Below, in pieces: positions 1 to 39,604 of a stretch of 39,604 nt of DNA. Origin of the DNA: Spirochaetaceae bacterium (lineage in GTDB: Bacteria > Spirochaetota > Spirochaetia > Treponematales > Breznakiellaceae); NCBI GenBank assembly GCA_031279015.1, contig JAITJI010000072.1, forward strand, positions 1 through 39,604. The letters are read 5' to 3'. How positions within the stretch are numbered: the stretch's first letter is position 1; the number at the start of each line of letters is the position of its first letter. The notes beneath the pieces are model-generated. The model was given only the letters and a program-made list of their open reading frames with translations. It was not told where the DNA came from and did no database searches. The translations under genes were made by a program, and so were the position numbers.

Positions 1-351
1 ATAGACGGCGGCGTCAGGACCGTATCGGATCAGGAGGAAAATATCCGCAATGCCATGGAAGAACAGGGCGAGGGAAGCCAACAGATTCTGGAGGCCGTAG
101 AACAATTAAACGATCTGACTCAAAACGTCAAGGCTGGTTCCGTGGAGATGCTCGATGGGAGCAAACAGGTCATTCAGGAAAGCAGGAACCTGGAAGTGGT
201 AACCCAGGAAATAACCAACAGGATAAACGAAATGGTCACAGGGGCGGATCAGATCAATGTGGCGGTAAACCGGGTTAATTCCATCAGCGGGGAGAACAAA
301 GAGAGCATTGATGTACTGGTGAAGGAGGTGGCGAAGTTCAAAATTGAGTAG
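1..351 (+). CDS. Methyl-accepting chemotaxis protein, C-terminal fragment
   Basis: The reading frame is open from the first base, so the gene is cut by the left edge and its start lies outside. The visible 116 residues are a heptad-rich, Ala/Asn/Gln-rich helix of the type found in the cytoplasmic signalling domain of chemoreceptors (for example the stretches around EEQGEGSQQILEAVEQLND and QITNRINEM-like repeats, ending in KEVAKFKIE). This domain would form part of the long antiparallel coiled coil that contacts CheA/CheW. No ligand-binding or membrane part is visible, so the signal cannot be named. The family call is good; the exact receptor is unknown. No clear terminator follows. Confidence 0.8.
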   Translation: MDGGVRTVSDQEENIRNAMEEQGEGSQQILEAVEQLNDLTQNVKAGSVEMLDGSKQVIQESRNLEVVTQEITNRINEMVTGADQINVAVNRVNSISGENKESIDVLVKEVAKFKIE

Positions 352-552
352 AGTTTCTAAGGAAGCACCGATTTATTCAATCGAGAATTCGCCAACTGCG
401 TTGGCGCAATCGGTGTTGCTTAACGTTGTATTTGACGGGGCCATGACTGTTGTCTTTTCAGACAAGGATCTCGAAGTCCGGGCGGATTTTATTCCCCCGG
501 TCGGAAACGGCGCCCCCCCTCGGCCCCGAAATGGCCGGCTCAAGGGGCCCCT
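352..552. other. Intergenic region with a nested inverted repeat
   Basis: This stretch lies between the convergent receptor gene and the EcfA gene. An open frame of 70 codons (344-556, plus) crosses it but overlaps the receptor stop, has no ribosome binding site and matches no family I know, so I do not call it a gene. At 363-421 there is a nested inverted repeat: outer arms CACCGATT (366-373) and AATCGGTG (408-415), and a perfect inner hairpin GCCAAC-TGC-GTTGGC (391-405). No T-tract follows, so it is not a standard terminator; it resembles a dispersed palindromic repeat. GC-rich palindromes (GGGGCCCC at the EcfA end) fill the rest. Confidence 0.45.
363..421. repeat. Nested imperfect inverted repeat
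   Basis: The left arm AAGCACCGATT (363-373) matches the reverse complement of the right arm (408-421) except for a 3-base insertion. Inside lies a perfect 6-bp stem, GCCAAC/GTTGGC, with a TGC loop (391-405). RNA from either strand would fold into a long hairpin. Its role is not known; candidates are a dispersed extragenic palindrome or an mRNA-stabilising end of the receptor transcript. Confidence 0.5.
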
Positions 553-2010
553 TTAATCCAGATTAAAACAATGGGTACAACATTCCTGTATCAGTTCGTT
601 GTCATGGGTAATAATAAAAATCGTTTTACCTGTTCCCGCCATTTCCCGAAAATACCGCGACACCATTAAAAGTCCCGCTCCATCAAGGCCGCTGGTGGGC
701 TCGTCAAAAATACAAATATCCCGGTCAGAAAACATACCACAGGCCAGGGAAAGGCGCTGCTTCTGCCCCCCCGAAAGGGCTGCCGGGTGGGCGTCCCGGT
801 ATTCGTAGAGCCCAAGCTGTTTCAGGACAGCCCGTACCCTCTCAAGATGTTCTTTGTGCCGCGGCGAGAGGAGCAGAGCTTCTTCACTTACACTGTGGGT
901 AATGAATTGGGTATTGATGTTGTTGGCGCCGTACCAGACCAGGGGAAGGCGTTTCCCCGGCCTTAGGGCTTTCCCCCGGATCAAAACCTTTCCGCCCTGT
1001 TCCCTGATAAGGCCGCAGAGTATCTTCCCCAGGCTTGTTTTGCCAACCCCGTTCTTCCCCGTAACAGCGGTAATCATGCCGGGAAACGCGCCCAGGGATA
1101 CTCCTGCAAGGATATTCCTGTTTTTTATCCGGAAGGATATAGCCCTGCCTTCTATCAAAGGCGTTCCCCTCCCGGTTTTTGTTTCTTCGCAGGGGGAAGG
1201 AAGACGGGGCGGGTTAATCCGCTCCGGTGAACGGAGCCCCAGGACGCGGCGCTGTTCCACGGACAGGCCCTTGAGTTCGGCGGGGCTGTATTCCGCAGTA
1301 ACGCTGCCGTGATCCAGATACACGATACGGTCGGCTATTTCCATGAGATAGGACAAGCGGTGTTCGGCGATAACCAGGGTACGGCCCTGTTGTTTCAAAG
1401 CCCTCAAAATTTCCGCAAAATGAAATGACGCGTCCTCATCAAGATTCGCCGAAGGTTCGTCAAAGACATAGATCTCCGGGGACACGGATCGTACCGAGGC
1501 GATGGCGGTTTTTTGCATGGTTCCCGATGAGAGCCGGTCCAGCGGGACGCGGCGCAGGCCGTCAAGGTTCATGTCGCGGATCACGCCGTCGGTACGCCGG
1601 CGGATTTCCGCCCGGGGGAAACCAAGATTTTCGCAGGCAAAGGCGATCTCCCCGGCCAGCTCCCCGGAGAAAAACTGCGACTGGGGGTCCTGGAACACAT
1701 TCCCCAGGATACGCGCCCGTTCCCAGGAGGGCATGGCGGCCGCCGGTTTTCCGTCAATTAAAACATTTCCCGTTAGTGTTCCCTTGTAATAAGACAGGGC
1801 CAGCCCGTTGATCACCCTGGTCAAGGTGGTTTTTCCGTTTCCCGAACGGCCGGTCAGAACCACACATTCCCCGGTCCCGATGCGCAGGTTAATGTCCTTC
1901 AGAATCGAATCCTCCGGACTTTCACCGCCTGAAACACCGCCGGTCTTTAAGGCTGCTGTCTCTGAGACATCGGTCCTGTATGAAAAAGAAACTCCCCGCA
2001 ATTCAATCAT
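553..2010 (-). CDS. Energy-coupling factor transporter, double ATPase (EcfA-type)
   Basis: A 485-residue protein with two complete ABC ATPase domains in one chain. It would power an ECF (group II) importer by driving EcfT. Domain 1 has Walker A GRSGNGKTT near residue 55, a variant signature LSSGTMQK and Walker B YVFDEPSANLD. Domain 2 has Walker A GKNGVGKTS near residue 315, a canonical LSGGQKQR signature and Walker B CIFDEPTSGLD. Most ECF systems use two separate proteins (EcfA1, EcfA2), so this is the fused form. The start is set at the ATG at 2010 (MIELRGVSFSY), which overlaps the EcfT stop as ATGA and is preceded by a GGGG stretch. A start four codons upstream is possible but unlikely. It is the last gene of the five-gene transport operon. 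Confidence 0.9.
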   Translation of the reverse strand: MIELRGVSFSYRTDVSETAALKTGGVSGGESPEDSILKDINLRIGTGECVVLTGRSGNGKTTLTRVINGLALSYYKGTLTGNVLIDGKPAAAMPSWERARILGNVFQDPQSQFFSGELAGEIAFACENLGFPRAEIRRRTDGVIRDMNLDGLRRVPLDRLSSGTMQKTAIASVRSVSPEIYVFDEPSANLDEDASFHFAEILRALKQQGRTLVIAEHRLSYLMEIADRIVYLDHGSVTAEYSPAELKGLSVEQRRVLGLRSPERINPPRLPSPCEETKTGRGTPLIEGRAISFRIKNRNILAGVSLGAFPGMITAVTGKNGVGKTSLGKILCGLIREQGGKVLIRGKALRPGKRLPLVWYGANNINTQFITHSVSEEALLLSPRHKEHLERVRAVLKQLGLYEYRDAHPAALSGGQKQRLSLACGMFSDRDICIFDEPTSGLDGAGLLMVSRYFREMAGTGKTIFIITHDNELIQECCTHCFNLD

Positions 2011-2753
2011 CCGATGCCCCAATACAGCAGGAAAAACAGGGTCCCCGTTCCCGCGGCGGCCATGCAGAGATAATCCCTGCCCTTCATCTTTTGTTCGTAG
2101 TAGCTTTCCCGTTTTACCGGGGCTTCAATCCCCCGGGATATGGCGGAAACGGAAAGCTGATCGGCTATTTGCAGGCACCGCAGCAGCAGGGGAACCAGGG
2201 TATATTCAAACACCGCCAGGGGATGGCGCAGCAGGTTTCCCGGCTCAAGCATTCCCCGGTTGCGCAGGGATTCGCCCAGGCTCCGAAGCTCCGTCCGCAT
2301 GGTTGGGAAAAAACGAAAAATAACCAGGGTCCCCAGAATTACAGGCGAAGGGACGCGGAGGCGGGAAAAGAGCGCGATAAGGTTTCCCGGCGGACTTGTC
2401 ATGAGATCCCAGGAGACGATAAAAACCGGGGCCAGCCACCAGAAGGTATAGATATAAAACTCCGATATGATTTTTGTATGAAAACCATAGCGGAGGTTCA
2501 GAAACCAAAAACCGCTCAAAAGGCCGTAAAACACCAGCCAGTTTATGAACTGTTTCCATGATCGCTGAAACAGGAGATAGGCCAATCCCATGAGGGAGAG
2601 AACCCAGGTACGGTTAATATCCGCAGTCAGGGAAACGCCGAGGATGGCGCAGAAAACGACAAGAACCTTGACCGCCGCATGAAAGCCCCGGGTATGTACG
2701 GCGGAGTTTTCTGTCCTGACAGCGCCGGACAATGCCCGCTCCCCGGAATACAT
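2007..2753 (-). CDS. Energy-coupling factor transmembrane protein EcfT (CbiQ family)
   Basis: A 248-residue membrane protein with hydrophobic segments between about residues 28-50, 58-75 and 100-125 and near the C-terminus. EcfT links the ATPases to a substrate-binding S component through cytoplasmic coupling helices. The family is indicated by the RLRVPSPVILGTLVIFRFFPT-like segment, the SLGESLRNRG segment and its position between an S-component-like gene and a double EcfA. The ATG at 2753 directly follows the TAG of the upstream gene with no gap, and the gene's own stop overlaps the EcfA start (ATGA). Translation of all three is therefore likely coupled. Confidence 0.85.
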   Translation of the reverse strand: MYSGERALSGAVRTENSAVHTRGFHAAVKVLVVFCAILGVSLTADINRTWVLSLMGLAYLLFQRSWKQFINWLVFYGLLSGFWFLNLRYGFHTKIISEFYIYTFWWLAPVFIVSWDLMTSPPGNLIALFSRLRVPSPVILGTLVIFRFFPTMRTELRSLGESLRNRGMLEPGNLLRHPLAVFEYTLVPLLLRCLQIADQLSVSAISRGIEAPVKRESYYEQKMKGRDYLCMAAAGTGTLFFLLYWGIG

Positions 2754-3347
2754 CTACAGGACCCCCGCTTTGGTGAAATGTTTTTTCATAAGAACCCCGG
2801 CAAAAAGACAGCCCAACACGGCGCAGATCAGGTTGATCAGCGCTATCGCCAGTATCCAAAGCGGCCGGGAATAGTAACCCACATAGCTGTCTATGTAGTC
2901 CTGGGACATACCGCTTGCCAGAGCGGTTTTTTCAAAATCCTCCCAGAAGAACCAGAGGGGCAGCAGATTCACCCCCGTGTAGAGGACGCCCTGCAGAATC
3001 CAGGCCGCGCTTATTCTCCGGTAATTCTGATACGAAGCTTCTTTCCACAAGACGATTTCGCAGAGAAGGCCCACAATAACAAGGTAGGGCAGCAGAAACC
3101 AGTTGCCCATGATAAGGAACATCAACCCTACCATGGTCAGGTAGATGAGCGTAACAAAACGCTTTGCCACCCGGCGGACCATCAGTACATACACCGGGGC
3201 GCATGCAAAGAAGAGTATCCCGATGGTAAATACCATGCTGACAAAATGGTTGAGCATACAGACAGCGTTAATAACAAGCTGCATTACAATGAGCAAAACG
3301 CTCAGGATAACTGTGGTAATCACATCCCTGACACTCAGTCTATTCAT
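2754..3347 (-). CDS. Trep_Strep-family membrane protein, probable ECF substrate-specificity (S) component
   Basis: A 197-residue protein with about six hydrophobic segments and little soluble sequence. It resembles the Trep_Strep family (PF09605/TIGR02185), which is typically found next to EcfT and EcfA genes and is thought to act as an S component that binds the substrate in the membrane. The start is the ATG at 3347 (MNRLSVRDV), preceded by a strong GGAGGAGG; the frame is open farther upstream but that part is inside the previous gene. It overlaps the upstream ABC gene by 8 bp. The substrate cannot be read from the sequence. The presence of exporter-type ABC pairs in the same operon is a feature I associate with haem, iron-chelate or similar cofactor uptake loci, but that is only inference. 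Confidence 0.8.
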   Translation of the reverse strand: MNRLSVRDVITTVILSVLLIVMQLVINAVCMLNHFVSMVFTIGILFFACAPVYVLMVRRVAKRFVTLIYLTMVGLMFLIMGNWFLLPYLVIVGLLCEIVLWKEASYQNYRRISAAWILQGVLYTGVNLLPLWFFWEDFEKTALASGMSQDYIDSYVGYYSRPLWILAIALINLICAVLGCLFAGVLMKKHFTKAGVL

Positions 3348-5100
3348 GATTAACTCCTCCTCCGGCGGATACCCGCCAGTTTTTGGCCTTCTGCTGTTCC
3401 CCGTACATCCGCGCGTACCAGCCGCCCTTTTGTAAAAGTTCTGCGTGGCTGCCGGACTCGGCAATGCGTCCCCGGTCTAACACAAGAATATTGTCCGCGC
3501 CGGCGATAGTCCCCAGGCGGTGGGCAATAACAATCACCGTTTTACCCTTCATCAAACTGTCAAAGGCGCGGTTAATTTCCGCTTCGTTGTCGGCGTCAAG
3601 GCTTGAGGTGGTCTCGTCCAGCAGCACGATGGGCGCGTCCTTGATCAGCGCCCGGGCGATGGAGATCCGCTGCCGCTCTCCCCCCGAAAGGGTAGAACCC
3701 CCTTCCCCTATCATGGTGTCGTAACCTTCCGGCATGGCCATGATAAATTCATGGCAGCATCCGGCCTTTGCCGCGGCTTCCGCTTCTTCCCGGGAAGCAT
3801 CCGGTTTTCCAACCCGTATATTGTTCAAGACCGTATCGTTCAAAAGATAGACATCCTGAAACACCACCGCCATCCGCTCCGTAAGGCCGTCGGGGGCGAT
3901 GTTCCGTATATCTTCCCCGCCTATGCGGATGCCGCCCTCCGTAACATCCCAGAACCGGGATATAAGGCTGGTGATGGTGGTTTTCCCCGAACCGGAAGGA
4001 CCCACCAGGGCGGTGGTGGTTCCCGGCCCGGCGGTAAATGAAATGTGTTGCAGCGCCTCCGTGTTTTCCGTGTAGCTGAAGGACACGTCCTCAAAAGAAA
4101 TGCCGTAACCGGAAAAATCCGCCTTTTCTTTTTGGAAGGGAAAGGGCTTTTCATCCAGAAGGGCAAGGATATTGAGGGAAGCCCGGTCCAGAAAATTCAT
4201 CAGGGGGTAGAGGCTTCCCAGGGAACTCATCATCACCGAAAGGGAAATGGAAATCATAACGATGATGATGTACGATACGGAATCGAGGGCCCCCTGCCGC
4301 AGGGCAATGCTTCCCGCAATAAGGGTGAAGGGAATGATACAGGAGGCAGCCACAGAAAAACCAACTGACCAGGGCGCCACGGAAAGTTCCATTTTGATGG
4401 ATTCTTTTTTTAAGTCCCTGAAGCTCTTGTCCAGTCCCTCAAATTTTTCACCCGTCAGGTTGTACAGTTTAAAGGTCCTGATCCCGTTGATGTACTCCAC
4501 CACCCGGGACACCACCTCCTGTACGGAGGAGCGAAGCGTTACCGCCCGTTTTGCCGAAACCTTTCCCGCCCGGAACAGCAGGGGCAGCGCGGCGGCTATC
4601 AGAACGGATACCCCCAGGCCGAAGCGCCAATCTATGCCGAAGGCAAAAACCAGGGCCAGGACCGTAAAAAAGACGGTTTTACAAAACAGGGAAAAACAGT
4701 GGGTTAAGGCCGTTTCAAAGTCCGCAATATCGGTGGTCAGGGCGGCGCTCAGTTTTCCGATGCTGTTTTTGTTAAAGTACCCCAGGTTGAGCCCCCTGAT
4801 ATGGTCTCCCAGGCGCAGCCGAAGGGCGGTGGTAATATCGCTTCCCCGGTACTGGATCTCCGCATAACCTATGGCGCCCACTATGGCCCGCAGGAGGAAC
4901 ATGGCTAAAAGGGATGCAAAATAGACGCCAAGTTTTCTTCCGGTAAAATCCCCCCTCAAAAGGTCAATAATGGTACTCATCATGACGGCAAACATACCCA
5001 TGTGCAAGAGGGAGTCCAGCAGCGAAAGAAAAACCGGAAGTATAAGTTTAGGGCCGTCCGTTCCGGTGACACGCGCCGCGCGGCGCAGCATAGCTATCAT
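3340..5100 (-). CDS. ABC transporter, fused permease/ATPase half-transporter (subunit B)
   Basis: A 586-residue exporter-fold half-transporter: about six membrane helices in residues 1-310, then an ATPase domain. Visible motifs are Walker A GPSGSGKTT, Q-loop VVFQDVYLLND, signature LSGGERQRISIA, Walker B VLLDETTSSLD and H-loop IAHRLGT; the usual catalytic glutamate is present in LLDE. The start is the ATG at 5100 (MIAMLRRAARVTG), which overlaps the TGA of the preceding ABC gene as ATGA. It very likely forms a heterodimer with that gene's product. Pairs like this can export compounds or, as in IrtAB and YbtPQ, import metal-chelate complexes despite the exporter fold. Substrate unknown. Confidence 0.9.
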   Translation of the reverse strand: MIAMLRRAARVTGTDGPKLILPVFLSLLDSLLHMGMFAVMMSTIIDLLRGDFTGRKLGVYFASLLAMFLLRAIVGAIGYAEIQYRGSDITTALRLRLGDHIRGLNLGYFNKNSIGKLSAALTTDIADFETALTHCFSLFCKTVFFTVLALVFAFGIDWRFGLGVSVLIAAALPLLFRAGKVSAKRAVTLRSSVQEVVSRVVEYINGIRTFKLYNLTGEKFEGLDKSFRDLKKESIKMELSVAPWSVGFSVAASCIIPFTLIAGSIALRQGALDSVSYIIIVMISISLSVMMSSLGSLYPLMNFLDRASLNILALLDEKPFPFQKEKADFSGYGISFEDVSFSYTENTEALQHISFTAGPGTTTALVGPSGSGKTTITSLISRFWDVTEGGIRIGGEDIRNIAPDGLTERMAVVFQDVYLLNDTVLNNIRVGKPDASREEAEAAAKAGCCHEFIMAMPEGYDTMIGEGGSTLSGGERQRISIARALIKDAPIVLLDETTSSLDADNEAEINRAFDSLMKGKTVIVIAHRLGTIAGADNILVLDRGRIAESGSHAELLQKGGWYARMYGEQQKAKNWRVSAGGGVNHE

Positions 5101-6863
5101 ACAAGGTCCTCCTCTTTTGTCCGCCCGTAGGCTTCCCACATACGCCGGTAAAGCCCTCCCCGTTCCAGAAGTTCAGCGTGGGTTCCGGTTTCCGCAATTT
5201 CGCCCCGGTCAAATACACAGATACGGTCCGCCCCCACAATGGTATGCAGGCGGTGGGCTATCATGATGACGGTCTTGCCCGTGAGAAGATTATCCAGGGC
5301 CCGCTGAATTTTGTACTCGTTCTCAATGTCCGTATAACTTGTGGCCTCGTCAAAAATGATCACCGGGGCGTTTTTTAAGATTGCCCGGGCGATACAGATA
5401 CGCTGCCGTTCCCCGCCGGACAGTTTTACGCCCCCCTCCCCAAGCCGTGTGTTGTAGCCTTCCGGCAGGGAAACGATAAAATCGTGGATAAACGCGGCCC
5501 CGGCGGCATCTTCTACTTCCCGTTCCGATACCTGTTTTCCGCCTATGGCGATATTCCGGTAGATCGTATCGTTCAGCATGAAGGTTTCCTGGAACACAAA
5601 GGAAACGGCGTCCATCAGGCTTTCGGTCTTAATGCCGGCAATGTCCCTGCCCCCTATACGTATGCGGCCCCCGGCGGGTTCCCAAAACCGCGGAATCAGT
5701 TGGGCCGCCGTGGTCTTTCCCGCGCCGGAAGCCCCGACAAAGGCGGTAAGTTTTCCCGCCGGTATTTCCAAATTTATATTTTTCAGTACCGCCGTTTTTC
5801 CGTAGGAAGAATTTTTTCCGTAGGAAAAAACCACATCCTCAAAGCTAATCCCATGGGCCTCCGCGCCGCCGATTTCCGCTGTACCCTCCGGCAGTTCCGG
5901 TTCGTCCATGATCGCCTTAATGCGATCGCTTCCGGTGGCAATCTGGGTAAAGATAACCGCGAAGTTAAACAGATTCGGCAGGTAGGATAAAAAAACCAAA
6001 CTCATGATCATGAAGAACAAAAACAAGGAAAGGGAAAGTTTGTTTTGTAAAAACAGGAAGCCCCCCAGGGGCATGGAAAAGAGGATCCCCGATTCTACCA
6101 GAGCCAGGAATACGCCGAAGGTATAGGCCTGCTGCCTTGTACAGCGTTTCCAGAACGAGTTGTATTCGGCCACGGTACCGGCGTAGTCCCGGTAGGATTT
6201 TGCGGTGAGGTTAAAGATCTTCATCACCGGCATGCCGTTGATAAACTGCATGATCGCGGAATTCAGCTTTCCCAGGAGCCGGTGGTATTCCTTCATTTGA
6301 CCGCCGGTTATCGCCATGGCCGTAAGCTGAAGGACCAGGCCGATAATGACCGGCGAGAGGATGCACAGGGCCATAGGAACGCTGAGGCTGAGCATATAGC
6401 AGAATACCGCCAGGGGAATAACGATGGCGGACACAATGTCAGGGATCTGGTGGGCCAGAAAATTTTCCAGCCGCTCCACATCCTCAATAATCACCTTTTT
6501 GATTTCCCCTGTTGTATTTTCGGTGAAAAAGCCCAGGCCAAGCCGGGAAATATGCCGGCTGATCTCCCGGCGGACGGCGTAGAGGGTGTTAAAGGCCCCG
6601 ATATGGGAAAAACCCAGGGAAATAACATGCAAGAGGAATTTTGATACGATGGCGGCAGCAGCGATAAGGCCGTAGCGCAACGCCTCCGCCAGGTCCCCCC
6701 CTCCGTCGAAAAGGCAGAGGAAGCTTTGGTACACCATCACATAGGGCACGATGGCGCAGAGCCCCGAAAGGACCGCAAGGGGCGCCGAGGCGTAGAGCAG
6801 CCGCCGGTTTTTCCCCGCCAGGGACAGCACATAGGCAATACCCGTTTGTTCTTTTTTGTCCAT
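5097..6863 (-). CDS. ABC transporter, fused permease/ATPase half-transporter (subunit A)
   Basis: A 588-residue half-transporter and first gene of the operon. The N-terminal ~310 residues hold about six membrane helices. The ATPase domain has Walker A GASGAGKTT, Q-loop FVFQETFMLND, signature LSGGERQRICIA, Walker B VIIFDEATSYTD and H-loop MIAHRLHT. The D-loop reads SYTD in place of the usual SALD/SSLD, a mild deviation. The ATG at 6863 has a good GAGGAGG 5 bases upstream. A palindrome of the form GTTA-N4-TAAC lies just upstream (6885-6900) and resembles the operator of the adjacent TetR gene, so expression is probably repressed by that regulator. Confidence 0.9.
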   Translation of the reverse strand: MDKKEQTGIAYVLSLAGKNRRLLYASAPLAVLSGLCAIVPYVMVYQSFLCLFDGGGDLAEALRYGLIAAAAIVSKFLLHVISLGFSHIGAFNTLYAVRREISRHISRLGLGFFTENTTGEIKKVIIEDVERLENFLAHQIPDIVSAIVIPLAVFCYMLSLSVPMALCILSPVIIGLVLQLTAMAITGGQMKEYHRLLGKLNSAIMQFINGMPVMKIFNLTAKSYRDYAGTVAEYNSFWKRCTRQQAYTFGVFLALVESGILFSMPLGGFLFLQNKLSLSLFLFFMIMSLVFLSYLPNLFNFAVIFTQIATGSDRIKAIMDEPELPEGTAEIGGAEAHGISFEDVVFSYGKNSSYGKTAVLKNINLEIPAGKLTAFVGASGAGKTTAAQLIPRFWEPAGGRIRIGGRDIAGIKTESLMDAVSFVFQETFMLNDTIYRNIAIGGKQVSEREVEDAAGAAFIHDFIVSLPEGYNTRLGEGGVKLSGGERQRICIARAILKNAPVIIFDEATSYTDIENEYKIQRALDNLLTGKTVIMIAHRLHTIVGADRICVFDRGEIAETGTHAELLERGGLYRRMWEAYGRTKEEDLV

Positions 6864-6884
6864 GATTCCTCCTCATACTGCATA

Positions 6885-6900
6885 TAGTTATATTTAACTA
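6885..6900 (-). promoter_or_regulatory. Probable TetR-type operator over the ABC/ECF operon promoter
   Basis: A perfect inverted repeat TAGTTA-TATT-TAACTA. Its core GTTA-N4-TAAC has the same half-sites and spacing as the inner palindrome in front of the TetR gene (7596-7607). It covers a -10-like TATAAC (minus strand, 6892-6887); a weak -35 TTTTAC lies 16 bp upstream (6914-6909). The site is 22 bp upstream of the first ABC gene. The shared core is seen directly; repression is inferred. Confidence 0.55.
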
Positions 6901-6949
6901 ACATGTCGGTAAAAAAATAAACCGTGTTTTTATTTCGGTTTGCTGTGCG

Positions 6950-7570
6950 TCATTGCCCCTCCAGCAATTTTTTCCAGCCGCCGTTACAAAAGGTACTGTA
7001 GGTCCTCACGTATTTCAGGACCTCGTTCAGTTTGTCATTCTGAAGTATTATTTCAAAAAACCCGGCATACTGCCCCCGGATAATAATATTGAGTTCCCCT
7101 TTGGACAATTTTTGTACGTTGTATCCCCGCCGCCGGGCTGTCCGTATGTAGCGCGCGGTCATATCCGCATCCGTTTGGATAAGCCGTTCCTTGAAGTCCC
7201 CGCAGACCGTCTGTTTTGAGGCGGAAACCAACAGCCTGACCGCGTCCAGATGCTCATACACGTACCGGAACAAGGTCTCCACAGTCCGGCCCGAATCTTC
7301 CCACATGGCGTTCAGGCCCTCTGAAACCAAAAGATCCTCATAACGGTCCGTTTCTTTCCGCAACGAACCGATAATTTCGCGGTACACCGGTTCAACCAGG
7401 GCCCGGTACAGGCTTTCCTTGTCCGCGTAATGCCGGTACAGAGCGCCGGTGGTGAGTCCCGCGGCCGCGGCTATCTTACGGAGGGAGGCTCCGGCATAGC
7501 CGTTCCGCAAAAATTCCGCCCCGGCGCTCTTGAGGATTTTTTCGATGGTGTTGGCCGGATCCGGCGGCAT
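6950..7570 (-). CDS. TetR/AcrR-family transcriptional regulator
   Basis: A 206-residue protein. Residues ~6-55 form a TetR-type helix-turn-helix (ILKSAGAEFLRNGYAGAS, then LRKIAAAAGLTTGALYRHYADKE-like sequence), followed by a variable all-helical ligand domain. Such repressors leave DNA when a small molecule binds. The ATG at 7570 is chosen because AAGGAG stands 5 bases upstream; an open frame 13 codons longer would run through the operator and has no ribosome binding site. It sits just upstream of, and on the same strand as, the five-gene ABC/ECF operon, with 86 bp between. Palindromes in front of both units share a core, suggesting autorepression plus control of the transporter. The ligand is probably the transported compound or a metal-linked signal, but this is inference. 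Confidence 0.9.
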   Translation of the reverse strand: MPPDPANTIEKILKSAGAEFLRNGYAGASLRKIAAAAGLTTGALYRHYADKESLYRALVEPVYREIIGSLRKETDRYEDLLVSEGLNAMWEDSGRTVETLFRYVYEHLDAVRLLVSASKQTVCGDFKERLIQTDADMTARYIRTARRRGYNVQKLSKGELNIIIRGQYAGFFEIILQNDKLNEVLKYVRTYSTFCNGGWKKLLEGQ

Positions 7571-7584
7571 AGATCTCCTTCGAT

Positions 7585-7618
7585 TGATAACATTCGTTAC
7601 CGGTAACACCTGTTATCA
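7585..7618 (-). promoter_or_regulatory. Nested palindromic operator of the TetR gene
   Basis: Two nested inverted repeats share one centre. The inner one is the perfect 12-mer GTTACCGGTAAC (7596-7607); the outer arms are TGATAACA (7585-7592) and TGTTATCA (7611-7618). The outer arm overlaps the -10 box at 7620-7615 and the whole site covers the expected transcription start, as in an autorepressed gene. Size and symmetry fit binding by one or two TetR dimers. Confidence 0.75.
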
Positions 7619-7643
7619 TATACATGTGGGAAAAAGTTGTCAA
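7615..7643 (-). promoter_or_regulatory. Sigma-70-type promoter of the TetR gene
   Basis: On the minus strand the -35 box is a perfect TTGACA (7643-7638), the spacer is 17 bp, and the -10 box is TATGAT (7620-7615). A-tracts lie about 30 bp farther upstream (around 7670-7690) and could act as an UP element. The predicted start is near 7608, inside the operator palindrome. Confidence 0.75.
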
Positions 7644-7759
7644 CAGCTGAAATTTCTCCGGTTGCCAATTTTTTTATTTTTTTTCTGAAGTGAGGGAAAT
7701 CCCCAATTCCCCTTCCCGGCAATGAATGTAACCGGGACAAGCGTAGACCGAAGGTTCGA

Positions 7760-7774
7760 CGGGGTATTAAACCA
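7760..7774. repeat. Copy 1 of a 15-bp intergenic repeat
   Basis: CGGGGTATTAAACCA occurs here, 18 bp after the FemAB-type stop codon, and again without change at 29965-29979, also just outside coding sequence. An exact 15-mer twice in intergenic DNA is unlikely by chance in a window of this size and suggests a dispersed genomic element. Confidence 0.5.
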
Positions 7775-7792
7775 GACTTTCTAACAAGATCC

Positions 7793-8941
7793 TTATGTAT
7801 CTTCCTTTTCCTGTCTGCTCATACGAATAGACGGAAAATCTGCGGTTCGGCGGGTACGGCCTTTACGGTTCCGCCAGCTTTTCCGCGACCCTTCGGCAAT
7901 ACGGAAAAGCCCCGCGGCCAGAGGCCGGCAGGCATAGTCCCAGCTTCCCGGCCGGTGGATGATCCGGCCGCCAAAACCGGTCTTGAACCGGTAGAGTCCT
8001 GCCATGGGATGAAGGGGATTCTCGCTGGGGGGTATGCCGAAGAGGTCGTAGCGCAAACAGCCTGCCGCCCTGGCATCCCCCATGGCCCGCCACTGCAAAA
8101 GATAGGGGGCCATAAGATTCCGCTTCCTGTCCGAGGAAGCGCCGTAAAGGTATACCGCATCGGGTCCCCGAAAAAGGGTGATGATCGCTGCAACGGGCTC
8201 CCCTTCATGGGCGGCTATGTAGAGCCGGACTTCCTGTCCTCCGCCGGAATAATCCCGGCAATGGGAAAACAGAGTCCGGTAATATTCCAAACCATGGATG
8301 GCAATGCCGTCCCGCCTGCCGGTTTCCCGAAAGAGGGCGTAAAAAACCGGGAGCCCTCCCTCGTCCGCCCGGTGGATCTCTACCCCCTTCCGCTCCGCCA
8401 ATCTGATGTTATACCGCCATTTGGGTTTCATCTCCCCCAGCAGAACCGCTTCGGGTTTAGCCAGATCGATGATCACCGTATCCGGCGGCTGGACATCCGC
8501 CCCAGCCCGGTAAAAGGGCCTCCCCACCGGTGGCGGCGGGACACCGGCCCCTTCGCTGTACCAGGGGGGATCAAAACGGATAAAGGCGGTGTTCCCCGGA
8601 AAAAAGGGCTTCAAAGCCCGGGCGAGTTCTTCAAGGGCTTCCCGCCGCGCATCTTCCCCATCGACAGCCCCGGCGTCCGTATCCGTTCCGGGGGGGATGA
8701 CGAAATTCCCGGGAAGCTCCGGCCCCCAGGGTGCATAGGCAAAGTACAAACCCGGGACAAGACGGCGGCGCATCACCAACAGGGGCAGGGATTCCCCCCC
8801 AACCCACTCCGCCTGAAAACCCCGGGCTTCCCAGCCAAACCGGGCCTTAAACCCCCCCCAAAATCCTGACTGAAGAAAAGAGGCGGCCCGGTCACAAGTC
8901 TCAAGTTCCACCGGAACAATACGCTTCAAATAAAGGGCCAC
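7793..8941 (-). CDS. FemAB-family aminoacyl transferase (peptidoglycan bridge formation)
   Basis: A 382-residue protein of the FemAB/GNAT-fold family, which adds amino acids from aminoacyl-tRNA to the lipid II stem peptide. Features are the N-terminal FLQSGFWGGFKARFGW motif, a central KPKWRYNIRLAERKGVEI segment followed by FYALFRETGRRDGI, and a C-terminal domain with HEGEPVAAIITLF, YGASS and LLQWRAMGDARAAG, the normal order for the family. Treponemal peptidoglycan is known to carry a glycine branch on ornithine, so glycine transfer is a reasonable guess. The start codon is GTG at 8941, with GGAG 7 bases upstream; no in-frame ATG has a better site. The last ~30 residues are basic and unlike the family core. 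It lies 73 bp downstream of metG. Confidence 0.8.
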   Translation of the reverse strand: MALYLKRIVPVELETCDRAASFLQSGFWGGFKARFGWEARGFQAEWVGGESLPLLVMRRRLVPGLYFAYAPWGPELPGNFVIPPGTDTDAGAVDGEDARREALEELARALKPFFPGNTAFIRFDPPWYSEGAGVPPPPVGRPFYRAGADVQPPDTVIIDLAKPEAVLLGEMKPKWRYNIRLAERKGVEIHRADEGGLPVFYALFRETGRRDGIAIHGLEYYRTLFSHCRDYSGGGQEVRLYIAAHEGEPVAAIITLFRGPDAVYLYGASSDRKRNLMAPYLLQWRAMGDARAAGCLRYDLFGIPPSENPLHPMAGLYRFKTGFGGRIIHRPGSWDYACRPLAAGLFRIAEGSRKSWRNRKGRTRRTADFPSIRMSRQEKEDT

Positions 8942-9014
8942 CCTTGTACTCCATACCCGATTGTTCGTTGAGGGGCTTCAAAAACCGGCCAGGTTTTGGA
9001 ACCCCGCCATTGAT

Positions 9015-11375
9015 CTAGCGGACTGCACCTTGGACAACAATCCTCGTCTTGATGGGCTTACCCGCAAGAATCAGAGCCTTGCCGCCCGCCGTCACAGTAC
9101 CATCCTGTACCAAAAGGGGAACAGTGAAAAAGGTATCGATATCTATTTCCGGGGGAGGACTCCCCGGTCCGGCGCCATCCAGGCTTACCGGCGTACCCGT
9201 GGAAACGTCTCCGGCGTCCAGGACCTCTACCCGTTCTACGGTACCATCCGGCGCCAAAGCTCCGGGGGCCATACCGTTTTTATCGGAGGCCGCCAGAAGC
9301 ATACCCCGGCTTTCAACTCCCCGGAGTTTGGCGGGCTTGAGGTTATAAGCCACGATGATCCGCCTGCCCAGGAGTTCTTCTTCCCGGTAAAAGGGAACCA
9401 GTCCCGAAACGATGATCCGTTCCTCCCCGGCAATCTCCAGGGTTTCAATGTAGAGCTTATCCGCCTTGGGATGGCGTTCAATTTTGACAATTTGAGCAAC
9501 CCGGAGATCCAGGGTATTGACGAATCTCCTGCCCATCTCTTCAGAACCGGACGCCTCCGGAATCTCCGGAGCCTGTTCCGCCCCGGCCCTGCCAGCCTCC
9601 TGCCGTTCCTGCTGACTGCCGGAATAACGATTCCGCAGGGTTTCAATGACCTCATCCTCCAGTTTGGAAAAGAGAACCTCCGAACCGATAACCCGGCTCA
9701 GGCCACGGCTCATACCGGTGTCACTCCAGGAGAGGCCGCTCCCTTCGCTATGCCCCGGCCCACCCGAAAGGTCTGTCCCCCGGAGTGAAAGACCAAAAAA
9801 GGAGGCGATTCTGCCGGCTGCGGCGGGCATAAAGGGTTCAATTAGCACCGCAATATCCCGGACCACATGACAGAGATCTCCAATCAGGGCCGCCGCCGCT
9901 GCGGGGCCTTCCGGGTCTTCCGGACCGCCCTTCCGCCTCCGCCAGGGTTCGCCGTCCTGAAAGGTTTTATTGGCAAAGGAGGACAATTCAAAAATGGCCC
10001 TGAAGGCATCCCGCAGCTCCGCCCGCTCCAGTTTTTCCGTGATGTCCGCCTCATAACTCCGCACGGTCCCCCAAAAGGCCCCGTTTTCTTCACCGGAACC
10101 ACCAGCGCCTTCCGCCGCCGCTCCTCCGCCGGGGATCCTGCCGTCGTAGTAACGGGTCACAAAGGAGAGGGTCCGGTTCACCAGATTCCCCAGGTTGCCG
10201 ATAAGCTCCCCGTTCACCTTCTCCTGGAAATCCTTCCAGGTAAAGAGGGCGTCCGCCTTTTCCGGCCGGTTGTAGAAGATGTAGAACCGCCACACGTCGG
10301 TATTGATGCCGGTTTCCATCACATCGGTACCAAACACGCCAATGCCCTTCGATTTGGAGAACTTTCCGCTTTCATAGTTAAGATATTCGGTGCTGGACAT
10401 GTGGTGGAGCATGGTCCACTTTTCACCGGTCCCCAAAAGGCTTGAGGGGAAGATGACCGTATGAAAGGGGATATTATCCTTGCCGATAAACTGGAAGAGT
10501 TCCACCTCATCGGGATTCTTCCACCACTCATCCACAAACCGCCGCCAGTTCCCGGTGGTTTCCGCCCCCAGATTCCCGGAGATGGAAATATAGCCGATGG
10601 GGGCATCGAACCAGACGTAAAAGACCTTATCCTCATACCCCGGTTTTGGCACAGGAATACCCCACTTGAGGTCCCGGGTAATGGCCCGTTCCCGCAGGCC
10701 GTCCCGAATCCAGGCTTCGGTCATCCGGATGGCGTTATTCGCCCAGAAACCCCGTATTGAAGCGTCCCTGAGCCAGAGCTCCAGCCGGTCCCGGATCTTT
10801 GGAAGGTCGATATAGAGGTGCCTGGTAGGCTTCAGGGCCGGCCTGGAACCGCAGCTGGAACACCGGGGCTCCCGGAGTTCCGTGGGGTCCAGGAGTTTCC
10901 CGCAGGATTCACACTGATCTCCCCGGGCATCGGCGTACCCGCAGTGGGGACAGATTCCCCGGACATAACGATCCGCCAGAAAACGGCCGCAGGGATCGCA
11001 GTGCAGCTGTTCTATAGTCTTTTCAGAGATGTACCCCCGGGCGTCAAGTTTCTTGAAGATGTCCTGCACGATCTCCGTCTGAATAGGGGTGGAGGTACGG
11101 CCGAATTTGTCAAAGGCGATATTGAACCACCGGTAAATTGCCGAATGTATGGCGTAGTACCGATCACATAGTTCCCGGGGGCTGATCCCTTCTTCAGCAG
11201 CCCGGGTTTCCGTGGCGGTTCCATATTCATCGGTGCCACAGACATACTGGGTATTGTAATCCCGCAGCCGGCAAAAGCGGGCAAAGGCATCGGCGGATAA
11301 AACCTGGATCAGGTTCCCCAAATGAGGTACATTGTTGACATAGGGCAGGGCCGAGGTAATCAATCTGCGTTTCAT
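9015..11375 (-). CDS. metG: Methionyl-tRNA synthetase
   Basis: A 786-residue class I synthetase that charges tRNA-Met in the cytoplasm. Domains in order: a Rossmann catalytic core with HIGH-like PHLGN (17-21); a connective domain with eight cysteines in four CxxC pairs (126/129, 142/145, 155/158, 172/175), a double zinc-knuckle pattern; KFSKS (338-342); a helical anticodon-binding domain; and a C-terminal tRNA-binding/dimerisation OB fold starting near residue 640 (LDLRVAQIVKIERHPKADKL). Glycine-rich linkers near 425-445 and 600 make it longer than the E. coli enzyme. The ATG at 11375 has no spaced Shine-Dalgarno; the promoter lies directly against it, so a leaderless mRNA is likely. Confidence 0.97.
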   Translation of the reverse strand: MKRRLITSALPYVNNVPHLGNLIQVLSADAFARFCRLRDYNTQYVCGTDEYGTATETRAAEEGISPRELCDRYYAIHSAIYRWFNIAFDKFGRTSTPIQTEIVQDIFKKLDARGYISEKTIEQLHCDPCGRFLADRYVRGICPHCGYADARGDQCESCGKLLDPTELREPRCSSCGSRPALKPTRHLYIDLPKIRDRLELWLRDASIRGFWANNAIRMTEAWIRDGLRERAITRDLKWGIPVPKPGYEDKVFYVWFDAPIGYISISGNLGAETTGNWRRFVDEWWKNPDEVELFQFIGKDNIPFHTVIFPSSLLGTGEKWTMLHHMSSTEYLNYESGKFSKSKGIGVFGTDVMETGINTDVWRFYIFYNRPEKADALFTWKDFQEKVNGELIGNLGNLVNRTLSFVTRYYDGRIPGGGAAAEGAGGSGEENGAFWGTVRSYEADITEKLERAELRDAFRAIFELSSFANKTFQDGEPWRRRKGGPEDPEGPAAAAALIGDLCHVVRDIAVLIEPFMPAAAGRIASFFGLSLRGTDLSGGPGHSEGSGLSWSDTGMSRGLSRVIGSEVLFSKLEDEVIETLRNRYSGSQQERQEAGRAGAEQAPEIPEASGSEEMGRRFVNTLDLRVAQIVKIERHPKADKLYIETLEIAGEERIIVSGLVPFYREEELLGRRIIVAYNLKPAKLRGVESRGMLLAASDKNGMAPGALAPDGTVERVEVLDAGDVSTGTPVSLDGAGPGSPPPEIDIDTFFTVPLLVQDGTVTAGGKALILAGKPIKTRIVVQGAVR

Positions 11376-11381
11376 GTCCCA

Positions 11382-11410
11382 AGAATACAGGAAAGAGTCC
11401 GGGTATACAA
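11382..11410 (-). promoter_or_regulatory. metG promoter, predicted to start transcription at the ATG
   Basis: On the minus strand: -35 TTGTAT (11410-11405), 17-bp spacer, -10 TATTCT (11387-11382). Seven bases downstream of the -10 box is position 11375, the A of the metG start codon. No Shine-Dalgarno fits between, supporting a leaderless transcript. Confidence 0.55.
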
Positions 11411-11487
11411 GCAGGCAGGCTATGGTTCGTTTTTTACATGGCGCAACACGGCGGTCCGGGGTTTGCTCCCGGGGTCTTTTAGACCGG

Positions 11488-13452
11488 CTATTTCTGACTT
11501 ATTCTGAGGGTATAATCGGTTTCCCAGAAACCGTCCGGTTCCAGGACGATCCGGTTTACCAGCATGATGCAGGTAGACTGATACCTATTGGCTATCTGAT
11601 CGTTCATGCGGCAGGGAAGCCACAGGGGGTACAGCCATAGATCAAAGGCCCGGCCAGAATGCAGGGCGATGGTTACCTCGTTTTTGATATCCCGGAATTC
11701 AATATTCCCCACCTCTAAAAGTTCCTCTGCCCCGTCCACCGGCTTTAGAAGAACCGGCTCTTTGGCGCCGGAGCAGAAGCCGGATATCTGCTGGTAGGAA
11801 TCCCCCTCTCCGGGAAAGGCAAGATCGATCCGGGGAATAAAACAAAACCGTTCCGTCTCCTCTCCGTGGTTTATCAACCGGTACCGGACCGTAAGGGTAT
11901 CCTTTTTCAGTTGATATTTTTTTTCAATTTCCACAAGCCCAAAGGGCAGTTCCGGCCTGGGGGGAAGCCGGAAGCAGAGTTTCCCGTGAACCCGGTCCAG
12001 ATCCAGGACTTCGTACTGCTCTATCCCGCAACAACGTCCGGCAGGGTCCTCATAAAAACTGCCGGCGGCGGATTCTTTGGCAAGCTCCTGAATAGCACTG
12101 TCAAAGGGGGAGAGAAAATCCACAAAGGCAGTTCTACGGATATTCTCCACGGAGAAAGCATCCCCAGGGCCGGACCGGCGGGGGGCCATGGTATCCAGAT
12201 AATTCCAGGTTTTGGGGAGGTAGTCCAGTTCAAAAATACTGGCCCCCTGGCTTTTAATGTAACAATTGATGTGAACATCCTGAAAGAGATACTCCCATTC
12301 CCCGTCAAGGTCAAAGTCAAAGACCAAGAGGGAGGGGACAAAGGCTCCCTTTTCCCGGGTGATCCGTTCGGCAACCAGAAGAGCCCGGTATACGGCATTC
12401 CGGGTGGTATTACGGTAAATACCGCCGTATTGGGTTTGGCAAAACACATCGTAACCCTGGGCCTTCCAGAGTTCTTCCCGGGCGGTACGTTTGCGGGACT
12501 TATCCCCCCGAAGCTGGTTGATAAGCACATTAATGAACATCATCTTGGAGTAGATGCCATTGGCTTCAGGGTAGTTGATGAGGAACTGCCGGGGACTGCC
12601 CGCCTCGGTCCATCCGGCGGTTTCTCTCTCCCGGTTTTGGAAACTGAATTCCCCTTCCAAAGAATCGGAAAAAAAGGCCTTTTTGAGCCCCCGGAGCGTT
12701 TTGTACAGCTTCCCCGGGGTGGTAAATTCTACAAAGGAATCACAGCGGGCAAGGTCTTCAAAGAATGCCTGAATCTCTTCATCCGTGACGGATTTTTTGC
12801 TCCCCAATGCCAGGTCCGGAAACACCGAAATGATCCGTCTTCTCCCTTCGTCCGCCAGTTTTTTCAGAATCAGGGAGGGCTTTTCCCGGAAAAAATCGGC
12901 GGCGCAGCGATTTGAGAAAGGGAAAATAGTTATCAACTTCCCCTGATCCTCGCTGATACAGGGGGCATAAAGATCCGGCCCGGACAAACCCGCCCGCAGA
13001 AACTGCTCCTCACTGAGAAAGGTGTACCCCATACCACAGGCGTTCAAAACCCCCAGCAGATTCTGTTCCCAGGCAAGGGCGGACAGCCAGCAACCCTGAG
13101 GGCGTTTCCCAAACTCCCTGCGGAGGTAGGTGGTAAGCATTTCAATCTGGCCTATCTTGTCCGGCAGGGGCAAGAGGGGCAGCAGGGGCTCATAAAAACC
13201 ACCCCCCAGCAATTCCACCTGTTTCCGGGCAACCAGATCCTTCATGAGCATAAAAAATTCGGGATGGATTTTTTCTATCCGCTGGAGTAAAACCCCGGAA
13301 TAATGCAAAACCGCCTGAATCGCAGGGTATTTATTCAAATTGACAACAAAAGGTTTCAGCTTTTTTGTATATATCCATTCCAATTCATCATCCCCGGTTC
13401 CCACGGGGACATGATTGTAAGAACCAATAATTAATTTTAGAGGAAATTCCAT
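11488..13452 (-). CDS. GH57-family (alpha-amylase/4-alpha-glucanotransferase-like) protein, nucleophile missing
   Basis: A 654-residue protein, the length of Thermococcus 4-alpha-glucanotransferase (about 659), with the same plan: an N-terminal glycoside hydrolase family 57 barrel (motif NHVPVG at 13-18, usually HNHQPVG), then helical and C-terminal beta domains. Conserved region 3, normally WLTER-VW, reads WLSALAW at 122-128, so the nucleophile glutamate (E123 in the Thermococcus enzyme) is alanine A125. A DGEWEYL segment corresponds to region 4, where the acid/base aspartate may be retained. GH57-like proteins lacking catalytic residues are known; this one may bind glucan, act in regulation, or use a different residue such as E129. 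It follows rnfA on the same strand but a terminator-like hairpin stands between. Confidence 0.8.
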   Translation of the reverse strand: MEFPLKLIIGSYNHVPVGTGDDELEWIYTKKLKPFVVNLNKYPAIQAVLHYSGVLLQRIEKIHPEFFMLMKDLVARKQVELLGGGFYEPLLPLLPLPDKIGQIEMLTTYLRREFGKRPQGCWLSALAWEQNLLGVLNACGMGYTFLSEEQFLRAGLSGPDLYAPCISEDQGKLITIFPFSNRCAADFFREKPSLILKKLADEGRRRIISVFPDLALGSKKSVTDEEIQAFFEDLARCDSFVEFTTPGKLYKTLRGLKKAFFSDSLEGEFSFQNRERETAGWTEAGSPRQFLINYPEANGIYSKMMFINVLINQLRGDKSRKRTAREELWKAQGYDVFCQTQYGGIYRNTTRNAVYRALLVAERITREKGAFVPSLLVFDFDLDGEWEYLFQDVHINCYIKSQGASIFELDYLPKTWNYLDTMAPRRSGPGDAFSVENIRRTAFVDFLSPFDSAIQELAKESAAGSFYEDPAGRCCGIEQYEVLDLDRVHGKLCFRLPPRPELPFGLVEIEKKYQLKKDTLTVRYRLINHGEETERFCFIPRIDLAFPGEGDSYQQISGFCSGAKEPVLLKPVDGAEELLEVGNIEFRDIKNEVTIALHSGRAFDLWLYPLWLPCRMNDQIANRYQSTCIMLVNRIVLEPDGFWETDYTLRISQK

Positions 13453-13532
13453 ATTATCAAAACATCCTATTATTCCTGTTACCAGTCTAGACTACTTTTC
13501 CGTTTCTGAAAAGGGAAAAAAGGAATTTCTGT

Positions 13533-13550
13533 AAAAAAACAGGACCTGTT
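13533..13550 (-). terminator. Small rho-independent terminator after rnfA
   Basis: Reading the minus strand, AACAG-GTC-CTGTT (13550-13538) forms a 5-bp stem with a 3-base loop and runs into seven Ts (paired T bases plus 13537-13533). It begins 10 bp after the rnfA stop. The stem is short, so termination may be partial. Confidence 0.45.
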
Positions 13551-13559
13551 ATGGACAGC

Positions 13560-14141
13560 CTATACACCCAAAACCCGCAGCAAGATGACCGCCACGGATG
13601 AGGATATGAGGGAAAGCAAACCCATGGAGACAAACAGCAGGGGCATACCCCGCAGTATAGGGGGAATCGTTTCTATGGAAGAACGCCTGTAGATCGCGTT
13701 CAAAATGCGGGCGGCGGCGAAACTGCCCAGGGAAAACCCAAGGGAGAGAACTACCGCCCCGGCAAAAGAGCCGGCCAGGCGCATGGTGAGGAAGAAGGCC
13801 GCAATGGCAAGTCCGTCATGGACGCTCTTACCGGAGGTTTCCGGCCTATCCTGCCCGGGGAGAACAAGATATTTCGCCGCCTTTTCAAAACCCTGCCGAA
13901 CCGCTACAATGAGGGGAAAGACCAGAAAATATTCAAAAAACCCCAGGGAAAGGGGACTAAGGATATATATAAAAAACAGCCAGAGCAGGAGTACCGTCAC
14001 AAAAAGAAGGAACCACTGGAAAAGGGTATACCGTACCGGTCTTTGGTCTTCGGCTTCAAAATTTTGGATTCCCAGACCAAATTGCAGGAGGGGATTAAGG
14101 GAAAGACCTGAAAAGATCGCCAGAATCGCCAGTGCGCTCAT
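13560..14141 (-). CDS. rnfA: RnfA-like electron transport complex subunit, without cysteines
   Basis: A 193-residue polytopic membrane protein with about six hydrophobic segments, the size of RnfA/NqrE. In that family a cysteine in LGxCPF (near residue 25) and one in PLIxxNC help bind an intramembrane iron-sulfur cluster with RnfE. Here the sites read LGIQNF (Q26) and PLIVAVR (R82), and the protein has no cysteine anywhere. The C-terminal half, including the FSLGSFAAARI segment, still fits the family. The ATG overlaps the rnfE stop (ATGA), so it is the last gene of the operon. The symbol rests on position and fold; normal redox function is doubtful. Confidence 0.75.
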   Translation of the reverse strand: MSALAILAIFSGLSLNPLLQFGLGIQNFEAEDQRPVRYTLFQWFLLFVTVLLLWLFFIYILSPLSLGFFEYFLVFPLIVAVRQGFEKAAKYLVLPGQDRPETSGKSVHDGLAIAAFFLTMRLAGSFAGAVVLSLGFSLGSFAAARILNAIYRRSSIETIPPILRGMPLLFVSMGLLSLISSSVAVILLRVLGV

Positions 14142-14773
14142 AGGTTTCCCTCCGTATGGATATAACGGCTTCTAAAACGACGGAAGAGGGCAATGCCGTA
14201 GCCCAAAAGCAGTAATGCCCCGGCGGATCCGCTGATTATCCGTACCGGGGAAAACAATTCACCGGATCCGCTAAACAGCTCGATTATACCCCGTAGACCC
14301 CCGGGCAGGGAAAGGGAACCGTAACCCAGGGGTTCCCGAATCAGGGCCAGGGCGAGGATGAGCCCCCCCAGGGTCAGGGCCTCAAACACCACCCGCAACA
14401 CCCCTTCATCAGGGGCCAGGCCCTTCACCCGGTCAACGACTTCGGAGCTGATACAGGACACCGGCGCCAGGGCGATAATGAGGGCGGTTTCGATGGCGAG
14501 GAAGGGACTGGTCAGGGTCAATACCAGGAGATACAAACTGCTGAACAGGGCCGATAAAAACACGACGATCAGATTCTTTCCCTTTTTGGGGAAAAAGGGC
14601 CCGGCAAAACAGCAGACCAGGGCAGTCAATCCGTAGACCCACACCAGGACGCCCAGGGCGATGAAGGCAAAGGCGGTCCGGCTTGAGGCCATTACCAATA
14701 AACCCGCGCTTGTAAGGGTCGATAGGGGGGCGTAGGAACCCCAAAACAAATGGTTTTGATACCGCTGCATCAT
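14138..14773 (-). CDS. rnfE: RnfE/NqrD-like electron transport complex subunit
   Basis: A 211-residue membrane protein with about six helices, matching RnfE in size and place. The first ligand motif of the family (LGLCPxLA) is replaced by WGSYAPLS around residues 11-18, with no cysteine. Cysteines remain at 54, 55 and 107; C107 (APVSCISSE) lies near where the second ligand is expected, but the flanking residues do not match PLIxxNC. LTLGGLILALALIREPLGYGSL in the second half resembles the conserved RExLGxGS region of the family. The ATG overlaps the rnfG stop; two successive ATG codons are present and the first is used here. Confidence 0.75.
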   Translation of the reverse strand: MMQRYQNHLFWGSYAPLSTLTSAGLLVMASSRTAFAFIALGVLVWVYGLTALVCCFAGPFFPKKGKNLIVVFLSALFSSLYLLVLTLTSPFLAIETALIIALAPVSCISSEVVDRVKGLAPDEGVLRVVFEALTLGGLILALALIREPLGYGSLSLPGGLRGIIELFSGSGELFSPVRIISGSAGALLLLGYGIALFRRFRSRYIHTEGNL

Positions 14774-15297
14774 TGGATCCTGCCTTGAGAAATGGCGGTC
14801 ATGGCGCTGCGGAGCACCGTATTACCGGCTTCGATACGCCGGGTATAGATCCGCAGAGTCTCCGGGGGCAGCCGGTCCAGGACCTTTGCCGAGTGATTGC
14901 TCAGGGGTACAAGGGCATTGACCGCCCCCCCGGGGGAAACAACTGCAAAAAACGAGGCGGGGATCCCGTCGAACATTATAGGGAAAACCAGACCCCAGTC
15001 TTCGGAGTTGGCCAGGGTAAACCAGCTGCCTAACCGGGTAGCCCTACCGGGCATCTGCCAGGGAAGAATCGGGGCCTCCAGGCGCAGGGACAGCCCGGAA
15101 GTCGTCAGCACTCTGTTTACCGAATTTAGGAGAATCCTCCCCCGAATCGGCTGGGTAAAGAACCAGGACAGGCTCCCCAGAAGGAGTATAACCGCTATCC
15201 AGGCGGCGAAGATCCCCATATTCCGGAAATTCCCCGGCCTTCCCTCTTCCGGTCCTGTCCCGGGGGATTTCACCGGCAGGACATGTTCCCGGTTCAC
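14770..15297 (-). CDS. rnfG: RnfG-like subunit with a degenerate flavinylation motif
   Basis: A 175-residue protein with one membrane helix (about 28-48) followed by an extracytoplasmic domain, as in RnfG/NqrC. RnfG normally carries FMN on the last threonine of SGAT near its C-terminus, attached by ApbE. The matching place reads A157-G158-N159-T160 in IEAGNTVLRSAM: the threonine is kept but S, A and the upstream D of the consensus are lost. Covalent flavin attachment is therefore uncertain. The protein is shorter than usual (about 200). The start codon is GTG, overlapping the rnfD stop as GTGA. Assignment depends on gene order and topology. Confidence 0.65.
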   Translation of the reverse strand: MNREHVLPVKSPGTGPEEGRPGNFRNMGIFAAWIAVILLLGSLSWFFTQPIRGRILLNSVNRVLTTSGLSLRLEAPILPWQMPGRATRLGSWFTLANSEDWGLVFPIMFDGIPASFFAVVSPGGAVNALVPLSNHSAKVLDRLPPETLRIYTRRIEAGNTVLRSAMTAISQGRIQ

Positions 15298-16391
15298 GGA
15301 TTCCTCCTTGTTTCAACGGGCCAATACCGGTACAGTTTTTGGCGCTCAAACTCCCGGACAGCGGGGGTCAGGGCGTTGAAGAGAACAACGGCAAAAAAGG
15401 CGCCGTAGGGTTCACCCCCGGGATACCGGAAGACAAAGGCAAATATCCCCGTCAGGCAGGCGAAGATCCCCGAAGCGATTCCCGATTTTGGGCCTGTGGC
15501 CGGATCGGACGCCAGGAGGAATGCCGCCGGGATAATCCCGCCGGAAAAGAGGGCAAAGAGGATATCCCCCTGTCCCAGGCTTCCCCCCAAGGGCAGGGCG
15601 CCAAAGAACCGCACCGCCAGGCTGTAACAGACAAGGAATGCCAGGGGAACCCGCATACGGCTTACCCGGAAAGCGATAATGAGGATGGTCCCCAGGAGCA
15701 GAGCCAGAAGCCCCCGGTCTGCGATAATACCCGGTTCACGGAACAACAGGAGATCAATATACCCGACGGGTAATTCGGAATTGGTAAATGCAAAAATCGT
15801 GTCGTTCAAAAAGGCGGTAAAGCCGGCAACCCCGGAAAGAACCGCTGATGGTACGGAATTGGCCCGCAGTATCTCCAGGGGAGAAACCGGAGGCCCCGTT
15901 AGTCCCCGGCCAAGGCTGCCGTAAAACAGGGCCAGGGGGGAACCTTCCAGCGCCCGCTCAAAGGCATCGGGCCATGAAAAACGGACAAAGAGCCAGCCCC
16001 CCAGGGCGGTATTCAACCAGTTTGATCCCAGGCCGCCAAAGCTGTGTTTCACCACGATCATGGCAAAGAGGGCGCCTATGAAGGCCTGGAAGGGGCCTAA
16101 GGTGTTGGGAAGCAGCAGCGCAAAGATCAGGGCCGAGGCAACAGCGCTCCCATCCCACAGAGTCCGGACTCTGCACTTGCGGTTGCAGATCCATTCCACC
16201 GCCACAGCGGCAAGGACTGCGGCAAGGGCAAGCTGCAGGGAAACAAAAGAATCCGTCAGAGAGGATTGAAGTACAGCAAGACCCGCACAGAAACTGACCA
16301 GACACATCCGTTCGACGGTTGACCGGGAGAGGTTTACCTGGGGCCGCTGAAACGGGGCCCGCACTGACAAAGCAGCATCCCTGTTCAGCAT
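15294..16391 (-). CDS. rnfD: RnfD-like electron transport complex subunit
   Basis: A 365-residue polytopic protein of the RnfD/NqrB family. Clear family blocks are LGSNWLNTALGGWLFVRFSWP (around 121-141) and GGIIPAAFLLASDPATGPKS in the C-terminal third, followed by GIFAFVFRYPGGEPYG and LFNALTPAV. In normal RnfD, FMN is attached to the threonine of SGATPL. The corresponding segment here is TGPPVSPLEIL (165-175): PL is preceded by serine S170 but SGAT itself is gone. The ATG is one base after the rnfC stop. The fold assignment is firm; the loss of the canonical flavin site is seen directly by motif. Confidence 0.85.
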   Translation of the reverse strand: MLNRDAALSVRAPFQRPQVNLSRSTVERMCLVSFCAGLAVLQSSLTDSFVSLQLALAAVLAAVAVEWICNRKCRVRTLWDGSAVASALIFALLLPNTLGPFQAFIGALFAMIVVKHSFGGLGSNWLNTALGGWLFVRFSWPDAFERALEGSPLALFYGSLGRGLTGPPVSPLEILRANSVPSAVLSGVAGFTAFLNDTIFAFTNSELPVGYIDLLLFREPGIIADRGLLALLLGTILIIAFRVSRMRVPLAFLVCYSLAVRFFGALPLGGSLGQGDILFALFSGGIIPAAFLLASDPATGPKSGIASGIFACLTGIFAFVFRYPGGEPYGAFFAVVLFNALTPAVREFERQKLYRYWPVETRRNP

Positions 16392-16392
16392 A

Positions 16393-17697
16393 TTAATTCC
16401 CCCTCAGGGCGGCATCCGCTATGGTGGTGCTCAGGGGAAGCCGGGATGGACACACCACCTCGCAACAGCCGCAACCGTGACATTCCGCCGCCAGGGTTGC
16501 CAGAGTCTCCCGGTTCCGGCGGATCTGGGCGATCTTGAAGAGTTCCTCCGGGTCCAGACCCACGGGGCAGACGCTCCGGCATTCCCCGCAGCCGATACAT
16601 CTCCGGGCAAAGGTTCCTCCCAGCCGGGATTCCGGAATGGCGAATACTGCATAACTTGTTTTTATTATGGGCTCATCAAGATCCGCCACTGCCCTTCCAA
16701 GGATCGGTGAACCGGAGGCTATCCGCTTTGGCTTATCCACAAAACCGCCGCATTCGGCAAATATTTCACCGATCCGGGTACCGATCCGTACCTTCATCAC
16801 CTGGGGATTCTTGACCGCCGCCCCGCCAACCGCTACATACCGGTCAAGGATAGGTTTCTTCAACTTTACCGCATCATGAACGGCCGCCAGAGTAGCCGGT
16901 CCCAGGATGAGCAGGGAGCCCAGGGGGATCTCCTCCCTTTTTTCGTAGAGCCGCAGAACCAGTTCCAGCTCCCGCCTGTTCCGTTGGGGATACCGGGAAC
17001 CGACCAGAATCAGGGAAGAGGAAACATCCCAGGATTCCGCCTCTGCCAGAAGCGAAGTCCCCAATGCCTGCTCTGACCGGGAGACCGCAAAAACAATGCG
17101 GCCAATCCGTCCCGCCCGGGCAAGGATGACGCTCCCCTCCACCACAGCCTTGAGCCGTTCCCGGCAGAGCACATAATCCGCGGCAAGCCAGGGATCGTCA
17201 AAGACACAACGGACCACCAGGGTCAGAGGTTCCCGGGCGGAATGAAGACCCGAGAGCATGTCCGATACAGGATATCCCGTTCCCTCCATCTCCACGATGC
17301 CGTATTCAGAGATAAGCCGTTGCAACTCAAAGGGAGAAAGCCCCTGCCAGGAGAATACCTCCTCCGGTTTCCCCAGCTTTTCAAAGGCCCCCTCAAGCCG
17401 AATCACCAAGGCATCGCTGATTTGCCCATCCGTTGTCTTTCGGGATACCATCCGGATTACCTTGCCCGGAACAGTGGCATGGATATTCGTAGACCCAAAA
17501 CCCTGCCCCCGGCCGATAAGCATACCCTCTTTTACGTAATCACCCACGGAAACAATGGGATACGCCCGGCTTCCGGTGTGCTGAACCAGGGGTATCACCG
17601 AAAGGCCGGGAAGAAAGGCGATCACACTTGAATCTTTTGCCGGAACCGTGGAATCCTCAAAATAAATCCCTCCCCGGGGGAATGAATATACTTTCAT
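16393..17697 (-). CDS. rnfC: RnfC-like electron transport complex subunit with two 4Fe-4S motifs
   Basis: A 434-residue peripheral subunit. Order: N-terminal barrel-sandwich domain (PIVSVGDYVKEGMLIG, ATVPGKVI), a Rossmann-like domain, a SLBB-like segment, and a C-terminal ferredoxin domain with complete motifs C367-C370-C373-C377P and C406-C409-C412-C416P. Standard RnfC has GLGGAGFP and NGAECEPYL motifs for FMN and NADH. Here they are EMEGTGYP (136-143) and RCVFDDPWL (163-171), so flavin/NADH binding is probably altered or lost while cluster binding is intact. It overlaps the preceding membrane protein gene by ATGA. Confidence 0.88.
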   Translation of the reverse strand: MKVYSFPRGGIYFEDSTVPAKDSSVIAFLPGLSVIPLVQHTGSRAYPIVSVGDYVKEGMLIGRGQGFGSTNIHATVPGKVIRMVSRKTTDGQISDALVIRLEGAFEKLGKPEEVFSWQGLSPFELQRLISEYGIVEMEGTGYPVSDMLSGLHSAREPLTLVVRCVFDDPWLAADYVLCRERLKAVVEGSVILARAGRIGRIVFAVSRSEQALGTSLLAEAESWDVSSSLILVGSRYPQRNRRELELVLRLYEKREEIPLGSLLILGPATLAAVHDAVKLKKPILDRYVAVGGAAVKNPQVMKVRIGTRIGEIFAECGGFVDKPKRIASGSPILGRAVADLDEPIIKTSYAVFAIPESRLGGTFARRCIGCGECRSVCPVGLDPEELFKIAQIRRNRETLATLAAECHGCGCCEVVCPSRLPLSTTIADAALRGN

Positions 17698-19181
17698 GCT
17701 GCAACCTGTTTATCAGTATACACTAAAAGGGCGTCCTTTTTCCTGTAGGATCTACCGGTACCAAAGAGGGACAACAAACCCGGAATAAAAATGATAAACA
17801 CCGGCATCAGATCCCAAACCCCCCGGTCCGGTACAGGCCGGAGGACCTCACTGCCAAGAAAAATCACAAGATCCTCCAGCGGAAAGGGCGGAAAGTCCCC
17901 TGTCTCCGGATACTCCTCCGCAAGGGGAATACTCCCGGAGATAAGGCCATCAGCCCCCAGGGTATAATGGAGGTAGGGGTAAGACCCCGTCCCCTCCCCC
18001 GGGAGCAGCTCCGCCGGCCCGGCGCCCAGGGGACGCAGGGAAAAGAAGGCCTGAAAAACCGCATGGCGGTAGTAGTCTCCGGCGGAGGGGAGGAACAAAT
18101 CCGTCCCCCTGCCATCGGTATCCCGGAAATCACTCCTGAACGGCAGCGAAGACCCCAGGGAAACCAGGGAAGCCAGGGCAAAGGGAAGGACGATCCGGGG
18201 GAATCGGGAGAGGCGCAGTGAAGGCTCCCGGATATCCACCGGCAAAAAGATGATGTGATCCCGAATCTTCCCCCGGTTTGCCTCGGTTTGGAGGGATGTA
18301 CAGAGGACGCAAAAAAAAGAGACCAGCGCCGCCAGGGCTATCAGAACCGGTATTTCCCCGGCAAAACAGATGAGCCCGTAGACCAGGAGGAACACAGCCG
18401 CCAGGACCCAGGAGATCCGGTAGCTTCCCCATTGAAATCCCCCGGTCCGGGAGGAAAAGGACTGCATCCTGTAACGGCGGGAAATAAAAAACTCCCTCAA
18501 AGGGGCAAGGGTTACGCCGAAGAGTCCGAAAAACGCCCCCGACAGGGCAAAACCCGCCGGACCGTTCAGGGCAAAGGGGGCCAGAAAGGGCAGCAGCGAG
18601 AGGGCCGGCAAAAAGGCCCTTCCGGACTTTTCCGGACGAAAGGCGGAGAGGATCAGGGTTCCCAGGGACGCGCATCCAAAGAGAATCAAATACCACAGGA
18701 CAGGCTGCGGGGCCCGGGGCAATACCAGAGAGTAAGAGATCTCCCCCAGTGACAGGGCAACTTTTTTTTGCAGAACCCGGTAACCGTCATAGTATATGAG
18801 GGGTCCCTTTGCAGCAGACAGGGGGATATAAAAAAAACGCCGCCCTTCCCGGACAAAAAAATCGTGAAGCTGTTCCGCATAACCATCATTCCGGGGATCA
18901 AAGACCTCAACCCGGTTCCGAAATTCCGGAAGGGGGATCCGTTCCAGGGTTCCAAAATCATCTAAAAACACCCACTGGGAGGATTCAGAGATGAGTCCCC
19001 CAATGCCGTTCCGGTTCAGGGCCTCCACAACAGGCCCTTCGGCAACGGTTTCATCCAGGGAGAGGATCCCATAGCCTCCGCCGGCCCTATGGGGAATGAA
19101 GGCCTTCGTATAAACCAGGGACAGGAGGCCGAAAAGCAGGGGGATCAATAGACATGCCGCAAGGCTTTTACGCGTTAACAT
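17694..19181 (-). CDS. Polytopic membrane protein of unknown function, coupled to rnfC
   Basis: A 495-residue protein I do not recognise. Residues ~7-28 form a membrane anchor or signal segment, then comes a ~130-residue extracytoplasmic stretch (about 30-155). About eight hydrophobic helices follow between 160 and 355, with short loops. A second soluble stretch (about 355-460) contains DLFLPSAGDYYRHAVFQAFF, and a final helix lies near 462-478. There is no cofactor motif or cysteine cluster. It is joined to rnfC by an ATGA overlap and lies 11 bp after the DUF212 gene, so it is an integral part of the Rnf operon. It may be an accessory or replacement subunit; that is inference from position only. 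Confidence 0.75.
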   Translation of the reverse strand: MLTRKSLAACLLIPLLFGLLSLVYTKAFIPHRAGGGYGILSLDETVAEGPVVEALNRNGIGGLISESSQWVFLDDFGTLERIPLPEFRNRVEVFDPRNDGYAEQLHDFFVREGRRFFYIPLSAAKGPLIYYDGYRVLQKKVALSLGEISYSLVLPRAPQPVLWYLILFGCASLGTLILSAFRPEKSGRAFLPALSLLPFLAPFALNGPAGFALSGAFFGLFGVTLAPLREFFISRRYRMQSFSSRTGGFQWGSYRISWVLAAVFLLVYGLICFAGEIPVLIALAALVSFFCVLCTSLQTEANRGKIRDHIIFLPVDIREPSLRLSRFPRIVLPFALASLVSLGSSLPFRSDFRDTDGRGTDLFLPSAGDYYRHAVFQAFFSLRPLGAGPAELLPGEGTGSYPYLHYTLGADGLISGSIPLAEEYPETGDFPPFPLEDLVIFLGSEVLRPVPDRGVWDLMPVFIIFIPGLLSLFGTGRSYRKKDALLVYTDKQVAA

Positions 19182-19192
19182 GGGAAGGGATC

Positions 19193-19681
19193 CTATAAAA
19201 ACGCGTAAGCGGCGGCTATGAAAATACCCAACAGCGCCCCCATGACCACTTCCAGGGGAGCGTGTCCGTGTACTTCTTTAATCGAATGAAATTCTATATT
19301 CGATTTTTCCGCAAGCTGCCGGCCCAGCATATTAATGATTCTGGCCTGAATACCCACGGAACGACGGACTCCCATGGCATCCCTCATGACAATAAGGGCG
19401 ATGAAAAAGGATACAACAAAAAGATTGGATTTAACTCCCTCCTGAACCGCCACCTGGGTAGTCATGGAAGAGACCAGAGCCGCATGACTGGAAGGCATGC
19501 CGCCGGTACGCCATGCAATGGTTTCCAGAATTTCCCTGCCTGTTCTTCGATGTCCTCTGAGCAATACAATAACCGCCTTTAGAAGCTGCGCAAGCAGCCA
19601 GCTTAACATAGAAGATAAAAAAATCGGGTTTTCAATAAAGGCCCTTACCGATTCCACCCGCATAACTATGAGAAAAGACAT
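19193..19681 (-). CDS. Divergent PAP2 family (DUF212) membrane protein
   Basis: A 162-residue protein with four or five hydrophobic segments. WRTGGMPSSHAALVSSMTTQV (57-77) is the conserved PSSHA motif, and KEVHGHAPLEVVMGALLG near the C-terminus is the second family motif (GHTPxEVxxGxxLG); both belong to DUF212 (acid phosphatase/vanadium haloperoxidase-related). In PAP2 enzymes these motifs hold the catalytic histidines, so a membrane phosphatase acting on a lipid phosphate is possible. It is the first gene of the operon leading to rnfA. The start at 19681 lacks a good ribosome binding site; the in-frame ATG at 19663 is an alternative. Confidence 0.85.
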   Translation of the reverse strand: MSFLIVMRVESVRAFIENPIFLSSMLSWLLAQLLKAVIVLLRGHRRTGREILETIAWRTGGMPSSHAALVSSMTTQVAVQEGVKSNLFVVSFFIALIVMRDAMGVRRSVGIQARIINMLGRQLAEKSNIEFHSIKEVHGHAPLEVVMGALLGIFIAAAYAFL

Positions 19682-19734
19682 TAATTAAACAATTCCCCAG
19701 GAAAGAGCTTTTGTCAATAGATGTTTCCCGTACT

Positions 19735-19764
19735 TTGACGTTCCCCCCCGCCTTCCGTTAAAAT
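19735..19764 (+). promoter_or_regulatory. Promoter of the pseudouridine synthase gene, transcription start on the ATG
   Basis: -35 TTGACG (19735-19740), 18-bp spacer, -10 TAAAAT (19759-19764). Seven bases after the -10 box is 19771, the first base of the start codon. The only purine-rich stretch, AAGGA, touches the ATG and cannot act as a normal Shine-Dalgarno, so the transcript is probably leaderless. Confidence 0.6.
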
Positions 19765-19770
19765 TAAGGA

Positions 19771-20775
19771 ATGCCCCCCCATGTACGGGCCGGCGCCGAC
19801 GATGACGGCCGCAGGCTTGACCGGATCGTCCGCAGGGTCCTGCCGGAACTGCCCCTCTCCGCCATCCATCGGCTTTTCCGGCAGGGCCGGATCCTCCTGG
19901 ACGGATCCCCCGCCGCTCCTGACAGCCGGGTAAGGACGGGACAGATCATAGGGATCCCCGGCAACGTTACACCCCGGAGGGAGGGGCAGCCCCCGGGGAC
20001 GGAAGACCCGCCGGAGAGCCGGGACCCGCCGGTACCGTACCTGCCGCCTCTGGATATCCTGCGGGAAACACCGGACCTCCTCTTCCTCAACAAACCGGCG
20101 GGGCTAGTGGTCCACGGGCCGGAAAGCCTGGACACCGTAGTACAGGCATATCTTGCACCGAAACGTTCCCCCTCCCTTTCCTTTCGGCCCGGCCCCCTGC
20201 ACCGGCTTGACAAACCCGCCGGCGGGGTCATCGTGTTTTCCGCATCCCTTGCGGGCGCCCGGTATTTCAGCGCCCTCCTCCGGGAAGGGCGGATTGTGAA
20301 ACGCTACCTGGCCTTAACAGACGGGGCAATCACCGAACCGGCGATATGGGAGGACCGGCTTCTCCGGGACCGGATAGAAAAAAAAACCCGGATCCTCTCC
20401 CAATTTCCCGGCGGTCCGTCCCGGGGTCCGGTTTCAGAAGACCCGGACCGGGCAAAACCCGCCAGGACCCGGGTGTTTCCCCTGATCGCCAGGACCCGTT
20501 ACACCCTGGCAATGCTGGAAATCGATACCGGGAGAACCCACCAGATCCGCGCCCAGGCCGCTTATCACCGCCATCCCCTGGCGGGGGACCGGAAATACGG
20601 AGGCAGCTTCCAGTGTTGCAGACTCCTGCTCCACGCCTGGTCGCTGACCCTCCCCTTTCCGCCGGGGGAAGACCGGACAGAAACCATCACCGCGCCAATT
20701 CCCCGGATTTTCCGCAGCCGGCTCCGGGAACTTTTTTCAGCGGAAGATTTAAAAAATACCGGTTTTGATCTCTGA
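19771..20775 (+). CDS. RluA-family pseudouridine synthase
   Basis: A 334-residue enzyme that isomerises uridines in rRNA or tRNA. An N-terminal S4 RNA-binding domain (about 12-65, RRLDRIVRRVLPELPLSAIH) precedes the catalytic domain. LFLNKPAGLVVHG and HRLDKPAGG contain the family motif with catalytic aspartate D147 (usually HRLDRDTSG, so the flank is slightly divergent). LEIDTGRTHQIRAQAA and LAGDRKYGG complete the active site. The layout is that of RluC/RluD, but the target position cannot be told. It is transcribed away from the Rnf operon across a shared 89-bp region and is followed after 44 bp by the next gene. Confidence 0.93.
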   Translation: MPPHVRAGADDDGRRLDRIVRRVLPELPLSAIHRLFRQGRILLDGSPAAPDSRVRTGQIIGIPGNVTPRREGQPPGTEDPPESRDPPVPYLPPLDILRETPDLLFLNKPAGLVVHGPESLDTVVQAYLAPKRSPSLSFRPGPLHRLDKPAGGVIVFSASLAGARYFSALLREGRIVKRYLALTDGAITEPAIWEDRLLRDRIEKKTRILSQFPGGPSRGPVSEDPDRAKPARTRVFPLIARTRYTLAMLEIDTGRTHQIRAQAAYHRHPLAGDRKYGGSFQCCRLLLHAWSLTLPFPPGEDRTETITAPIPRIFRSRLRELFSAEDLKNTGFDL

Positions 20776-20819
20776 AAACCATTTTCTCTACACTAAATAT
20801 GATATAGTAAAAAGTAAGT

Positions 20820-21680
20820 ATGTTTCGGGATTTTTTCTTTGTCCTCCGGGGAATAAGAGTCTATGCCCTCGTTGGTGAAAGTGGTACCGGAAAAAGTTTC
20901 CGGGCAAAATTGGTAGCCCAGAAATACGGCATCGATTTTATCATTGATGACGGACTCCTCATCCGGGACAACCGGATCCTGGCGGGTCATTCGGCAAAAA
21001 AAGAAAAAACCTTCCTTGCGGCAGTAAAAGTGGCCCTCTTTGATGAAAAAGCCCAGCGGGATGAGGTAGCCCGGAAACTTCAGGGGGAACACTTCAGGAA
21101 GGTCCTGATCCTGGGAACATCGGAAAAGATGGTGAACAAGATAGCCGTCCGGTTGCAACTGCCTCCCCCCGCCAAGGTCATTAAAATTGAAGACATCGCC
21201 TCCCAGGAGGACATTGAAAAGGCCATCCGGACCAGGCGGATCGAGGGGAAGCACGTGATCCCCGTGCCATCCATAGAAGTCAAACGGAACTATCCTAATA
21301 TTTTTTATGATGCCATCAGAATCTTCAAACGGAAGGCAGGACCCCAGGCCCTGGGGCCGACCCCAAAGGTCCATGAAAAATCGGTGGTCAGGCCGGAGTA
21401 TTCCAAACGGGGCAAGGTGATCATCTCGGAAGCCGCGCTGAGCCAGATGGTTATTCACTGTGTTGATGAATACAACCAAAGCATCAGGATAAAGAAAATG
21501 GTAGTTAAGGATGATGATGCGGGTTACCGGCTGGTCATCACCATCGATGTTCCCTTTGGTACCCAACTTGGGGGGAATATCCATGCCCTCCAACAATATA
21601 TAATAGATAACATTGAACGGTATACGGGAATTCTTATTGAAGAAGTCAATATTATTATCGATAAAATTTATAACAGTTGA
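20820..21680 (+). CDS. P-loop ATP-binding protein with a C-terminal Asp23/Gls24-like domain
   Basis: A 286-residue protein. The N-terminus has a P-loop GESGTGKS (19-26) in a kinase-like segment, with IDFIIDDGLLI and KVLILGTSEKMV following. The last ~85 residues (RGKVIISEAALSQMVIH, GYRLVITIDVPFGTQL, DNIERYTGILIEEVNIIID) resemble the Asp23/Gls24 (DUF322) fold used in envelope stress proteins. I do not know a characterised protein with this pairing, and the domain match is by pattern only. No Shine-Dalgarno precedes the ATG; a TATAGT box at 20803-20808 lies 11 bp upstream, so the leader would be about 5 bases. The next gene follows after 21 bp. Confidence 0.75.
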   Translation: MFRDFFFVLRGIRVYALVGESGTGKSFRAKLVAQKYGIDFIIDDGLLIRDNRILAGHSAKKEKTFLAAVKVALFDEKAQRDEVARKLQGEHFRKVLILGTSEKMVNKIAVRLQLPPPAKVIKIEDIASQEDIEKAIRTRRIEGKHVIPVPSIEVKRNYPNIFYDAIRIFKRKAGPQALGPTPKVHEKSVVRPEYSKRGKVIISEAALSQMVIHCVDEYNQSIRIKKMVVKDDDAGYRLVITIDVPFGTQLGGNIHALQQYIIDNIERYTGILIEEVNIIIDKIYNS

Positions 21681-21701
21681 GCCTTTTCATTGGAGGAGCG
21701 T

Positions 21702-23030
21702 ATGAAACAATCCCTGGGCATTCTTTTTGTTTCCGTGGTCTTAGCCGGAACCCTCACCGCCCAAACGGTTCAGCCCGGGACCGCACAGACCCTTCCCCCG
21801 GATGTTCAGGATGTTTTCCGGAGATCTGTGGTTCCGCAGGGGAGCCCCGGCGCTCCGGAGTCCGGCAGTCCGATACCGGAAATCGCGGAACTGAAGGACT
21901 TTTACTATCACGTCATCTCCGATGGGGGAAGCGCCGACGCGGCGGCCCTGGTACAGGAACTGGAACTCCGTTTTAACGTCTTTAACCGGCTCTTCCGGTT
22001 TGATCCTGCCATCCTGAGTTCCCCCCTCCGGGTCCGGGCCTTCAAGGACAAGGCCGCCTACGATGCCTATATATCCGCCAGACTGGGCAAAACCTGGGAC
22101 GGGGCGGTGTACCTGCACTACAACCAGCGTGAACGCCGGGAGCTGGTGATCCACCGGGGAAGTCCGGAAGAGGGCCGGACGCTCTCCTACCAGGCCTTTA
22201 TCCAATTCCTCCGGGGCTTTATCCCCAACCCCCCCGCCTGGATTCGGGAGGGCTTCGCGGTCTACTTCAGTACCCTGGGATGGAAACCGCAAAATGCCGG
22301 GCTGCCGTCTTCAGGCCCGGCGGAACCTCTGCCGGAGCGTCCGGTACAAGGTTTTGGCCAACTTACCTATGAAGAAAACCTCGTCTGGCTTGATACGGTA
22401 AAAAATCTGGGGGACGCCGCTCCCGCCCCGGAAGCCGTCTTCCTGGCGGACCTGCAGGGGATCCTCCCGGATCATTTTCAGGCCATGGCCTGGTCACTGG
22501 TCTCATTCTTCCTGAACAGCGGCAACGAGGATTACTTCAGAACCCTGACGGAACTCTTTATGGTCCTCTCCGAAACCGCCGGCGCCCGGGAAAACGCCGA
22601 GGCGGTGTTCCGCCGTATTCAACGGCACGATCCGGCGGTTTTTGAAGGGGATTACAAGGCATACCTGGCCTCCCGCAGAACCTTTACGGAACTTATCCGG
22701 GAGGGGCAAAACGCCTACGCCCTCAAGGACTCCCTCACCGCGGAACAGCGGTTTATCGACGCCCTGAATCTAAAACCAGCCCACTATGCGCCCTACTACT
22801 ATCTGGGACTCCTGGAATACGAACAACAAAACTACGATCTGGCGGAAAATTACTACCGTTCCGCCCTACAGTACGGCGCTGATGAGGCCCTGGTCCGTTA
22901 CGCCCTGGGGCTTAACGCCTATTCCGCCGGCCGCAACGTCGAAGCCAGGGGGTATCTGGAGCAGGCCGCCGCACAATCCCCTGAACGGTACAGGCAGAAG
23001 GTCGATGATCTGATCAAAGGTTTGCCGTAG
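21702..23030 (+). CDS. Exported peptidase-MA-like protein with TPR repeats, zinc motif lost
   Basis: A 442-residue protein. Residues 1-20 form a signal peptide ending in LTAQ. Residues ~85-290 resemble the peptidase MA (DUF1570) fold: predicted helices, the WIREGFAVYF segment (180-189; usually P-x-W-L-x-E-G-x-A-x-Y-F) and AMAWSLVSFFL (261-271). The zinc-binding HExxH expected about 20 residues before WIREG is replaced by YQAFIQFL (163-170), so proteolysis is unlikely. Two or three tetratricopeptide repeats follow (about 335-440, APYYYLGLLEYEQQNYDLAE). The ATG at 21702 has GGAGGAG 4 bases upstream. The 3' end overlaps the convergent nucleotidyltransferase gene by 17 bp. It is probably periplasmic and works in protein interaction. 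Confidence 0.8.
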   Translation: MKQSLGILFVSVVLAGTLTAQTVQPGTAQTLPPDVQDVFRRSVVPQGSPGAPESGSPIPEIAELKDFYYHVISDGGSADAAALVQELELRFNVFNRLFRFDPAILSSPLRVRAFKDKAAYDAYISARLGKTWDGAVYLHYNQRERRELVIHRGSPEEGRTLSYQAFIQFLRGFIPNPPAWIREGFAVYFSTLGWKPQNAGLPSSGPAEPLPERPVQGFGQLTYEENLVWLDTVKNLGDAAPAPEAVFLADLQGILPDHFQAMAWSLVSFFLNSGNEDYFRTLTELFMVLSETAGARENAEAVFRRIQRHDPAVFEGDYKAYLASRRTFTELIREGQNAYALKDSLTAEQRFIDALNLKPAHYAPYYYLGLLEYEQQNYDLAENYYRSALQYGADEALVRYALGLNAYSAGRNVEARGYLEQAAAQSPERYRQKVDDLIKGLP

Positions 23031-24234
23031 GAGATTCCCCGGAATTATCCCGGACGGAGGCCTTGCTGCGGCGGCGCTGTTTCCTGTGAACCGTCCCTTC
23101 CCGGCCTGGTCCCTCCCCGGTTCCCCGCTCCTCCTGTACCGCCGGCAGACCCTCCTTTTTCCGGGCCCCCGGTCTTTCCCGGTCAAAGAAACGGGCCTTT
23201 TTAAGGACAATGCCATGTTCCCTAAAGATAAGCCTGACCCCCTGATCCAGCTCTACCCGGGGAGGATTCATGGGAAGCACAAATTTACGGGCGGCGATAA
23301 AGGCATTCTTGTAACTCTCCGCGACATCGGCCTTCCAGTCCACACAATCCTCCAGATAATCCCGGACCAGGGCGGCCAGGGATTCCCCAGAGCCGGGGCA
23401 TCCCTCATTCCTGCAGCCCAGATCCGTCAGGGTCTTTATATACCGGAGGCGGAAATCGCTATGCTTCTGCATCAGCGCCGAGGCTTCGGGCTGTAAATAT
23501 GCGTATAAGTTGAATTCCATAAGGCTCTCCACAATACGGGCCACAGCGGGAGAATTGATGATCTTGAGGATCTCCTCGGTGAGCCGGGAGGGAGATACGG
23601 ATCTGAGCAGGGCGGACTGTTTCCGGATCTTCCACCGGAGCAGGAAGGGCAGCCTGAAGGCCGCAATGGCGGCGTACTTTACCGCCCGGATCATCCGTAC
23701 CGGATCGTCCCGGAATATCACATCCAGAGGGATTATGGGCCGAATCCGCCGTTCCCGGATATCCTTCATCCCTCCCACATAATCCACCACCACCTGATCC
23801 TGGGGATCGTAAAAGAGGGCGTTCAGTGAAAAATCCCTGCGGAGCACATCTTCCTCAATGGTTCCAAAGGTATTACTGGTGGGCCCGTCTTTCAGGGAAC
23901 GGAAGGTGGACACTTCAAATATCTTGGGACCAAAATACACATGGACCAGCCGGAACCTGCGGCCGATTATCCGGGCATTCCGGAATATTTTTTTTATCCG
24001 GGCCGGACTCGCCGCACTGACAATATCAAAGTCCTTAGGTTTCTTCCCCAGGATAAGATCCCGGACCGCCCCGCCGACTATATAGGTTTCATAGCCGCTG
24101 CTTCGGAGCCGCTCAACGATAAAAGCAGCATCTTTATCCACATCCGCGAAAATTATCCCATGTTCATCCCGGGTGTATACATTCGCCTTTTTTACCGGAC
24201 GGCCATTTTTTTCTGTGGAATACCGGATTCTCAA
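23014..24234 (-). CDS. PcnB-type poly(A) polymerase / tRNA nucleotidyltransferase
   Basis: A 406-residue class II nucleotidyltransferase. Residues 54-76 contain GGAVRDLILGKKPKDFDIV with catalytic aspartates D68 and D70. RRDFSLNALFYD and the basic RMIRAVKYAAIAAF segment that follows are standard for the head and neck domains. IIGRRFRLVHVYFG fits poly(A) polymerase I more than CCA-adding enzymes, but spirochaete members can have either role. The C-terminus is basic and low in complexity (RRRSKASVRDN). The start codon is TTG at 24234, with GAGG 5 bases upstream; no in-frame ATG lies near. It is 29 bp downstream of the lipase-like gene and probably cotranscribed with it. Confidence 0.88.
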   Translation of the reverse strand: MRIRYSTEKNGRPVKKANVYTRDEHGIIFADVDKDAAFIVERLRSSGYETYIVGGAVRDLILGKKPKDFDIVSAASPARIKKIFRNARIIGRRFRLVHVYFGPKIFEVSTFRSLKDGPTSNTFGTIEEDVLRRDFSLNALFYDPQDQVVVDYVGGMKDIRERRIRPIIPLDVIFRDDPVRMIRAVKYAAIAAFRLPFLLRWKIRKQSALLRSVSPSRLTEEILKIINSPAVARIVESLMEFNLYAYLQPEASALMQKHSDFRLRYIKTLTDLGCRNEGCPGSGESLAALVRDYLEDCVDWKADVAESYKNAFIAARKFVLPMNPPRVELDQGVRLIFREHGIVLKKARFFDRERPGARKKEGLPAVQEERGTGEGPGREGTVHRKQRRRSKASVRDNSGESPTANL

Positions 24235-24263
24235 GAGTTCCTCGCTTCAGAATATCAACCTTT

Positions 24264-25253
24264 TCAACCCCCAAAGGGGAGATGTTTTTTGAGCCATGCA
24301 ACAAGATCGCCGGTTACTTCTTCCCGGTTGGTTTCGTTAAGGGTTTCATGCCGGGCGCCGGGATAGAGAACAAACTCCAGGTCCTTTATACCCATGGACC
24401 GGTACAGGTTAACCAGGGCGGTCGGGCTGTTTCCCATATCCCCCACCGGATCGGCGCTGCCTGAAAACACATAGATCGGGAGATCCCGGTTGATCCCCTC
24501 CATGCGGACGGGCTTATGGAGCCGGTTGAAGAGGACCGTTAAATCCCGGTAAAAGCCAAGGGAACAGAGGTTCCCGCAGAGGGGATCCGCCACATAGGCG
24601 TCCACTTCCTTTTCATTCCGGGAGAGCCAGTCAAAGGGAGTCCTGTTGGGCCTGAAGGGTTTGTTGAAGGGGCCGTCCGCCATGGCCCAGGCCAGGCGGG
24701 ATTGCGCCCTGCTTCCTTGGAAAAAAACCAGGCAGGACAAAAACGGCGCCCCAAAAAGGGTCTTTATCCCCATACGCCCCCGGGTTCCCGAAAGAATACA
24801 GCCTGCAAGCCCCTCCGGGTACCCTTCGATATAATCCTGGACGACAAAAGAACCCCAGGAATGACCCAGGAGAAACAGGGGCAGGCCGGGGCAAACCGCC
24901 CTGATCCGGGTGTTGATGCCGTGGATGTCGGCGGTGATCCGGGCGAATCCGCCCTGGTCTCCACAGTGGCCCAAAAGCCCGCCCCGGGTAGGATCATTTA
25001 CCCCCATATCCGCAGTTTTTCCGTGGCCCCGCTGATCCGCCGCCCATACTTCAATACCCTCTCCGCAAAGCCTTTGGGCAAGATAATCGTAACGGCCGGC
25101 ATGTTCCGCCATGCCGTGGACAATGTGGAGCGCCGCCCGGGGAGTTCGCGGAATCCAGCGCCTGAGGAAAAGCCGGGTCCCATCATCGGCGGAAAACCAC
25201 TCCTCCGCCGGTTTTACATTACCTGTCAGTTCCTGTGGGTTTACCGTATCCAT
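24264..25253 (-). CDS. Alpha/beta hydrolase, monoacylglycerol lipase/lysophospholipase-like
   Basis: A 329-residue serine hydrolase likely to cleave monoacylglycerols or lysophospholipids. Motifs: oxyanion HGMAEHAGRY (46-55), DQRGHGKT (73-80), nucleophile elbow GHSWGS with S132, acid in FSGSADPVGD and histidine in YPGARHETLNE. The ATG at 25253 is the best start, though GGAGG lies immediately against it, closer than usual. The frame stays open for another 1.3 kb upstream, antisense to the methyltransferase gene, which I treat as non-coding. There is no signal peptide, so it acts in the cytoplasm. The divergent neighbour starts 57 bp away. Confidence 0.88.
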   Translation of the reverse strand: MDTVNPQELTGNVKPAEEWFSADDGTRLFLRRWIPRTPRAALHIVHGMAEHAGRYDYLAQRLCGEGIEVWAADQRGHGKTADMGVNDPTRGGLLGHCGDQGGFARITADIHGINTRIRAVCPGLPLFLLGHSWGSFVVQDYIEGYPEGLAGCILSGTRGRMGIKTLFGAPFLSCLVFFQGSRAQSRLAWAMADGPFNKPFRPNRTPFDWLSRNEKEVDAYVADPLCGNLCSLGFYRDLTVLFNRLHKPVRMEGINRDLPIYVFSGSADPVGDMGNSPTALVNLYRSMGIKDLEFVLYPGARHETLNETNREEVTGDLVAWLKKHLPFGG

Positions 25254-25310
25254 ACCTCCGATTGTACTCCCTATGTTATTGTTCTGGCAATCATAGTATA
25301 GTATAAATAA

Positions 25311-26516
25311 ATGATAGTAAATGAAATTTTTACCGCTCCGGTGCAGCGTATCGCTGCGGGTGGGGCAGGAATAGCTTTTGTTCAGGGAAAAACCGTTTTT
25401 ATACCCATGACCGCCCCGGGGGATCTGATACGGGGGCGTATCACCGGAGAGCACAGGACCTGGGCCTGGGGAGAAGCGCTGGAAATAGCAGAACCCTCTC
25501 CCAACCGGAGCGTTCCGGTCTGTCCCCACTATGGGATCTGCGGGGGTTGTTCCCTCCAGCATCTCTCCTATGAGGCGCAGGTAAATGAAAAGGTGGCTAT
25601 CATCCGGGAAACCTTCAGGCGCATCGGCGGGATTTCCGCCCTGCCGGAAATCCGGATCCGCCGATCCCCTCCTCTTGAGTACCGAAACCGGATACGGTTG
25701 CACTACAGCGTACCGGGGCGCCGGGCCCCCCGGGTACTGGGCTTCAAGGGGAGGCGCAGTGGGGGGATAGTCCCCATAAGGGATTGTCCGGTGGCGGATC
25801 CGGGGCTCCGTTCCGTACTGCGGAATTATGCTCAGGGGAAAGACGCCTTTCTTGGGGGGGAAGGGTTCCGTCCCCCTCCCGGCGGGAGTCTTAGCGTTTA
25901 CTCCCGGGGGAATACTCTGCTCCGGGAGGGACCGGAATCCCGGGGGAAGGTTAAAATCCGGAGGCGGGAGATAGCTATGGATGCGGGGGTATTTTTTCAG
26001 AGCAACGGAATCCTGCTGGAAACGCTTATCGGGGATCTTATGGAGATCGCCGGGAAAGCGGATGCTTCCCTGCCGGCAGCGGATATCTACTGCGGGGTGG
26101 GAACCTTTGCGGTTTTCCTTGCGGATCACTTCAGCCGGATCGATCTGGTGGAAGAAAACAAAACCGCCCTGGACCTGGCCCGAAAAAATGTAAGCGGAGA
26201 GGGACACCGGTTTTTTGCCCTGCGGGAGGATCAGTGGGTACGGGAGGAGGGATGCTCCGGGAAAAAACCGGTACACCGGAGTTTCGTCGTGGTCGATCCC
26301 CCGCGGCAGGGACTGTCCCGGCCCATGCGGCAATGGCTTTGCGAAAGGGGTCCTCCCCTCCTTGCCTATGTGTCCTGTGATCCCGCCACTCTTGCCCGGG
26401 ACAGTGGGGAACTGCGGTCCGGGGGCTACGGGCTTTCTTCCCTCTGTTTCTATGATTTTTACCCCCAGACCGCCCACGCCGAGGTACTTGCAATTCTGAG
26501 AAGAGGAGCGGAATGA
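25311..26516 (+). CDS. 23S rRNA (uracil-C5)-methyltransferase, RlmD/TrmA family
   Basis: A 401-residue SAM-dependent RNA methyltransferase. An N-terminal TRAM-like barrel (about 1-62) is followed by a 4Fe-4S motif CPHYGICGGCSLQHL with cysteines C-x5-C-x2-C. The C-terminal Rossmann domain has DIYCGVGTFAVFLAD, VVDPPRQG and catalytic YVSCDPATLARD. The fourth cluster cysteine is probably the one in RDCPVAD. It is shorter than E. coli RlmD (433). No Shine-Dalgarno precedes the ATG at 25311; a TATAGT box ends 8 bp upstream, so a very short or absent leader is likely. The stop overlaps the next start as ATGA. Confidence 0.92.
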   Translation: MIVNEIFTAPVQRIAAGGAGIAFVQGKTVFIPMTAPGDLIRGRITGEHRTWAWGEALEIAEPSPNRSVPVCPHYGICGGCSLQHLSYEAQVNEKVAIIRETFRRIGGISALPEIRIRRSPPLEYRNRIRLHYSVPGRRAPRVLGFKGRRSGGIVPIRDCPVADPGLRSVLRNYAQGKDAFLGGEGFRPPPGGSLSVYSRGNTLLREGPESRGKVKIRRREIAMDAGVFFQSNGILLETLIGDLMEIAGKADASLPAADIYCGVGTFAVFLADHFSRIDLVEENKTALDLARKNVSGEGHRFFALREDQWVREEGCSGKKPVHRSFVVVDPPRQGLSRPMRQWLCERGPPLLAYVSCDPATLARDSGELRSGGYGLSSLCFYDFYPQTAHAEVLAILRRGAE

Positions 26517-28252
26517 GCCCCCCTGCCGCCGGGTCCGGAAGGCTCCCCTCCCTCCCCGGTTTCGTACTCCTGGTGTTCCTGTCCTTGCCCCTCCCCGGGG
26601 CGGAGCCCGGAACAACGAATCCTCCCCCTGTAGACACCCCTCCCCTCTGGCGACAGGCCCTTGGGGGTGCAGTCATGGGATCCCCGTCGGTACAGGCGGA
26701 GTCCGTAACCGTGGTCTTGGACGGCGGAAATCTGCAATCCTATAGCCGGTACGGGACCTTCCTCTGGAGTTACTTTGCCCGGGGGAAACTTGTCCCCTTT
26801 GTCTCCCGATCCCCCGAGGGAACCAGTTATATCTGCAGAACCAACGGCATCCTCATTGCCATCAACCGATCCGGCAGAGAGCTATGGCGGATAAACCTGG
26901 GGACACCCATAAGCTCCCCCGTCCTCGTTGGCTGGGATGGCCGGATCTTTGTCAGCGCCGGAAAAAATCTGTGGTGTTACACCGCTTCGGGGTATCCCCT
27001 CTGGCGCCAGACTCTGGAAGAAGCCCCCCTGTCCCCCCTCTTCCTGGATTCCCGGGGCGGCTTTGTGGTCCTCTGCGGGAACAAGAAACTTTTGGAAATC
27101 GATCCCTTTGGCGCCCTTTCCTCCCGCAGCCTCCGGGATATTCCGGCCCTGATCGTCCCCCTGACCTTCCCCGATGCAGATGCAGGGGGGGAAGTCTTCC
27201 TCATCTACGGCAACGGTGAAACGGAGATCTCCCGGAGGACGCCGGTTCCGGCGATTCTCCCTACCCTGGAGTCCCCGCCCCTGGCCGCAGCAGGCCGGGG
27301 AACCAGGATTGCGGTAACCCTGGCTACCGGACAGGTGATCCTCATCGACGCCGCGGAAGGACGGATATCCCGGCTTGGGGACAGTCATATCGGAGCCCGT
27401 TCCGGGACGGGGGAAGATGTGCGGATGATCTACGATGAACGGGGCATCTACGTACTATCAAAATCGGGGGCCACAAGCTTTACCGATGAGGGCAAACGGC
27501 TCTGGCTCCTGCGACTCAAAGGCGCTGCGGGGACTCCCGCCTTTGGGGATGATGGCATACTCTACGCCGGCGGTGAAGACTGGGTCCTCTACGCCTACAA
27601 GATGGAGGAACGGGTCAGAGTACGGCAGCAATCCCTCTACGGGTTTATTCCCGAGGGGACCTACGGTCCCGCCAAGCCCCCACCCTCCCCCTGGGCGGAC
27701 TACTACTTCCGTTTTGAGACCAAGGAACTGGAAGCGGAGATGGGCCGTATCAGCCGGGCAATCCGGGAAGGACAGGTCGGCAGGGAGGAAAGAAATTTCA
27801 TCGCCTATCTGATGGAAGTAGCCGACAGTCCGGGGGTAAACACCGGTCCGGGCGCACTGCCAAATCCCCCGGTCCGGATCGGCTACCGGGTAGAGGCGAT
27901 ACGGCTCCTCGGCTATATCGGGTCCCGGGAGACTATACCGTTTCTCACGGAGCGTTACTACCAGGATCGGGATTCCCTGGTAAAAGCCGCCGCGGCAGAA
28001 TCCATTGGCCGCATCGGGGTGGATCCCCATGGCATCGCCCTCAGGGCCTTTACCGCCCTGGTCTTCCCTCCAATCCGCTACCAGGATGAGCAGGTATTGG
28101 CGGCAACCGCCTCGGCAGTGGCGGCGCTTTGCCGTTTTTCGGGTCCTCCCCTGAGCGTCAGGGGGATCAAACTCCTCATCGCCCTGGCCTCCGATGATCG
28201 TCCCCGGATAGTACAGGAACGGGCCCGGCGGGAACTGGCGTCCCTCCGGTAG
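26513..28252 (+). CDS. Exported PQQ-type beta-propeller protein with C-terminal HEAT repeats
   Basis: A 579-residue protein. A signal peptide covers about residues 1-30 (GFVLLVFLSLPLPGAEPG). Residues ~45-370 hold repeated blades of the PQQ/BamB type (LWRQALGGAVMGSPS, LWRINLGTPISSPV, LWRQTLEEAPLSPLF, LWLLRLKGAAGTPAFG), each with a W-x-L/x-G-x-P pattern. Residues ~440-579 hold HEAT-like helical repeats (AIRLLGYIGSRETIPFL, AAAESIGRIG). Such proteins act as scaffolds in the periplasm. It is translationally coupled to the RNA methyltransferase (ATGA) and has GAGGAG 5 bases before its ATG. The two have no evident functional link. Confidence 0.85.
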   Translation: MSPPAAGSGRLPSLPGFVLLVFLSLPLPGAEPGTTNPPPVDTPPLWRQALGGAVMGSPSVQAESVTVVLDGGNLQSYSRYGTFLWSYFARGKLVPFVSRSPEGTSYICRTNGILIAINRSGRELWRINLGTPISSPVLVGWDGRIFVSAGKNLWCYTASGYPLWRQTLEEAPLSPLFLDSRGGFVVLCGNKKLLEIDPFGALSSRSLRDIPALIVPLTFPDADAGGEVFLIYGNGETEISRRTPVPAILPTLESPPLAAAGRGTRIAVTLATGQVILIDAAEGRISRLGDSHIGARSGTGEDVRMIYDERGIYVLSKSGATSFTDEGKRLWLLRLKGAAGTPAFGDDGILYAGGEDWVLYAYKMEERVRVRQQSLYGFIPEGTYGPAKPPPSPWADYYFRFETKELEAEMGRISRAIREGQVGREERNFIAYLMEVADSPGVNTGPGALPNPPVRIGYRVEAIRLLGYIGSRETIPFLTERYYQDRDSLVKAAAAESIGRIGVDPHGIALRAFTALVFPPIRYQDEQVLAATASAVAALCRFSGPPLSVRGIKLLIALASDDRPRIVQERARRELASLR

Positions 28253-28273
28253 GGATGTCCTTCACCGGAGGCA

Positions 28274-28302
28274 TTACCACAGGCGCCGTTTTTGATTATA
28301 CT
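28274..28302 (+). promoter_or_regulatory. Sigma-70-type promoter of the P83/100 gene
   Basis: -35 TTACCA (28274-28279), 17-bp spacer, -10 TATACT (28297-28302). The expected start near 28309 leaves a short leader holding the GAGGAG ribosome binding site. Confidence 0.5.
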
Positions 28303-28320
28303 TTGTAGAAGAGGAGTAAC

Positions 28321-29919
28321 ATGATGAATGAGTTCCCGAAAAACGGCATCTTTATCGTTAAAAAGGTCCTTCTCGCCATATTACTTTCATGTTTTTCCGT
28401 CTTTACCGGCGCTCTTGAAGTCGATACTGCGGAACTGGACAAGAGCAGTTCAACGCCGGTCATCTTTATAAATTACGAAGGTCCCCATGCACGGATAGAA
28501 ACCCGGAATCAGATTCGAAACATCGGGTTCTCCCAGGGAAACCTCATACTCTCGGGGGTTCTCAGGACAGGTACCACGGCCCGGTATTTTGTTATCCATT
28601 CGGTGACCGATCCTGAAGGTGACAGGCTTGATGCGGACATCTTCGGCCTTGGAGTTGACGTGGGGGTGGATCATATCAGGAACCTCAGGCTCATCATCCA
28701 GGGATACCTCGAGGGGGCCTATACCTATTCTTCTGCCGACGCCGCCCTTCTGGCCGAGTACATCACCGTTTACAACGCGGTCTTCCGGGGAAACTGGGAC
28801 TACTTCAATGGCCGGTACAAGAAGCCGGTACTGGGGAATCTGGATCCGCAACGGACAGGTCTGTCCATTCGGTTTGATGAATGGCCCGGACAGACCCTCA
28901 TGCTCATCCCCCTGGCCCTGGGAATCTCCAATACGCTGAGTGCGGTGGACACCACATCCCTGACCAGCGCCCGGGTAATAGACGAGATGCGTACCCGGGA
29001 GGATATGGGGATTGAACAGCGTAAGGATATGGTAGACCTCAAGGAACGGGAAGCTGAACAGGCCGAACAGCGGGCGATCCTCCAGCGGGAAGGCATTACC
29101 GCAGAGGAAGAACGGATCGCCCGGGAACGGTCCGAAGCTGCTGCAGAACGAGACTCCATAAACCGGGAACGGCAGCAGATCGATGAGGCGGAGGCCGCGG
29201 GCCGGACCAGCCCCGAAGAGACCCGGCAGGCCCGGGAAGAACTGGCCCAGCGGGAAGCGGAGACGGATAAAAAGGAAGAAGATCTTGATAAGCAGGAAGC
29301 CGCCCTGGAAACCCGCCGGGAGGAGGCGGAAAAGACAGAACAGTTTGCGGAACAGAAGGCCGCCGAAGCCCAGCAGGAACGGCAGGACATTGCCCGGGAC
29401 CAGCAGGGACTCATCGCCCGGGAAGACCGGGAGGGACCGGCTCCGGTGGGACTGCTCACCCTGCGGATAAACAGCTCCGATTCGCCCCTGGGCCGGCTGG
29501 TGCGGCTTCACCCCGATTCCGGGGTGGAACTCCGATCTTCCCCCCTGACAACGGTCAACGTCCACACCCTGATCCAGCCGGAGGGCAGGATCCTGGCAAT
29601 AGCCGGGGAAAACCGGGGAAGCGGCGCCATACGGCTGGTGGAGATAGACGGCGAAACCCTGGAGATAGCTAACCAGGGGGCCGACGACATCCACCCCCAG
29701 AGCCTCCTGTGGACAAACGGGGGTAGCCTCTACGCCATCACCCTTTCCTCGGGCAGCCTCTACCTTGGCAGGTTTAACACCGGCCTGACCCTGGAAGCCC
29801 GGTCAACCGTCACGGTCCACCCCTATGGCGCCCCCCGTTTTGAAGGGGATCAGGTTCTCATCCAGCGGAGCGACGGGACGCCGGTAATCCTCAATGGAAC
29901 AAGCCTACAGGAGAAGTGA
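28321..29919 (+). CDS. P83/100-family spirochaete protein
   Basis: A 532-residue protein of the spirochaete P83/100 antigen family. A signal sequence covers about 14-31 (KKVLLAILLSCFSVFTGALEVD). An N-terminal globular part (32-225) includes the conserved VIFINYEGP and RNLRLIIQGYLEGAY stretches. A long charged coiled coil (about 230-365) is rich in E, R, Q and K heptads. A C-terminal beta-rich domain (about 375-530, LLTLRINSSDSPLGRLVRL) completes it. It is probably periplasmic. Two ATGs are adjacent (28321 and 28324); GAGGAG lies 5-8 bases upstream of both. The function of the family is not known in detail. Confidence 0.88.
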   Translation: MMNEFPKNGIFIVKKVLLAILLSCFSVFTGALEVDTAELDKSSSTPVIFINYEGPHARIETRNQIRNIGFSQGNLILSGVLRTGTTARYFVIHSVTDPEGDRLDADIFGLGVDVGVDHIRNLRLIIQGYLEGAYTYSSADAALLAEYITVYNAVFRGNWDYFNGRYKKPVLGNLDPQRTGLSIRFDEWPGQTLMLIPLALGISNTLSAVDTTSLTSARVIDEMRTREDMGIEQRKDMVDLKEREAEQAEQRAILQREGITAEEERIARERSEAAAERDSINRERQQIDEAEAAGRTSPEETRQAREELAQREAETDKKEEDLDKQEAALETRREEAEKTEQFAEQKAAEAQQERQDIARDQQGLIAREDREGPAPVGLLTLRINSSDSPLGRLVRLHPDSGVELRSSPLTTVNVHTLIQPEGRILAIAGENRGSGAIRLVEIDGETLEIANQGADDIHPQSLLWTNGGSLYAITLSSGSLYLGRFNTGLTLEARSTVTVHPYGAPRFEGDQVLIQRSDGTPVILNGTSLQEK

Positions 29920-29950
29920 ACCCTAAGGGCGCCCGTGCGCCAATGGAGAA

Positions 29951-29979
29951 CCCCGAACAAGCTCCGGGGTATTAAACCA
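29951..29979. repeat. Hairpin and copy 2 of the 15-bp intergenic repeat
   Basis: CCCCG (29951-29955) and CGGGG (29965-29969) form a 5-bp stem. The second arm begins the sequence CGGGGTATTAAACCA (29965-29979), identical to 7760-7774. The element lies between two convergent genes. No T-tract follows on either strand, so it is not a typical terminator, though it may end transcription weakly. Confidence 0.45.
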
Positions 29980-29986
29980 AAAAGGG

Positions 29987-30370
29987 CTACACCCTATTAA
30001 ATATAATTTCAAAATCCTGGAAAAACCCGACAGTGGTCTCAGGCATTAGGATCTTTATTTTTGTTCCGTACTGGTTAATTTGATAATTATCCATATCATT
30101 GACATCAACTAGCATTTCATCAATACCGGTCGTCATCGTTGCAGAATGATTTGCTTCGTCAACCTGAACATTCGGGTCCCCGGAGAAAGACGTACTTATA
30201 AGCGGCCAGATATTGTCTATAGTCTTACCGGAAAATGCCTGTTCCACTTTCATTGTTCCGGTCAGAGTTTTAGTATTTGCGTCTATAGTAATAGACATAT
30301 CCAAATGTATAGCTATCGTCACATCCTCAAAAATAACGGATAGCCCGCTCTCATCACCTATCTCCTCCAT
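29987..30370 (-). CDS. Small hypothetical protein in an AT-rich patch
   Basis: A 127-residue acidic protein with many alternating polar and hydrophobic residues (LSVIFEDVTIAIHLDMSITID, TKIKILMPETTVGFFQDFEIIF), suggesting beta strands. It has no signal peptide, cysteine or known motif. It is clearly more AT-rich than its neighbours. An in-frame stop lies six codons before the ATG, and the ribosome binding site is weak. It could be a recently acquired gene or the C-terminal remnant of a larger beta-rich protein. I do not recognise it. Confidence 0.5.
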   Translation of the reverse strand: MEEIGDESGLSVIFEDVTIAIHLDMSITIDANTKTLTGTMKVEQAFSGKTIDNIWPLISTSFSGDPNVQVDEANHSATMTTGIDEMLVDVNDMDNYQINQYGTKIKILMPETTVGFFQDFEIIFNRV

Positions 30371-30467
30371 GAATTCTTTACATTTTTACTATCGATATAA
30401 AGACAGAAAGAACAAAGATTTTTCTTGTCTTGTATACCTGAGGGCAATCCTGCAGGCAGGGGCGTTG

Positions 30468-31061
30468 TCACATTCCGTATATGTGGGCAAACTCGTGCAG
30501 CAGTTCCAGAGCCTTTTCCCTGCAACTCCCGCAGACCGTTCCGATCTTGGTAGCTTGCTGCAGATCCTCCCAGGTCCGGGCGCCGTGATTGAAGGCATCC
30601 TCAATATCCTTATCGGTGATGGACAGGCACTGACAGATAACCGTAGAAGGTTCTTTGAAAAGCCCCGGACGGCCGGTCTTGGCAAGGTAATCGTCGATGG
30701 CGGTCCGCAGGGCTTTGTCCCCCAAAACCGAACAGTGGATCTTGTACTCCGGAAGCCCGCCAAGCTTCTCCACCAGGTCCTGGGGACGGATGGTGTAGGC
30801 GTCCCGGATATGCATCCCCTTGATGATCTCCGAAAGCATGCTGGTGGAGGCAATGGCGCTGGCGCAGCCGTAGGTCTTCCAGCGGACATCGGTGATGACG
30901 TCATCCTTTATTTGCAGGAGCATCAGCATCTGATCCCCGCATTTTATGTTCCCTGTCTGACCCCGCGCATCGGCGGGGAAGGCGGCCTCATCCCCCAGAA
31001 GGACATTCCTGGGATTGGTAAAGTGATCTTTAACCGTATCCGAATAAAGCCAATCGGACAT
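30468..31061 (-). CDS. nifU: NifU-like iron-sulfur scaffold (IscU domain plus BFD-like 2Fe-2S domain)
   Basis: A 197-residue scaffold on which iron-sulfur clusters are built with sulfur from NifS. Residues 1-130 are an IscU domain with all three ligand cysteines, C41 (with D43), C66 and C110. Residues ~140-185 form a BFD-like 2Fe-2S site, C143-x-C145 and C177-x2-C180, as in the middle domain of NifU. The C-terminal Nfu domain of full NifU (about 290 residues) is missing. The ATG at 31061 has AAAGGAG 8 bases upstream, and the ribosome binding site touches the nifS stop, so the two are one transcript. Confidence 0.92.
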   Translation of the reverse strand: MSDWLYSDTVKDHFTNPRNVLLGDEAAFPADARGQTGNIKCGDQMLMLLQIKDDVITDVRWKTYGCASAIASTSMLSEIIKGMHIRDAYTIRPQDLVEKLGGLPEYKIHCSVLGDKALRTAIDDYLAKTGRPGLFKEPSTVICQCLSITDKDIEDAFNHGARTWEDLQQATKIGTVCGSCREKALELLHEFAHIYGM

Positions 31062-31074
31062 ATACGCTGCTCCT

Positions 31075-32280
31075 TTAAACCCCGACCTTCCGAGGCGCCG
31101 CCTGAACGGTAGACATGGCCCTGAAGCGGGCAATGATAGGCGGCAGGGTTTTAATAATATAATCGATATCTTCCCGGCGCAGCCCCCAGCCCATGCTGAA
31201 CCGGATGGAACCGTGGGCAAGCTCCGGACCGACTCCCATGGCAAGGAGTACATGGGAGGGTTCGAGACTCCCCGATGCGCAGGCGGAACCGGTGGAAACT
31301 TCCACCCCTGAGAGGTCCAGGGCGAGGAGGATGGATTCCCCCTCCGCGCCGGGGAAGGAAACGTTCAGGGTATTGGGCAAAACATCATCGGGATGACCGT
31401 TTATTTTGATGTCCGGTATGTTCGCCAAAAGCCCATCCCGAAGGCGGACCCGCAGGGCCCTCATCTCCTCCATGTATTCGGCAAGATGCTGCCGGGCCAG
31501 CACCGCAGCCTTCCCCAACCCCAGAATGCCGATGTTGTTGTAGGTTCCCGCCCGGAAACCATCCTCCTGGTGTCCCCCGTGGATCAGGGGGAAGAGGGGC
31601 GCCCCGGATCTTACATAGAGGGCCCCGATGCCTTTGGGTCCGTAGATCTTATGAGCCGACATGGTGAGGTAATCTACCCCCAGATCCTCCACATTCACCG
31701 GGATCTTCCCCACCGACTGGACGGCGTCGCTGTGCAGATAGGCCCCGGCATCCTTAACAACACGGGCAATGGCGGCAATATCCTGAATGGTACCAATCTC
31801 GTTGTTGGCCATCATCACCGAAACAAAGAGGGTGTCTTCATTGAGGGCAGCCTTGAGGTCATCCAGCCCTATCTTCCCGTATTCATCCACCGGCAGAAAA
31901 GTAACGGGAAAGCCCAGGGATTTGAGATAGTCGGCGGAATTCAGCACACAGGGATGCTCGATGGCAGTGATGATGATCCCGGTCCGTCCCCGGGATAAGA
32001 CCTTTCCATGGGCGTCCGAACCCAGACGGCGCATGGTTTGAAAGACCGTATTGTTTGACTCGGAGCCTCCGGAGGTAAAGATCACCGTCCCGGCAGGACA
32101 GCCAAGAAGCTCCCCTACCGCCTGCCGGGCTTCTTCCACCCGGGCATGGGCCCGCCTTCCGTCGGCGTGCATACTGGAGGCGTTTCCAAATGTCTCAAAA
32201 TCCTCAATTATTGCAGCCTTTACCTCTTCTCTAAGGGGGGTGGTTGCATTATAATCCATATAGATATGGGGTACCGGCAT
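31075..32280 (-). CDS. nifS: Cysteine desulfurase NifS/IscS
   Basis: A 401-residue PLP enzyme that takes sulfur from cysteine for cluster assembly on the downstream NifU. Motifs: MDYNATTPL near the N-terminus, TSGGSESNN (69-77), EHPCVLNS, the PLP lysine K211 in SAHKIYGPKG and the persulfide cysteine C334 in STGSACASGSLEP. It belongs to the group with a long mobile cysteine loop (NifS/IscS type). GGAG lies 7 bases before the ATG at 32280. No nitrogenase genes are in the window, so the pair may be the general cluster assembly system of the cell rather than nitrogen-fixation specific. Confidence 0.95.
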   Translation of the reverse strand: MPVPHIYMDYNATTPLREEVKAAIIEDFETFGNASSMHADGRRAHARVEEARQAVGELLGCPAGTVIFTSGGSESNNTVFQTMRRLGSDAHGKVLSRGRTGIIITAIEHPCVLNSADYLKSLGFPVTFLPVDEYGKIGLDDLKAALNEDTLFVSVMMANNEIGTIQDIAAIARVVKDAGAYLHSDAVQSVGKIPVNVEDLGVDYLTMSAHKIYGPKGIGALYVRSGAPLFPLIHGGHQEDGFRAGTYNNIGILGLGKAAVLARQHLAEYMEEMRALRVRLRDGLLANIPDIKINGHPDDVLPNTLNVSFPGAEGESILLALDLSGVEVSTGSACASGSLEPSHVLLAMGVGPELAHGSIRFSMGWGLRREDIDYIIKTLPPIIARFRAMSTVQAAPRKVGV

Positions 32281-32414
32281 TTTTTACTCCGTTACAGGTT
32301 TTTGTTATCATATTCCTTACAGTTCTTATCATATTAATATACTATTTTTTTGCGCTTCCGGCTATATATTGTCAAGCTTATTTTTCTTTGTTCTTTGCAG
32401 AGGGACCTTTGCCC
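32281..32414 (-). promoter_or_regulatory. AT-rich control region of nifSU with a 21-bp direct repeat
   Basis: TTATCATATT occurs at 32305-32314 and at 32326-32335 (minus strand AATATGATAA), period 21 bp, which is two DNA turns. The second copy continues into the palindrome ATATTAATAT. Each copy contains a -10-like TATGAT on the minus strand. A lone TTGACA (minus strand, 32375-32370) has no -10 box at the usual distance. The repeat could be an operator sensing iron or cluster status; the regulator is unknown. Confidence 0.45.
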
Positions 32415-33668
32415 TTAGAGAACCGAGAAGGCCTCATCGGCAATCTCAATGGTGGTCTTGATATCCTCATCACTCAGGGCGTAGTTGAGAAAATGGTTAT
32501 GATGATTGGTGAGGTATATCCCCCTCTTCACCATCTCCGCAATCCATCTCTGATGAAGCATGAGGGAGGGAGTCCCCCCAAGGTCGTCATTGGCGATCCG
32601 AAGGTAGAAAAGGGCGGGCATCCCCGAAGCATGGAGATCATAACCGTGTTTCTTTGCCGTGGCGACAAGCCCCTCCGTAAGGACCTTCCCCTTTTCCTGG
32701 AGCAACGCTGGCAGATTAAGGCGCTTCATCTTCTCGATACAGGCGATCCCCGCAGCGAAAGGCACGGCGGAAAGCCAATAGCTTCCCGTAAAGGTGACGC
32801 TGCTCAGGGTATTCCGTAAAAATTCCTTGCCGCAGAGGGCGCTTACATTGTAGCCATTGGCCAGGGCCTTGCAGAAACAGATGAGATCCGCCTCAAAGCC
32901 AAAGAAGTGATCGCTCCCGGCGAGATCCAACCGGAATCCCGCCCGGACATCATCGATGATGAGTACCGTCCCCGTATCGGTACAGAGCTTGCGGACCTTC
33001 TGCCAGAACCCCTCTCCGGGAAGCTGGTTGTCCATAAAATTCCCGTGAAGGTAGGGCTGGGAGATCAACGCCGCAATCTCCCCCCTGTTTTCCTCAAAAA
33101 CCTCGGCGAGTTTTTCGTAATCGTTCCAGGGCACATAGATGTTGTTGAGCACATCCTCTTCCAGAATACCCGGATAGTCCACCTTCTGGGTCCACTGGGT
33201 AACCCCATGGTAGTAACCCTTAAAAAAGACGATCTTCTTACGATGGGTATGGGCCCGGGCGGCGATTACCGCCAGGGTGGTCACATCCCCGCCGTTTTTG
33301 GCAAAAAAGGCCCAGTCTGCACTGGCTACTGTATCCACCAGGAGTTCCGCAAAATCGATCATCCTGGTAGAGGGGGTGGTGATACAGTCCCCCAGGGCCC
33401 GCTGTTTTGCCGCGGCCTCGTCCACATCTTCGTCATTGTAGCCCAGTACATTGGGCCCATAGGCGCACATATAATCGATAAACCGGTTACCGTCCACATC
33501 CCAGAAGTAACTGCCCTTGGCCCGTTCCGAAAAGAAGGGAAAGGCCTCCACAGGCACAAAACAACCCTCCGCAGGGCCCTGATGACCATATATCCCCGAG
33601 GGGATCACCCTGAGGGCCCGCCGGTATTCTTCGGCACTCCGGTCCAGTTTATAAATAGGAAAACGCAT
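32415..33668 (-). CDS. Class III aminotransferase, glutamate-1-semialdehyde aminomutase-like
   Basis: A 417-residue PLP enzyme. Motifs: DVDGNRFIDYMCAYGPNVLGYND (57-79), the cofactor aspartate in LIIDDVRAGFR (237-246) and the Schiff-base lysine K267 in CFCKALANGYN. The general layout matches HemL-like enzymes, but the phosphate-binding FAKNGGDVTTLA (122-133) differs from the FVNSGTEA type of HemL, and no other haem genes are adjacent. A role in amino-sugar or other amine metabolism is more likely. It follows the SCP2-like gene by 23 bp. GGGGA lies before its ATG. Confidence 0.88.
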   Translation of the reverse strand: MRFPIYKLDRSAEEYRRALRVIPSGIYGHQGPAEGCFVPVEAFPFFSERAKGSYFWDVDGNRFIDYMCAYGPNVLGYNDEDVDEAAAKQRALGDCITTPSTRMIDFAELLVDTVASADWAFFAKNGGDVTTLAVIAARAHTHRKKIVFFKGYYHGVTQWTQKVDYPGILEEDVLNNIYVPWNDYEKLAEVFEENRGEIAALISQPYLHGNFMDNQLPGEGFWQKVRKLCTDTGTVLIIDDVRAGFRLDLAGSDHFFGFEADLICFCKALANGYNVSALCGKEFLRNTLSSVTFTGSYWLSAVPFAAGIACIEKMKRLNLPALLQEKGKVLTEGLVATAKKHGYDLHASGMPALFYLRIANDDLGGTPSLMLHQRWIAEMVKRGIYLTNHHNHFLNYALSDEDIKTTIEIADEAFSVL

Positions 33669-33691
33669 AGGATTCCCCTCCTCTGTATAAT

Positions 33692-34516
33692 TTAGGCTAA
33701 ATACAGGGCCACCCGGTCCAGGATACGGTTGACGTTATCCAGGATGCCGATATTACCCTGTAGGCTGATGAACCCCTGACCGATACAGCCGATGGCGCTT
33801 ACCTTTCCGTCAAAGATTTGCCGGGCCAGGGCTATGCTCCCAAACTCCATGACGGCGTGGTACTGTTTCGGAAGAGTCCGGGACAAGGTAAGCTGGTGAT
33901 CCTGTACCGTGATTGCCACCCGCAGCCCCCCTGCCTGCTGCGACGATGCTTGCCGGCGAGGGGCTTCCGGGGAAGACTCATCCCCGGCGATGGAGAGCAC
34001 TACCGTACCGTCGGGGATATTGGAGGCACTGAAACGGCCAATCTCATCATGGTTCCCTATCTGCACCATGGCCTGGGCGATGAGGAAGAACATGATGGTG
34101 GTGCTGGCCCGGGAAAAAACCGGGTCCGCTAAGGCCTCCGGAGCGGGACGGAGGTAGGCCTCCAGAATTTTGGTAAGGCCGACGAAATTTTTTGTCAGGA
34201 ATCCGATCCGGGTAAAACCCTTACTCGGTATGGGGGTAAGGGTTCCGTCTATGAGGCCGTTGAATTTTTCACAGGAACTGAATGGCAGCTTGATATTGCA
34301 GGGCCCCTCCCCTGCCCGGGCCGTACAGAGACCGCCGGAGAAACACAGGGTCATGGCAGGGCCCCGTTTTACGGTAAACCCCACTGTGATGGACCCGGAC
34401 TTTCCACCGGCCCCGGCAAGTTCCCCCGCCTCCTTTGAAAAATGACAGAGATCTTCCAGGGCCCCTAAAAGGCCATACATGTTGATATACGCCAGGGTTA
34501 CCGGATCTTTTTTCAT
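33692..34516 (-). CDS. SCP2-like hypothetical protein
   Basis: A 274-residue protein without signal peptide or membrane segment. Alternating strands and helices and the ending MEFGSIALARQIFDGKVSAIGCIGQGFISLQGN recall the SCP2 sterol/lipid-binding fold, in which a hydrophobic tunnel holds a lipid-like ligand; this is a weak pattern match. The ATG at 34516 is chosen because GGGGG is 5 bases upstream and because the promoter puts the transcript start near 34579, leaving the possible TTG start at 34582 outside the mRNA. It is cotranscribed with the aminotransferase that follows. Confidence 0.6.
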   Translation of the reverse strand: MKKDPVTLAYINMYGLLGALEDLCHFSKEAGELAGAGGKSGSITVGFTVKRGPAMTLCFSGGLCTARAGEGPCNIKLPFSSCEKFNGLIDGTLTPIPSKGFTRIGFLTKNFVGLTKILEAYLRPAPEALADPVFSRASTTIMFFLIAQAMVQIGNHDEIGRFSASNIPDGTVVLSIAGDESSPEAPRRQASSQQAGGLRVAITVQDHQLTLSRTLPKQYHAVMEFGSIALARQIFDGKVSAIGCIGQGFISLQGNIGILDNVNRILDRVALYLA

Positions 34517-34585
34517 AACGCCCCCAGAAACAGACAAGGGCTCTGCACCCTCAAGGCCGGCTTCTGTACCGGCATCTGTCAAATA

Positions 34586-34614
34586 ATTGTAATATACCCG
34601 CCGGAAATAGGCAA
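34586..34614 (-). promoter_or_regulatory. Promoter of the SCP2-like/aminotransferase operon
   Basis: Minus strand: -35 TTGCCT (34614-34609), 17-bp spacer, -10 TACAAT (34591-34586). The predicted start near 34579 gives a leader of about 60 bases before the ATG at 34516. Confidence 0.6.
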
Positions 34615-34659
34615 CGTTTAAAACGAGTCTGGATCTTACAATGGGTCCGACACGTCATT

Positions 34660-35304
34660 TCAGCCCCGGATCGCCCACTTAACCGCATTCCGGATGAGTC
34701 GTGTCATATTGGGATTCGTCGCCGCCTCCGGAGTGTGCCCCGGAGTAAGGGTCACGGATCGTCCGGCCCCCAGTTCCTGACACCAGCCCCCAAAGGCTGT
34801 GGGGTTTCCAACGGAACCGCAGATCATAAAGGGGTGTACGTCTTCCACCGAAAGCTCGCAGTAATAATGCTCGTCCGGCACAGTGAAGGGCTCGACCCCC
34901 TCCACAATGGGATGACTGTTGCGGATGGGCGCATAAGTAACGGGACACTGTTCCGGGTGCCGGATGAATATACCCCCTGTCAGTTTCCGGTACTGCGGAT
35001 CGGCGGCGCCTAAAACCGTACCGCAATGGATACACAGCAGACCGCCGCCGGACTGGACAAAGTTTTGGAGCTTTTGAATCCGTTCGACGGTGATCCAGAA
35101 GAGCCGTCCGCCATCAGGCAGATCCTGATCGTTCCCCTTTTGAGAGACAAAAAGGGAAACGTCCCGTTCCAGCGTATCCCAGGGGATATCTTCGGGATCA
35201 TCAACGGCGATAAAGCCGCCGGGTCCCAAAGCCGCTTCCATCCCCGGCAGGATCACATCCCGTTTGTGCCATACATCTTCCATAAGGAGATATATTTTCT
35301 TCAT
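34660..35304 (-). CDS. ThuA-like (trehalose utilisation) domain protein
   Basis: A 214-residue protein with a class I glutamine-amidotransferase-like fold of the ThuA family, linked to sugar and sugar-ether turnover. Visible features are LQNFVQSGGGLLCIHCGT (about 79-96), a segment with GGIFIRHPEQ, a run of HPIVEGVEPFTVPDEHYY (histidine-rich, typical of the family) and a closing GRSVTLTPGHTPEA. The family often sits with oxidoreductases and sugar esterases, as here. The ATG at 35304 has AGAAG upstream, a weak site. It is separated from the SCP2-like gene by 143 bp holding a promoter for the latter. Confidence 0.8.
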   Translation of the reverse strand: MKKIYLLMEDVWHKRDVILPGMEAALGPGGFIAVDDPEDIPWDTLERDVSLFVSQKGNDQDLPDGGRLFWITVERIQKLQNFVQSGGGLLCIHCGTVLGAADPQYRKLTGGIFIRHPEQCPVTYAPIRNSHPIVEGVEPFTVPDEHYYCELSVEDVHPFMICGSVGNPTAFGGWCQELGAGRSVTLTPGHTPEAATNPNMTRLIRNAVKWAIRG

Positions 35305-35613
35305 GATTTCTTCTCTAAAAATACCGGATCTACCGATCCACCCTTGTGTGTTACTTGTGTCAGGATAGCTTATTACATAATAATATCCTTTTCAAGTGTT
35401 TTTTTGTGGTTCTTTTGCGGTTTATGTTTGCGCCTAATGAGCGCTGCTGTCCGGTTTAAAATAGATAAAAAAACACTGTTTGTATTTCGATCTTTCAGAT
35501 GTGATTATATAGATTCTTTATGGAACAACGCGGCCTAGTCAAATCATTCCCAAAATATGTTATACTTTATATATTCTTAATTTACGGATTCTTAATAGTA
35601 CGGAGGAGGAATT
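35305..35613. promoter_or_regulatory. Divergent AT-rich control region
   Basis: This 309-bp region separates the ThuA-like gene (minus) from the alcohol dehydrogenase operon (plus) and has no credible gene. Toward ThuA there is a minus-strand TTGAAA with TAAGCT 17 bp on, a weak promoter; two copies of CTTGTGT (35343-35349 and 35354-35360, period 11); and an inverted repeat GGATC-TACC-GATCC (35326-35339). Toward the dehydrogenase there is TATACT (35561-35566), a plausible -10, and a direct repeat ATTCTTAAT (35573-35581 and 35588-35596). These repeats may be operators for carbohydrate-dependent control; no regulator gene is adjacent. Confidence 0.4.
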
Positions 35614-36675
35614 ATGCAGGGAACGATGAAGGGAGTATACCTCCCCGGCAACAGTACGGCGGTGCTCAGGGATTGTCCTGTTCCGGTTCCCGGACACGGG
35701 CAGGTACTGGTTAAAATGAAGGCGTCTACCATCTGCGGCAGCGATATACGGGCCATTTACCGGGAACATCTGGGGAAGGGGCCCGAAGGCTACCAGAATG
35801 TAATCGCCGGCCACGAACCCTGTGGTCAGGTGGTTGAAGAGGGGCCGGGAATCCGGCGGTTCAAAAAAGGGGCCCGGGTTATCGTATACCATATCTCGGG
35901 CTGCGGAGTCTGTCATGATTGCCGTATGGGCTACATGATCTCCTGTTCATCCCCCTTCCGGGCGGCCTACGGCTGGCAGCGGGACGGGGGCATGGCCGAA
36001 TATATCCTCTGCGATGAAAAGGACCTGGTGGAACTTCCCGATACCTTAAGCTACGCCGATGGCGCCCAGGTGGCCTGCGGCTTTGGAACCGTATATGAGG
36101 CGATCCAGAAGATCGGGGTAAGCGGAACCGATTCCGTCCTGGTGGTGGGCCTGGGTCCTGTGGGGCTTGCAACCCTGATGCTCTGCCGCGCCATGGGGGC
36201 CCAGAAACTCTACGGTATAGAAGCTAATCCGTTCCGCCTGGAGCTGACAAAGAAACTCAATCTGGCGGACGCCGTGTTTGAACCGGGCCCAAAAAACGCG
36301 GAGGAGATCCTTGCCCTTACCGGCGGCAACGGCGTCGAAAGGGCCTTTGACTGCTCCGCCAGCGACGCCGGCAGGGCAACCGCCATCCGCGCTGCCCGGC
36401 AGTGGGGGAAGATCGCCTTTGTAGGTGAGGGGGGGACGGTAAACTTTAACCCCAGCCCCGATATTATCCACCCCCAAAAAACCATTTACGGCAGTTGGGT
36501 AACCAGCATCTGGCTGATGGAAAACCTTGTGGAGGAACTGGTCCGCTGGAACCTGCACCCCGATGTCCTGATCACCCACCGTTTCCCCCTGGACAAGGCG
36601 GATGAAGCCTACCGGCTTATGGCGGGGGGAAACTGCGGCAAGGTGGCGGTCTGTTTTGATGAGGAACTGAAATAA
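35614..36675 (+). CDS. Zinc-binding alcohol/polyol dehydrogenase (MDR family)
   Basis: A 353-residue NAD(P)-dependent dehydrogenase. Catalytic zinc ligands: C41 with D44 in CGSD, and H67-E68 in AGHEPCG. Structural zinc ligands C97, C100, C103 and C111 are all present. The nucleotide-binding Rossmann motif is VVGLGPVGLA. The layout is that of sorbitol/threonine dehydrogenase-type MDR enzymes acting on secondary alcohols or polyols; the exact substrate is not readable. GGAGGAGG lies 5 bases before the ATG. It is the first gene of a three-gene plus-strand unit with an aldo/keto reductase and a CE7 esterase. Confidence 0.93.
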   Translation: MQGTMKGVYLPGNSTAVLRDCPVPVPGHGQVLVKMKASTICGSDIRAIYREHLGKGPEGYQNVIAGHEPCGQVVEEGPGIRRFKKGARVIVYHISGCGVCHDCRMGYMISCSSPFRAAYGWQRDGGMAEYILCDEKDLVELPDTLSYADGAQVACGFGTVYEAIQKIGVSGTDSVLVVGLGPVGLATLMLCRAMGAQKLYGIEANPFRLELTKKLNLADAVFEPGPKNAEEILALTGGNGVERAFDCSASDAGRATAIRAARQWGKIAFVGEGGTVNFNPSPDIIHPQKTIYGSWVTSIWLMENLVEELVRWNLHPDVLITHRFPLDKADEAYRLMAGGNCGKVAVCFDEELK

Positions 36676-36705
36676 GTCTCCGGCACGGAAAGATAAGGAA
36701 AGGAT

Positions 36706-37719
36706 ATGACAGATTCAATTGATCCTCAAAGGGTCCCCCATTTTACCCTTTCTTCGGGCGAAAAGATCCCCGCCATAGGCATGGGGACCTTTGGGTCTGA
36801 CCGTTACTCCCCGGAGGAGGTTTCTGCGGCGGTGGCCGGCGCGATCCGTTATGGGTACCGGCTCTTCGACTGCGCCTCGGTCTACGGCAATGAGGACCGC
36901 ATCGGCGCCGTCTTTGCGGAAGCCTTTGGTACGGGGGTGGTAAAACGGGAGGAACTCTTCATCACCTCCAAGGTGTGGAACGACATGCATGGCCAGGGAG
37001 ATGTGCTCTTCTCCCTGGCAAAGACGCTCCGGGACCTGAGGCTTGACTATGTTGACGCCTACCTCGTCCACTGGCCCTTCCCCAACTACCATGCCCCGGG
37101 TTGTGACGGCAATGCCCGGAATCCCAATTCGGTCCCCTTTAACGCCGAGCGCTACCTGGCAACCTGGGCCCGGATGGAACGCATTGCCGATATGGGTCTG
37201 GCCCGGTATATCGGCATGTCCAACATGACCATCCCAAAACTGGAGGCCGTGCTGCCCCGCTGCCGGATAAAACCCGCCCTTATCGAGATGGAACTCCACC
37301 CCTGTTTTCAACAGCGGGAACTCTTCGGTTACTGCGTAAAGCGGGGGATCACCGTCATCGGTTACTGTCCGGTAGGCTCCCCTAACCGGCCGGACCGGGA
37401 CAAGGCCCCCGGAGATGTTGCCGATACGGAGACGCCGGAAGTGCTTGCGGCGGCAAAGGCCCACGGGATTCATCCCGCCCTGGTCTGCCTTAAATGGGCG
37501 GTTCAACGGGGTCAGATCCCCATCCCCTTTTCGGTGCATGAAAAAAATTACCGGAGCAACCTCCGGGCTGTTGTGGAAGATCCCCTGTCGGAGGCGGAGA
37601 TGGCGTCCCTGGCCGGGGCCGAACGAAACTGCCGCCTGGTTAAGGGGCAGGTCTTCCTCTGGCCCGGCGCTAAAGACTGGGAGGATCTGTGGGATACGGA
37701 CGGCAGAATCACCGTTTAG
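36706..37719 (+). CDS. Aldo/keto reductase
   Basis: A 337-residue TIM-barrel NADPH-dependent reductase. The catalytic tetrad is complete: D55, Y60 (FDCASVYGNE), K89 (ITSKVWN) and H122 (LVHWPF). KWAVQRGQIPIPFSVHEKN corresponds to the cofactor-binding end of the barrel (usually IPKS); the change PKS to PFS is unusual and may affect phosphate recognition. AAGGAAAGG precedes the ATG. It lies 30 bp after the alcohol dehydrogenase. Together they could interconvert keto and hydroxy sugars. Confidence 0.9.
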   Translation: MTDSIDPQRVPHFTLSSGEKIPAIGMGTFGSDRYSPEEVSAAVAGAIRYGYRLFDCASVYGNEDRIGAVFAEAFGTGVVKREELFITSKVWNDMHGQGDVLFSLAKTLRDLRLDYVDAYLVHWPFPNYHAPGCDGNARNPNSVPFNAERYLATWARMERIADMGLARYIGMSNMTIPKLEAVLPRCRIKPALIEMELHPCFQQRELFGYCVKRGITVIGYCPVGSPNRPDRDKAPGDVADTETPEVLAAAKAHGIHPALVCLKWAVQRGQIPIPFSVHEKNYRSNLRAVVEDPLSEAEMASLAGAERNCRLVKGQVFLWPGAKDWEDLWDTDGRITV

Positions 37720-37737
37720 CCTTGAGGGATATTATAA

Positions 37738-37803
37738 ATGAATGAACCCAGCCCGGTTCCAAACCCTGATGTTTTGACATTGCTTCATAGGGAGGTTTTG
37801 TAA
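37738..37803 (+). CDS. Possible 21-codon leader peptide before the esterase
   Basis: ATG at 37738 opens a 21-residue frame (MNEPSPVPNPDVLTLLHREV, then L) that stops with TAA one base before the esterase ATG at 37805. A GAGGG stretch lies about 10 bases upstream. The AGGGAGG ribosome binding site of the esterase lies inside it, so translation could be coupled. It may be chance; no homology is known. Confidence 0.25.
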   Translation: MNEPSPVPNPDVLTLLHREVL

Positions 37804-37804
37804 C

Positions 37805-38758
37805 ATGCTGATCGATATTCCTGTTTCAGAATTACCAAACTGGCAGGGCCGCAATCCCCGTCCTGAGGATCATGAGGCGTATTGGGAACGGGCCCTGGGG
37901 GAACTTGCCTCTACCGATCCCGCGCAGGAACTGATCCCTGCATCCTTCAGTTGTCCCTTTGCAGACTGTTTTGATCTCTATTTTACCGGGGTGCGGGGAG
38001 CGCGGATCCATGCGAAATTTGTCCTTCCCAAAAACATCCGCTCCCCCCTGCCGGCGGTATTCAAATTCCACGGCTACGCGTGGAACGCCGGGGACTGGTT
38101 CGGCCTGCTGGGCTATGCCGCGGCCGGCATAGCCGTTGCAGCCATGGACTGCCGGGGTCAGGGAGGCTCCAGTGAAGATACCGGAGGCGTGCGGGGCAAT
38201 ACTCTGCATGGGCATATCATCCGTGGACTGGACGACAGCCCGGACAATCTCCTCTTCCGTCATATCTTCCTGGATACCGCCCAGCTGGTCCGGGTGGTCA
38301 GCGGATTCCCGGAAATAGACGAAAACCGGCTGGGGGCTTTCGGCGGTTCCCAGGGCGGCGCCCTTACCGTCGCCTGCGCCGCCCTATCCCCCATCAAACG
38401 GGCAGCCCCGGTCTATCCCTTCCTCTGCGACTACAAACAGGTATGGGAACTAGACTTGGCCAAGGATGCGTACCAGGAGCTAAAGGACTACTTCCGCTGG
38501 TTTGATCCCCGGCATGAACGGGAGGAGAAGGTATTTACCACCCTGGGGTATATCGATCTGCAGTTCCTTGCCCCCCGGATCAAGGCGGAGGTTCTGCTCT
38601 TTACAGGCCTTATGGATACCATCTGTCCGCCCTCAAGCCAATTCGCCATGTACAACAAGATACGCGCCAAAAAGAAGTTTTTGTTGTACCCCGACTTTGG
38701 TCACGAGAATCTGCCGGATTGCGATGACATCACCTTTGCATTTCTCTCAAAACTCTAA
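37805..38758 (+). CDS. Acetyl-xylan esterase / cephalosporin-C deacetylase family (CE7)
   Basis: A 317-residue alpha/beta hydrolase that removes acetyl groups from xylo-oligosaccharides. Family motifs: FKFHGYAWNAGDW (oxyanion region, usually HGY), MDCRGQGGSSED, nucleophile elbow GGSQGG, acid aspartate in FTGLMDTICPPSS and histidine in YPDFGHENLP. It is about 320 residues, the normal length, with no signal peptide, so it acts inside the cell on imported oligosaccharides. AGGGAGG precedes the ATG by 9 bases. Its position at the end of the dehydrogenase-reductase operon suggests a role in hemicellulose-derived sugar use. Confidence 0.92.
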   Translation: MLIDIPVSELPNWQGRNPRPEDHEAYWERALGELASTDPAQELIPASFSCPFADCFDLYFTGVRGARIHAKFVLPKNIRSPLPAVFKFHGYAWNAGDWFGLLGYAAAGIAVAAMDCRGQGGSSEDTGGVRGNTLHGHIIRGLDDSPDNLLFRHIFLDTAQLVRVVSGFPEIDENRLGAFGGSQGGALTVACAALSPIKRAAPVYPFLCDYKQVWELDLAKDAYQELKDYFRWFDPRHEREEKVFTTLGYIDLQFLAPRIKAEVLLFTGLMDTICPPSSQFAMYNKIRAKKKFLLYPDFGHENLPDCDDITFAFLSKL

Positions 38759-38791
38759 AAAACGGTTTACCCTAGGGACCCCGCAGCAATG

Positions 38792-38809
38792 ACACGAAAT
38801 CTATCGTGT
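38792..38809 (+). terminator. Hairpin after the esterase gene
   Basis: ACACGA (38792-38797) and TCGTGT (38804-38809) form a perfect 6-bp stem with a 6-base loop, 34 bp after the esterase stop. Only TTA-TT follows, so it is a weak or rho-assisted terminator at best. The rest of the gap to 38927 holds no gene I can support. Confidence 0.35.
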
Positions 38810-38927
38810 TATTCCCCTGTTGCATCAAACCGGAGCTTCGCAGTAATGAGCATAAAATCCTATGCGGATCCTGAAGGCGGAGGGGGAGTCTGTGTCCCCG
38901 TCCTCAACTCCGGCAGGCCGGATGGGA

Positions 38928-39314
38928 TCAGGCGGCAGGATCAAGCCGTTCCAGCAGTTTCCGGAGGGGGCCAATGCGTTCCGGAAGACTCGAGACCAGG
39001 GGAAAGAGCACCCTGTCGCCCTTAATGACCTTGACAAGACCCATGATGCTGAGGACAACACAGAAAACAACGCCGGCAACCACAATGCCAAAGAAACTTA
39101 TGGCTATGGGAAAACCTGCATAGGGGATCAGGATGAGAAGGTATAGAACGACAAACCAGACGCAGAAGAGGAAGGCGAGGAAGAGAAACAGTTCCAGGGA
39201 ACGCCGGACATGGTGGAGGCAAAACCTGCTCTTTCTGCCCAGGACGGCGGCGATAAGGGCGCCGGGCAGCCCGAAAAGATAGGCAATTACGGCCAGTGTT
39301 TTTTCCGGCATCAT
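38928..39314 (-). CDS. Small membrane protein, DUF4870/Tic20-like
   Basis: A 128-residue protein with about three hydrophobic segments (residues ~7-25, 42-66, 70-94), starting with [21 protein letters not shown] and a short loop [15 protein letters not shown]. This spacing is that of the DUF4870/Tic20-like family (FxxxHxxQsl... pattern). Its function is not known. The start at 39314 overlaps the stop of the preceding ABC ATPase (ATGA); a second ATG follows at once. It is the last visible gene of that operon. Confidence 0.65.
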
Positions 39315-39604
39315 ATCCCCCTCAGGCTTATCTTGTCATAGTTAAAACAGGCCACCTGGTGGCCCGGTCCCGCCTCCCGCAGTTCCGGAACGGAAACCGA
39401 ACATTCGGGGCCGGCGTAGCTGCAACGGGGGTGGAACACGCAGCCCGGGGGCGCGTCCACCGGATTGGGTACATCCCCCTCCAGACGTATCCGGTTTTTG
39501 GACTTATCCGAATTTATCACCGGAATGGCCGAAACCAGGGCCTCGGTGTAGGGATGGAGGGGACGGTAGAGGAGTTCCTCGGTTTCCGCCTGCTCCACGA
39601 TACG
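39311..39604 (-). CDS. Oligopeptide/dipeptide ABC transporter ATPase, C-terminal end
   Basis: The frame is open through the right edge, so the start and the ATPase core are outside. The visible ~97 residues are the C-terminal oligopeptide/dipeptide (OppD/OppF-type) extension: [16 protein letters not shown], then a Fe-S-like cysteine segment [17 protein letters not shown]. This extension is characteristic of peptide and some sugar oligomer importers. It is translationally coupled to the small membrane protein downstream. Confidence 0.92.

Follow-up and report, generated by a model that had tools for sequence, protein, structure and literature searches.

A spirochaetal rnf operon that has lost rnfB and most of its cofactor sites is probably a late stage in the decay of an ancient locus kept for another role

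The stretch of DNA considered here (the window, 39,604 nucleotides of a contig from a Spirochaetaceae bacterium) carries a run of rnf-like genes without rnfB, raising the question of what an Rnf-type complex lacking this subunit might still do. The coordinates (Table 1) bear out the earlier sequence-only reading that rnfC, rnfD, rnfG, rnfE, and rnfA are adjacent, with overlaps or gaps of 1 to 4 bases: rnfC and rnfD are separated by a single base, and the rnfD-rnfG, rnfG-rnfE, and rnfE-rnfA pairs each overlap by 4 bases. The gene row begins upstream of rnfC, with a predicted membrane protein (gene X) that overlaps rnfC by 4 bases and lies 11 bases from a DUF212 gene. At the other end, only 107 bases lie between rnfA and a GH57 glycoside hydrolase gene, and they hold no rnfB, confirming its absence from this operon. 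A short palindrome (AACAGG-T-CCTGTT) with a T run does lie 3' of rnfA; however, the terminator-like hairpin reported there is weak, as the terminator scan makes no call and the folding is no better than that of shuffled sequences (z 0.38).

Table 1. Features of the rnf-like locus in the window, in order of transcription
Feature	Position	Strand	Length (aa)	Basis
DUF212 (divergent PAP2) gene	19193..19681	-		PF02681 2e-41; synteny (conserved upstream neighbor)
Gene X, predicted membrane protein	17694..19181	-	495	Periplasmic alpha/beta domain; model pLDDT 75
rnfC-like	16393..17697	-	434	RnfC_N 1.2e-16; TIGR01945 9.6e-71; PDB 7zc6_C 1.9e-50; motif comparison
rnfD-like	15294..16391	-	365	PF03116 6.7e-58; PDB 9eri_D and 7zc6_D; position counts
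rnfG-like	14770..15297	-	175	AlphaFold model; fold matches
rnfE-like membrane subunit	14138..14773	-	211	Alignment
rnfA-like membrane subunit	13560..14141	-	193	Alignment; TIGR01943 (weak)
GH57 glycoside hydrolase	11488..13452	-		PF03065 1.1e-27; synteny (conserved downstream neighbor)

The products are unevenly recognizable. RnfC and RnfD are clear members of their Pfam families; Pfam gives no match for the rnfA, rnfE, and rnfG frames, and the NCBIfam profiles recognize these three weakly or not at all as Rnf (the RnfA profile TIGR01943 scores 21.8 bits on the window RnfA against a cutoff of 229). Gene order, comparison with relatives, and fold are the grounds for assigning them as Rnf subunits. 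In the case of RnfG, the AlphaFold model (pLDDT 88.8) has one transmembrane helix, a small beta domain, and a long C-terminal helix, and the best four matches in a fold search were RnfG chains, none of them significant.

The missing subunit is available elsewhere in the same genome. A PF04060 search identified a canonical operon on contig C105, with rnfC-D-G-E-A-B in a row and canonical motifs, whose last gene encodes a complete RnfB of 271 aa. The genome search that the earlier reading had called for thus yielded a complete gene on another contig, and its idea of a genome possibly devoid of RnfB is not supported: with a complete rnfCDGEAB on C105, the loss is one at the level of the operon and not of the organism. 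Matches to PF02508 (RnfA/RnfE) in this genome are likewise confined to the C105 copy.

The cofactor sites of the window subunits are more telling than the absence of RnfB. In the Rnf complex of Clostridium tetanomorphum, a [2Fe-2S] cluster is liganded by Cys25 and Cys113 of RnfA and Cys26 and Cys109 of RnfE, which are termed invariant, the four positions being so across the Nqr and Rnf families; FMN is carried on Thr153 of RnfD and Thr164 of RnfG, and RnfC holds FMN and two [4Fe-4S] clusters (PMC9588780). More generally, the membrane cofactors of Rnf and NQR are described as strictly conserved (PMC9588780, PMC12174285). In the window, the four [2Fe-2S] ligand positions read Q-G-G-C in place of four cysteines. 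The alignments of RnfA and RnfE are remote; nevertheless, the loss in RnfA does not depend on alignment, because the protein has no cysteine at all, and in RnfE the first cluster cysteine is lost in the alignment and the second position is a cysteine. An intact four-cysteine site is found in none of the 20 sampled same-family relatives, as against all 16 intact loci of other orders. The window RnfG has neither an SGAT-type flavinylation motif (S/T-G-A-T/S) nor a match to FMN_bind (PF04205), and the motif is also absent from nearly all its relatives.

RnfC presents a mixed picture. The stretches corresponding to GMGGAGFP, GAECEPYL, and YPQGGE read EMEGTGYP, CVFDDPWL, and YPQRNR, and judged from these departures from the GxGGxxFP, ECEPY, and YPQG motifs, its canonical FMN/NAD site is gone. 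All eight cysteines of the two [4Fe-4S] clusters are retained, both in the window and throughout the aligned order-wide set. In RnfD, a serine aligns with the FMN-bearing threonine at position 153, and the surrounding region is rewritten; serine occupies this position in 16 of the 21 family members (other residues in 5), and since serine is likewise found here at 7 of the 16 intact loci from other orders, RnfD may still carry a covalent FMN. The residues near riboflavin and a proposed Na+ site have fared better: the window RnfD retains equivalents of GGLGxNxxN (Asn124) and of Asp248, with Asn124 present in 21 of 21 family members and Asp248 as Asp in 17 and Glu in 4. In the window family, however, the hydrophobic gate residues Leu240 and Phe244 have changed, and loss of Asp248 is frequent in the family of Treponema pallidum; both changes weaken the case for a conserved Na+ path. 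With RnfB, the [2Fe-2S] site of RnfA/RnfE, the flavin site of RnfG, and the FMN/NAD site of RnfC all gone, activity by the known route would not be expected. The earlier expectation that, without RnfB, the complex would be unable to carry out the standard ferredoxin:NAD reaction is supported; what that reading missed is that RnfB is just one of several lost parts.

The locus is widespread among relatives. In a same-family sample of 20 genomes, representing as many genera or species groups, the order DUF212-X-C-D-G-E-A-GH57 recurs in all 20, except at contig ends and where X has been lost (in a few), and this recurrence excludes a chance arrangement. With RnfB judged by a single-sequence profile and the rnfA-GH57 gap (an iterated profile absorbed the ferredoxin domains of RnfC and was discarded), the locus lacks rnfB in 19 of the 20, including two in which no adjacent GH57 bounds the gap (L037 and L052), and carries a short remnant in the other (L051); the loss is hence shared across the family. 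The stripped RnfC is present as an open frame in 91 of the 98 same-family genomes searched, the remaining 7 being mostly incomplete assemblies; among its named carriers are Gracilinema caldarium and T. putidum, alongside many metagenome-assembled genomes titled Treponema sp. or Spirochaetaceae. A syntenic DUF212-X-rnfCDGEA[B]-GH57 locus is found across the class, with rnfB, where kept, lying between rnfA and GH57. The GH57 gene, earlier taken as an unrelated neighbor, thus adjoins the locus class-wide, and we found no mechanistic link between it and the complex. Gene X was considered as a replacement for RnfB and ruled out, since it also precedes rnfC at the intact loci of other orders; it shows no obvious cofactor motif, and a fold search gave no significant match, a weak RND-type likeness serving as a lead.

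To place the window operon among these versions, the comparison was extended to the same locus in the four other sampled families of its order and elsewhere in the class. In the other orders, 16 loci encode a complete Rnf with the four cysteines and the RnfC site, and in 15 of the 16 RnfB lies between rnfA and GH57; two long-branched loci from other orders (L145 and L151), whose position in the tree is unsure, are also stripped. Within the order of the window, a single genome (L060) has a nearly intact locus. In two families RnfB is mostly present and the cysteines sometimes are, but the NAD motif of RnfC is already lost; the window family and that of T. pallidum have lost the four-cysteine site, and their RnfB is short or absent. 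In a tree of RnfC and RnfD, the sequences of the locus group together as a lineage distinct from the canonical copy, with a support of 100* (a quick tree of 71 rows with motif columns removed, SH-aLRT support only, and three very long branches). On this tree, one change accounts for the loss of the NAD motif, and a minimum of four are required for that of the four-cysteine site. As read from these sequences, the window locus is an ancient lineage distinct from the canonical Rnf copy, in which the FMN/NAD site of RnfC went first, followed by the cysteines of RnfA and RnfE, the flavin site of RnfG, and rnfB.

The stripped genes are apparently maintained. By the dN/dS ratio, which rests mainly on one close pair of loci (L038/L042), C (0.15), D (0.18), E (0.21), A (0.17), and G (0.34) are under purifying selection, the neighboring GH57 gene giving 0.16 in the same pair. 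The FDDPWL motif of RnfC is specific to the family and invariant within it. Furthermore, this RnfC lineage occurs without any PF02508 RnfA/RnfE in nine T. pallidum-family genomes of 90 to 99% completeness (the locus was read gene by gene in two of them, L095 of G159 and L071 of G246); PF04060 is absent from five, and in the other four it matches within frames of 185 to 695 aa. As these near-complete genomes have no intact RnfA/RnfE, the stripped complex seems to be independent of an intact Rnf.

One of the nine, G159 (1,139,633 bases), encodes an FMN transferase whose sequence matches PDB 4IFU exactly, which we take to be the T. pallidum protein, and hence the genome to be that of T. pallidum. 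Its sole RnfC-type locus is of the stripped type, with RnfB, the RnfA/RnfE cysteines, and the flavin motifs of D and G all absent; searches of the whole genome for PF04060 and PF02508 likewise gave no match. The "RNF" of this species, in which tp0151 is rnfD, is orthologous to the window locus and equally stripped, but more diverged and without X.

Several parallels to known systems help to frame these observations. The window complex shares with Rnf (7ZC6, 9ERI, 8AHX) the C-D-G-E-A gene order, homologous RnfC and RnfD, the two [4Fe-4S] clusters of RnfC, and the riboflavin/Na+ residues of RnfD; it differs in lacking RnfB, the four-cysteine RnfA/RnfE site, the RnfG flavin motif, and the RnfC FMN/NAD motifs, and in having A, E, and G subunits beyond Pfam detection. 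Being Rnf by descent but failing four defining tests, it is not filed as a functional Rnf. The nearest precedent, by analogy, is Na+-NQR, which is believed to have arisen from a duplicated rnf operon through the loss of rnfB and of the NAD/FMN sites of RnfC and the gain of NqrF (PMC4014512). The window complex shares both losses; however, in NQR the membrane [2Fe-2S] cluster and the flavins remain and it is the RnfC clusters that have gone, the reverse of the pattern seen here. Nor is the window complex an NQR: there is no NqrF-like gene between DUF212 and GH57, and its RnfC homolog retains the Fe-S cysteines, unlike the cofactor-free NqrA.

These data can be set against several explanations. 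A conventional Rnf that relies on the RnfB of the second operon, or is fed by flavodoxin, and still acts as a ferredoxin- or flavodoxin:NAD pump, would fit the presence of a complete RnfB elsewhere in this genome and of an rnfB about 1.1 Mb from rnfCDGEA in a T. denticola-like genome. We regard this as extremely improbable, since a borrowed RnfB would have no electron acceptor: RnfA has no cysteine and RnfE at most one ligand, precluding the four-cysteine [2Fe-2S] site, and the RnfC NAD/FMN and RnfG flavin motifs are gone as well. The nine genomes without intact RnfA/RnfE, five of them without any PF04060, also argue against it. They similarly disfavor a helper or regulatory role toward an intact Rnf of the same cell, exerted for instance by subunit swapping; most of the same-family genomes examined do have an intact Rnf, but with the lineage persisting in near-complete genomes that have no intact RnfA/RnfE, such a role is scarcely credible.

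A dying operon, that is, a nonfunctional remnant heading for deletion, would account for the successive disappearance of sites and of rnfB in this lineage, for genera that have also lost X, and for the absence of the locus from some genomes. It is nonetheless quite improbable given the open frames in 91 of 98 genomes, the tight gene packing, dN/dS ratios of 0.15 to 0.34 compared with 0.16 for GH57, the invariant family-specific residues such as FDDPWL, and the retention of the locus in the reduced 1.14-Mb genome of T. pallidum. Another explanation is an electron transfer complex remodeled much as NQR was, with RnfB given up for a different carrier, partner, or cofactor (e.g., a path from the RnfC clusters through the RnfD riboflavin to a partner). 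The origin of NQR from a duplicated rnf minus rnfB and the RnfC NAD/FMN sites (PMC4014512) offers a precedent, the RnfC clusters and Asn124 and Asp248 of RnfD are kept, and FDDPWL could be a new site. Yet the locus has no NqrF-like gene, X was there before the loss and has no evident cofactor motif, and the membrane [2Fe-2S] cluster that NQR keeps (PMC12174285) is lost here, so that the known transmembrane route for electrons is missing; on balance, this explanation is unlikely. We note separately that a new cofactor, or a different protein partner, could take over the transfer of electrons, a consideration that counts against the explanation which we favor.

Taking these findings together, we consider it highly probable, from the sequence comparisons, that the window operon represents an ancient spirochaetal rnf locus late in a stepwise decay, and not a normal operon minus one gene; that it could neither act as a ferredoxin:NAD oxidoreductase nor use electrons to drive ion pumping along the known route, for which a separate complete Rnf is available; and that the remaining complex has been selected for a different job. 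On the same grounds, its identity as a ferredoxin:NAD pump is very unlikely. As to what the job might be, one tentative possibility is suggested by the parts that survive. RnfC with its two [4Fe-4S] clusters might sit on an RnfD in which the riboflavin/Na+ residues persist; in intact Rnf, 11.7 Å separate the riboflavin from the closer of the RnfC clusters, and RnfD has relatives among urea and ammonium transporters (PMC12174285). A change in cluster redox state, possibly together with that of the riboflavin, could then open or close a path for ions or solutes through RnfD or RnfA/RnfE. Such a transporter would be redox gated rather than redox driven, with no net electron transfer across the membrane, and G, E, and A would act as its scaffold.

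These results bear on syphilis biology, where work published between 2020 and 2025 gives a flavin-based Rnf a part in the energy conservation of T. pallidum; specifically, tp0151 (rnfD) has been assigned to an Rnf modeled as a flavin-based, Na+-translocating flavodoxin:NAD pump that oxidizes flavodoxin and builds an ion gradient (PMC7512555, PMC11371664, PMC11717252). We found only genes of the stripped type in this genome, and with the altered copy as the only one present, the sequence data argue against an energy-conserving Rnf role for the locus and render that role doubtful. Among the papers covered, which did not include the 2015 mBio paper on treponemal flavinylation, none was found to note the stripped state of the T. 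pallidum Rnf. It is conceivable, if more doubtful than the gating mechanism, that a former redox pump was converted more than once into a redox-sensing channel or transporter, leaving T. pallidum and several other treponemes without Rnf-type energy conservation. More generally, a conserved, selected relative of Rnf without these cofactors would show a use of the scaffold apart from electron transfer, and it could allow ion conduction to be separated from redox chemistry.

In the genome with locus L136 (G398), no rnfB was found between rnfA and the GH57 gene; all four RnfA/RnfE cysteines of this locus are kept, and its RnfC NAD motif is intact. L136 thus represents a different way of losing rnfB. 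Several further Rnf-Nqr matches occur elsewhere in the same genome. In the T. denticola-like genome G154 (loci L100 and L103), an intact rnfCDGEA operon has no rnfB adjoining it, and a full-length RnfB is encoded on its own.

Coordinates of the features discussed
Feature	Sequence	Position	Strand	Length
Gene X	window	17694-19181	-	495 aa
rnfCDGEA operon	G154	about 2.52 Mb
Solitary RnfB	G154	about 1.42 Mb		282 aa

Gene X, a predicted membrane protein kept at the locus across the class, gave no family match, and the matches of its structure model to RND-type folds were weak and non-significant.

A whole-genome search of G000, which has an intact Rnf and 13 FMN_bind (PF04205) matches, did not recover the ApbE flavin transferase (PF02424); because this assembly is 90% complete, the gene may simply be absent from it.

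The same-family genome G050 (94% complete) has a PF04060 (RnfB FeS domain) profile match within a 473-aa frame and zero matches to PF02508 (RnfA/RnfE). Given that absence at such completeness, G050 may likewise depend solely on the stripped complex, the window-type rnfCDGEA lineage without rnfB.

Follow-up and report, generated by a model that had tools for sequence, protein, structure and literature searches.

The window analysed here (the whole stretch of 39,604 nucleotides, a contig of a Spirochaetaceae draft genome in 138 pieces) carries on its minus strand an open reading frame (13560..14141) for an RnfA-like membrane subunit of 193 residues. As an earlier sequence-only reading had stated, its translation contains not a single cysteine. 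This poses the question whether an Rnf complex can lose its electron path through the membrane and still be maintained by selection, and if so, what its membrane core would be kept for. The same genome contains a second, complete Rnf operon (contig C105, order C-D-G-E-A-B) with all cluster ligands of RnfA and RnfE present, and the organism thus still possesses Rnf. A search limited to open-access literature returned no paper describing the operon in the window or its cofactor loss.

Ligand columns of the RnfA- and RnfE-like subunits

The RnfA-like protein was identified from its reading frame and from profile matches. On its own it matches NCBIfam TIGR01943 (E 1.5e-4), while Pfam PF02508 gave no match for the single A or E protein of the window. 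A profile of the family matches the solved RnfA 9eri_A with an E-value of 1.3e-28, and hhalign of the operon A and E proteins against their canonical counterparts gave 99.5% and 99.0%, respectively. The pair is homologous to known Rnf subunits.

In the cryo-EM structure of the Acetobacterium woodii complex, the membrane metal site is coordinated by C25 and C113 of RnfA together with C25 and C108 of RnfE (PMC11889175), and equivalent residues serve as ligands in Clostridium tetanomorphum (PMC9588780). The sequence-only reading had placed the two lost RnfA ligands at Q26 and R82. The alignment confirms Q26 (codon CAA, 14064..14066, minus strand), which sits in the column of C25. R82 proved to be a misalignment, because MAFFT and HMMER share a register that places C113 at G110 (codon GGA, 13812..13814, minus strand): MAFFT sets V-H-D-G of the window opposite the canonical TTNC, and HMMER sets T-T-N-C of A. 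woodii RnfA against A-F-D-G of the family profile. This position is a glycine in 72 of 78 relatives.

The neighbouring RnfE-like subunit (211 residues, 14138..14773, minus strand), assigned by homology, had been described as lacking its first motif. This holds, and the first ligand column is now occupied by G24 (codon GGT, 14702..14704). The second ligand is retained, as C107 (codon TGT, 14453..14455) falls in the column of C108 and is the only one left of the four cysteines that bind the [2Fe-2S] cluster between RnfA and RnfE (hereafter the AE ligands).

The losses are not peculiar to the window. We assembled 80 named loci, mostly from termite-gut Treponema and Breznakiellaceae-type genomes, and could read the ligand columns in 78. 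Neither RnfA C25 nor RnfA C113 nor RnfE C25 is kept in any of them (0/78 each), and RnfE C108 is kept in 50. An RnfA entirely free of cysteine occurs in only two of the 78; the complete lack of cysteine in the window is thus incidental, and the conserved trait is the lack of the ligands. An alternative ligand set was sought in the A/E family alignment, which has no other conserved cysteine or histidine column to take their place, and the reading of ligand loss stands. We also considered that an aspartate in the new motif A-Y-D-G makes up for the charge that a reduced cluster would have carried. This idea was rejected: the position is mostly D or N, yet G, Y, S, T, V and E occur there as well, and such variability does not mark a fixed site.

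Operon architecture and remaining cofactor sites

All genes of the operon lie on the minus strand in the order DUF212-X-RnfC-RnfD-G-like-RnfE-RnfA. X/C, D/G, G/E and E/A each overlap by 4 bp and C and D are separated by 1 bp, a tight packing that suggests coupled translation. The first gene of the conserved cluster encodes a DUF212 (divergent PAP2 family) protein (19193..19681). It is followed by X (17694..19181), a membrane protein of 495 residues, in which predicted periplasmic domains flank both sides of a transmembrane bundle. A profile search of X against solved structures gave chance-level matches only and no detectable homologue, and its alignment contains no conserved cysteine. The downstream neighbour, a GH57 glucanotransferase-like protein (11488..13452, minus strand), is syntenic and is not assigned to the complex here.

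The RnfC homologue (434 residues, 16393..17697) is still recognisable by its Complex1_51K fold. Its FMN/NADH motifs GxGGxGFP, ECEPY and YPQGGE are gone, and its ferredoxin domain is retained with two [4Fe-4S] motifs, CIGCGECRSVC (16567..16599) and CHGCGCCEVVC (16450..16482), both of which are present in all 77 full-length relatives. In the RnfD homologue (365 residues, 15294..16391; ten transmembrane segments by simple hydropathy) the segment bearing the covalent FMN threonine is missing. This residue, Thr156, is found in none of 103 loci, the segment being deleted or replaced. The riboflavin ligands of RnfD are well preserved, with the N123 column intact in 102 of 103 loci and D249 present as D or E in 103 of 103; in the window they are N127 and D296. 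The rnfG position is taken by a small membrane-anchored protein of 175 residues (14770..15297) that has neither an [S/T]GAT motif for FMN attachment nor a match to Pfam FMN_bind, and whose profile search against solved structures yielded chance-level matches only. That it is an RnfG derivative rests on its position and on the G protein of a related locus, L051, which matches FMN_bind; from the window protein by itself no homology could be detected. The window operon contains no rnfB, and no NqrF-type match was found among its genes.

Compared with the Rnf complexes of A. woodii (9eri) and C. tetanomorphum (7zc6), the operon thus shares homologous A, E, D and C subunits, the order C-D-G-E-A, a multi-helix D with riboflavin ligands and the [4Fe-4S] pair in C. 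It differs in lacking RnfB, the AE ligand set, the FMN sites in G and D and the FMN/NADH motifs in C, and in adding X and DUF212 upstream. A precedent for a cofactor-stripped RnfC-type subunit is NqrA of Na+-NQR, which has no NAD, FMN or Fe-S sites and retains a structural role (PMC4014512, PMC12174285). Na+-NQR as a whole, however, has retained an electron route through the membrane, with the NqrD/NqrE metal site as part of it, and it is this route that the window operon has lost.

In A. woodii, electrons are proposed to pass from RnfB via the AE cluster, FMN-G, FMN-D, riboflavin and the RnfC clusters to FMN-C and NAD+, and Na+ to move through RnfA/E (PMC11889175). Altering the AE cysteines, RnfD N123/D249 or RnfG T185 abolishes ferredoxin:NAD+ activity and growth (PMC11889175). 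Of this route the window complex has lost the first four stations and the last one, which leaves at most riboflavin and the RnfC clusters. It is therefore very unlikely that electrons cross the membrane here or that the complex pumps in the manner of Rnf. Judged by the A. woodii biochemistry, the missing AE ligands alone would preclude ferredoxin:NAD+ transfer and hence a pump of the known type. The sequence-only reading, which held that the transmembrane electron path is lost and the scaffold kept, is supported, and the loss reaches beyond the AE cluster to RnfB and the FMN and NADH sites, with the qualification that two [4Fe-4S] motifs in RnfC and the riboflavin N/D pair in RnfD remain as redox capacity.

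Outside the operon, the genome holds 13 matches to FMN_bind (PF04205) spread over many contigs, suggesting that it encodes many flavinylated extracytosolic proteins. Elsewhere in the window, a plus-strand frame (28321-29919) is a full-length match to the Borrelia P83/100 family (PF05262, E 8.7e-102).

Stepwise loss of cofactor sites among spirochaetes

Synteny of the cluster DUF212-X-C-D-G-E-A-GH57 extends over several families of the order, with reduced forms occurring across the class. Of 34 other genomes in the window's family, 30 carry an RnfE-like relative. Purifying selection acts on A, E, D and C, whose pairwise dN/dS among close relatives falls mostly within 0.1-0.35. In one G pair (L097/L099), dN was about equal to dS, over a frame that possibly starts too early. 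The genome searches covered one genome per species, some of them incomplete, so that an absence in a draft weighs less than one in a complete genome.

In a tree of RnfD, all members of the operon form one clade (support 100/100) apart from the canonical copies, and starting from the complete ligand set the tree requires no fewer than four changes. Its least derived member, L051 (family f2), is sister to the rest and has kept every site checked: four AE cysteines, the S-G-A-T site in RnfD, an RnfG that matches FMN_bind and, where the contig breaks off, the beginning of RnfB. Four further loci (L042, L043, L049 and L050) retain the four AE cysteines and RnfB, and three of these (L042, L043 and L049) also the RnfD threonine. 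L044 is left with three AE ligands and L048 with one, RnfB still being there in the latter; L045 to L047 have lost both the AE set and RnfB, with the RnfD threonine surviving in L045 and L047. In family f3 the AE set is gone except for one residual cysteine in L037, some members have a shortened RnfB, and the D249 column reads W, R, Q or E. In the window family, AE set, RnfB and RnfD threonine (0/103) are lost and the riboflavin asparagine (102/103) and D/E (103/103) are retained. These comparisons indicate that the operon is an ancient spirochaete Rnf paralogue that has lost its cofactors stepwise and retained its membrane core. Such a graded natural series would separate the membrane core of Rnf from its cofactors and so reveal which parts of an electron-ion coupling machine selection keeps without electrons.

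Several loci deserve separate mention. A shortened RnfB occurs in one of the 78 relatives, the sole window-family member with such a gene, where an RnfB-like protein of 192 residues with 13 cysteines stands behind a ligand-free RnfA (L055:3818-4396 and L155:11658-12236). In one f3 genome, RnfD is split into two reading frames (L040:7860-9004), possibly by a frameshift. L074 (G030:C7:42000-56000) represents a third Rnf type, complete with RnfB and all AE ligands, whose RnfD branches between the canonical and the operon copies.

The series appears to extend into pathogens. In a genome of 1,139,633 bp (G044), which we take to be T. pallidum, the D gene covers the position given for tp0151 (PMC7162541), and the stripped operon is the only Rnf-like locus. 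Its A and E proteins align with the operon clade (97% and 98.5%) and have no AE ligands; no canonical Rnf-Nqr family match, RnfB FeS domain or X was detected in this genome. A flavin-based RNF pump has been proposed for T. pallidum in publications of 2020 and 2025 (PMC7512555, PMC11717252), and TP0148-TP0152 receive no mention in the main text of the T. pallidum proteome paper. This atypical RNF (TP0151, an RnfD, and its neighbours) shares operon clade and synteny with the window and apparently belongs to the stripped clade. It has been described as a redox ion pump, yet in the genome read here it has neither the A/E ligands nor RnfB nor an FMN site in RnfD. The proposal for T. pallidum energy metabolism thus concerns a clade devoid of the established electron route across the membrane, which makes it testable and, by present evidence, doubtful.

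The most reduced form was seen in family f7 (36 genomes in two genera, 0.9-1.9 Mb, often with a main contig of ~0.96 Mb and many small ones), presumably the Borreliaceae. All 36 genomes encode a single RnfC::RnfD fusion of ~773 residues, recognised in Pfam as RnfC_N, Complex1_51K and NQR2_RnfD, the first two below the curated cut-off. Among the 12 fusion copies that were read, none contains a [4Fe-4S] motif or any CxxC, and the A-like protein beside the fusion is free of cysteine in 11 of these loci and has two in one. No RnfB FeS domain was found in the Borrelia-type genome. The order DUF212-X-C-D-A is shared with the operon clade, to which profile comparison assigns C with 99%, D with 95% and A with 76% probability. 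The arrangement differs in that the ferredoxin domain of C is deleted, C is fused to D, and RnfE, G and any Fe-S motif are missing. In the RnfD tree the Borrelia-type row, L190 and the T. pallidum-type row sit on long branches, so that their placement within the clade is unsure, and shared synteny supports their common descent with it. Many spirochaetes, apparently including the agents of syphilis and Lyme disease, carry an ancient second Rnf copy devoid of most or all electron-carrying parts.

The X protein of family f7, encoded upstream, carries a lipobox. From its map position (prfB follows) and this lipobox, its likely counterpart in B. burgdorferi is bb0071. Transposon mutants of bb0071, a putative lipoprotein gene, were not recovered from larval ticks (PMC6516651), polar effects of the insertion being possible.

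Possible roles of the retained core

For the window lineage, we consider Rnf-type redox pumping very probably absent. Since selection has kept the operon intact through the loss of its electron-carrying parts, its present task is probably not the one that gave the complex its name. The best overall explanation, which we hold with somewhat more conviction than doubt, is a stepwise-stripped Rnf paralogue that was repurposed as a membrane complex.

Two trivial explanations can be set aside with confidence. The window comes from a fragmented draft, and errors at the cysteine codons could in principle mimic ligand loss. The same losses, however, recur in 78 loci from dozens of separate assemblies, complete chromosomes among them (for example Breznakiella homolactica, L088), which rules out a sequencing or assembly artefact. 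A functionless, decaying pseudo-operon might account for the long branches of several lineages and the broken RnfD frame of L040, yet is highly improbable given intact overlapping genes over most of the class, dN/dS well below 1 and persistence in every f7 genome despite genome reduction.

Readings that preserve electron transfer require more attention. The complex could still be a redox-driven ion pump that uses replacement cofactors or borrows RnfB and RnfG from canonical Rnf or other flavoproteins, as the current literature on T. pallidum implies; many members indeed share their genome with a canonical Rnf. We regard this as very unlikely. A and E have no substitute ligand column, the AE cysteines are essential in A. 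woodii, and neither the T. pallidum-type nor the Borrelia-type genome has an RnfB FeS domain. Sharing of RnfB with a canonical complex is also contradicted by genomes that keep the stripped operon and have no canonical Rnf (G028, G044 and G183); in the 99%-complete G028, the operon evidently does not lean on one. Electron transfer might alternatively be confined to the cytoplasmic half, between a soluble carrier, the RnfC clusters and the RnfD riboflavin, with X or a flavinylated lipoprotein, in the periplasm or the membrane, as partner on the far side. The near-universal RnfC clusters and riboflavin ligands favour such a half-chain, and so do FMN_bind proteins that the T. pallidum-type genome and G028 encode at other loci. 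Against it, Borrelia-type genomes retain the core with the ferredoxin domain deleted, family f3 has altered the D249 column, FMN-D, which connects riboflavin to the periplasm in A. woodii, has no attachment site, and X offers no conserved cysteine. On balance this half-chain seems unlikely, less so than a complete pump.

Our preferred reading, the repurposed membrane complex, would assign it a lasting function for which no electrons need to cross the membrane. The A(E)/D core might form a gradient-driven pathway for ions or solutes, or a platform that hands energy on to the periplasmic portion of X, and the surviving RnfC clusters and riboflavin could provide a cytoplasmic redox input that gates the core. 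Either role fits the anatomy of the retained parts. C (cluster-free in the Borrelia type), D and A are common to all core-bearing lineages, mostly together with X and DUF212. We consider a redox-independent function of the core probable, and advance the ion-pathway or X-coupling role specifically as a tentative suggestion. The cavity-lining residues of A and E are variable in the window lineage, as expected if an ion pathway were unused, which argues against an ion-pathway role. Likewise, few features are kept better than both [4Fe-4S] motifs and the riboflavin asparagine, which points to a redox task in most lineages and speaks against redox-independence. FMN_bind proteins of several of these genomes could act in trans.

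Whether a whole respiratory ion pump has turned into a redox-independent machine within one class, through living intermediates from L051 (full) to the Borrelia type (Fe-S-free), is a question on which we are nearly evenly divided, leaning slightly to the negative. If it has, spirochaetes, even those with strongly reduced genomes, retain a further activity of the Rnf core that can be separated from electron transfer. X may also have a function of its own. In L191 (family f9; G179:C1:1208000-1224000), DUF212 and X adjoin GH57 with no RnfC, D, E or A between them, and two other Rnf copies are present in the genome; in some cases X can evidently do without the core beside it.

Follow-up and report, generated by a model that had tools for sequence, protein, structure and literature searches.

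The best described relatives of the locus studied here are the Rnf and Na+-NQR complexes. Rnf passes electrons from RnfB via the [2Fe-2S] cluster of RnfA/E and the FMN of RnfG to the FMN and riboflavin of RnfD, and from the RnfD riboflavin via the two [4Fe-4S] clusters and the FMN of RnfC to NAD+ (PMC9588780, PMC11889175). In Acetobacterium woodii (A. woodii), mutation of the AE1 or B8 cysteines, of the FMN-G site or of the RnfD riboflavin ligands abolishes ferredoxin-dependent NAD+ reduction, the N123 and D249 mutations in RnfD being those that target the riboflavin and abolish activity (PMC11889175). The transition from Rnf to Nqr has been proposed to have started with the loss of RnfB, after which RnfC lost its NAD, FMN and Fe-S sites, and Na+-NQR with its NqrA subunit is a precedent both for an RnfC homologue minus FMN and NAD and for an rnf operon minus RnfB (PMC4014512). 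With regard to spirochaetes, T. pallidum has been postulated to have an atypical, flavin-based RNF pump (PMC7512555), and papers on termite-gut treponemes, in the passages located, treat Rnf as a pump and mention no second Rnf complex in termite-gut spirochaetes (PMC13067680, PMC12483993).

The window, i.e. the whole stretch of 39,604 nucleotides that was analysed, contains rnfC-, D-, G-, E- and A-like genes in the same order as in the Rnf of A. woodii, C. tetanomorphum and A. vinelandii, and all window coordinates given below refer to features on the minus strand. The RnfC-like subunit (434 aa, 16393..17697) was identified by domain and profile matches and by alignment to solved chains; its reading frame runs from 17697 to 16393, and the plus-strand reading is interrupted by stops. 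All RnfC domains are present (RnfC_N, the NuoF-like FMN domain, SLBB and 2x[4Fe-4S]), and the closest solved relatives are the RnfC proteins of C. tetanomorphum, A. vinelandii and A. woodii, for which the solved chains 7zc6, 8ahx and 9eri were aligned using HMMER. With the NCBI rnfC model TIGR01945 the protein scores 238.6 bits and thus falls just under the cut-off of 245.95, compared with 461.5 bits for a canonical RnfC from the same genome. Three other identities were considered and rejected: NqrA, with 38.7 bits against a cut-off of 450 and with Fe-S motifs being present in the window protein, RsxC of the SoxR-reducing complex (205 bits against an equivalog cut-off of 345) and PrdC (83.1 against an equivalog cut-off of 490 bits).

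The sequence-only reading had described both CxxCxxCxxxCP motifs of RnfC as perfect, and the frame and alignments bear this out: the first, CIGCGECRSVCP, covers residues 367-378 (16564..16599) with cysteines C367, C370, C373 and C377 followed by P378, and the second, CHGCGCCEVVCP, covers residues 406-417 (16447..16482) with C406, C409, C412 and C416 followed by P417. Three further loops hold FMN and NAD in NuoF/Nqo1 and in RnfC, and all three are replaced in the window protein. Residues 136-143 (EMEGTGYP, 17269..17292) stand at the place of the FMN glycine loop GMGGAGFP, and residues 163-171 (RCVFDDPWL, 17185..17211) at the place of NGAECEPYL; both replacements had been read from the sequence before, and both were recovered in the HMMER alignments to the three solved chains and in multiple alignments, where GIVEMEGTGYP pairs with GIVGMGGAGFP, and (V)RCVFDDPWLAAD with (V)NGAECEPYLTxD. 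The multiple alignments add the third FMN loop, where LGPAT (residues 265-269, 16891..16905) takes the place of QNVGT (LILGPAT in the window versus canonical IVQNVGT). In the family alignment neither the canonical loop 1 nor ECEP is kept in any of 82 rows, and all eight cysteines are kept in 80 of the 81 rows covering the Fe-S domain, while RCVFDDPWL lies within the least variable 0.2% of stretches of equal length and is the most constrained part of RnfC in the family. The loop replacement is common to the orthologues in approximately 80 Breznakiellaceae loci, which were gathered partly via patterns built from these same RnfC peptides; a whole-genome protein search, independent of the peptide patterns, recovered the same loops in 24 correctly framed genomes, a count which leaves out four wrong-frame rows and one missing row. 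Judged from these sequences, the replaced loops are a lineage trait and neither chance nor decay, and since all three FMN/NAD loops are lost, this RnfC would not be expected to react with NADH as RnfC normally does, in agreement with what had been suggested from two loops.

The membrane subunits show further losses. The RnfD-like subunit (15294..16391; profile matches and alignments) keeps the riboflavin ligands as N127 and D296, equivalent to N123 and D249 of A. woodii, and the relatives have N in 80/80 and D or E in 80/80 sequences, although the D249 position is lost in one Treponemataceae genus and the riboflavin site is therefore not universal. The loop which in Rnf bears the flavinylated Thr/Ser of RnfD has degenerated in the window (GPPVSPLEIL), and roughly one in three family members has a deletion of this loop, as counted by eye. 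A change from Thr to Ser was rejected as a sign of site loss, as several fully equipped native operons (L219, L220, L226, L232, L233 and L235) also have Ser at this site (SGASPL), and it is the erosion of the motif and the deletions which count; the RnfD FMN is doubtful for the complex encoded here, which we refer to as the stripped complex. The RnfG-like subunit (14770..15297), with a single N-terminal membrane helix and a soluble domain, was assigned from position, topology and weak profile matches, with an E-value of 0.1 when compared directly with canonical RnfG, and of 1e-5 and 6e-4 when compared via less divergent loci. The window RnfG-like protein contains no SGAT-type flavinylation motif, and its C-terminus is ragged across the family. 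In the source genome, thirteen FMN_bind matches and zero ApbE were found by a like search, with the genome being about 90% complete and the latter thus possibly representing a gap.

Similar losses affect the subunits that hold the membrane cluster. The RnfE-like subunit (14138..14773; family profile and alignments) has lost the first cluster cysteine, and the second (VSC) is present in the window and in only 40 of 78 relatives, while the RnfA-like subunit (13560..14141; family profile and sequence) has zero cysteines. The family profiles of both proteins match canonical RnfE and RnfA, and the Pfam Rnf-Nqr model gave no match to the window E- and A-like proteins. The RnfE, RnfA and RnfG alignments are at low identity, with the absence of cysteines from RnfA and the absence of RnfB from the operon being independent of any alignment. 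Without a cysteine in RnfA and without the first cysteine of RnfE, a membrane [2Fe-2S] cluster of the known kind could not form. There is no rnfB in the window operon, and the genome has a single rnfB that scores above the cut-off, in the canonical operon.

The stripped complex is like Rnf in its RnfC domains, its two [4Fe-4S] motifs and its RnfD riboflavin ligands, and unlike Rnf in lacking RnfB, the RnfA/E [2Fe-2S] site, the RnfG flavinylation motif and the RnfC FMN/NAD loops and in having a degenerate RnfD flavin loop, so that the "other losses" mentioned in the sequence-only reading are real. Nearly all electron-carrying sites appear to be gone, leaving the two Fe-S clusters and probably one riboflavin. 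The U-shaped route that electrons take through Rnf would be cut without the lost carriers, and with these missing we infer that the known modes of ferredoxin:NAD+ oxidoreduction and of redox-driven ion pumping are closed to the complex; both a ferredoxin:NAD+ reaction and redox-driven pumping by the stripped complex are very unlikely. The intact overall domain architecture would allow for an ordinary RnfC which binds FMN and NADH by unusual loops, within an Rnf pump that has diverged but still works, yet three loops have changed together in a complex whose RnfA has no cysteine, whose RnfB is absent and whose RnfG has lost its flavinylation motif, and we give this explanation very little credence.

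The number of lost cofactor sites, together with an RnfC score below the TIGR01945 cut-off, could also be taken as the mark of a decaying remnant without function, and "remnant" was one of the terms used in the sequence-only reading. This part of that reading was not borne out. The median dN/dS for close pairs is 0.13 for C, 0.19 for D, 0.21 for both E and A, 0.30 for U (the membrane protein encoded upstream of rnfC, see below) and 0.33 for G, i.e. all of the subunits evolve under purifying selection, and conservation of the operon extends across families. Plain decay was rejected on these dN/dS values, and the intact frames in dozens of species and the near-invariant new residues in RnfC likewise make it a most improbable explanation.

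The gene order DUF212-U-RnfC-D-G-E-A-(B)-GH57 recurs across the Treponematales and other families of the class Spirochaetia. In the window, U (17694..19181) is a 495-aa membrane protein directly upstream of rnfC, for which searches gave no known family, with nothing beyond chance in Pfam or PDB and a non-significant top Pfam hint (DUF5693, E 0.44). It has the conserved stretches SESxQWVFLDDFG, DPRNDGY and HxxFQ, and is found in 86/118 Spirochaetia genomes. The syntenic neighbours, both assigned by domain match and synteny, are a DUF212 (divergent PAP2) protein upstream (19193..19681) and a GH57 alpha-amylase/4-alpha-glucanotransferase-like protein downstream (11488..13452); in relatives rnfB lies just before the GH57 gene, and it is absent from that place in the window. 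Two loci (L230:989-5107 and L237:9953-12080) have DUF212 and U without any rnf genes, the former also with GH57, and U and DUF212 thus need not belong to the complex; U may have its own function.

Twenty loci from other families were scored for RnfC, RnfD, the membrane cysteines and RnfB. Thirteen of these have canonical RnfC loops, the RnfD flavin motif (Thr/Ser), four membrane cysteines and RnfB, and L236 and L238 resemble such fully equipped loci where genes were found. Cofactor content is graded elsewhere: L120 comes close to the canonical state, L117, L167 and L169 combine altered RnfC FMN loops with retention of RnfB, of the membrane cysteines and of the Thr in RnfD, partial cofactor sets are found at L119, L123, L170-L173 and L229, L168 is also among the partial stages, and most cofactor sites are lost in the Treponemataceae and Breznakiellaceae. 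Shortened RnfB-like proteins of ~190-215 aa adjoin some stripped operons (L121:12017-12619, L174:4258-4872, L176:4231-4878 and L180:3818-4396). In RnfC trees the Breznakiellaceae rows group together (100/100) and are joined to the Treponemataceae (99/99), and the canonical second-Rnf rows form a group, while long branches and a midpoint root leave the placement of the stripped rows with respect to native canonical ones uncertain. Synteny is the stronger argument for a native origin of the stripped operon, and from gene order and motif content we read the window locus as the native spirochaetal Rnf operon, stepwise stripped in the Treponematales.

A separate contig of the source genome (C105, locus L113) has genes for six subunits (RnfC, D, G, E, A and B), with every motif present, and with a complete canonical Rnf elsewhere in the genome, the stripped operon is no substitute for the normal pump in the source organism; the ferredoxin:NAD+ and pumping job would be done by this separate canonical Rnf. 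Termite-gut spirochaetes maintain two complexes, a normal Rnf and the Rnf-derived one described here. As both sets are encoded in most of the Treponematales genomes examined, the stripped subunits could be an accessory of the canonical Rnf, joining its cofactor-bearing subunits as for instance a regulatory or assembly partner. Such a role is improbable, as the stripped set is present and canonical RnfA was not detected in G044, G165, G170 and four small, multi-replicon genomes of the same class which we take to be Borrelia-like.

G044 (a single contig of 1,139,633 bases) is presumably T. pallidum. It contains the stripped operon only, and canonical rnfA was not found in this genome. Its RnfC keeps the eight cysteines without the FMN loops, and the operon also lacks RnfB, the RnfG/RnfD flavinylation motifs and the RnfA/E cysteines. 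The noncanonical RNF postulated for T. pallidum is probably the same locus; that study proposes a flavin-based redox pump (PMC7512555), whereas the sequence of the G044 operon speaks against any pump of a known type. In the 1.14-Mb Treponema genome, where only the stripped operon is present (L114:3431-10013), RnfC has a long insertion in the FMN loop region and U is missing. In the four Borrelia-like genomes RnfC and RnfD are fused, with zero CxxC motifs. The gene order, taken from one inspected genome (L194:4867-9702), is DUF212-U-(RnfC::RnfD fusion, 768 aa, no CxxC)-RnfA, with the fusion conserved in four genomes (L211-L214). As the fused RnfC-RnfD is kept together with RnfA and U without Fe-S ligands, the core role of the complex would not be electron transfer. 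The locus is thus also present in relatives which by inference include the syphilis and Lyme spirochaetes; searches of open-licence papers for TP0152 and BB0072 found nothing.

The losses in the spirochaetal operon are of the same kind as those proposed for the Rnf-to-Nqr transition, with in addition the loss of membrane cofactors which Nqr keeps. NqrA differs from the stripped RnfC in that its Fe-S clusters are gone, whereas the motifs are retained here, and Na+-NQR has kept its membrane cofactors and gained NqrF, whereas the stripped complex has lost most of its membrane cofactors and no NqrF gene is present in its operon.

The explanation we favour, at a probability of roughly 0.5, is that the complex arose from the native Rnf by cofactor stripping and now has a role other than pumping, in which the Fe-S/riboflavin module would serve as a short relay or sensor. 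The retained sites are contiguous in known Rnf structures, where the RnfD riboflavin lies beside the two RnfC clusters (geometry from PMC9588780), and RnfC and RnfD would stay tightly joined as the physical core. The cluster pair and riboflavin may form a short cytoplasm-side relay or a redox/iron sensor, with the former FMN/NAD face and its invariant RCVFDDPWL surface holding a new ligand or partner, and the membrane part may have a non-redox role in transport, gating or as a scaffold, tuned by the Fe-S/riboflavin module; no candidate transport or scaffold substrate was found. The chief argument for a non-redox core is the fused Borrelia-like version without clusters. The retained clusters and riboflavin ligands would also fit real electron transfer with some partner. 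The main alternative, a device for true electron transfer whose new cytosolic partner docks on the remodelled FMN face of RnfC, would be in keeping with the contiguity of the retained sites, the conservation of the eight cysteines and the strong constraint on the second loop, and the loci L117, L167 and L169, where the RnfC loops were altered first and the other sites kept, suggest a changed electron exit. However, no partner gene lies in the operon, a membrane acceptor for the complex is not known, and in the Borrelia-like version the complex persists without clusters, so that we see such a device as possible but rather unlikely.

In terms of evolution, the stripped, non-pumping complex may be the outcome of a conversion of the Rnf core within its own operon and through living intermediates, which would have given a non-redox complex without a transmembrane electron path across the Treponematales and Borreliaceae; we put this forward tentatively, at a little short of an even chance. 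If true, what is supposed to be an Rnf pump in the syphilis spirochaete would be something other than a redox pump. An rnf annotation is taken to indicate a respiratory pump, including for termite-gut treponemes (PMC13067680, PMC12483993). If the native spirochaetal Rnf is stripped and yet under selection, then the bioenergetic models of treponemes and of T. pallidum would need revision, and the spirochaete intermediates would form a series that mirrors the transition proposed from Rnf to Nqr (PMC4014512) and would raise the puzzle of what role a pump scaffold has without its electrons.
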